Positions 1 to 33,202 of a DNA stretch of 33,202 nt are shown in pieces. The notes under the pieces were generated by a model. The model had not been told where the DNA came from, searched no databases, and saw nothing but the letters and a program-made list of their open reading frames with translations. This DNA is from Chloroflexota bacterium (lineage in GTDB: Bacteria > Chloroflexota > Dehalococcoidia > Lucifugimonadales > UBA826). The stretch spans positions 8,514 through 41,715 of the forward strand of contig PBDQ01000001.1 of assembly GCA_002717465.1 (NCBI GenBank), in the 5' to 3' direction. Position 1 is the stretch's first letter; each line of letters starts with the position of its first letter. The position numbers and the translations under genes were made by a program.

Positions 1-182
1 GGTCGAATAATCGCTTTGCCTATTAATGACTTTTTAGCGAGTTCAATCATTGTTTTTTCGGTGCCTACACTTACTATTGACGCTTCATTTTTGACCAGAA
101 TCTCGTTCGACTTTATTGAAGGTTTATCTATATCTTCTAGGGTGAGTATTCCTGTCTTATATTCTTGTTGTACAGCTTTCAT
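1..182 (-). CDS. Bi-domain oxidoreductase, N-terminal fragment (cut by window edge)
   Basis: About 60 N-terminal residues are visible; the rest lies beyond base 1. The protein begins MKAVQQEYKTGILTLEDID and continues with VSVGTEKTMIELAKKSLIGKA. This resembles the start of the zinc-type alcohol dehydrogenase-like domain of bi-domain oxidoreductases, which carry a C-terminal Gfo/Idh/MocA domain and are common in exopolysaccharide clusters. The ATG follows the TGA of the upstream gene with no gap, so translation is probably coupled. The family call rests on the characteristic GTE(K/R)xMxELAKKSLxGKA stretch. The second domain cannot be seen, and the substrate is unknown, presumably a nucleotide sugar or glycan precursor. 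Confidence 0.7.
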   Translation of the reverse strand, partial: MKAVQQEYKTGILTLEDIDKPSIKSNEILVKNEASIVSVGTEKTMIELAKKSLIGKAIIR

Positions 183-1280
183 TCAGTCGTTTCTCTCTTT
201 TTGAATTTCCCAAATGTGTGTGGCCATGTGTTCGTTTGCCACGGAGATCCCTGTAGCTGCTAAAAAACTTGAGGAATTGTTTCCTGTAGGTAAAGATATA
301 TTTGCGAACTGAAATAATTTACTGGGCAAGGCACTCTTTTTCCAACTTACAATATTTTCCCAGGTATGACCGTTGTCACTAAATTTAAGAGATGTATATT
401 TGGTTAGATTAACGTTACTCGGCTCTACTGCTGATGAAAAAAATAACAGATTTGAGATATTACATGCAGATAGTGAAGAACTTGGTAAGTCAGAAAGTAT
501 TCTTATAGTACTTGATTTTTCTATTATACAAATGTTGTTTGCTTCGAAGGGTGTATCAGTAGCAAAATAGAGGCCTTCAGGTCTGGGTATAGCTGCTACG
601 CAGCGTATATTTTGTGATCCTTTAAATACTATTTCGAAGTTTGCCATGTTTTCATCAGCTTTCATGATAAAACATTCGTTGTGGTCATCTCCAGTGAATA
701 TCCAGAACGTTTTTAAGTATGGATCCCATAAGATATTATGGATATGGCGGATTGTTGAATTAGGGAAAGTGTAAATTATTGACCAGCTTTCTCCTAAATC
801 ATAGGAAGCATATATATGGACTTCTTCTCTATGGGCGTTATTAAAGTATTCACCCCAAAAAAGGTGTCCTTGCGGATTACTTGCTATTGATAAAGGTCGA
901 GTCCCTCTTTTGATAGTGAAGACATTTTCGAATAGATTAGTGTCAGGATTTAGTTTCACTATGGCTTTGTCTATGACACCTAATAATGAATCATCTTTTA
1001 AGAGCATTAAGTGATGAAACCCTGAGCGCTTTATCCTAGACAAAGTTTTGGATTTTTCATAGAGTTTCTGTGTTAGATTAGGATGGTATTGTCCTACCGG
1101 ACCCCAATTTTGCTTGGGTAATTCTGTGTCATAACATAGGATCCTATAACCACGAGAGCAGTACAGTTTAGTGTCATCCCACATCAATGCTCTGAGATTA
1201 GGAAATCTTGCCGAATGTTTAAGAGAATAATTCAACACAGGGATCTTATTTAATGACGAAATCTCCCAATATAAGGACAT
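183..1280 (-). CDS. BNR/sialidase-like beta-propeller protein of unknown function
   Basis: This is a 365-residue protein with no signal peptide or membrane segment, so probably cytoplasmic. Two Asp-box (SxDxGxxW) motifs are visible: SYDLGESW at about 159-166 and SDNGHTW at about 301-307. Trp- and Gly-rich repeats between them (NPQGHLFWGEY, WDPYLKTFWIFTGDD) suggest a six- or seven-blade sialidase-type propeller. No complete sialidase active site (arginine triad) could be recognised, so it may bind or modify a glycan rather than hydrolyse sialosides. The start overlaps the end of the carbamoyltransferase gene by 35 nt; no good Shine-Dalgarno is seen, and a GTG at codon 15 is an alternative. Its place among decoration genes of a nonulosonate-containing glycan suggests a role in that pathway. 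Confidence 0.6.
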   Translation of the reverse strand: MSLYWEISSLNKIPVLNYSLKHSARFPNLRALMWDDTKLYCSRGYRILCYDTELPKQNWGPVGQYHPNLTQKLYEKSKTLSRIKRSGFHHLMLLKDDSLLGVIDKAIVKLNPDTNLFENVFTIKRGTRPLSIASNPQGHLFWGEYFNNAHREEVHIYASYDLGESWSIIYTFPNSTIRHIHNILWDPYLKTFWIFTGDDHNECFIMKADENMANFEIVFKGSQNIRCVAAIPRPEGLYFATDTPFEANNICIIEKSSTIRILSDLPSSSLSACNISNLLFFSSAVEPSNVNLTKYTSLKFSDNGHTWENIVSWKKSALPSKLFQFANISLPTGNNSSSFLAATGISVANEHMATHIWEIQKERND

Positions 1281-2997
1281 CCATGTCGGTTCTTAGAAAA
1301 CATTCTAGGGCTTCTGTTGGAGTACATACGATAGGCTCATTTTCATTAAATGATGTGTTCAAAATTATAGGGACTCCAGTAATATTCTTAAATTCATTAA
1401 TTAAATTCCAATACCGCGGGTTTGAAGCTTGGGAAACTGTTTGTATCCTGCTGGTGCCGTCTATGTGAACAACAGCTGGTAGGATATCTCTTTTTTCTGG
1501 TCTAACATTTGCATTTATTAGCATATAGGGTGCGGGACCATCAGTGTCAAAGTATTCAGATACATATTCCTCCAGTATTGAGGGTGCGAACGGTCTGAAA
1601 GTTTCCCTTAGTTTGATGCGTTCATTCAATATTTCTCGCATGTCAGATCTTCTTGGGTCAGCTATTATACTTCGGTTACCTAAAGCTCTTGGACCAAATT
1701 CCGTTCGACCTTGGAACCATCCAATGATAGCTCCCTCGGATATTTGCTTCGCTGTCATTTTGCAAAGTTCATTTAGATCTGAAATCTCGGTGATAGATTT
1801 CCCGGATTTATTAATTTTTTCTATATACGTTTCTAGAACTTCGGAGATTTGATTCCTGTCATATGAGGGGCCCCAATAGGCGTGTTCCATTGGTTGTACT
1901 CTAGGATTATCCAATATGTCATGCCACACGTACAATGCTGATCCTAGAGAGGTACCCCCATCCCATGCAGCAGGTTGTATGTATAACTCTTCAAAAGGCG
2001 TTTGCTCTAGAATTTTTGAATTCATAGTGCAATTGAGCGCTACACCTCCTGCCATGGTTAATTTTTTCAGACCAGTCCTTTTGTGAAGTTTGTTAAGCAT
2101 GTCGAATACAACTTCTTCTAGACGCCTTTGCAAGGAAGCAGCTACTTCATAATGAAATTCACTCATATTGTCTTCATAATGCCTCGGAGGATGACCAAGA
2201 GCTGTAATTAAGTTTTGCGAGTATAGGGTATCAACTATTGGCTCACCTTCTAGCCATTGCATGCTATTAACGTTCTTATGATGGGTAAAATATCTTAGAT
2301 CCATTTGGAATCCAATTCTATTGTCGTCGGTAGTCACGAGTTTTCTGAAGAAATCAAGTTTGTTTGCATCTGCGTACGCTGCTAAAGCCATTGTTTTGTA
2401 TTCATCACCAAATTTGGTTAGTCCAAGGTATTGTGTTATTGCTGTGTATAAGATACCAAGGGAATGAGGGAACTTGACGGCTCCGTCTATATGTAATTTG
2501 TTGCCTACTCCAGTACCCCACATAGCACTGACGAAGTCCCCAAATCCATCTACTGAAAAAACGGCAGATTCTTCATAAGGGGAAGCATAGAAAGCGCTTG
2601 CTATATGAGCTTTATGATGCTCTACTTTATGAAGTTTTGGGTTAAAGTCAGGACTGAGTATGTTCAGGCTTTGTTGAAGTTCATCTTGTAGACTTAGTAC
2701 TTTGGCATTGGCTTTTAGCCGATCTATCACTCCTGCTGGATTTGGCCGATTTAATAAAGTGAACATTACTTTTTTCCAAAAATGAGCTTTGGGGTTTCTG
2801 CATATAGCAACATGGGATAGGTCAACAGCTTGATAGTTAGATGCTTCCACGCAAAATTTTACACTCTCATAAGGGAAACCTGCTGAGTGTTTTATTCTAC
2901 TGAATCTTTCTTCCTCGACTGCTGCAGTGAGCTCCCCTTTTGTTAGAATCGCTGCGGATGCATCAGCATTATAGGCATTTAATCCTAAAATTAACAT
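1246..2997 (-). CDS. Carbamoyltransferase (NodU/TobZ/CmcH family)
   Basis: 583 residues, the normal length for O-carbamoyltransferases that move the carbamoyl group of carbamoyl phosphate to a sugar hydroxyl through carbamoyl-AMP. The N-terminal Kae1-like part starts MLILGLNAYNADASAAIL and carries the metal-binding VEHHKAHIASAFY at about 125-137, then VFSVDGFGDF and AGGVALNCTMNSKIL. The C-terminal YrdC-like domain has GWFQGRTEFGPRALGNRSI and PFAPSI. All hallmark motifs look intact. It lies downstream of the glycosyltransferases, fitting a late tailoring role in which a sugar hydroxyl of the glycan or its nucleotide-sugar precursor is carbamoylated. The exact acceptor cannot be read from the sequence. 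Confidence 0.9.
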   Translation of the reverse strand: MLILGLNAYNADASAAILTKGELTAAVEEERFSRIKHSAGFPYESVKFCVEASNYQAVDLSHVAICRNPKAHFWKKVMFTLLNRPNPAGVIDRLKANAKVLSLQDELQQSLNILSPDFNPKLHKVEHHKAHIASAFYASPYEESAVFSVDGFGDFVSAMWGTGVGNKLHIDGAVKFPHSLGILYTAITQYLGLTKFGDEYKTMALAAYADANKLDFFRKLVTTDDNRIGFQMDLRYFTHHKNVNSMQWLEGEPIVDTLYSQNLITALGHPPRHYEDNMSEFHYEVAASLQRRLEEVVFDMLNKLHKRTGLKKLTMAGGVALNCTMNSKILEQTPFEELYIQPAAWDGGTSLGSALYVWHDILDNPRVQPMEHAYWGPSYDRNQISEVLETYIEKINKSGKSITEISDLNELCKMTAKQISEGAIIGWFQGRTEFGPRALGNRSIIADPRRSDMREILNERIKLRETFRPFAPSILEEYVSEYFDTDGPAPYMLINANVRPEKRDILPAVVHIDGTSRIQTVSQASNPRYWNLINEFKNITGVPIILNTSFNENEPIVCTPTEALECFLRTDMDVLILGDFVIK

Positions 2998-3015
2998 TCT
3001 GATTTACCCCGTATG

Positions 3016-4182
3016 CTACTGCTGTTCAAGTATTTCATCATATATAGCTTCTATGTTATCAGTAAGTAATCTCGAATCGAATTTAGTTTTTGCCCACTTA
3101 CGAGCATTATGCCTCATTTTCAACATTAGATCTTTATCTTGGATCAATTTAATAATCGATTGACTGAGTAATACTGGATCGTTTGGAGGTATGATTAGTC
3201 CAGTGTATCCTTGCGGGATTTCTTCTGGGTTACCTCCAACGTCTGTTGCGATTACTGGTGTGCCGCAACTCATAGATTCTAGTGGTACTAAGGGCCCAGC
3301 ATCTGTTACAGACGGCTGAATCAGCAGGTCAATAGAGTTTAATATTTTGTGTATATTATTTTGATAACCAGTAAATGTAACGTGATTATTTAATCCGAAT
3401 TCATCTATCATTTCGATTAAGTGATGTTTGTATTCTATTTGATGCTGAGAATGATCACCTACAATTAAGAAATGAATTTTTAGGTTATGTCTTATAGTGT
3501 ATTTAGCTGCTTTAATAAATAATTCATGGCCTTTTCGAGGGTCCAATGCACTTATCATACCTACGATAGACGATTCTTTAGCTATCCCGAATTGAGTGTG
3601 AGCGTATTGTGTTTTTTTAGTAGGTTTGAATATGTTAGTATCGATCCCGTTGTAAGAAACTACAATTTTTTTTTGGTCAACTCCTACCTCTATAAGCTTT
3701 CTCGCAACAGCATTGGATACGGCAATAATTTTATCGCAACAAATATTAATGATTGCCCCGAAGATAAACCTAAATATTGAGTTAGAGAAACCTAGTCCAT
3801 GGACATGAATAACATGGGGGGTTTTTGTGATACGAGCTGCTAATAATGTTGTGAAACATATCTCATTGTTTGAATGTATAAGGTCAATGTTGTATTTTTT
3901 TATAAATTTACATAAAGATATTATATTCACTGGTAAGTTTATAAGTGTGCCAAGGAATTCTTTGATATTTTTGGGTTTGCCGATATTGTAGATTTCTGGG
4001 GAATATCGAAATGAAACTGATTTAGCCATGGGATGGTCTTCAGTAGGGCTACCAACGATCAGATCATATTTTGTTTTATTTAGGTTTTTTAGGATAGTAA
4101 TCCCTACTTGCTGTGGTCCGCCAGGGATTTGACTAGGATCAGCAAACAGGATTTTGGGTAAAATATGAATATTGTTACCCAA
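3016..4182 (-). CDS. Glycosyltransferase family 4 (TTG start)
   Basis: 388 residues with a GT-B fold of the GT4 type. The N-terminal donor/acceptor part begins ILFADPSQIPGGPQQVGITIL. Mid-protein SALDPRKGHELFIKA is the usual start of the second Rossmann domain, and the nucleotide-sugar site is DAGPLVPLESMSCGTPVIATDVGGNPE near residue 300. The start is TTG, in an 8-nt overlap with the stop of the WecB gene (TTGGGTAA). A GGAGG Shine-Dalgarno six bases upstream decides it, since no ATG lies nearby. It probably adds one sugar to the growing lipid-linked glycan at the inner membrane. Donor and acceptor are unknown. Confidence 0.88.
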   Translation of the reverse strand: MGNNIHILPKILFADPSQIPGGPQQVGITILKNLNKTKYDLIVGSPTEDHPMAKSVSFRYSPEIYNIGKPKNIKEFLGTLINLPVNIISLCKFIKKYNIDLIHSNNEICFTTLLAARITKTPHVIHVHGLGFSNSIFRFIFGAIINICCDKIIAVSNAVARKLIEVGVDQKKIVVSYNGIDTNIFKPTKKTQYAHTQFGIAKESSIVGMISALDPRKGHELFIKAAKYTIRHNLKIHFLIVGDHSQHQIEYKHHLIEMIDEFGLNNHVTFTGYQNNIHKILNSIDLLIQPSVTDAGPLVPLESMSCGTPVIATDVGGNPEEIPQGYTGLIIPPNDPVLLSQSIIKLIQDKDLMLKMRHNARKWAKTKFDSRLLTDNIEAIYDEILEQQ

Positions 4183-5287
4183 TCAATGCCTCCGTAATTC
4201 TTTCAGCGGTTTTACCATCCCATAATTCGGGTATGCTTGGCGGGTTACTTTTTGGGGAGTTGATTGCCTCAACAATCCGTTGAGTCAAATTTGGCTCGAT
4301 GGGATTAATTAGAGTATTGGTTCCTTCACTAATCGTAATAGGCCTTTCTGTTGTAGTTCTAAGAGTGATGCAAGGAGTTCCTAGATGAGTGGTTTCCTCT
4401 TGGATGCCTCCTGAGTCTGTTATTACTAGGCTGGCATGCTGAACCAGACATAAAAACTCAATGTATCCTAAAGGTTCTATACATATGATTTTGTCTGTTT
4501 TGAGATTATTTATAATGGTTTCAATTTTATTTCGTGATCGGGGATGGACTGGAAATATTGTAGGATTCTTAGAAGGTATATTCATTATTGAATCGATTAA
4601 CTTGGTCAAGGACTCAGTGTTATCTACATTTGAAGGTCTATGCAAAGTTAGCACGTTATATGGTTTAACTTCAGAGGTATCAGATGGACGTAATTCTAGT
4701 GTGTTCAGTATTTGAGACTTATTTATTTGTCCCATGGAAGAGACTAGTGTGTCAATCATAATGTTACCGACAAAATATATTTTGTCGGAATCTATATTTT
4801 CTGCCAATAAGTTATCTGTTGCGTCCTTTGATGGAGTGAACAAATAGGAAGATGTATGATCAGTTATAACGCGGTTGATTTCTTCAGGCATAGTATTGTC
4901 TCGTGACCTTAAACCAGATTCAACATGGGCAATTGGTATATTGAGCTTAGATCCAGCTAAGGCTCCAGCGAGTGTGGAGTTTGTATCTCCGTAGACTACT
5001 ATACAATCTGGAGAAAAGTTTTTAATAGGATCTTCTAAACGATAGATCATTTCAGATAAAAGGACTAGTGCGCTACCCTGTGAAACCTCTAAGTTGATAT
5101 CCGGATAGGGGATTCCTAATTGTTCAAAGAAGATATCTGACATATTGGAGTCGAAATGTTGACCTGTATGTACTAAAAGCTGTTGCCCTGCAGGCAAGCG
5201 TCCTTGTATCGCTTTGATTAATGGCCCAACTTTGATGAAATTGGGTCGGGCCCCAACTATGTGCAAGATTCTTTTGTGGTTAGACAT
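4175..5287 (-). CDS. wecB: UDP-N-acetylglucosamine 2-epimerase, non-hydrolysing (WecB type)
   Basis: 370 residues, typical for the family that interconverts UDP-GlcNAc and UDP-ManNAc. Visible motifs are VGARPNFIKVGPLI, TGQHFDSNMSDIFF, YGDTNSTLAGALAG, IAHVESGLRS, PEEINRVITDHTS, TLHRPSNVDN, PVHPRSRNKI and ITDSGGIQEE. The segment usually written RxxTERPxxxxxGTN is here TTTERPITISEGTNTLI. It differs clearly from the hydrolysing NeuC-type gene at 18066-19220, so the locus can make both UDP-ManNAc and free ManNAc-type sugars. The UDP-ManNAc may be oxidised by the dehydrogenase at 29208-30536 or transferred directly. It overlaps both neighbours by 8 nt. Confidence 0.93.
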   Translation of the reverse strand: MSNHKRILHIVGARPNFIKVGPLIKAIQGRLPAGQQLLVHTGQHFDSNMSDIFFEQLGIPYPDINLEVSQGSALVLLSEMIYRLEDPIKNFSPDCIVVYGDTNSTLAGALAGSKLNIPIAHVESGLRSRDNTMPEEINRVITDHTSSYLFTPSKDATDNLLAENIDSDKIYFVGNIMIDTLVSSMGQINKSQILNTLELRPSDTSEVKPYNVLTLHRPSNVDNTESLTKLIDSIMNIPSKNPTIFPVHPRSRNKIETIINNLKTDKIICIEPLGYIEFLCLVQHASLVITDSGGIQEETTHLGTPCITLRTTTERPITISEGTNTLINPIEPNLTQRIVEAINSPKSNPPSIPELWDGKTAERITEALIG

Positions 5288-6476
5288 ATTGGTCTATTGC
5301 CTCTTGTAAAATTGTTTCTACATGTTGAGATATTGTTTTGTATGAATACATCGTCATAACTGAGTTACGTGCTATTTCTCCTAATTGCTGCCGCAAAGTT
5401 GGGGATTCTATAAGCTTAAGCAAGTTTAATTGTAAATCTCCAGGATCCCCTGTTTTGTAACAGGTACCAATGCCTAAAGATTCTCTAGTTTGCCCCCATG
5501 GTAGATCAGTAATAATCACAGGAATGCCACATGCAGAAGCTTCAATGCAACTTAATGACGACTCTCCTGGATATACACATATATCTGCCATCTTCATTAT
5601 TGAAGGTAATTCTGTGAATGGAACAAAGGGGATTATCACTACTCTATTGGATATATTGAACTTGATATAAGGTTCTAAGCACTGATTTAAATATGTGGGA
5701 TTTCCACCACCTACCAATACTAACCACAGATTAGGATTGGACCGCATCGGCTGTAACATGGCTTCACTTAACACTTCAGTTCCTTTTTCTTTGGATAATT
5801 TTCCAGTTTGCATCACGACTACAGCATTAGCGGGGATGTTATATAGGGTACGTTTTTCCATAGTTAGTGTGTTATCTAATCCAAATATATCTGTATCAAC
5901 TCCAAAATCAAGCGCTTGTACTTTCTGGGGAGTTATCCCTTGTTGTGTAATCATAAAATCACATGACTCTTCGCTCATACCTAGGAAGTAGGACACATAT
6001 GGATTTAAATAAAGTTTAGTTATTCGCCTGAGAAACATATAATAAATGTTTGCTAGGAGCCCAGATCCTTGTGCGACATAAGCCATATGGTTATCTAGAA
6101 CTAGTGGAATTTTTAACTTTCTTGATATTTTGGTCAATGAAAAAGCGAGAGGAGAACTGGTTCCATGGCAAAATATTACATCAGGGTTGATTTCTGAAAC
6201 CTTTGTCTGGAGTTTAGACAACCAAATTCTCCTCCTGAATTCCAATTTAACAGGAAGTCTGTGAATTGTTACGCCATCAATTATTTGTGTAGATACTCCA
6301 ACATGGCGTGGACCAAGGATATACTTCCACGTAGTGTTATAGTCAGGTATGGGTGTATATCTATCTGATGTAATAATGTGCACTTCGTTACTATTTTTAG
6401 AGTTCCATTTGGGTAAAATAAATTCTTGATAACCCATAGTAGGCATTACGTAATCAGCCACGTGCAAGATTCTCAT
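5280..6476 (-). CDS. Glycosyltransferase family 4
   Basis: 398 residues, GT-B fold. The N-terminus MRILHVADYVMPTMGYQEF and a strand carrying PDVIFCHGTSSPLA form the first domain; MQTGKLSKEKGTEVLSEAM opens the second. The donor-binding region is DICVYPGESSLSCIEASACGIPVIITDLPWG, where the usual E-x7-E is only partly conserved. The start is ATG in a TAATG overlap with the SDR gene, with a GAGGG eight bases upstream. The product should be a cytoplasmic or membrane-associated transferase building the glycan repeat. Linkage and donor are not predictable here. Confidence 0.85.
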   Translation of the reverse strand: MRILHVADYVMPTMGYQEFILPKWNSKNSNEVHIITSDRYTPIPDYNTTWKYILGPRHVGVSTQIIDGVTIHRLPVKLEFRRRIWLSKLQTKVSEINPDVIFCHGTSSPLAFSLTKISRKLKIPLVLDNHMAYVAQGSGLLANIYYMFLRRITKLYLNPYVSYFLGMSEESCDFMITQQGITPQKVQALDFGVDTDIFGLDNTLTMEKRTLYNIPANAVVVMQTGKLSKEKGTEVLSEAMLQPMRSNPNLWLVLVGGGNPTYLNQCLEPYIKFNISNRVVIIPFVPFTELPSIMKMADICVYPGESSLSCIEASACGIPVIITDLPWGQTRESLGIGTCYKTGDPGDLQLNLLKLIESPTLRQQLGEIARNSVMTMYSYKTISQHVETILQEAIDQYV

Positions 6477-7387
6477 TAGATCTGACCCTCATTAACATAC
6501 CAATCGATAGTTTTTTCTAGACCTTGGGATAGAGACCAATTAGGAGTCCAGTCGAGTGATGTTTTGGCATCTTCCAAATGCTTTGGCTTGAGAATCGTTT
6601 CATATTTACAATCATCTGATTCGAATTCGATTAAATTAGGGTCTTTACCCATTAATTCTGCTATCAAGGTTGTTATATCTTTAACTGTTAAAAGTTGATT
6701 AGTCCCTATGTATATTGGTTTTACAGGTTTCATAGCCAATCCCGCTTTTAATAGTGCATGTATTAGGTCATCTACAAATAGTATATCTAAGTAACGATTT
6801 AGTTTTAGTTTAATAGGACCTCTTGCAATGTTTAATGAGTTAATAGTGTACGGAACCAAACTATTTAACTTTTGGTGAGGACCATAGGTGAGGCAGATCA
6901 TTAATTTGGAAATATCTGCGTTGTAATTACTACTATACAGATCAGCATATAGGGAGGCAGCCGACTTGGATACTGTATAGGGATTTTTGATGTCAGAATT
7001 TTCTAATATTGATCCAGGTATGACTATCTTAGGGCTTTTTGCCGCATTTGTTGCTGCTTCCAACAGATTCAAAGTTGCTATTACATTATTCTTATTGGCT
7101 TTGTTTACATTGCCCATTGAGATGTCACTTGAAACCCATCCTGCAGCATGGAATATTATTTTGAAAGATTTACTTTGGATTAGAGTTTGGCAAGCTTCAT
7201 AATCGCTCAAATCACATTTTAAAACACGTGGATCATTTTTTTGTTGCCGTCTAGCTATTTGGGTAATATTAGCATCTAATATATTTAGCACTTCTATTAG
7301 CCTATTTCCAATGAATCCTGTGCTTCCGGTAACCAACACAGGTAACTTCCTATAGGAAAGTAATTCTGGGGTCTTCCAATCAATCAT
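6476..7387 (-). CDS. NAD(P)-dependent extended SDR, candidate CDP-dideoxyhexose reductase/epimerase
   Basis: 303 residues, extended short-chain dehydrogenase/reductase. TGSTGFIG at 20-27 is the nucleotide-binding loop, FHAAGW follows, Ser126 lies in the catalytic position and Tyr137-x3-Lys141 (YTVSK) completes the active site. The C-terminus (LDWTPNWSLSQGLEKTIDWY) is typical of sugar epimerase/dehydratase enzymes. It lies four genes downstream of rfbFGH and is the only unassigned sugar SDR near them. By context it is therefore the best candidate for the final ketoreductase that makes a CDP-3,6-dideoxyhexose (as RfbS or RfbJ do in Salmonella). That assignment is inference. It overlaps the GT-C gene upstream by 8 nt (ATGATTGA). 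Confidence 0.75.
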   Translation of the reverse strand: MIDWKTPELLSYRKLPVLVTGSTGFIGNRLIEVLNILDANITQIARRQQKNDPRVLKCDLSDYEACQTLIQSKSFKIIFHAAGWVSSDISMGNVNKANKNNVIATLNLLEAATNAAKSPKIVIPGSILENSDIKNPYTVSKSAASLYADLYSSNYNADISKLMICLTYGPHQKLNSLVPYTINSLNIARGPIKLKLNRYLDILFVDDLIHALLKAGLAMKPVKPIYIGTNQLLTVKDITTLIAELMGKDPNLIEFESDDCKYETILKPKHLEDAKTSLDWTPNWSLSQGLEKTIDWYVNEGQI

Positions 7388-8690
7388 TATTATATTTATT
7401 GGGAATTCTTATAAATTTCATTATTGATGGTTGCCATTTGAGTATAGAAACAGAAGCTAATATTATGATTAAACTATCAGAAGGAAATCTGAATCTAGGA
7501 GATGACCAAAATATCATCGTAGTAAGATAAGAATATAAAATTAAAATCATAAAAAACCAAAAATTAGAGCTTCTATAAAATCGTACAGCGAATGAAAAAG
7601 CTATTAATATTGGGATCCAAATTATTCCTAAAATTATATCGTTGATTGTAATCCTAGGATCAAATGGATCTGGTCTACTTCCCCAATAATTAAAAGTTCG
7701 ATTGACTAGAATTTGTGGGATCATGGATGAGTTTGTTCTTAACTCATTGAAGACTGTGGACTTGGCAAATTCAACTAAATCAGAGTATGAGGTTTCAAGA
7801 TTACTCAGCTCACTTAGTTTTACCATGGCAGGACTAAGTTTGTCGTATCCACCTTGTTTTATAACCGGACTAGACAGATCTCCATTAGATAACACTAATC
7901 CATAAGGAAGTCGGGATTCAATAGGCAGGATAGAACCGATTGTGTTGTAATTTCGTATTATTATAGGGGATGTGATAATTCCGATTGTTACTACAATTAC
8001 TACTATGCTTTTTATATCTATTAATTTTGTTTTAAATAAAACTTTAGAACATATGCTTGCAGTAATAATGAAAATGGGTAAATAAACATAAGATGATCGT
8101 GCTAAGATCAGGCATCCCATGGTTATGCCAGTTAGAATCACAAAATACGTTTTTGATGATTCTTTCAAGTTTATTAGACATAAAGCCGTGATTGTTACGA
8201 GTAAAGATGTTAATGATTCTGTGAGTATGAGCCCTGAATACCAAATAGCAGGGGGATAGAATGCCCAGACTGCGGAAGGTAGTAATGCTTGAATTTTATT
8301 AAGTCCAAAAGCTTTTTTGCTAAGATAGTACACAAATATGGGGGTTAGAGAAGAGATAAGGACTAGTGAAATTCTGATTGTATGCGTACCCAAATCTAGT
8401 AAAGGGCTAATGATTAAGCTTAAAAGGACAGGTCTTGTATTGGGAGTTTCTGCATTGATCCAACTCTGTCCTGATTTTATATATTCGGCTAAGGTTACAT
8501 AGTCTGGTTCATCATCCCAGGTTATATTCGTATCTGGCCAGTATAGTTCTAAAAATAGGATTCTAATAAAGGCGCTTACTAAGAATAATCCGATTAGCAA
8601 TTGAACATTTCTGTTCAGCAAAGCTTTAAAAATATTGTATTGTATGTAATTTATGATTGCGTAAATTTCTTTGAGGATTGTAATCTGCAT
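7380..8690 (-). CDS. GT-C membrane glycosyltransferase (ArnT/PMT-like, GT39/GT83 type)
   Basis: 436 residues, polytopic with about nine to ten hydrophobic helices. The first lies at about 30-50 and is followed by an external loop holding WDDEPDY (58-64), the acidic motif typical of GT-C enzymes that use polyprenyl-phosphate sugars. Later segments include an LTESL turn and a run of Ile/Val-rich helices toward the C-terminus. Such enzymes transfer a sugar from a lipid-phosphate donor on the periplasmic face. The GT2 gene immediately upstream probably makes that donor, and the two genes overlap by 40 nt. No clear Shine-Dalgarno marks the ATG. The acceptor could be the glycan, lipid A-like lipid or protein. 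Confidence 0.8.
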   Translation of the reverse strand: MQITILKEIYAIINYIQYNIFKALLNRNVQLLIGLFLVSAFIRILFLELYWPDTNITWDDEPDYVTLAEYIKSGQSWINAETPNTRPVLLSLIISPLLDLGTHTIRISLVLISSLTPIFVYYLSKKAFGLNKIQALLPSAVWAFYPPAIWYSGLILTESLTSLLVTITALCLINLKESSKTYFVILTGITMGCLILARSSYVYLPIFIITASICSKVLFKTKLIDIKSIVVIVVTIGIITSPIIIRNYNTIGSILPIESRLPYGLVLSNGDLSSPVIKQGGYDKLSPAMVKLSELSNLETSYSDLVEFAKSTVFNELRTNSSMIPQILVNRTFNYWGSRPDPFDPRITINDIILGIIWIPILIAFSFAVRFYRSSNFWFFMILILYSYLTTMIFWSSPRFRFPSDSLIIILASVSILKWQPSIMKFIRIPNKYNND

Positions 8691-9370
8691 TTTAGAATTG
8701 TGATTAAAGACGCTAATCCATCTTTCCAGGCTTTTAACTTTTTTCCTTCGGCTTTAGTTCTAGGATAGTAAGAGATCCTAGTTTCACTTATTAGCCCTCC
8801 TAATTTGAGTGTTTTAACAACAATTTCGAAGTCTAAGTTGAATCCAGTATCAGTTAATACTACGGATTTTATGAAATGACTCTCCATGATTTTCAAAGCT
8901 GTAGCTGGGTCAGTTATTTGACTTCTAAATAATATGTTTATGATTTTTGTAAGGACTGCAACTCCTATGTAATTCTGGAAGTATTTGTAAGATATATCTT
9001 CACCGCCCAGGACTCTACTCCCTAATGCTAATTGAGCATTATTGTCTAGAGCGTTTTTTAATAAAGCCGGTATATCTTTTGCATCATATTCGAGGTCAGG
9101 GTCATGGATTATTACATATTCCCCACTAGATGCTTCCAAACCAAGTCGTATTGATCCTCCTTTACCTATGTTGGTTCTGTTTAATATTTTTATTGTGTTT
9201 ATGTCGGGTAAAGATTCAATCCATTCTCTTGTTCCATCAGTAGATGCATTGTCTACGAAAATGAGTTCATATTGGAATTTTACGGATGCTAATTCTTGCT
9301 GTAGTTGGTGAACTGCGTGTTGTATTCGACCTGTTTCGTTGTAAGAACAAAGGATGATTGATATAAGCAT
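8651..9370 (-). CDS. GT2 polyprenyl-phosphate sugar synthase (DPM1/DPG-synthase-like)
   Basis: 239 residues, GT-A fold. MLISIILCSYNETGRIQHAV is the start, FVDNASTDGTREW the nucleotide-binding strand, NIGKGGSIRLGLEASSGEYV the typical DPM-like segment, and HDPDLEYD (Asp90-Pro-Asp92) the metal-binding DxD. ALGSRVLGG and ITDPATALKIM are also family hallmarks. There are no C-terminal membrane helices, as in dolichol-phosphate-mannose or glucose synthase-like enzymes. The expected reaction is transfer of a hexose from a nucleotide sugar to undecaprenyl phosphate at the cytoplasmic face, feeding the GT-C enzyme encoded next door. Which sugar is used is not known. Confidence 0.87.
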   Translation of the reverse strand: MLISIILCSYNETGRIQHAVHQLQQELASVKFQYELIFVDNASTDGTREWIESLPDINTIKILNRTNIGKGGSIRLGLEASSGEYVIIHDPDLEYDAKDIPALLKNALDNNAQLALGSRVLGGEDISYKYFQNYIGVAVLTKIINILFRSQITDPATALKIMESHFIKSVVLTDTGFNLDFEIVVKTLKLGGLISETRISYYPRTKAEGKKLKAWKDGLASLITILKCRLQSSKKFTQS

Positions 9371-9409
9371 TAGATGCTGACCGGACTCATGGAGTTCAAG
9401 GCTATTAAC

Positions 9410-10729
9410 TTAGTGTGAGTTAACAAACTTGGCTATCGTGTCATACGAGTAATTTAACATTTCTTTGGAAATGCCGGGATATATTCCTATCCAGAATGTA
9501 TTCTCTGCTACAATGTCTGTATTTTCCAAATTCCCTATTTGCCTTCTTTCGATTGTACGATAGGCGGGTTGGCGGAGTAAGTTGCCCCCGAATAGCAACC
9601 GAGTACCTATTTTAGAGTTTTCTAAATGGGTTGTGATATCTCTTCGTGTGAAATTGCAGTTTGGTTTCAGTGTAATTGGATATCCGAACCACGAAGGATT
9701 ACTATTAACGATTGACTTGGGAAGTAGCAAATGATCTTCTAGTGTCTTCATTTTCTGATGCAAATAATTGAAATTGGATTTTCTTTTATTTATGAAATCC
9801 TGCAGTTTTTGTAATTGAGCATTACCTATGGAGGCTTGAAAATCCGTCATTTTGAGATTGTAACCTATATGTGAGTATACATATTTGTGGTCATATCCAA
9901 AGGGTAATTCATCGAATTGCCATTCAAATCTTTTCCCGCAGGTATTATCTTTTCCGGGTTCACACCAGCAATCTCGCCCCCATTCCCGAAAAGATTCTAC
10001 GATAACTTTTAGCGATGGATTATTTGTAAATACGCATCCTCCCTCTCCTGTGGTGATATGGTGAGCGGGATACATACTTAGTGTTGAAAGGTCTCCAAAA
10101 GTGCCTGTAAGTTGGTCATTTATAGATGAACCCAAGGCGTCACAGTTATCTTCTATGAACCATAGATTATGGGTATCTGCTATCTCCCGTATAGCTATCG
10201 AATCATATGGGTTGCCTAATGTATGGGCTATAAATATGCCTTTTGTTTTTGGTCCAATGGCTTGAATGATAGATTCTATAGATGGATTGTAAAAACTCAG
10301 TTCTATGTCTATAAATACAGGAATCAGATTGTTCTGTATTATTGGGTTTACAGTGGTGGGAAATCCTGCTGCTACTGTTATGATTTCATCTCCGGGGGAG
10401 AGTTTCTGGACACCCAATTTATCCGAAGTTAATGCTGTCAAAGCTAATAAATTGGCAGATGAGCCGGAATTACAGAGTACAGCGTGTCTGGAGTTCATAA
10501 ATCTAGCTAAGTTGCGTTCAAATAATTGAGCATGCCTACCGGATGTGAGCCACATATCCAAAGAAGCATCAATGCTATTTATTAATTCTGAGGAATCTAA
10601 TACTTTGCCTGATACAGGAATGTAATCTTTGCCGCATTCAAATTGTTTTGCAGGAAAAGTCATATCGAAATATAATCTGGCCAAATCAAAGATTTGGTTT
10701 TTAATATCTTGTTGTTTGTTATTGTCCAT
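9410..10729 (-). CDS. rfbH: CDP-4-keto-6-deoxyglucose 3-dehydrase (E1), RfbH/DdhC family
   Basis: 439 residues, the size of RfbH. It is a DegT/DnrJ/EryC1 aminotransferase-fold protein in which the PLP lysine is replaced by histidine (YPAHHITTGEGG, His223/224), as in the E1 dehydrase that uses PMP. The [2Fe-2S] ligands are present exactly as in the family: Cys196-x57-Cys254-x-Cys256-x7-Cys264. It removes the C3 hydroxyl of CDP-4-keto-6-deoxy-D-glucose to give the 3,6-dideoxy precursor of paratose, abequose, tyvelose or ascarylose. E1 needs an iron-sulfur flavoprotein reductase (E3, DdhD/AscD) that is absent from this window. The gene follows rfbG by three bases. Confidence 0.95.
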   Translation of the reverse strand: MDNNKQQDIKNQIFDLARLYFDMTFPAKQFECGKDYIPVSGKVLDSSELINSIDASLDMWLTSGRHAQLFERNLARFMNSRHAVLCNSGSSANLLALTALTSDKLGVQKLSPGDEIITVAAGFPTTVNPIIQNNLIPVFIDIELSFYNPSIESIIQAIGPKTKGIFIAHTLGNPYDSIAIREIADTHNLWFIEDNCDALGSSINDQLTGTFGDLSTLSMYPAHHITTGEGGCVFTNNPSLKVIVESFREWGRDCWCEPGKDNTCGKRFEWQFDELPFGYDHKYVYSHIGYNLKMTDFQASIGNAQLQKLQDFINKRKSNFNYLHQKMKTLEDHLLLPKSIVNSNPSWFGYPITLKPNCNFTRRDITTHLENSKIGTRLLFGGNLLRQPAYRTIERRQIGNLENTDIVAENTFWIGIYPGISKEMLNYSYDTIAKFVNSH

Positions 10730-10732
10730 GAC

Positions 10733-11728
10733 TTAGGAAAGAAATTCTGTATACCATTCAATAGTGGATTTTAGTCCTTGCTCAAGGGAATATGATGGCT
10801 CCCAGTTTAAATCATGTTTCGCTTTCGTGCTGTCTAGGTATTGTGAATGGATTTCCCCTTTAGCAGTGTTAGTTATAATCGGTTCCAAATGTGATATGTT
10901 CATAGCGGTAGTGATCATATTTACTAAATCAAGTACTGATATTGGAGAGTTGTTGCCAAAATTAAAAGCTTGACCATATTCTAGTCCAGATACTGTGACA
11001 GAACCTAAAGTGAGGTATCCAGCTATAATATCTTTAACGTATATGTAATCTCTAAGATGAGTTCCGTCGCTTCTAATGATAGGCGCCTGATTATGTATTA
11101 GATCTTTGATAGTGCCAGGAATTATTCTATTCCAGTTTAGGTCTCCGCCTCCATACACGTTTCCACATCTAGCAATTGATATTGGCATTTTATAGGTTAT
11201 TGCATAAGACCTAGCTAGTAAATCGGTGCATGTTTTAGACACTTCATAAGGATAGATCCCGTCTAAATTTGTTGTTTCGGTGTAAGGAAGAATTTGATGG
11301 GTCCCGTAAGCTTTGTCACTAGATGCCACAACAATAGCATTTATACTGTCCATATGCAGTCTGCATGCCTCTAATAGATTATATGTTCCCCTGATGTTAT
11401 GTTCGAATGTTGTAAGCGGATCTTGAGCAGCAGTTTCTACGATGGCTTGAGCGCCTAAATGAAAGACAAGGTTTATATTATTATCTTTGATTATGGATTT
11501 TAATAGTTCTATGTTGGTTAAAGAACCTTGAATATTAGTTGTATTACTTAAGATATCATGTTTTTTTAGTATGGGATTTTCGTTATTTCCCCATAGTAAT
11601 AATACGGTATTTAATTTTAGATCGATAAGTGTTTTTACAAGCCACGAACCAATCACACCAGTTCCACCCGTAACCAAGATATTTAGACCTGATAAGTTTT
11701 TATATTTATCGGTCACCAAATTTTCCAT
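10733..11728 (-). CDS. rfbG: CDP-glucose 4,6-dehydratase (RfbG/DdhB)
   Basis: 331 residues from the preferred ATG at 11728; an ORF extension to 11797 exists but would add 23 unrelated residues and overlap rfbF by 85 nt. Starting at MENLVTDKYKNLSGLNILVT puts the Rossmann motif TGGTGVIG at 20-27, as in the family. Other landmarks are FHLGAQAIVETAAQDPL, ASSDKAYG, the catalytic YPYEVSK, RCGNVYGGGDLNWNRIIPG and DGTHLRDYIYVKD. These are hallmarks of CDP-glucose 4,6-dehydratase rather than dTDP- or GDP-specific relatives. It makes CDP-4-keto-6-deoxyglucose for RfbH, encoded directly downstream. Confidence 0.94.
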   Translation of the reverse strand: MENLVTDKYKNLSGLNILVTGGTGVIGSWLVKTLIDLKLNTVLLLWGNNENPILKKHDILSNTTNIQGSLTNIELLKSIIKDNNINLVFHLGAQAIVETAAQDPLTTFEHNIRGTYNLLEACRLHMDSINAIVVASSDKAYGTHQILPYTETTNLDGIYPYEVSKTCTDLLARSYAITYKMPISIARCGNVYGGGDLNWNRIIPGTIKDLIHNQAPIIRSDGTHLRDYIYVKDIIAGYLTLGSVTVSGLEYGQAFNFGNNSPISVLDLVNMITTAMNISHLEPIITNTAKGEIHSQYLDSTKAKHDLNWEPSYSLEQGLKSTIEWYTEFLS

Positions 11729-12480
11729 GGAGCATTGCCTGAATCCCACATGCTTTTTAGTAATCTTAATTCTCTTAAAGTGTCCATGGGTTGCCAAAAC
11801 CCCTCATGTTTGAAAGCTTGCAATTGGTTATCTTGCGCTAATTTTTCCAGTGGTTCTCGTTCAAATATAGTTGCGTCATCTTTTATGTAGTCAAAAATTT
11901 TGGGTTCAAGGACAAAAAATCCTCCATTAATCCAGCCTTCTCCTATTTGTGGTTTCTCAGAAAATGAAATTACAGAATCTCCGTCAAATTCAAGTCGTCC
12001 GAACCTTGATGGAGGTCTAACAGCAGTAATAGTTGCCAATTTGCCATGAGATTTATGAAATTTTATAAGTTCGTCAATATCTATGTTTGCGACCCCGTCC
12101 CCATATGTCATTAGAAATGTTTCTTTACCGATGTGTTCTTTTAATTTAAGAATCCTGCCACCTGTTTCAGTGTTTTTACCTGTTTCTATAAGATTAATAA
12201 CCCAATTTTTCCGGGTTTGTTTGACATAATCAGTTTCTCCGGTTTTTAAATTTACTGTTATATCGTCCTCAAATAAATTGTAGTTGATAAAATATTGTTT
12301 TATTTGCTCACCTTTGTATCCAAGGGCAATATAGAAGTCATCATGACCATAATGTCCATAAATATTTAAAATGTGCCATAAGATAGGGTTATCTCCAATT
12401 TCCACCATTGGTTTTGGCCGAACACTCGTTTCTTCGGAGAGCCGAGTGCCGAGTCCGCCTGCTAAAATAATCGTTTTCAT
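11713..12480 (-). CDS. rfbF: Glucose-1-phosphate cytidylyltransferase (RfbF/DdhA)
   Basis: 255 residues, the usual length. MKTIILAGGLGTRLSEET and VRPKPMVEIGDNPILWHI form the nucleotidyltransferase signature. GHYGHDDFYIALGYKGEQIK and FLMTYGDGVANID are specific to CTP:glucose-1-phosphate enzymes. It produces CDP-glucose from CTP and glucose 1-phosphate, the first step toward the CDP-3,6-dideoxyhexose made with the two following genes. The ATG overlaps the stop of the upstream GT4 in an ATGA arrangement, which suggests translational coupling. A short 16-nt overlap with rfbG follows. Confidence 0.96.
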   Translation of the reverse strand: MKTIILAGGLGTRLSEETSVRPKPMVEIGDNPILWHILNIYGHYGHDDFYIALGYKGEQIKQYFINYNLFEDDITVNLKTGETDYVKQTRKNWVINLIETGKNTETGGRILKLKEHIGKETFLMTYGDGVANIDIDELIKFHKSHGKLATITAVRPPSRFGRLEFDGDSVISFSEKPQIGEGWINGGFFVLEPKIFDYIKDDATIFEREPLEKLAQDNQLQAFKHEGFWQPMDTLRELRLLKSMWDSGNAPWKIW

Positions 12481-13622
12481 ACTTTGTAATTCTCTAATAT
12501 TCTGGTTACCCTAGATTGCCAGGTATTTGCTTGCGCATCTTGCAGTGCGTTCAAAGCTATTTTATTAGCCATTTGATAGTTTGTCAGTGCGTTTTCTACA
12601 GCAAATTTCCAATCCTGTATGTTGTCTGGTTCAACTAAAATAGAATTTGTTTCATTTAATACTTCTCGTAAAGCTGGGAGGTCACTTGCGATGATGGGTT
12701 TGTTGCTGGCCATATATTCAAAAGTTTTCATAGGGCTCATCCATGTAGAGGTGTCACCTCCTCCGGATACCGATACTTTTCGTTGATATGGCATTATCAG
12801 TATGTCCGCTGCTTGGTAGTATTGAGGCAATTGGTTATTAGGGATAAATCCTGTGTAGGTCAAATTGTCTATGTTCATTTTCAAGGATATTGATTGCTGG
12901 TAAGAGACGTCGTCTTGTTCTCCTCCCACGATGAGAAAATGTATGTGAGGTAATTTTTTTGCTAACTTGTGAATTATGTTTATCCCTCGCCCTTCATACA
13001 AATGCCCTACATATAGCACGATTTTTGAGTTTGAGTGAATTTCTAATGAAGACTTAGTCTGTGTTGTCATATCGGTCTTTAGGGACAACCTTTGTATATC
13101 TACAGCATCATGGTGGACAAAAATATTGTTTTCTTTTAAATAAGGATGTTGTTGTAATAATTTTTCTTTCAAAGACAGGGATATTGTTACGATGAAATTC
13201 AGGTATTTTTTTCTAGTTAATGATTTGAGCATAAACTTGTTAAACAGAGTATTTGGAATGGAGTGCAATTCAAGAACATTATTTTGTTTGATATATTGGC
13301 ATAAATAAGATGCTCGTAAACTCCTTGTATAGACCAGATTAGGTCTGTTGATTAACACTTGTAATAGTACTGATAAGTCATAATTTATATTCCTAACCAT
13401 TGATAATGCTTTATATGTGACAATTTTAAAAGTATTTTCTATGCCGTAGATTTCATTTAATGGAAAGAGTATAGGTGAAGTTTGGGAATTAGGTTTTTTT
13501 GCGTATAGAGTCACTTGATGGCCGCATCCCTTAATGGCATCGCACATTTTCATCACTTGGATTGAATTGGCTGCTTTGGAAGGTATAACAGAATCAGACC
13601 AGAATATAATATTAAGTTTCAG
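12477..13622 (-). CDS. Glycosyltransferase family 4, probable CTG start
   Basis: About 381 residues, GT-B/GT4. The first ATG/GTG start in this frame (GTG at 13556) would delete the first beta strand. Upstream the frame stays open and encodes KLNIIFWSDSVIPSKAANSI, a good GT4 N-terminus, up to a CTG at 13622-13620. That CTG has GGAG five bases upstream and overlaps the TGA of the preceding gene as CTGA, the equivalent of the ATGA junctions elsewhere in this operon. No ATG, GTG or TTG lies between the upstream in-frame stop and codon 23. The second domain has LYVGHLYEGRGINII, and the donor site region contains KTFEYMASNKPIIASDLPALRE. Sugar specificity is unknown. Confidence 0.85.
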   Translation of the reverse strand: MKLNIIFWSDSVIPSKAANSIQVMKMCDAIKGCGHQVTLYAKKPNSQTSPILFPLNEIYGIENTFKIVTYKALSMVRNINYDLSVLLQVLINRPNLVYTRSLRASYLCQYIKQNNVLELHSIPNTLFNKFMLKSLTRKKYLNFIVTISLSLKEKLLQQHPYLKENNIFVHHDAVDIQRLSLKTDMTTQTKSSLEIHSNSKIVLYVGHLYEGRGINIIHKLAKKLPHIHFLIVGGEQDDVSYQQSISLKMNIDNLTYTGFIPNNQLPQYYQAADILIMPYQRKVSVSGGGDTSTWMSPMKTFEYMASNKPIIASDLPALREVLNETNSILVEPDNIQDWKFAVENALTNYQMANKIALNALQDAQANTWQSRVTRILENYKV

Positions 13623-14854
13623 TGTTTCTCCAGTAAGCGTTTGAGTTTCTTAGGTAGGTAGTATCTTTGTACATATAATGTTTGCTTTATTATTTCATTA
13701 AACGTTCTTTTTAAAGGGCCGTAGGGTTGCAGGATTTGTGTTGTGAAATCACAACCATAGCTGGATTTAATGATCTTTTCTATTACTTCGACTGATAGAT
13801 CCCTCATATGATTAATTCCGTAACCTTGGTGCAAGTGGTATTTGGCAAAAGTTATAGTGTTGAATTCTTTTGTCATGTTGTATGGTAATGAAGCTGGAGA
13901 TAGTAATATTTGAGATCTACTGTTGGGGATTTTTTCTAGTTCTTTAGATAATTCTAATGATATATGTCTAGTGTTTTTTGAAGTATATAAAACAGGGTTC
14001 TTAAGATAAGGGCCAAATTGCTTGGATTGCCCTTGGGTAGTATATGAATGGAAATCTATATAAATATTGGGAGGTGAAGTTTGGAAAAGATTCCATAAAT
14101 AATGTGCCTCTGGGCAAGCCTGGATGTTATATTTTTGGAAATCCCAAAAGAAATTGACTCCGTTATGATTACATCCGTTTTTCCCGCTTATAAATCCATC
14201 TGGATTAAGTACAGGGATAATCATGAAATCAAACGCACTATTATGATGATTACCTTCATTAAGAAGCCATTCTGTTATTGCGACGGTCGAAATTGTATCT
14301 CCTTCAGCAGGATGAATCCCAGAACTGATACATATCAGGGGTAACTTCTCGTTTCGTTTGGAATATAAGGTAAATGCGTTTAGATCGTGTCCTAAGACAC
14401 TTTTGCCATAGTTTAATTTGTGAATATAATTTGATTTCGCATATTCATCGAATTTTAAGGTAATATTTTTCAAAGGTTTCCACATAGTATTTGAAAAATA
14501 CCGTTTACTCATAGGAGGTAAATCTACAGTAAAAGCATATCCAGCAGGACATTTAGTAACCTCTACTTTGGACTCGAGAAAGCAATTACTTGGAGAAGTT
14601 GAGGACCATATAGCATCAGGGATAGGTTTTTTATCGGTTTGCTGGATTATTACTTTGATTTGCTTATGTTCCTCCGAATGGTTGGATAGGCCAAAATTGA
14701 AATGAAGATTATAGTCATGGATCTCGTAGTCGATATCGACCAGAGGTTCTTCAGATAGTGCACATGTCAGGCTAGTTCCTTCTTCACTATATGCTCCAAG
14801 ACTAGCTCCATCATAGTCCACTAGTAACTCTATGTTAGTGTTGCTGCTAAGCAT
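13619..14854 (-). CDS. M14 zinc carboxypeptidase-like protein with altered substrate pocket
   Basis: About 411 residues from an ATG at 14854 that gives an 8-nt overlap with the upstream gene; ATG 14902 and GTG 14935 are alternatives. An N-terminal beta domain (about 1-140) resembles that of cytosolic carboxypeptidases, followed by the M14 catalytic fold. Zinc ligands look intact: GIHPAE (His181, Glu184) and DFHSY (His269), and LNPDG is conserved. The segment that normally reads R-C-x3-G-x-D-L-N-R is here GCNHNGVNFFWDF (about 227-239). It lacks the Arg and Asn-Arg residues that hold the substrate's C-terminal carboxylate, so ordinary peptide trimming is unlikely. A deacylase or amidase role on an amino sugar would fit the location but is inference. 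Confidence 0.72.
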   Translation of the reverse strand: MLSSNTNIELLVDYDGASLGAYSEEGTSLTCALSEEPLVDIDYEIHDYNLHFNFGLSNHSEEHKQIKVIIQQTDKKPIPDAIWSSTSPSNCFLESKVEVTKCPAGYAFTVDLPPMSKRYFSNTMWKPLKNITLKFDEYAKSNYIHKLNYGKSVLGHDLNAFTLYSKRNEKLPLICISSGIHPAEGDTISTVAITEWLLNEGNHHNSAFDFMIIPVLNPDGFISGKNGCNHNGVNFFWDFQKYNIQACPEAHYLWNLFQTSPPNIYIDFHSYTTQGQSKQFGPYLKNPVLYTSKNTRHISLELSKELEKIPNSRSQILLSPASLPYNMTKEFNTITFAKYHLHQGYGINHMRDLSVEVIEKIIKSSYGCDFTTQILQPYGPLKRTFNEIIKQTLYVQRYYLPKKLKRLLEKH

Positions 14855-16406
14855 TGGTAATGCATTTACGAGTATATTCAGCAAGTAGTGTGATTTGGTC
14901 ATTCCATTCTTTACGCTCGCTTCCGTGTTGTTCACTACTTTTAGCTACACCGTCGCGATTCAATAATGTTGAATAAAAATTTAAACTTTGTGACTGCGAT
15001 ATGATTGAAGCAAGATAACGGATAACTGATTTTTTATTATATTGATAGTTGTATAGAATGTTCTGTATTGATTCACTTAAATCATGGAAACTACGTATTT
15101 TAATTACCATAGAAGAAGGGAGGAACTGATAAGCAGTATTTCCGAAAATTACTACAGGCTTCCGCTTTATGATAGCTTCCCAGCCGGCAGAACCTCCAAT
15201 AGTTAATACTAATTTACTATGATTAATTATTGGGTCTGTAGGCACATTAGGATCGATTAACTTGCAATTCGGTATCTCAAGGATCTTGGTGTAATAGCTT
15301 AAAGTACGTCTTCCGATGGATTTAGGATGGTCTTTCACTAACAATTCCATTCCAGTAGGTAGGCTTGAGGCGATATTACGGATAACTTCAATTTGGTTGG
15401 TGTTATATCTCCCATATACCAGCAAAGCAACTTCTGGCTCTAGATGTAGAGGGAAAAAAGCGAAATTATGTGAAGATAATTCAGCGGCATTGACATACCT
15501 ATTACGTAAGTTTATTTTGATAAGTTGTTTTAGTAGTGGCTTATACAAACAGTTATGGAACATTGGTTTTATAAGACCAGGGTCGTGACGATCTCTCAAT
15601 CTTCCAAATTTAATTGAAAATTCTTGGAAGAGTATTTTGATTACTTTGGGGGATTTTATAATCCGTATAAAGTTTTTAAGGATTATGGTATGAATCCTAC
15701 GAGTTACTTTGATTCCCACGCCCTCGTATTGGAAAATCCCTTTTACTAAATCTTTATAGATTGCTTCTGCTTGCTCAGTAAGTTCCTTTTCTATAGGCAT
15801 GGTCCTAAAGTCTTCATATTGTTTCTGGATTCTATTTGAAGGTTCTTGTATGTCATCACTGAACACCATGAAGTCTTTTATTCTGGTTGTTCTTATGTTA
15901 AGAATTTGGATGCCTCTCGATTTCGCAAAGAGGTGGATAAGGTATTCTGTTAAGGTAACGCATATAAAAGAGATTACGACTTTGGGCTGAACGCTGTTGA
16001 AGAATTTTTCTACCCGGATTAGGGCCGTTTGTAATATCTGCAATAATTCGGTGTGAGTGTAAGGAGACCTGTAATCTTGAAAATAAGTTGCTCTAATGTT
16101 TTGCATTAGTCTCCGGTCCGATATTATTGCATCCCAAAAGTTTGGTATGTTTAATATCTTCTGATAATGGTCTAATAGTTCGTAGTCAACTTGGGTATTC
16201 TGGTAATCATTGGTAATTTCCCATTCTGCAAGGATTTGGAATTTATCTAATTGATTGCCTGGGTTTGATTTTTGAAAGTCTGCAACTGACCGTCTATGGG
16301 ATACTGCGAGTCCTATGTTGTTTAAGTCAATTTGATGTTGCAGTTTCAATGCTAAATCATGGAACATATTGATACTTCCAGATTGGCTTATGAAGATCGC
16401 GTTCAC
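14847..16406 (-). CDS. Capsule polysaccharide biosynthesis-like transferase
   Basis: 519 residues starting at GTG (MNAIFISQSGSINMFHDLAL). The C-terminal half matches the pattern of capsular polysaccharide synthesis proteins with a GT-B fold (KpsS/KpsC-like or related): FFPLHLEPEVALLVYG at about 320-335, then LLVKDHPKS, a GGSAGWEAI loop and KRKPVVIFGN. The N-terminal half holds a long alpha-rich region with VVISFICVTLTEYLIHLFAKSRGI, typical of large surface-carbohydrate transferases. It probably transfers a sugar, possibly an acidic one. It starts three bases after the dehydrogenase stop. Confidence 0.72.
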   Translation of the reverse strand: MNAIFISQSGSINMFHDLALKLQHQIDLNNIGLAVSHRRSVADFQKSNPGNQLDKFQILAEWEITNDYQNTQVDYELLDHYQKILNIPNFWDAIISDRRLMQNIRATYFQDYRSPYTHTELLQILQTALIRVEKFFNSVQPKVVISFICVTLTEYLIHLFAKSRGIQILNIRTTRIKDFMVFSDDIQEPSNRIQKQYEDFRTMPIEKELTEQAEAIYKDLVKGIFQYEGVGIKVTRRIHTIILKNFIRIIKSPKVIKILFQEFSIKFGRLRDRHDPGLIKPMFHNCLYKPLLKQLIKINLRNRYVNAAELSSHNFAFFPLHLEPEVALLVYGRYNTNQIEVIRNIASSLPTGMELLVKDHPKSIGRRTLSYYTKILEIPNCKLIDPNVPTDPIINHSKLVLTIGGSAGWEAIIKRKPVVIFGNTAYQFLPSSMVIKIRSFHDLSESIQNILYNYQYNKKSVIRYLASIISQSQSLNFYSTLLNRDGVAKSSEQHGSERKEWNDQITLLAEYTRKCITNA

Positions 16407-16408
16407 TA

Positions 16409-17323
16409 TTACGCTCGGTCCAAGCTGTCAAGAAATTTTTTGGCAATAAATACTTCTGTGGCAGCCATAGATTCGTAAGTGCATCCTCCGATATGAGGAG
16501 TAATGATTACATGAGGGTCATTGGTAGTTTGAGAGTAGTTCCATAAAGCACTATTTCCCAGATCGTATTCTGTAGCTAGCACATCGACAGCGACTCCTCT
16601 AACCTTACCATTTAATAAACAATCTACAATATCTGGTTCTTTTATAATTTGCCCTCTCGATGTGTTTATAAGGTGGATGCCTGAATTCATTTGAGATATT
16701 TGATTTTTGCCAATTAACTCATGCGTTTCCTGATTGTAAGGAAGATGTATTGAAAGGATATCTGAGCCTTTAAGTGCTTCATTGAGATTGGTGCTTGAGA
16801 AGTAATCCCCTGTATATTTATTGTCAAATGACCTGATGTTCATGCCAAATGCAGAAGCTATGTTCGCTACTTGTATACCAATTCTACCCATTCCTAATAT
16901 ACACAAGGTTTTACCTTTTAACTCGTTTCCTTTGTGCTCCATTCTGTTCCAAATGCCGTTTTTGACATCAGCTACAGCTGATGGGATGTTTCTGAATAGA
17001 GATAGCATTAAGGTTATTGTGTGCTCTGCAGTTGCAGGTATTGATTGAAGGAATTGATATTCTCCTTGCAATGAAATGATCCTGATGCTTCGTTTTTGGC
17101 ACTCTAATTGATCTATGTGGTCTAATCCTGTGGTAGCTGTCAGAATGAATTTCAAATCGGGGAATCGGTCTAGGAATCTATGATCAATTACTTCTTTTAG
17201 GCGTGTAATGATTACTTGTATTGGCTCATTCGTAGGATTTTCATAATATATACCCACTGTTTGCAATATCTCTATTGCATGGGTAGAGTACTCTGAAGGT
17301 TCATTGTTCAATATGTTCATCAT
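16409..17323 (-). CDS. D-isomer-specific 2-hydroxyacid dehydrogenase (SerA/PdxB-like)
   Basis: 304 residues, the size of a minimal D-2-hydroxyacid dehydrogenase. The NAD-binding loop is LGMGRIG (Gly144-x-Gly146-x2-Gly149). The catalytic triad is visible as Arg223 (NTSRGQ), Glu252 (VLATE) and His277 (ITPHIGG). It lacks the ACT domain of full-length SerA. The start overlaps the stop of the CMP-sugar synthetase gene (ATGA). Its embedding in a nonulosonate module suggests that it oxidises or reduces a hydroxyacid or alpha-keto acid tied to the glycan, but the actual substrate cannot be named. Confidence 0.85.
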   Translation of the reverse strand: MMNILNNEPSEYSTHAIEILQTVGIYYENPTNEPIQVIITRLKEVIDHRFLDRFPDLKFILTATTGLDHIDQLECQKRSIRIISLQGEYQFLQSIPATAEHTITLMLSLFRNIPSAVADVKNGIWNRMEHKGNELKGKTLCILGMGRIGIQVANIASAFGMNIRSFDNKYTGDYFSSTNLNEALKGSDILSIHLPYNQETHELIGKNQISQMNSGIHLINTSRGQIIKEPDIVDCLLNGKVRGVAVDVLATEYDLGNSALWNYSQTTNDPHVIITPHIGGCTYESMAATEVFIAKKFLDSLDRA

Positions 17324-18066
17324 AGTAGATTATTTTCCCATGCAGGGACTATCACTTTTGCAAGTTCTAAGTCTTCGTAGTCATCCAGGTTGCATATATA
17401 TTTCTTAGGCATAACGTAGGCTATTTTTTTATCCACAATAATTTTATTTTCATCCATCAATATCGATCTTCTGGCCGCATAGATAGCACCATTACGTACA
17501 TAACTTTGTGGTATTTCTTGCCTACGGATCCGTTGGCTGGATTCCCCATTGATTGCGATTAACACTTCATTATTTAGGTTATTGTCATATTCCAAATAAT
17601 ATTGATGATCAGGTAGAAAAACACCACATTCCGAAACACTCACTACTCCTTCGATGCTTCGATTCTTGTCCATCAGGTGAATTACATTGTCAATGTCTTT
17701 CCCTGTTCTTATAGGGGAAGTGGGTTGCAGCAGAATAACATTATGGTACTGATTTTTTTTGGTGGTCTCAATGAAGCTTACTGCGTCTTGAAGACAGGTA
17801 ACGACTGGAGAATCATCTTGAGCCATATGAATCGGCCTTTGTCGCACTTCAATTGAAAGCCCCGTAGCTATTTCCAAGATGGTTGGATGGTCAGAAGTGA
17901 CTATGATATCGGTAAGTAAAGAGCTATTTTTTGCAGCAAATATAGCATGTTCGATTAAATTTTTACTTCCAATCTTTAATAGGTTTTTATTGGGTATCCC
18001 TTTACTTCCCGCTCGAGCTGGAATTATGGCTAGATTAGTTGAGATTTTTGATTGGTCTTGTTTCAT
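17320..18066 (-). CDS. neuA: CMP-nonulosonate cytidylyltransferase (NeuA/LegF/PseF-like), copy 1
   Basis: About 248 residues. IIPARAGSKGIPNKNLLKIG is the CTP-binding P-loop of acylneuraminate cytidylyltransferases; VTSDHP, QRPIHMAQDDSPVV, LLQPTSPIRTGKDID and YVRNGAIYAARR complete the signature. It activates a nonulosonic acid as CMP-sugar in the cytoplasm. ATG at 18066 is preferred over a TTG one codon upstream because it forms a TGATG junction with neuC. A second, clearly different cytidylyltransferase lies at 24712-25443. Whether the product is CMP-Neu5Ac, CMP-legionaminate or another derivative is not decided by the sequence. Confidence 0.9.
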   Translation of the reverse strand: MKQDQSKISTNLAIIPARAGSKGIPNKNLLKIGSKNLIEHAIFAAKNSSLLTDIIVTSDHPTILEIATGLSIEVRQRPIHMAQDDSPVVTCLQDAVSFIETTKKNQYHNVILLQPTSPIRTGKDIDNVIHLMDKNRSIEGVVSVSECGVFLPDHQYYLEYDNNLNNEVLIAINGESSQRIRRQEIPQSYVRNGAIYAARRSILMDENKIIVDKKIAYVMPKKYICNLDDYEDLELAKVIVPAWENNLL

Positions 18067-19220
18067 CAAATAGTTAAGCTTTTATTAATGTTAAATTCAC
18101 ACGTTGCTAATATATCTGCCATTTTTTTACCTGCAGTGCCATCACCATAAAGATTATCTTTTGTTATATCTGTTCTTTGCAATTGATGACGTATAGAAGA
18201 TACGATTTGGGAAGAATTGTGTTCGCAATCAACTACATTATTACCTCGTTCCCGGCCGAATTGCCTGGTGCCAATGTTGACAGCGGGTACTCCAAGAAAA
18301 GAACATTCTCGGATTGCCACACTAGAATTACCAATAATGCAAGAACTTGAAACTGCCAATTTCAAGAAATCTTCAGGCGACATGTTAATAATGAAATGGA
18401 TATTTGAATTATTATGATGTTCTCTGAAGACTCTGATTTCTTTTGCAATACCAGATGATCCAGCATCGGGGTTAGGCCAGAACCAAAATGCAGGAATGTT
18501 CAACTCAGTGATAGCAGATAGTGTAGCTAGTGTTTGATCATTTGAATTTTGATGTTCTGTTGTTATTGGATGTTGCATTACAATCAGGTAATCTTGTGAC
18601 ACATCAAAAGTCTCTCCTACTCCTCCATACTTGATAAATGGGTCAAAATCGATGCTAGGATGCTCCTGGATTTTTCTTGCAATATCTATTGATGGACATC
18701 CGGTTACGTGCACAAACTCAGGGTTTTCGCCCATGCCTATAACTCTTTCGTAGGCTTTATTGGTGGATACGAAGTGAAGATCGGAAAGTTTGGTGACAGC
18801 GTGTCTAACTTTTTCGTCGATTGACCCAGTAATTTCACCTCCTTGGATATGAACCACGGGTATGTTTAGGTAAGAAGCGGCTATTGCTGTTGCGAGTGTT
18901 TCGTACCGGTCAGCTATTGTTATTACCGCATCAGGCTTTAATTTATTTAATTCAGAAGATAATTCGATCACAGCTATGCCTGTAGACTTGGCAGATGATA
19001 ATAAAGTCTCTCCTTCAACAATGTGATAGATTTGAGCATCTGGGACAAAACCGTCTTCCACGATAAAGTCTATTGCAGACCCATATTTGGGAAGCAGTGC
19101 AGATCCGGATATTATTAATTGTAATTCTAAATTTGGATCATCTTGTATAGCATATAGAGCGGATCTTATTCTGGCATAGCTAGGCCTAGCAGTAATTACT
19201 ACACATATTTTTCTGGTCAT
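18066..19220 (-). CDS. neuC: UDP-GlcNAc 2-epimerase, hydrolysing (NeuC/LegG type)
   Basis: 384 residues, GT-B-like epimerase fold. ICVVITARPSYARIRSAL corresponds to the NeuC N-terminus. Then come DAVITIADRYETLATAIAASYLNIPVVHIQGGEITGSIDEKVRHA, HVTGCPSIDIA, VMQHPITTEH and GNSSVAIRE with FLGVPAVNIGTRQ. This family hydrolyses UDP-GlcNAc, or UDP-diacetylbacillosamine in LegG, to UDP plus the free 2-epimer that feeds NeuB. Lack of bacillosamine-pathway genes (LegB/LegC/LegH) in the window favours ManNAc as product, though those genes could lie elsewhere. It is encoded directly before copy 1 of the CMP-sugar synthetase. Confidence 0.9.
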   Translation of the reverse strand: MTRKICVVITARPSYARIRSALYAIQDDPNLELQLIISGSALLPKYGSAIDFIVEDGFVPDAQIYHIVEGETLLSSAKSTGIAVIELSSELNKLKPDAVITIADRYETLATAIAASYLNIPVVHIQGGEITGSIDEKVRHAVTKLSDLHFVSTNKAYERVIGMGENPEFVHVTGCPSIDIARKIQEHPSIDFDPFIKYGGVGETFDVSQDYLIVMQHPITTEHQNSNDQTLATLSAITELNIPAFWFWPNPDAGSSGIAKEIRVFREHHNNSNIHFIINMSPEDFLKLAVSSSCIIGNSSVAIRECSFLGVPAVNIGTRQFGRERGNNVVDCEHNSSQIVSSIRHQLQRTDITKDNLYGDGTAGKKMADILATCEFNINKSLTI

Positions 19221-19252
19221 ATCGATGTCTCTGTTATATTAATTTATTTGCA

Positions 19253-21079
19253 TTATTTTGATATGAATGTCTTGAACCACAATTCAGTGTTAATCCATTG
19301 CCAAACATAGAATGAATTCTTTGGATTACCTTTTCTAAAGACTTGATAGGCATCAGATACTGCGTCAGTATCGAATAATCCTCGCTCTTGAAATGATTTG
19401 GAGCTAATAGTATCTAACACCCATTCTTGGAGTTCATTTTGTAGCCAAGGGGTTTGCGGTGTTACGATAGATTTTTTTGGTCTGGAAGTCCATGAGATTC
19501 CTGATATTGTCTCTGCATACTCTCTGAGTATAGATTTACCTTGATCGTTCTTAATTTTCAGATTGTTTGGTAGTTTAAAGGCGAATTCCACTAATCTATG
19601 GTCTAAAAACGGTACTCTTAACTCAATCCCGTTCGCCATTGATAATCTATCGTTCATTCGCAATACTCGTGGTAATTTGGTGTATCTCAAATCCCTATAT
19701 AAAATGTTTCTTAGATGATCGTCAAAAGGAGTTTCAAAAGATGGTGGTGAACTCGAAAGGGCCAATAGGTCAGGGCTTAATGATTTATGGTGCAAATGTT
19801 GGGTCCCATCGTGGCTTATGTTTAATGATTGATTTGCCATGATTTTTTTTATCGCCGGGACTCTAGATTTTATGGTTTGATTATTCTCTATTAGCGATTC
19901 CAAGTGTTTCCAGCCATGTTGGTTGATTATGTCTGCGTAATAGTAATTTAATGTGTACTCGTAACCGGCGAATAATTCATCTAATCCTTGTCCTTCAAGT
20001 GATACTATGCATCCATTTTGTCGTATGTTTTTATGGAGGTCAAAATATGCAAGGGTTGGAACTCCCCCAAAAGGAGCTTCTTCGTACCAGATAAGTTCTT
20101 CAGCTAATTCAGGAATGGATTCGTGATTGGTTACATGGCTTTTGGTATTAAAATTATTAAATTTTAAATCCTTAACTGCAAGGTATTCGTCGTACTGTTT
20201 ATTTTTGAATGAACTAGTAAAAGAGTTCATAGGGACGGTTGAATCTAATCGTTTATCTAATATGCAGGCTAACAAACTAGAATCTAGGCCTCCAGATAGA
20301 TTTACACTCATTGGTACATCACTTTGTAAATGGTCAAGAATAATTTCTTCTAGTAGAGATGATATGTAATCCAATGTATGGTTATAGGGATCTTCTTCAA
20401 ATTGGTTAGTTATACGAGGGAGATCCCAGTATTTTTTGGTATTAATATCACCTTTTGAGAATAGTAAATGAGAACCCGGTGCTAGTGAGTAAATATGTTT
20501 AAAGAAAGTTTCATCATTATGGTCCATATAACCATAGTTGAGATAATCTCCCCACGCTTCCCAATTGGGCTGTGGCTCAATCCCCGCTGTTAATATTGAT
20601 TTGATTTCTGACCCAAAGATTAATTTCCCATCGAGATGATAATAATAGAATGGTTTGATCCCTAGTCTATCCCGTGCACAAAAAAGTTGTTGTTTGTATT
20701 CGTCCCAAATTGCAAAGGCAAACATTCCTATTAATTTTTTCGTGCACTCAGTACCCCATCTTGTATACGCTGCTAGGATAACTTCCGTATCACTGTTTGA
20801 TTTAAAATTATATGTTCTTAAGTCGGACTTAAGGTCGAGATAGTTATAAATCTCTCCATTAAACACTATAGTGAGGTCACCTGTATTGTCTTGCATTGGA
20901 CAGTTCGCTTCGGGTGATAAATCTATGATACTAAGTCTATTATGACCCAATCCTACATATTGACTTTCGTTAGTGAAAATATTATTAAAGTCGGGTCCTC
21001 TGTGAGTTTGACAGGTTACCATGCCATCTAATTGTGATAGATGCCAGGTGTTCCCAATTATTCCTGAAATTCCACACAT
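19253..21079 (-). CDS. asnB: Asparagine synthase-like glutamine amidotransferase (AsnB family)
   Basis: 608 residues. MCGISGIIG exposes the catalytic Cys2 of the class II glutaminase domain, with HRGPD, LGHNRLSIIDLS, FNGEIYNY and NSDTEV intact. The synthetase domain holds the ATP pyrophosphatase loop SVNLSGGLDSSLLA near 258-270. AAGGA-like Shine-Dalgarno (GAAGGA) lies nine bases before the ATG. In surface-glycan loci such proteins (for example WbpS of Pseudomonas aeruginosa and WbtH of Francisella) are linked to conversion of uronic acids to uronamides. With a UDP-sugar dehydrogenase and 4-epimerase in the same operon, that role is more likely here than free asparagine synthesis. This is inference. 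Confidence 0.93.
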   Translation of the reverse strand: MCGISGIIGNTWHLSQLDGMVTCQTHRGPDFNNIFTNESQYVGLGHNRLSIIDLSPEANCPMQDNTGDLTIVFNGEIYNYLDLKSDLRTYNFKSNSDTEVILAAYTRWGTECTKKLIGMFAFAIWDEYKQQLFCARDRLGIKPFYYYHLDGKLIFGSEIKSILTAGIEPQPNWEAWGDYLNYGYMDHNDETFFKHIYSLAPGSHLLFSKGDINTKKYWDLPRITNQFEEDPYNHTLDYISSLLEEIILDHLQSDVPMSVNLSGGLDSSLLACILDKRLDSTVPMNSFTSSFKNKQYDEYLAVKDLKFNNFNTKSHVTNHESIPELAEELIWYEEAPFGGVPTLAYFDLHKNIRQNGCIVSLEGQGLDELFAGYEYTLNYYYADIINQHGWKHLESLIENNQTIKSRVPAIKKIMANQSLNISHDGTQHLHHKSLSPDLLALSSSPPSFETPFDDHLRNILYRDLRYTKLPRVLRMNDRLSMANGIELRVPFLDHRLVEFAFKLPNNLKIKNDQGKSILREYAETISGISWTSRPKKSIVTPQTPWLQNELQEWVLDTISSKSFQERGLFDTDAVSDAYQVFRKGNPKNSFYVWQWINTELWFKTFISK

Positions 21080-21081
21080 AA

Positions 21082-21564
21082 CTAGCTATCCTTCAAATTC
21101 AAAACGTAGTTCACAGCTTCTCTTACTGCTCCGTGACCACCATTTTTTAAGGTGGTTATGCCTGCATTGGATTGAATTTGAGGTTCAGCATCTGCTACTG
21201 CAAATGATAAACCCACGTTTTGAATTACTTGGAGGTCATTAAGATCGTCGCCAATATATGCCACATTATTCAATCCTATGTTCAATTCTGAACATAAAGT
21301 TTCTACTAGTGGTAATTTATTTGATACTCCGAGGAACACTTTGGATATTCCCATTTTGGCTGCACGTGCTCTAACTATATCCGAATCTTCCCCGGTGATG
21401 ATTGCTACGTGAATACCAGCATCTTGCAGTAATCTTAGCCCGAATGCATCTCTAGTGTTGAATTTTTTCATGTATTCACCATCTTTTGTGTAATACATTC
21501 CCCCATCTGTTAAGGTACCGTCAACATCTGTGATAAATAGCTTGATTGATGTTTTAGATATCAT
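21082..21564 (-). CDS. KdsC-type HAD phosphatase (Kdo-8-P / nonulosonate-9-P phosphatase-like)
   Basis: 160 residues, a C0-type HAD without cap, forming tetramers in the family. The nucleophile motif is DVDGTLTDG (Asp13, Asp15); ITGEDS and the C-terminal GDDLND (105-110) supply the other motifs, and FAVADAEP and NGGHGAVREAVNYVL are typical of KdsC. The family removes phosphate from Kdo-8-P or from sialic or KDN 9-phosphates. No Kdo synthesis gene is in the window, while two NeuB-like synthases are, so a 9-phosphate of a nonulosonic acid is the more likely substrate. The start overlaps the preceding gene by 11 nt. Confidence 0.88.
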   Translation of the reverse strand: MISKTSIKLFITDVDGTLTDGGMYYTKDGEYMKKFNTRDAFGLRLLQDAGIHVAIITGEDSDIVRARAAKMGISKVFLGVSNKLPLVETLCSELNIGLNNVAYIGDDLNDLQVIQNVGLSFAVADAEPQIQSNAGITTLKNGGHGAVREAVNYVLNLKDS

Positions 21565-22330
21565 TTGTAGAAAGAGGATATATGTGGCTTAGTTTTGTAA
21601 TTGGATTGTAGGTGATTCGATTGTGAGGCAATAGTTTTTTCAAGGCTGTTAAGGTATGTATTCGTTGATCCAAAAATGCTTCAATTGTTTCATTGCCTGA
21701 TGAAATTAGGTTTATTATGTCTGCATTAAAGCATTTTGGGTAATTCAAATCAGCAAAATATTTCCTGTCTGTTGGGCCATCAATGAACATGAAATCATAC
21801 GGTGCAGGAGGTATCTTCGAATAAGATGAACCTAAGTGCCCATCATAAGAGGTTTCAACCCTTTCTGAATGGATGAAGGTCACATGTTTGTTTAGGTTAT
21901 CAGGGAATATCGACTTGATTTGCTCATAATAAAAAGGATCTTCTTCCATAGTAACTAGATGACCTTGATAAGATTTGTCGTTTTGATGATTTATTTCGAT
22001 TGAGTAGGCAATCACAGCGGTTGTAACACCTGAACCGCATTCCAAAATATGTTTTGGATTTGTTCGATTGATAAAGTTGTAAAGATGCAAATAATCGCTG
22101 AATTCAGCACCAGTAGATTGACTTTTGGCAAGCATAACATTGATGATTTCATATAATTGTGGATGTTTGTGTTTCAATGTGATTTTACAGCTGTATTCAT
22201 TCCATTTGCGTATGTAATAAAGTGGATTGATCCCAATAGGCCTGGCAGTGTAATAGTAGTATATTTTCAGATTGAATAGACGTGCAGATACTGAATCTGT
22301 AAATCGGGTAAATATTTTGGTAATAAGCAT
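21554..22330 (-). CDS. Class I SAM-dependent methyltransferase-like protein
   Basis: 258 residues. HILECGSGVTTAVIAY at about 113-128 fits motif I of a Rossmann-fold methyltransferase, followed by LVTMEEDPFYYEQI (acidic residue at the end of strand 2) and YDFMFIDGP (motif post-II). A basic hydrophobic N-terminus (LFNLKIYYYYTARPIG) may pack on the membrane. It could O- or N-methylate a sugar of the glycan; acceptor unknown. The fold assignment is fair, but methyl transfer is not proven by the sequence. It lies six bases after the GT-B-like gene. Confidence 0.6.
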   Translation of the reverse strand: MLITKIFTRFTDSVSARLFNLKIYYYYTARPIGINPLYYIRKWNEYSCKITLKHKHPQLYEIINVMLAKSQSTGAEFSDYLHLYNFINRTNPKHILECGSGVTTAVIAYSIEINHQNDKSYQGHLVTMEEDPFYYEQIKSIFPDNLNKHVTFIHSERVETSYDGHLGSSYSKIPPAPYDFMFIDGPTDRKYFADLNYPKCFNADIINLISSGNETIEAFLDQRIHTLTALKKLLPHNRITYNPITKLSHIYPLSTNDI

Positions 22331-22336
22331 TGTCTA

Positions 22337-23803
22337 TTAAATATTGATGGCAAGAAACTGTATTAAATCAGCTGCATATTGGGAGGACGTACCAATGTTG
22401 GTATGACATTCTGAAGCGACCAATCGAGATCGTGCTGCTTTCTTGGCTTCAGGTGATTGCAACTCTTGCTTGATAGAGTGTATGAATTCTGGTGCTGAGT
22501 ATACAACTTTAGTCGCTCCGGAATTTATGACTCTTTGGTTGTGCGTTTGCCTTTCGTCTATTCTTATGTCGTACCTTGCAATTTTGGCATTGACCTTTTT
22601 GAGATCAGGATCTTCGAAACATACGTTTATGGCCGGCACATCAAATATGGAAGCTTCTAAATTTAGAGTGGAAAACATATTTATACAAAGTTTACTGTGT
22701 TTAAGTAGTGAACCAAGTTTAAGTATCTCGTTATCTGACATGAAGTAGTTTAGATCACTATCAGTGATTTCTGGGTAATCTATCATAATGGTGTCAGGAC
22801 CGTACTCTTCTTGTAATTCATTCCAATCTTCCCCAAAATGTTCGCCGTCTGATGTCCTATTGAATCTAAAATAAATCGGATGGAGTCTGCATATTATCAG
22901 GTAATCTTGGAGATCAGAGTCATTATTAAAAAGCTCACACAGTAGTCTTGCTATATAAAGATTAGAAGAAAAATTGTTAGGAGATTTACTCCCAAACAAG
23001 ATTATTTTTTTGTTTGGTTCAATGTTTAATTTTGAATAAAGCCTATCTTTATCCCACAGTTCTGTATGGATCTTGGAATAGGCATCAAAATGAGGTACGC
23101 CTCCAATAGAGATTTTGTCCTGAGGTATGTAATGTAGAGTCATTAAATCTTGGAGCATCTGAGGAGACCAGACTATTATGTGGTCTGATAAGTTAGTGCC
23201 AAATCCTTTGGATGAGGTGTTATCCCAGCTTAACACGTAGGTTAGGATCTTTAATCCTCTAGATTTGGCCTCTCTCATGACGTATGCATCATTATCAAAA
23301 GTTCCAATACTAGTTGTAATTAATATGTCGGGTTTGTATCGATCAAAGAATATACTATTGCCATGAGTTAACGTAAATTTATTTTCTAGTCTAATAATTG
23401 CGAACATGATTTTATGATGGAATTTCGCTATCCTCACTACTGTTCTTACAATGTATAAGAAAATTTTTGTATTAGTATTTTTAGATAATAAAGCGTTTTC
23501 TTTTTCTATTTTTAAATGGTCCAGAGTGGTCTGAGATTTTTGAGCGAGAAATCTAGTGAATTGAAGTATTCTTGAGATAATTTGAGATTTCTTTACTTCA
23601 TACAACTTCGTTTCTAGGGGGTGCACAGGTATATCAGTATATCCCTTGTCTGTTAGATACTTATTAATGGTATTAGGCCCAGAAGTTAGTATTATGGGCG
23701 ATATTGAGCGTTTTATAAGTTCGTCGAGAAGTTTTGATTGTAGTAATAATCGGGCCCCGAATCCTTGCTCTATCAATAGAGCTGCTGTCTTTACGTTTTT
23801 CAC
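22337..23803 (-). CDS. Predicted GT-B-fold surface-carbohydrate transferase
   Basis: 488 residues with a GTG start. I do not recognise an exact family. The layout resembles capsule/CDP-glycerol-type GT-B transferases. An N-terminal Rossmann part runs LLIEQGFGARLLLQSKLLDEL, and DILITTSIGTFDNDAYVMREAKSRG and TYVLSWDNTSSKGFG are followed by IVWSPQMLQDLM. A second domain starts at KKIILFGSKSPN and includes CRLHPIYFRF and LCINMFSTLNLEASIFDVPAINV, the place where the donor nucleotide would bind. It probably transfers a sugar or nonulosonate, as it sits between the two NeuB genes and the phosphatase. No signal peptide or membrane helix is seen. Confidence 0.62.
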   Translation of the reverse strand: MKNVKTAALLIEQGFGARLLLQSKLLDELIKRSISPIILTSGPNTINKYLTDKGYTDIPVHPLETKLYEVKKSQIISRILQFTRFLAQKSQTTLDHLKIEKENALLSKNTNTKIFLYIVRTVVRIAKFHHKIMFAIIRLENKFTLTHGNSIFFDRYKPDILITTSIGTFDNDAYVMREAKSRGLKILTYVLSWDNTSSKGFGTNLSDHIIVWSPQMLQDLMTLHYIPQDKISIGGVPHFDAYSKIHTELWDKDRLYSKLNIEPNKKIILFGSKSPNNFSSNLYIARLLCELFNNDSDLQDYLIICRLHPIYFRFNRTSDGEHFGEDWNELQEEYGPDTIMIDYPEITDSDLNYFMSDNEILKLGSLLKHSKLCINMFSTLNLEASIFDVPAINVCFEDPDLKKVNAKIARYDIRIDERQTHNQRVINSGATKVVYSAPEFIHSIKQELQSPEAKKAARSRLVASECHTNIGTSSQYAADLIQFLAINI

Positions 23804-23808
23804 AGAAA

Positions 23809-24711
23809 CTATGGGATATATTTTAGTTTTTTTCTGTTGGAGACTTCTATGTCCATAACTTCTTTAGTTTTGAATGTTAGTGACTCAGCAACGATTTTGG
23901 TGCTATCTCTGACAAATTTCAGTTCTTCCGGATCTAACGATGCTGAGTGGTCAGTCCCTTTCCAATTTTTATCTAGAGTAAAGTGTCTCTCGATATAGTC
24001 TGCTCCTAATACAAAGGCCGCTCCGTCTAGTTCAACGCCATCATAGTGTGATGAAAATCCTATGCCTTTGATAGAATTTGAATATTGCTCTACTAATCGT
24101 TTTATGCCTAACAAACATATATCTTTAGGAGGCACTGGATAACCTGATGTACAGTGGTAAAGGACAAGGTCTGAAAGGCGTTTATGTTTGTTGAAGATAT
24201 CTATTAGCCGTTTTTCTTCCTCCGTTGTTGTCATGCCTAAGGAAACGTGTATTTCTCCGTTATAGTTCTTACAGAGGTAATTAACTAATTCCAAATGAGT
24301 GTTTGTTCCAGAACCAATTTTTATGAGGGGAGGATTTATTTCAGTTATCTGTATTGCTGATGTCATGTCCCATACGGAAGAACTGTATCCTATACCAATT
24401 GTCTTACAGTAATTGAGAAGTTCGTGGTGTTGTTCTTGGGTGAATTCCAGGAATTCTCTATGAGCTCCATAAGTTTCCCCGTATGAATTAGCGGGGACGG
24501 GGTGAGGAGACTGATATTGTGTTTCGCTAAGCAACTCTTTGGGATTGCGTTTTTGAAATTTTGCGTATTGTACATCACATTGCTCTTTTGCGATTTTGAT
24601 CATGGATTTAGCTCTTTCTAAATCACCCATATGGTTGCAGCCTATTTCTGCTATGATCGTTGGTGCAGGCCGTGTGACAAAGTTTTGAAGGTCATAGGGT
24701 AGTTGAATCAT
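23809..24711 (-). CDS. neuB: NeuB-family nonulosonate synthase lacking the SAF domain
   Basis: 300 residues. TIIAEIGCNHMGDLERAKSM opens a TIM barrel of the NeuB family, with FQKRNPKELL, the substrate loop HPVPANSYGETYGAHREFLEF, SSSVWDMTSA, IKIGSGTNTH, HVSLGMTT, CTSGYPVPP and IERHFTLD-WKGTDHSASLDP. The protein stops at IEVSNRKKLKYIP, so the C-terminal antifreeze-like SAF domain found in the second copy (25449-26489) is absent. It condenses PEP with a mannosamine- or mannose-type sugar, free or 6-phosphorylated. Barrel motifs are complete, so loss of SAF looks like a subfamily trait rather than decay. The ATG abuts the stop of the preceding cytidylyltransferase. Confidence 0.88.
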   Translation of the reverse strand: MIQLPYDLQNFVTRPAPTIIAEIGCNHMGDLERAKSMIKIAKEQCDVQYAKFQKRNPKELLSETQYQSPHPVPANSYGETYGAHREFLEFTQEQHHELLNYCKTIGIGYSSSVWDMTSAIQITEINPPLIKIGSGTNTHLELVNYLCKNYNGEIHVSLGMTTTEEEKRLIDIFNKHKRLSDLVLYHCTSGYPVPPKDICLLGIKRLVEQYSNSIKGIGFSSHYDGVELDGAAFVLGADYIERHFTLDKNWKGTDHSASLDPEELKFVRDSTKIVAESLTFKTKEVMDIEVSNRKKLKYIP

Positions 24712-25443
24712 TTAATTATAGTCCTCTGTTAGATGTTTATCAGCTAAAAATCTAGCAAATTCAAGATCCTGCCAGTCATCTATATCCATGACAATCACAT
24801 CTTTTAATATGTGAGATAAGATATGTTGACCTGTCATAGATCGTTTTTTTAGTATTGTGTCTGGCCTAATAACGTCCACATATCCGAATGATTGGAATGT
24901 TTCTGGCAAAGACTGTCTCGGTAAATTATATGGCTCAGAAATGTCAGATTTGATTAAAGGACCCAGATACTGTTGATCCTCATCCACGACCCACATTTTA
25001 TATGGGTGTACAGTAGAAGGAGTGACTACCCTTAAGGCATCAGCTTTGGGGTTTTTGATCATTTTTTGAATGCAGCTTTCGATTACCAAAGATTTTCTGA
25101 AGGGGTTTGTGGGTCTTAACTGGACTATTAAATCAGGTATGTAATTATCATTTTCAATGAGCCATTCTAGGCAATGTATGAATACGGGGAGGTCTGGAGT
25201 ATCATCTTCAGCCAAATAGGAAGGCCTAATAAAAGGAATTTCAGCTCCATATTTTGAACTGACGTCAGCGATCTCAGTTGAATCGGTGCTCACTATTAGT
25301 CTGTTAATTGAAGGAGTATTTTTCCCAACGTTTATGGTATGCGCTATGAGTGGCTTGCCATGTAAGTCAATGATATTTTTGTTAGGAATCGATTTTGAAC
25401 CACCACGGGCAGGAATTATACCTAATATTTGAGGTGTTTTCAT
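24712..25443 (-). CDS. neuA: CMP-nonulosonate cytidylyltransferase (NeuA-like), copy 2
   Basis: 243 residues. ILGIIPARGGSKSIPNKNIIDLHGKP is the CTP-binding signature, with VSTDSTEIA, IPFIRPSYLAEDDTPDLPVF, LRPTNPFRKS and a C-terminal MDIDDWQDLEFA. It differs from copy 1 in the substrate region (PYKMWVVDED, PRQSLPETFQ), so the two probably activate different sugars or evolved with different NeuB partners. It is sandwiched between the two neuB genes, five bases after one and abutting the other, so its partner cannot be told from position alone. Confidence 0.9.
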   Translation of the reverse strand: MKTPQILGIIPARGGSKSIPNKNIIDLHGKPLIAHTINVGKNTPSINRLIVSTDSTEIADVSSKYGAEIPFIRPSYLAEDDTPDLPVFIHCLEWLIENDNYIPDLIVQLRPTNPFRKSLVIESCIQKMIKNPKADALRVVTPSTVHPYKMWVVDEDQQYLGPLIKSDISEPYNLPRQSLPETFQSFGYVDVIRPDTILKKRSMTGQHILSHILKDVIVMDIDDWQDLEFARFLADKHLTEDYN

Positions 25444-25448
25444 GATTT

Positions 25449-26489
25449 CTAGTCTATGTCCTCATAAGATAATTGCCGGTCTGTTTCAATATTTTTATTT
25501 AGCTGTCTGCCTAATAAGGACATAACATTTTCAGGAGCTAGCCCGGTTCCTGGTTTCTTGAATGCCAAATCCTCTGCGGTCAATATGTGACCACTCTCTA
25601 GATTGTGGTTCGCAACTATACTTTTGGCAAATAAAGCTTTCAATGGTTTGAGCTCTTCCGAGATATCATTTTTGTTTACAGGATTATTTTGTATTGTCTC
25701 TATGTATCGAATACCTTCTACTAAATATGCCAATTCGGATATTGTGATTGATGCGGTTACATCGGGACCAAACATGTCTTTTGAGAATGTGACGTGTGTC
25801 TCTAACATATCTATGCCTAATGTTGCTGCAGCGAGCCCGGTGAATACTGTTCCTGAATGGTCTGATAATCCCACAGGGATTCCGAATGTATTCCTGTAAG
25901 CTTCAATATTATTTAACCCAATTTTTTCGGGAGGGCACGGGTATGCAGTAGTGGTTTGAAATAGTAATAGTGGCACCTCATATTGTGACAGGTAGGTTAA
26001 AGTGTTTTGGATTTCTTCCATATCGCTCATTCCTGTGGATACTAAAATAGGTTTACCAGTTAAAGCGATTTTTTGGAGCATAGGAAGATTAGTAATTTCA
26101 CCTGATGCGATTTTCCATGCTTCCATACCGAGATTGTCTAGTAATTCTACTGCTTGTTCCGAAAAAGGAGAACTTAAAAAAACGATACCTACTTCTCGGC
26201 AATGATCGTATAACCCTTCCCACTGTGAAGGGGTGAATTCCATCCGTCGCCAATACTCATATCTAGTATTATCTTGCTTGCTGAAATTTATTCTGAATTG
26301 CTCTAGAGGTGTGCTTTCAGCTGATGCTATATGAGTTTGGAATTTGATAGCATTAGCTCCAGCTTTTGCTACAGCGTCTATATAAGCATGGGCCGTTCCT
26401 AAACTACCATCGTGACCTTGTCCAATCTCTGCAATTATGAAACAGCCATCAGAGCCGATAGTATGGTTATGTATTTTGAATGAATTCAT
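25449..26489 (-). CDS. neuB: NeuB-family nonulosonate synthase with SAF domain
   Basis: About 346 residues from ATG 26489, chosen over a GTG at 26510 because NeuB proteins begin a few residues before FKIHNHTIG; neither start has a good Shine-Dalgarno. The TIM barrel has FIIAEIGQGHDGSLGTAHAYID, IKFQTHIASAESTP, FLSSPFSEQAVELL, WKIASGEITNLP, STGMSD, QTTTAYPCPPE, GLSDHSG and THVTFSKDMFGPD. The SAF domain (about 285-346) carries FAKSIVANHNLESGHIL and FKKPGTGL, intact. It makes a nonulosonic acid from PEP and an N-acetylmannosamine-like sugar, likely supplied by the hydrolysing epimerase at 18066-19220. Confidence 0.93.
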   Translation of the reverse strand: MNSFKIHNHTIGSDGCFIIAEIGQGHDGSLGTAHAYIDAVAKAGANAIKFQTHIASAESTPLEQFRINFSKQDNTRYEYWRRMEFTPSQWEGLYDHCREVGIVFLSSPFSEQAVELLDNLGMEAWKIASGEITNLPMLQKIALTGKPILVSTGMSDMEEIQNTLTYLSQYEVPLLLFQTTTAYPCPPEKIGLNNIEAYRNTFGIPVGLSDHSGTVFTGLAAATLGIDMLETHVTFSKDMFGPDVTASITISELAYLVEGIRYIETIQNNPVNKNDISEELKPLKALFAKSIVANHNLESGHILTAEDLAFKKPGTGLAPENVMSLLGRQLNKNIETDRQLSYEDID

Positions 26490-26528
26490 GGAATTAGTAC
26501 TGCAAAACACTGATTCGATTAGATTCTT

Positions 26529-28217
26529 TTATAAGTCTACAGTAATTTCAGCTAGGTTTCCTGATGAAACCTCATAAATTTTGTTGAATTTAATTGCGGG
26601 GAGAGTGTTGTGAGAGGAAGCAATTAATATGGAACTCGAATCGAGGTGGTTATGTATATTAGCGAGGATTTGAGTTTCTATATCATGGTCCATATGAGTA
26701 GTCGCTTCGTCTAGAATTATTAAAGAAGGATTCCTAGAGAAAAGCCTAGATAATAATATTCGTTGGCGTTGCCCTAAAGAGAAATTGTTAGCATCATCCC
26801 CTAATGTTTGGCTGAGCCAATGTTTTTCAGTTATCAGTTCAGTAAGGCAGGCGTTATTGAGCATGGATTTGATCTCTTCTTGGGTGAGTGTTCCATTGGG
26901 ATCAAGGTAATCTCTGATGGGTATGTTTGGTACATACATATCGTTGGCTGCGTAGAATATGTGATTAGCGACTGACTTAAAAGATAGGGAGTCCGTAGTT
27001 TTAATATCATTGTTGTAGGAAATAGTTCCTTTATCAGGGGTATAGTATCCAGATAATAGTTTGAGCAATGTGGATTTACCTTGTCCAGAAGGTCCCTGTA
27101 TCAAAATTTTATCTCCTTCGCAAACATCTGTAGTGATCGAATTTATGATTGGGGTTTGATCGTAAGAAAATGAAACATTGTGAATTTGAATATTCTCGAT
27201 TCTATTAAATTCAAATAATTCTGTTCTTCCATTGCTAGTCATGGTGTCCAAAGTTGATAGGAGTGTTGTTGTAGATTCATAGTTCTCTTTAATGTTTACC
27301 CAGCTTACTTGACATTCGTTGGCATAACTGCGTAACCGGTTGAATATAAGTATCAACAATAACAGTGTTTCTAGGTTGACTGTGCCTAGTAATATCGCGA
27401 TAAAGGCAATAATTCCAAGGGATAGTAAGCTGAATGCATCAGACAATATTGTAACTGTGTGAGTTGTTACTATTTTGTTTACTTTCCATTCCCAGTCTAG
27501 ATGTAAAACTTTTTTTATTTTTCCTGAAGTTACTTTTTCTAAACCATCGAATTTGACCCATATGAAACTTCGGATATTCTGAGTTAGTTCCTTAAGCAAA
27601 TCATCTGTAACTTGGATTTTTTCTGTCCCAATCACACCAATAATTCTAAAATTACGATAATTGATGATTACTGAAACAACCGCTAGTATCATAGCTGCTA
27701 TTGTGATTTGCCAAGAGCTTACTATAGCAGTCGCCGTTAAAAGTATCACAGCAAATATACTAGACACTAACCCAATCAACGAAATGTAATAAACTGATGC
27801 ACTTTCTGACCTGCGTATGACCATGTTAGTTATTTCTTCCGTATTCTGATGTAACTGTGAATTGGCTGGCGTTTCAAAATATGATTCCGTTACCTTAGCT
27901 GCTAAAGATTCATATATGTTGTATCTAGTAGTAGTCAATATTTGTGCTTTAATACGTTTCAGGAATGCCCATGCCAATATTGTTACTAGTGTTAGTCCAA
28001 ATAAAACGCTTATTACTTGCAGGTGTGTTAGGCCAGGGTATTCAAATAAATTTAGTAATTGAGTTTTTATAGTGTCAATCTGAGATTTACTGAGTAAAAG
28101 ATAAATAAGGGCCAATATAGCGATTTCAAGTGGCGGTACTATTGTGTTTAAGATTAGGATGTAAACGACATGCTTTCGATTAGCCCAGGTTATATTTTTA
28201 ATGAATTGAAATATCAA
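26529..28217 (-). CDS. Fused ABC exporter, candidate lipid-linked glycan flippase (PglK/MsbA-like)
   Basis: 562 residues with a TTG start. The N-terminal 310 residues form a type IV exporter membrane domain with about six helices; the ATPase follows. Walker A is GPSGQGKST (about 374-382), Walker B is SLIILDEAT (about 493-501), and the switch His is in IASSHN. The signature reads FSLGQRQR (about 476) instead of LSGGQ, and the D-loop is THMD rather than SALD. Half-size exporters of this kind form homodimers and in PglK-type systems flip undecaprenyl-linked oligosaccharide. No Wzx is found in the window, so this may be the export step. TTG is the only start near the upstream stop. Confidence 0.82.
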   Translation of the reverse strand: MIFQFIKNITWANRKHVVYILILNTIVPPLEIAILALIYLLLSKSQIDTIKTQLLNLFEYPGLTHLQVISVLFGLTLVTILAWAFLKRIKAQILTTTRYNIYESLAAKVTESYFETPANSQLHQNTEEITNMVIRRSESASVYYISLIGLVSSIFAVILLTATAIVSSWQITIAAMILAVVSVIINYRNFRIIGVIGTEKIQVTDDLLKELTQNIRSFIWVKFDGLEKVTSGKIKKVLHLDWEWKVNKIVTTHTVTILSDAFSLLSLGIIAFIAILLGTVNLETLLLLILIFNRLRSYANECQVSWVNIKENYESTTTLLSTLDTMTSNGRTELFEFNRIENIQIHNVSFSYDQTPIINSITTDVCEGDKILIQGPSGQGKSTLLKLLSGYYTPDKGTISYNNDIKTTDSLSFKSVANHIFYAANDMYVPNIPIRDYLDPNGTLTQEEIKSMLNNACLTELITEKHWLSQTLGDDANNFSLGQRQRILLSRLFSRNPSLIILDEATTHMDHDIETQILANIHNHLDSSSILIASSHNTLPAIKFNKIYEVSSGNLAEITVDL

Positions 28218-28233
28218 ATGAATCTTTCTTTTA

Positions 28234-29208
28234 TCAATTATCCACTGATATGTCGGTAAGCCATTCTTTATTTTTTTGATACCATTCGATTGTATTGTTT
28301 AATCCTTGTTCAAAGGAAAGTTGAGGCTCCCAATTTAGAAGGTTTTTGGCTTTTTCAATGTTAGCAAATGTTGAACTTACGTCAGCGTTATTTTTGGGTA
28401 AATATTCTCTAGAGGCGTTTTTGTTTAATTTGGATTCTATGCAAGAAATCACATGGTTGATAGACACTGGGCTGTGCGATCCTAAATTGAAAATTTCAAA
28501 ACCGATTGGTTTTAAGCTTGCTATAGTGCCTCTTGCAACGTCATCAACGTGAGTAAAATCTCTAGTTTGGGTTCCATCTCCAAACACGGTTATGGTTTTA
28601 TTTTCATCAATCAGTTTTATAAATTTAAAAATACTCATATCAGGCCTGCCGAATTGACCGTAGACAGTGAAATATCTGTTAATACTAATATCGATATCAT
28701 ATTGGTAATGATATGAATAACAAAGAAGCTCAGCGGATTTTTTGGATACTGAGTATGGAGTAAGAGGTAAGTCCGTTGGATTAGCTTCATCAATAAGTCT
28801 GGAATTTGTTTCTCCATACAGACTAGATGTAGAAGCTAATACCATTTTTTTTATTTTAGCGTCCCTGCAGAATTCAAGGATATTGAGAGTTCCAAGGATG
28901 TTTGTCTCTAAGTATATTCCAGGAGATTCCAGGGACTGGCGCACTCCTGCTCTCGCTGCTAAATGTATTACTGCATCAAATTGCACATCAGGGATCTCTT
29001 TTATTAAGGAATTGTTACATATATCCATGTTCAGTAATTTGAATTCTTGGAAAGTGGACAATTCCTTATTTCTGATCTGTTTGATAGTAGGATCGTATGC
29101 ATCATTTAAAGAATCTATACCTATCACTGTATGTCCTGATTCTAGCAAGATTTTGGATATTTGTGTGCCAATAAAACCCACAGCGCCTGTAACTAGATAT
29201 TTAGCCAC
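28234..29208 (-). CDS. UDP-glucuronate/UDP-GlcNAc 4-epimerase-like SDR
   Basis: 324 residues, extended SDR with a GTG start in a TAGTG overlap with the dehydrogenase gene. TGAVGFIG at 7-14 is the NAD loop. HLAARAGVRQSLESPGIYLETNI is the typical UDP-uronate 4-epimerase segment, TSSLYG and Y-S-V-S-K (YSVSKKSAELLCY) give the catalytic residues, and RYFTVYGQFGRPDMSIFKF and FGDGTQTRDFTHVDDVA close the substrate pocket. The order dehydrogenase then epimerase, with direct overlap, points to joint production of a UDP-galacturonate or UDP-GalNAcA-type donor. Which sugar is used is not resolved. Confidence 0.87.
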   Translation of the reverse strand: MAKYLVTGAVGFIGTQISKILLESGHTVIGIDSLNDAYDPTIKQIRNKELSTFQEFKLLNMDICNNSLIKEIPDVQFDAVIHLAARAGVRQSLESPGIYLETNILGTLNILEFCRDAKIKKMVLASTSSLYGETNSRLIDEANPTDLPLTPYSVSKKSAELLCYSYHYQYDIDISINRYFTVYGQFGRPDMSIFKFIKLIDENKTITVFGDGTQTRDFTHVDDVARGTIASLKPIGFEIFNLGSHSPVSINHVISCIESKLNKNASREYLPKNNADVSSTFANIEKAKNLLNWEPQLSFEQGLNNTIEWYQKNKEWLTDISVDN

Positions 29209-30536
29209 TACAATTTCTCTACTTTATCAATTCGGGTACGGAGATTTCTGGTTGCATTTCTAGTGTCTAAAATGGAATCTGAATGTTGGACTATGAATTC
29301 CCAGTCATAATCTGAATGGTCGGTGGCGATGACTGCGCAGTCAAATTGTGACAAGGTTTTTTTATTTAAAGGTATACTAGTCATATTAAAATGCTCATAT
29401 GAGATCTGCTCAATCAAAGGGTCGTTGTATGATATGTTGGCTCCCTGTTCGGTTAGAATATCTATTATGTCTAGAGAAGGAGACTCTCTGAAATCTGGTA
29501 CATCTGGTTTGTATGCTATTCCTAATATTAAGATGTTTGAACCGTTTAAAGGCATTTTTTTCCTGTTAAGAATCTTCTGTACTTTTTCAACTACATAATT
29601 GGGCATTGAGGTGTTGATTTCGGTTGCTAATTGAATAAATCTAGCATTGTAGTTTAGTGTTTTTAATTTCCAGGCTAAAAATTGAGGATCTACAGGAATA
29701 CAATGCCCACCTAGTCCTGGTCCTGGATAAAAAGGCGTGAACCCGAAAGGTTTGGTGGCTGCGGCATTTATAACTTCCCAAACATCTATATCAAGTCTGT
29801 CGCACATTATGGCTATTTCATTGACTAAACCTATATTAGTAGCTCTATAAGTGTTTTCCAGCAATTTAACCATTTCTGCCACTCTAGTTGAGGATACAGG
29901 AATTACAGTGTTAATGGCAGATTCATAAAGTAGCTTTGCTATTTCTGAACACTCGTATGTAATACCTCCAATGACTTTAGGAGTATCTGTCACGGTCCAA
30001 ATTTCATTGTTAGGATCTATTCTTTCGGGTGAAAAGGCTACATGTATATTTTTGCCTACGACAAAATCACCATGACCAACATTTTCCATGAGAGGGACAA
30101 TTAGCTCCTCTGTTGTCCCTGGATAGGTTGTACTTTCTAAGATTATTATCATATCGTCATGGATATACTGTGAAATAGATTGAGCTGAGCTAATTATGAA
30201 TGACATGTCAGGGTCTTTAGTTTTGCTGACAGGAGTAGGTACACATATAATTACACAATCTGAATCAACCAATGATGAATAATGGGTAGTAGCAGTTAAG
30301 GTTCCAGATTTGGATTCTTTAGGAGAAAGCTGGCGTAAGCTCTCCGAAGTTATATCACCAATGTAGGATTCACCTGAGTTGATTTTAAGTACTTTGTTAT
30401 TGTCATTGTCTACGATATTTACTGAGAACCCGTTACTCGCGAAAGCTATCGCTAGAGGCAGACCTACATATCCTGCTCCTATTACTGAAATCTTTGCCGT
30501 TTTGGTGCTTATTTTGGTTTTTAGATTAGAGTTCAT
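29208..30536 (-). CDS. UDP-N-acetylhexosamine/UDP-glucose 6-dehydrogenase (WbpA/TviB/WecC family)
   Basis: About 442 residues from ATG 30536, chosen over ATG 30572 because GAGG lies five bases upstream of the former and nothing upstream of the latter. VIGAGYVGLPLA begins the NAD domain; CVPTP, ESTTYPGTTEE, FSPERIDPN, KLLENTYRATNIGLVNE and PGPGLGGHCIPVDP with the catalytic Cys near 274 follow, then LGIAYKPDVPDFRESP. It oxidises C6 of a UDP-hexose twice to the uronic acid. The ESTTYPGTTEE and GPGLGGHCIPVDP segments resemble UDP-GlcNAc or UDP-ManNAc dehydrogenases more than UDP-glucose dehydrogenases. Confidence 0.93.
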   Translation of the reverse strand: MNSNLKTKISTKTAKISVIGAGYVGLPLAIAFASNGFSVNIVDNDNNKVLKINSGESYIGDITSESLRQLSPKESKSGTLTATTHYSSLVDSDCVIICVPTPVSKTKDPDMSFIISSAQSISQYIHDDMIIILESTTYPGTTEELIVPLMENVGHGDFVVGKNIHVAFSPERIDPNNEIWTVTDTPKVIGGITYECSEIAKLLYESAINTVIPVSSTRVAEMVKLLENTYRATNIGLVNEIAIMCDRLDIDVWEVINAAATKPFGFTPFYPGPGLGGHCIPVDPQFLAWKLKTLNYNARFIQLATEINTSMPNYVVEKVQKILNRKKMPLNGSNILILGIAYKPDVPDFRESPSLDIIDILTEQGANISYNDPLIEQISYEHFNMTSIPLNKKTLSQFDCAVIATDHSDYDWEFIVQHSDSILDTRNATRNLRTRIDKVEKL

Positions 30537-30543
30537 GTTATCC

Positions 30544-30654
30544 TCAGACAGATTTTGGCAAGGCTCCGCCATATGCTTGCTGAGAGCTACTGTTATTTAA
30601 CGATTTCGGAGCTGACGCTTCCACGATAATCGGTTTGTCATCTGGTATATGCAT
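30544..30654 (-). CDS. Possible small ORF, 36 residues
   Basis: A 36-codon ORF whose ATG directly abuts the TAA of the antiterminator gene and whose TGA overlaps the Shine-Dalgarno (GAGG) of the dehydrogenase gene. The peptide starts MHIPDDKPIIVEASAPKS, is polar with no membrane segment, and I recognise no family. It has no Shine-Dalgarno of its own, so only reinitiation or coupling would translate it. It fills the single long gap (118 nt) after the two regulators. The space could equally be a non-coding leader holding a recognition site for the NusG-like protein. Coding status is uncertain. Confidence 0.3.
   Translation of the reverse strand: MHIPDDKPIIVEASAPKSLNNSSSQQAYGGALPKSV
30557..30592 (-). 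promoter_or_regulatory. Possible ops/JUMPstart-like antiterminator recruitment element
   Basis: Between the NusG/RfaH-like gene and the first biosynthetic gene the coding-sense strand reads CAGTAGCTCT, then 12 bases further on GGCGGAGCCTTGCC. Enterobacterial JUMPstart has CAGT...CT followed by the ops core GGCGGTAGCGTG. The match is imperfect (one base missing, one changed in the core) and may be chance, but the position, right after the antiterminator gene and before the long structural operon, is where such an element would be expected. Confidence 0.25.
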
Positions 30655-31233
30655 TTATGCTGCTATAAGTTGTTTTATGGGGCGGTTTCGTCCCCTTGTT
30701 CTCCTCCTGTTATGTAACTTGTGATTTTTCTTGGATGGTTCATATGAGGTTAAGTTAAACCAATTAACTTCGGCTTTAATTTCTTTTCCCATGAAATCAA
30801 TCAATATACGGACTCTGGTTTTATCGGACATAGAGTGTTGAATTACAGTACCTATTTTCGACAAACCATGCACCTCTAAAAGTACTTTATCTCCGGCAGT
30901 ATAAGTTTTCCATACTCCTCCCAAATTATTTATATCACTGACTTTATGGCGCAATTTTGAGATAAAGTCATCTTCAATAATGGCTGGAAGGCTATCTTGG
31001 AATAAACATCCGTAGATTCCTTTGATTTTACTGATTAAATGGGAATGTTTTTCAAAATTGTCAGATTGGATAAATATGTATCCAGAAAATAATGGTTTGT
31101 ACGATGTAACAGCTTGTTCGTTAGTGTGTTTTATTACAGGTAAGTAGTATGATAATCCTATGTTAGAAAGTTCGGATGTTACGTTAGAGGAAATATTATT
31201 CTGGATCCGGAATACGTACCATGATCTATTCAT
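30655..31233 (-). CDS. NusG/RfaH/UpxY-like transcription antiterminator
   Basis: 192 residues. The N-terminal NGN domain has SWYVFRIQNNISSNVTSEL, YYLPVIKH and PLFSGYIFIQ. A linker leads to a KOW-type domain (about 108-160) starting YTAGDKVLLEVHGLSKIGTV, and the end is a basic tail (RRRTRGRNRP). These are marks of specialised NusG paralogues that let RNA polymerase read through long surface-polysaccharide operons. It is the second gene of the locus and overlaps the regulator upstream by one base (TGATG). It probably acts on this operon, since about 28 genes follow without an obvious second promoter. Confidence 0.88.
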   Translation of the reverse strand: MNRSWYVFRIQNNISSNVTSELSNIGLSYYLPVIKHTNEQAVTSYKPLFSGYIFIQSDNFEKHSHLISKIKGIYGCLFQDSLPAIIEDDFISKLRHKVSDINNLGGVWKTYTAGDKVLLEVHGLSKIGTVIQHSMSDKTRVRILIDFMGKEIKAEVNWFNLTSYEPSKKNHKLHNRRRTRGRNRPIKQLIAA

Positions 31234-31871
31234 CAGACGGCCTCCACTGGCTTGCCATCCAATGTGAATGCAACGATTTTATTCTTGGGAATAGATTTCC
31301 CAAGAGAGTCAAAAGCCCCTGCATCTGACCCCATATCTGCAAAGAATATTTTGTCGTAGGCTTGGAGAGCTTTTGGGGATAATTCTCTCACTTGCATTCC
31401 CAGGAATTTTTGACCGGGGTAAGCAAATAATCCAAATGAGTCGATATCTTCAACTCCATGATTCTTCAATGCGAGATATACTAATTCCGCGAAATCACTT
31501 GTTCCTATAATTGCTACGCGAGATTCCATATGAAGTGATGTGAGAGCCATATCAGTGCGTATGGTTTGTTTTATAACATTGTAGTGAGAAATGGTCCTAG
31601 ATATATATTTTTGAGTGAGGTTTATTTTGTGAGTAAAACCTTCAGGAGTAAGGTTGTATAGCCATCTTTTCCATCCAGCTTGGGAAGCTTTAATATATCC
31701 TTTTTGTGCTAGATTTTTTATAAGAACGTTAGTTAGCCCCAGTGCGATTCCAATGTTTTTGGATAATTGCCTCTGGGTTATCTCTGGATTCGATTCGATT
31801 TGTTCGAGAGCTAACATTTCTCTCTCGCTTACATTGTCGAACGAATCGTTCTGTTCATGAACGGAACGCAT
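31233..31871 (-). CDS. Winged-helix transcriptional regulator with Rossmann-like sensor domain
   Basis: 212 residues. Residues about 17-65 form a winged helix (EREMLALEQIESNPEITQRQ, then LTNVLIKNLAQKGYIKASQ). A second region from about 115 starts SRVAIIGTSDFAELVYLALK, a Rossmann strand-loop-helix suggesting nucleotide or sugar-nucleotide binding, and ends NKIVAFTLDGKPVEAV. The pair with a NusG-like gene is a recurring head of exopolysaccharide operons. The ATG at 31871 falls on the predicted transcription start of the promoter just upstream, so the mRNA would be leaderless. Met19 (31817), preceded by GAGAGAGAA, is an alternative start that would leave a 54-nt leader containing the palindromes at 31839-31868. 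Confidence 0.78.
   Translation of the reverse strand: MRSVHEQNDSFDNVSEREMLALEQIESNPEITQRQLSKNIGIALGLTNVLIKNLAQKGYIKASQAGWKRWLYNLTPEGFTHKINLTQKYISRTISHYNVIKQTIRTDMALTSLHMESRVAIIGTSDFAELVYLALKNHGVEDIDSFGLFAYPGQKFLGMQVRELSPKALQAYDKIFFADMGSDAGAFDSLGKSIPKNKIVAFTLDGKPVEAV
31839..31868. promoter_or_regulatory. Cluster of GAAC/GTTC palindromes at the start of the locus
   Basis: GAACGA-A-TCGTTC (31839-31851) is a 13-bp inverted repeat. It overlaps a nearly perfect 22-bp palindrome centred on GTTCATGAAC (31847-31868; a single mismatched pair). Both share CGTTC half sites. They lie just after the predicted transcription start, either in the first codons of the winged-helix regulator or in its leader if Met19 is the true start. 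They could be an operator for autoregulation or an RNA hairpin in the initial transcript. Confidence 0.5.
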
Positions 31872-31877
31872 ACTGTA

Positions 31878-31906
31878 ATGATAATATCGCGTTTAATTGA
31901 TGTCAA
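31878..31906 (-). promoter_or_regulatory. Sigma-70-type promoter of the glycan operon
   Basis: On the minus strand TTGACA (31906-31901) is followed after exactly 17 bases by TATCAT (31883-31878), matching consensus in 6/6 and 5/6 positions. Transcription would start near 31871, the A of the annotated ATG of the winged-helix gene. It is the only strong promoter seen for the 30-gene minus-strand unit. Confidence 0.75.
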
Positions 31907-31908
31907 TT
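31895..31908. promoter_or_regulatory. Inverted repeat over the -35 box (candidate operator)
   Basis: AATTGATGTCAATT is an inverted repeat with 6-bp arms and a 2-bp centre that covers the whole TTGACA -35 element of the operon promoter. A dimeric winged-helix protein bound here would block RNA polymerase. The gene directly downstream encodes such a protein, so autoregulation is the natural hypothesis. Confidence 0.5.
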
Positions 31909-32008
31909 CATTTTGGTATTAATTGAGGCTGATATATTTGATTTGTTAGATATATGCTTGAAACTAAGATAAAATGCAGGGAATGCAATAAACTATAGGA
32001 TGGATACT

Positions 32009-33046
32009 ATGTCTGAAGTTAGATTAACTGAATTATCCCACTGCGCTGGTTGAGCTGCAAAAATTAATCAAGAAGATCTGGTTCAGATCTTGAGCAAACT
32101 TCCTAAAATAAGTCATCCAAACTTGATTGTGGGTTCTGAAACTGGAGATGATGCTGCTGTTTACCAATTAGATAAAGACACAGGATTAGTGTTTACTGTA
32201 GATTTTTTCCCTCCTATAACTGATGATCCTTATCAATATGGAGCCATATCTGCAGCTAATTCTCTTAGTGACGTTTATGCTATGGGAGGCAAGCCTTTAC
32301 TGGCGTTAAACGTGGTTGGATTCCCAGCAAACTTAGATAATGAAATATTGGCAGATATTTTGAAAGGCGGATACGATAAAGCCATAGAATCTGGATGTCT
32401 TTTGGCTGGGGGGCATACAGTAGATGATCCAGAGCCAAAATACGGATTGGCAGTTGTAGGGATTGTTCCTCCAAATGATACTGTGTCAAACAAGGGAGCC
32501 AAACCAGGAGATTCATTGGTGTTAACAAAGGCCATAGGTACTGGCATTATTACTACTGCGGGTAAACAAATGAAAGCTCCTGATTCCGTGATAGACGACG
32601 CGGTCACAATAATGAGCACTTTGAATAAAAATGCCAGTGAAGTGATGATGGAAGTAGGGGTTAATTCTTGTACAGATATAACCGGCTTTGGCTTGATGGG
32701 GCATTTGATGTCAATGATGAAGGCTAGTTCTTGCACTGCTAACATAAATTCAAATGATATTCCGGTTATAGAAGGCACTTGGGATCTACTGAGAGAAGGT
32801 ATTTTGCCAGGTGGAACGATGCGGAACAAAGACAGTGTTGAGTCCAGTATTGAATGGCATGACGACTTGAGTGAAGAATCAAAATTATTATTATGTGACG
32901 CGCAAACTTCTGGAGGATTACTTATTTCGGTTTCAGAAGATAAAACCGATGAATTATTGAATAAACTCATAGAAAATGGAGTGAAATCTTCTGCCCTAAT
33001 TGGTACTATCAAAGCTCAAGAATCAGCGCTTATTGAAGTGAAATAA
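32009..33046 (+). CDS. selD: Selenide, water dikinase (SelD), selenocysteine-containing
   Basis: About 345 residues with an in-frame TGA at 32051-32053 read as selenocysteine (Sec15). The motif SHCAG-Sec-AAK corresponds to the catalytic Cys17/Lys20 region of E. coli SelD (HGAGCGCK), with Lys18 conserved. Downstream come GDDAAVYQL, DFFPPITDDPYQYGAI, NSLSDVYAMGGKP, GGHTVDDPEPKYGLAV and the C-terminal DAQTSGGLL, so the AIRS-type ATP-binding fold is complete. It makes selenophosphate from selenide and ATP. ATG 32009 is preferred (AGGA eight bases upstream) over ATG 32000; a caller that treats TGA as stop would truncate the gene to a TTG at 32090. Confidence 0.92.
32051..32053 (+). other. selD: Selenocysteine UGA codon in selD
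   Basis: TGA lies in frame between the upstream codons for LTELSHCAG and the downstream AAKINQEDL, exactly at the position of the catalytic Cys/Sec of SelD. Many other genes in the window end in TGA, so global reassignment of UGA is excluded. Confidence 0.9.
32073..32091 (+). promoter_or_regulatory. Bacterial SECIS hairpin
   Basis: AAGATCTG - GTT - CAGATCTT forms a perfect 8-bp stem with a 3-base loop, or a 7-bp stem with loop GGUUC, which is close to the GGUCU loop that SelB binds in E. coli fdhF. It starts 19 bases after the UGA, and the loop lies about 26 bases after it, within the usual bacterial SECIS spacing. Confidence 0.82.
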
Positions 33047-33056
33047 GGAGACTGTT

Positions 33057-33202
33057 ATGAAAAGACCAGATCAAATAAGACAAGTTCCTGAACACCTGCA
33101 AGGGGATCGAACTCCTCCAGGACAATTCTTAACGGAAAAATTCCCTATATTGACCTATGGAGAGACTCCAAAATTAGATCTGTCTACGTGGCAGATGAAA
33201 AT
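33057..33202 (+). CDS. Sulfite-oxidase-like molybdopterin oxidoreductase, N-terminal fragment
   Basis: 48 residues are visible before the right edge. The ATG is six bases after TAAGGAG, ten bases downstream of the selD stop, so it is probably co-transcribed with selD. The stretch PPGQFLTEKFPILTYGETP, followed by LDLSTWQMK, is the characteristic N-terminus of COG2041-type sulfite-oxidase-like molybdopterin-dependent enzymes. The catalytic Cys is not reached. There is no Tat signal, so a cytoplasmic member of the family is likely. Confidence 0.75.
   Translation, partial: MKRPDQIRQVPEHLQGDRTPPGQFLTEKFPILTYGETPKLDLSTWQMK

Follow-up and report, generated by a model that had tools for sequence, protein, structure and literature searches.

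The window, a stretch of 33,202 nucleotides on contig C26 of a Chloroflexota MAG (G000), carries near its right end selD, a gene for selenophosphate synthetase whose features are collected in Table 1. Read from its ATG, the selD frame contains a single in-frame TGA before the gene ends at 33046, and a scan of the window gave only this one informative single-TGA read-through frame, the other match being an ordinary stop. To the left of selD, a surface polysaccharide cluster (19253-31871) encodes two NeuB-type synthases, a cytidylyltransferase, a UDP-sugar dehydrogenase, an epimerase, and an asparagine synthase. At its head are a NusG-like protein and a winged-helix regulator whose gene diverges from selD.

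Table 1. Features of the selD locus, in window coordinates.
Feature	Position	Strand	Basis
selD, selenophosphate synthetase	32009..33046	+	345 codons and a stop codon, with Sec15; TIGR00476 and alignment with E. coli SelD
Shine-Dalgarno-like AGGA	31997..32000	+	8 nt upstream of ATG 32009; sequence inspection
Cys12 codon	32042..32044	+	CxxU motif, 3 residues ahead of Sec15; translation
In-frame UGA, predicted Sec15	32051..32053	+	codon 15; E. coli SelD has its catalytic Cys17 at this site in the alignment
SECIS stem 5' arm, AAGAUCUG	32073..32080	+	hairpin search; covariation
SECIS apical loop GUU	32081..32083	+	27 nt past UGA; bSECIS model (PMC13188914)
SECIS stem 3' arm, CAGAUCUU	32084..32091	+	hairpin search; covariation

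Translated through the TGA, the protein matched TIGR00476 at 386 bits (cut-off 125), with residues 5-312 corresponding to positions 1-310 of the 311 in the model, and aligned over residues 3-337 with its homolog E. coli SelD (3u0o; E=4.8e-75), in which the catalytic residue at the equivalent place, Cys17, is required for activity (PMC3956282). These alignments bear out the sequence-only reading, which had placed the UGA at the catalytic Cys/Sec position of an otherwise normal SelD in the same frame. That reading also anticipated an annotated start at TTG 32090 and loss of the active site; translation with table 11 indeed yields only a 318-aa ORF from this codon, and gene callers of the standard type are expected to start selD there and so to lose the active site. 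Judged by sequence comparison, the continuity of SelD across the TGA is by itself decisive protein evidence, and the gene almost certainly encodes a single-domain bacterial SelD that is itself a selenoprotein. SelD is listed among the prokaryotic selenoproteins (PMC13188914), and Sec-containing SelD is a long-known family of which the window's gene is a further member, from marine Chloroflexota.

Downstream of the UGA, AAGAUCUG and CAGAUCUU form a perfect 8-bp stem closed by the loop GUU, or alternatively a 7-bp stem with the loop GGUUC. The bSECIS model describes a loop of 3-9 nt with a G within its first two positions, a stem of 4-16 bp, a distance of 16-37 nt from the UGA, and a minimum free energy of -7.5 kcal/mol or lower (PMC13188914). 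The window hairpin fits this model in loop length, stem length, loop G, and spacing (GUU, 8 bp, 27 nt), and its energy is borderline against the limit, at -8.4 kcal/mol for 59 nt and -7.2 kcal/mol for the bare stem. When the peptide was recoded synonymously 20,000 times, an 8-bp Watson-Crick stem arose in 255 of the recodings; among the 7,246 coding 60-mers of the window, 38 contain one. A hairpin energy as good as the window's was reached by 0 of 200 synonymous recodings. An Rfam search of the window returned no match above the gathering scores. The folding energy of the window sequence alone is unremarkable against shuffles (z -0.22), and the case for the hairpin therefore rests on comparison.

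Hairpins in Sec-SelD genes (n=116) were stronger than those in their own recodings (mean z -2.0), whereas those in Cys-SelD genes (n=11) were not (mean z -0.3). Covariation was examined in a gap-free alignment of 22 distinct members of the surrounding clade, in which 90.9% of stem cells pair, compared with at most 52% when the pairing partners are slid by one base. Thirteen cells are changed on both sides of the stem versus 5.1 in shuffles, and 0 of 500 shuffles reached 13, counts which are not probabilities and which come from sequences that share ancestry. One stem pair is G-C in some sequences and A-U in others, with both arms changing only synonymously (GAG..CTG or GAA..TTG), and it never appears as an A-C mismatch (Fisher p=2.5e-4, with sequences that are not independent). 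Base composition alone is insufficient to account for this switch because three sequences (L021, L057, and L079) use the GAA..TTG form despite G+C-rich codons elsewhere in the region. The perfect 8-bp hairpin with a GGUUC-like loop at the right distance, as proposed from the sequence alone, is thus upheld by both its bSECIS geometry and the covariation of its stem.

For Sec-SelD genes, the best hairpins with 7 bp or more fall into groups with the loop at about 15, 20, 27, or 33 nt past the UGA, of which the group at 15 nt may be partly due to chance pairing within G+C-rich codons. Loop distance is mainly 27 nt in the window's clade and mainly 33 nt in the MAG's own family. Given these differing registers, the recoding signal appears to have shifted along the codons without displacement of the UGA, and the positions provide testable material on how recoding signals move within coding sequence. 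In some sequences (L027 and L081), two SECIS registers are possible.

The TGA is present in 123 of the 134 SelD loci in which the site is covered, and a Cys codon in 11. In a class-wide sample of 148 genomes, SelD was found in 99, and 97 of 102 SelD matches carry the TGA; of the five that do not, one is without its N-terminus. Sec-SelD is, on these alignments, the rule in this Chloroflexota class. The nearest relative, SP188 (Chloroflexi bacterium, 90% identity), has an identical TGA and hairpin, and across an order conservation extends to the codons that precede and flank the UGA (CAG-U-A/S-K).

These comparisons bear on two other explanations of the TGA. It might be a Cys codon (TGC/TGT) of an ordinary Cys-SelD gene that was miscalled during sequencing or assembly, and the MAG has an estimated contamination of 8.35% and ambiguous bases in other contigs. 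The sequence-only reading had pointed to relatives as the place where such an error would come to light, and there the TGA is retained, both in SP188, which is independent, and across the class; because relatives carry the TGA, we treat sequencing error as excluded for practical purposes. The UGA might instead be a true stop, with either a functional shorter product made from the TTG or a gene in decay. An ORF of the corresponding length does exist, but its product would lack the catalytic residue and the next conserved Lys, and neither the conservation of codons ahead of the UGA nor the maintenance of the hairpin in relatives agrees with termination at this site, which we consider extremely improbable.

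The selenocysteine machinery accompanies the gene. In the MAG, selA is found on C14, selB on C25, and a tRNA-Sec with anticodon UCA on C1. The search was repeated in G060 and G061 (SP188/UBA2588), which match the contig, because C26 seems to come from another organism, and both contain selA, selB, and tRNA-Sec(UCA). The absence of selA, selB, and selC, which would have spoken against a selenoprotein, is therefore not the situation either in the MAG or in the SP188/UBA2588 lineage. A further alternative is insertion of a non-Sec amino acid at the UGA, through near-cognate read-through or a reassigned code; non-Sec read-through has a precedent in animal SPS1-UGA genes (cited part of PMC4561486). 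For the window's gene this alternative is very improbable, given the Sec machinery and the covariation of the hairpin, and a general code reassignment is disfavored by the lack of any second informative single-TGA read-through frame in the window.

With UGA read as Sec, we infer the following course of insertion and catalysis. Translation would start at ATG 32009, and at codon 15 SelB with Sec-tRNA-Sec, bound to the downstream SECIS hairpin, would insert Sec in place of termination. Sec15 would lie in a mobile N-terminal loop and handle selenide during ATP-dependent selenophosphate synthesis. Cys12 may have a redox role; the sequence-only reading suggested that it could form a selenenylsulfide with Sec15, a putative reversible bond for which the CxxU motif is what the sequence shows. 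The selenophosphate would feed the production of more Sec-tRNA by SelA, and SelD would therefore depend on its own product. As Sec-SelD is usual in the class, much of the selenium use there would likewise hinge on this self-dependence.

The predicted protein closely resembles known bacterial Sec-SelD/SPS proteins, sharing with those in the cited part of Mariotti et al. (2015, PMC4561486) the Sec position, the SelD architecture, a SECIS just downstream, and the Sec machinery; the second thiol lies at +2 there and at -3 (CxxU) in the window, and otherwise nothing essential differs. CxxU SelDs are known from the Global Ocean Sampling data, where they make up about 5.6% of single-domain Sec-SelDs (Zhang and Gladyshev, 2008, PMC2398784). 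They are likewise marine, single-domain Sec-SelDs with Cys at -3, but their source organisms are not assigned to Chloroflexota in the part of that paper cited here. The same part describes NADH dehydrogenase-SelD fusions, which also have a Cys at -3 of the catalytic residue (CxxC) but differ from the window's unfused SelD by their N-terminal fusion and by Cys in place of Sec. E. coli SelD has Cys for Sec, a second Cys at +2 rather than -3, and no recoding.

The active-site motif of the window's SelD is C-A-G-Sec-A-A-K, and the cysteines around this site were surveyed in 127 distinct sequences (116 Sec-SelD and 11 Cys-SelD), a sample biased to relatives of the query. Among the Sec-SelDs, 75 have a Cys at -3 only, 25 at +2 only, and 16 at neither position, and all 11 Cys-SelDs have the Cys at +2; in none of the 127 do the two occur together. 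CxxU is the rule among SelDs of the window's order and occurs in SelDs of SAR202-type Chloroflexota, Armatimonadota, and some myxobacteria, with UxC in another group. On a tree of SelDs built with the motif masked, the cysteine states change at least 10 times. This either/or pattern is consistent with a resolving thiol that could sit on either side of Sec. A more specific reading of the sequences, which we put forward tentatively and would not favor as it stands, is that a partner thiol on one side or the other (UxC or CxxU), and never on both, might mark a functional Se-S pair, with the SECIS having shifted in parallel along the codons downstream of a fixed UGA. The cited part of PMC2398784 contains no report of the either/or cysteines, and neither these nor the different SECIS registers (loop at about 20, 27, or 33 nt) are described in the portions of the literature cited here. 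The pattern offers testable material on the role of the second thiol of SelD.

The whole of contig C26 (window 1-33202) is probably mis-binned in its MAG, as judged from matches of both its ends to SP188/UBA2588. The cupin protein of the contig shows 95% and 91% identity to SP188/UBA2588, and selD with its neighbor has 87% nucleotide identity to SP188; the SelA and SelB of G000 reach only 40-49% identity to their counterparts in this lineage. A second Sec-SelD in G000 (L047 9433-10431; G000:C14:96929-97933) is 58% identical to that of the window, contains a TGA of its own and a hairpin of 9 bp with the loop 33 nt from the UGA, and groups with the MAG's own family. The two SelDs were considered as a paralog pair; the SP188/UBA2588 matches favor mis-binning of C26 instead, and the presence of only one SelD in SP188 counts against such a pair. 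The polysaccharide cluster has 66-68% nucleotide identity to its positional counterpart in SP188, lower than at the selD end. In another genome, near-identical selD copies (L066 and L018) lie close to either end of a single 3.4-Mb contig (G018:C1), and this duplication is probably an untrimmed terminal overlap.
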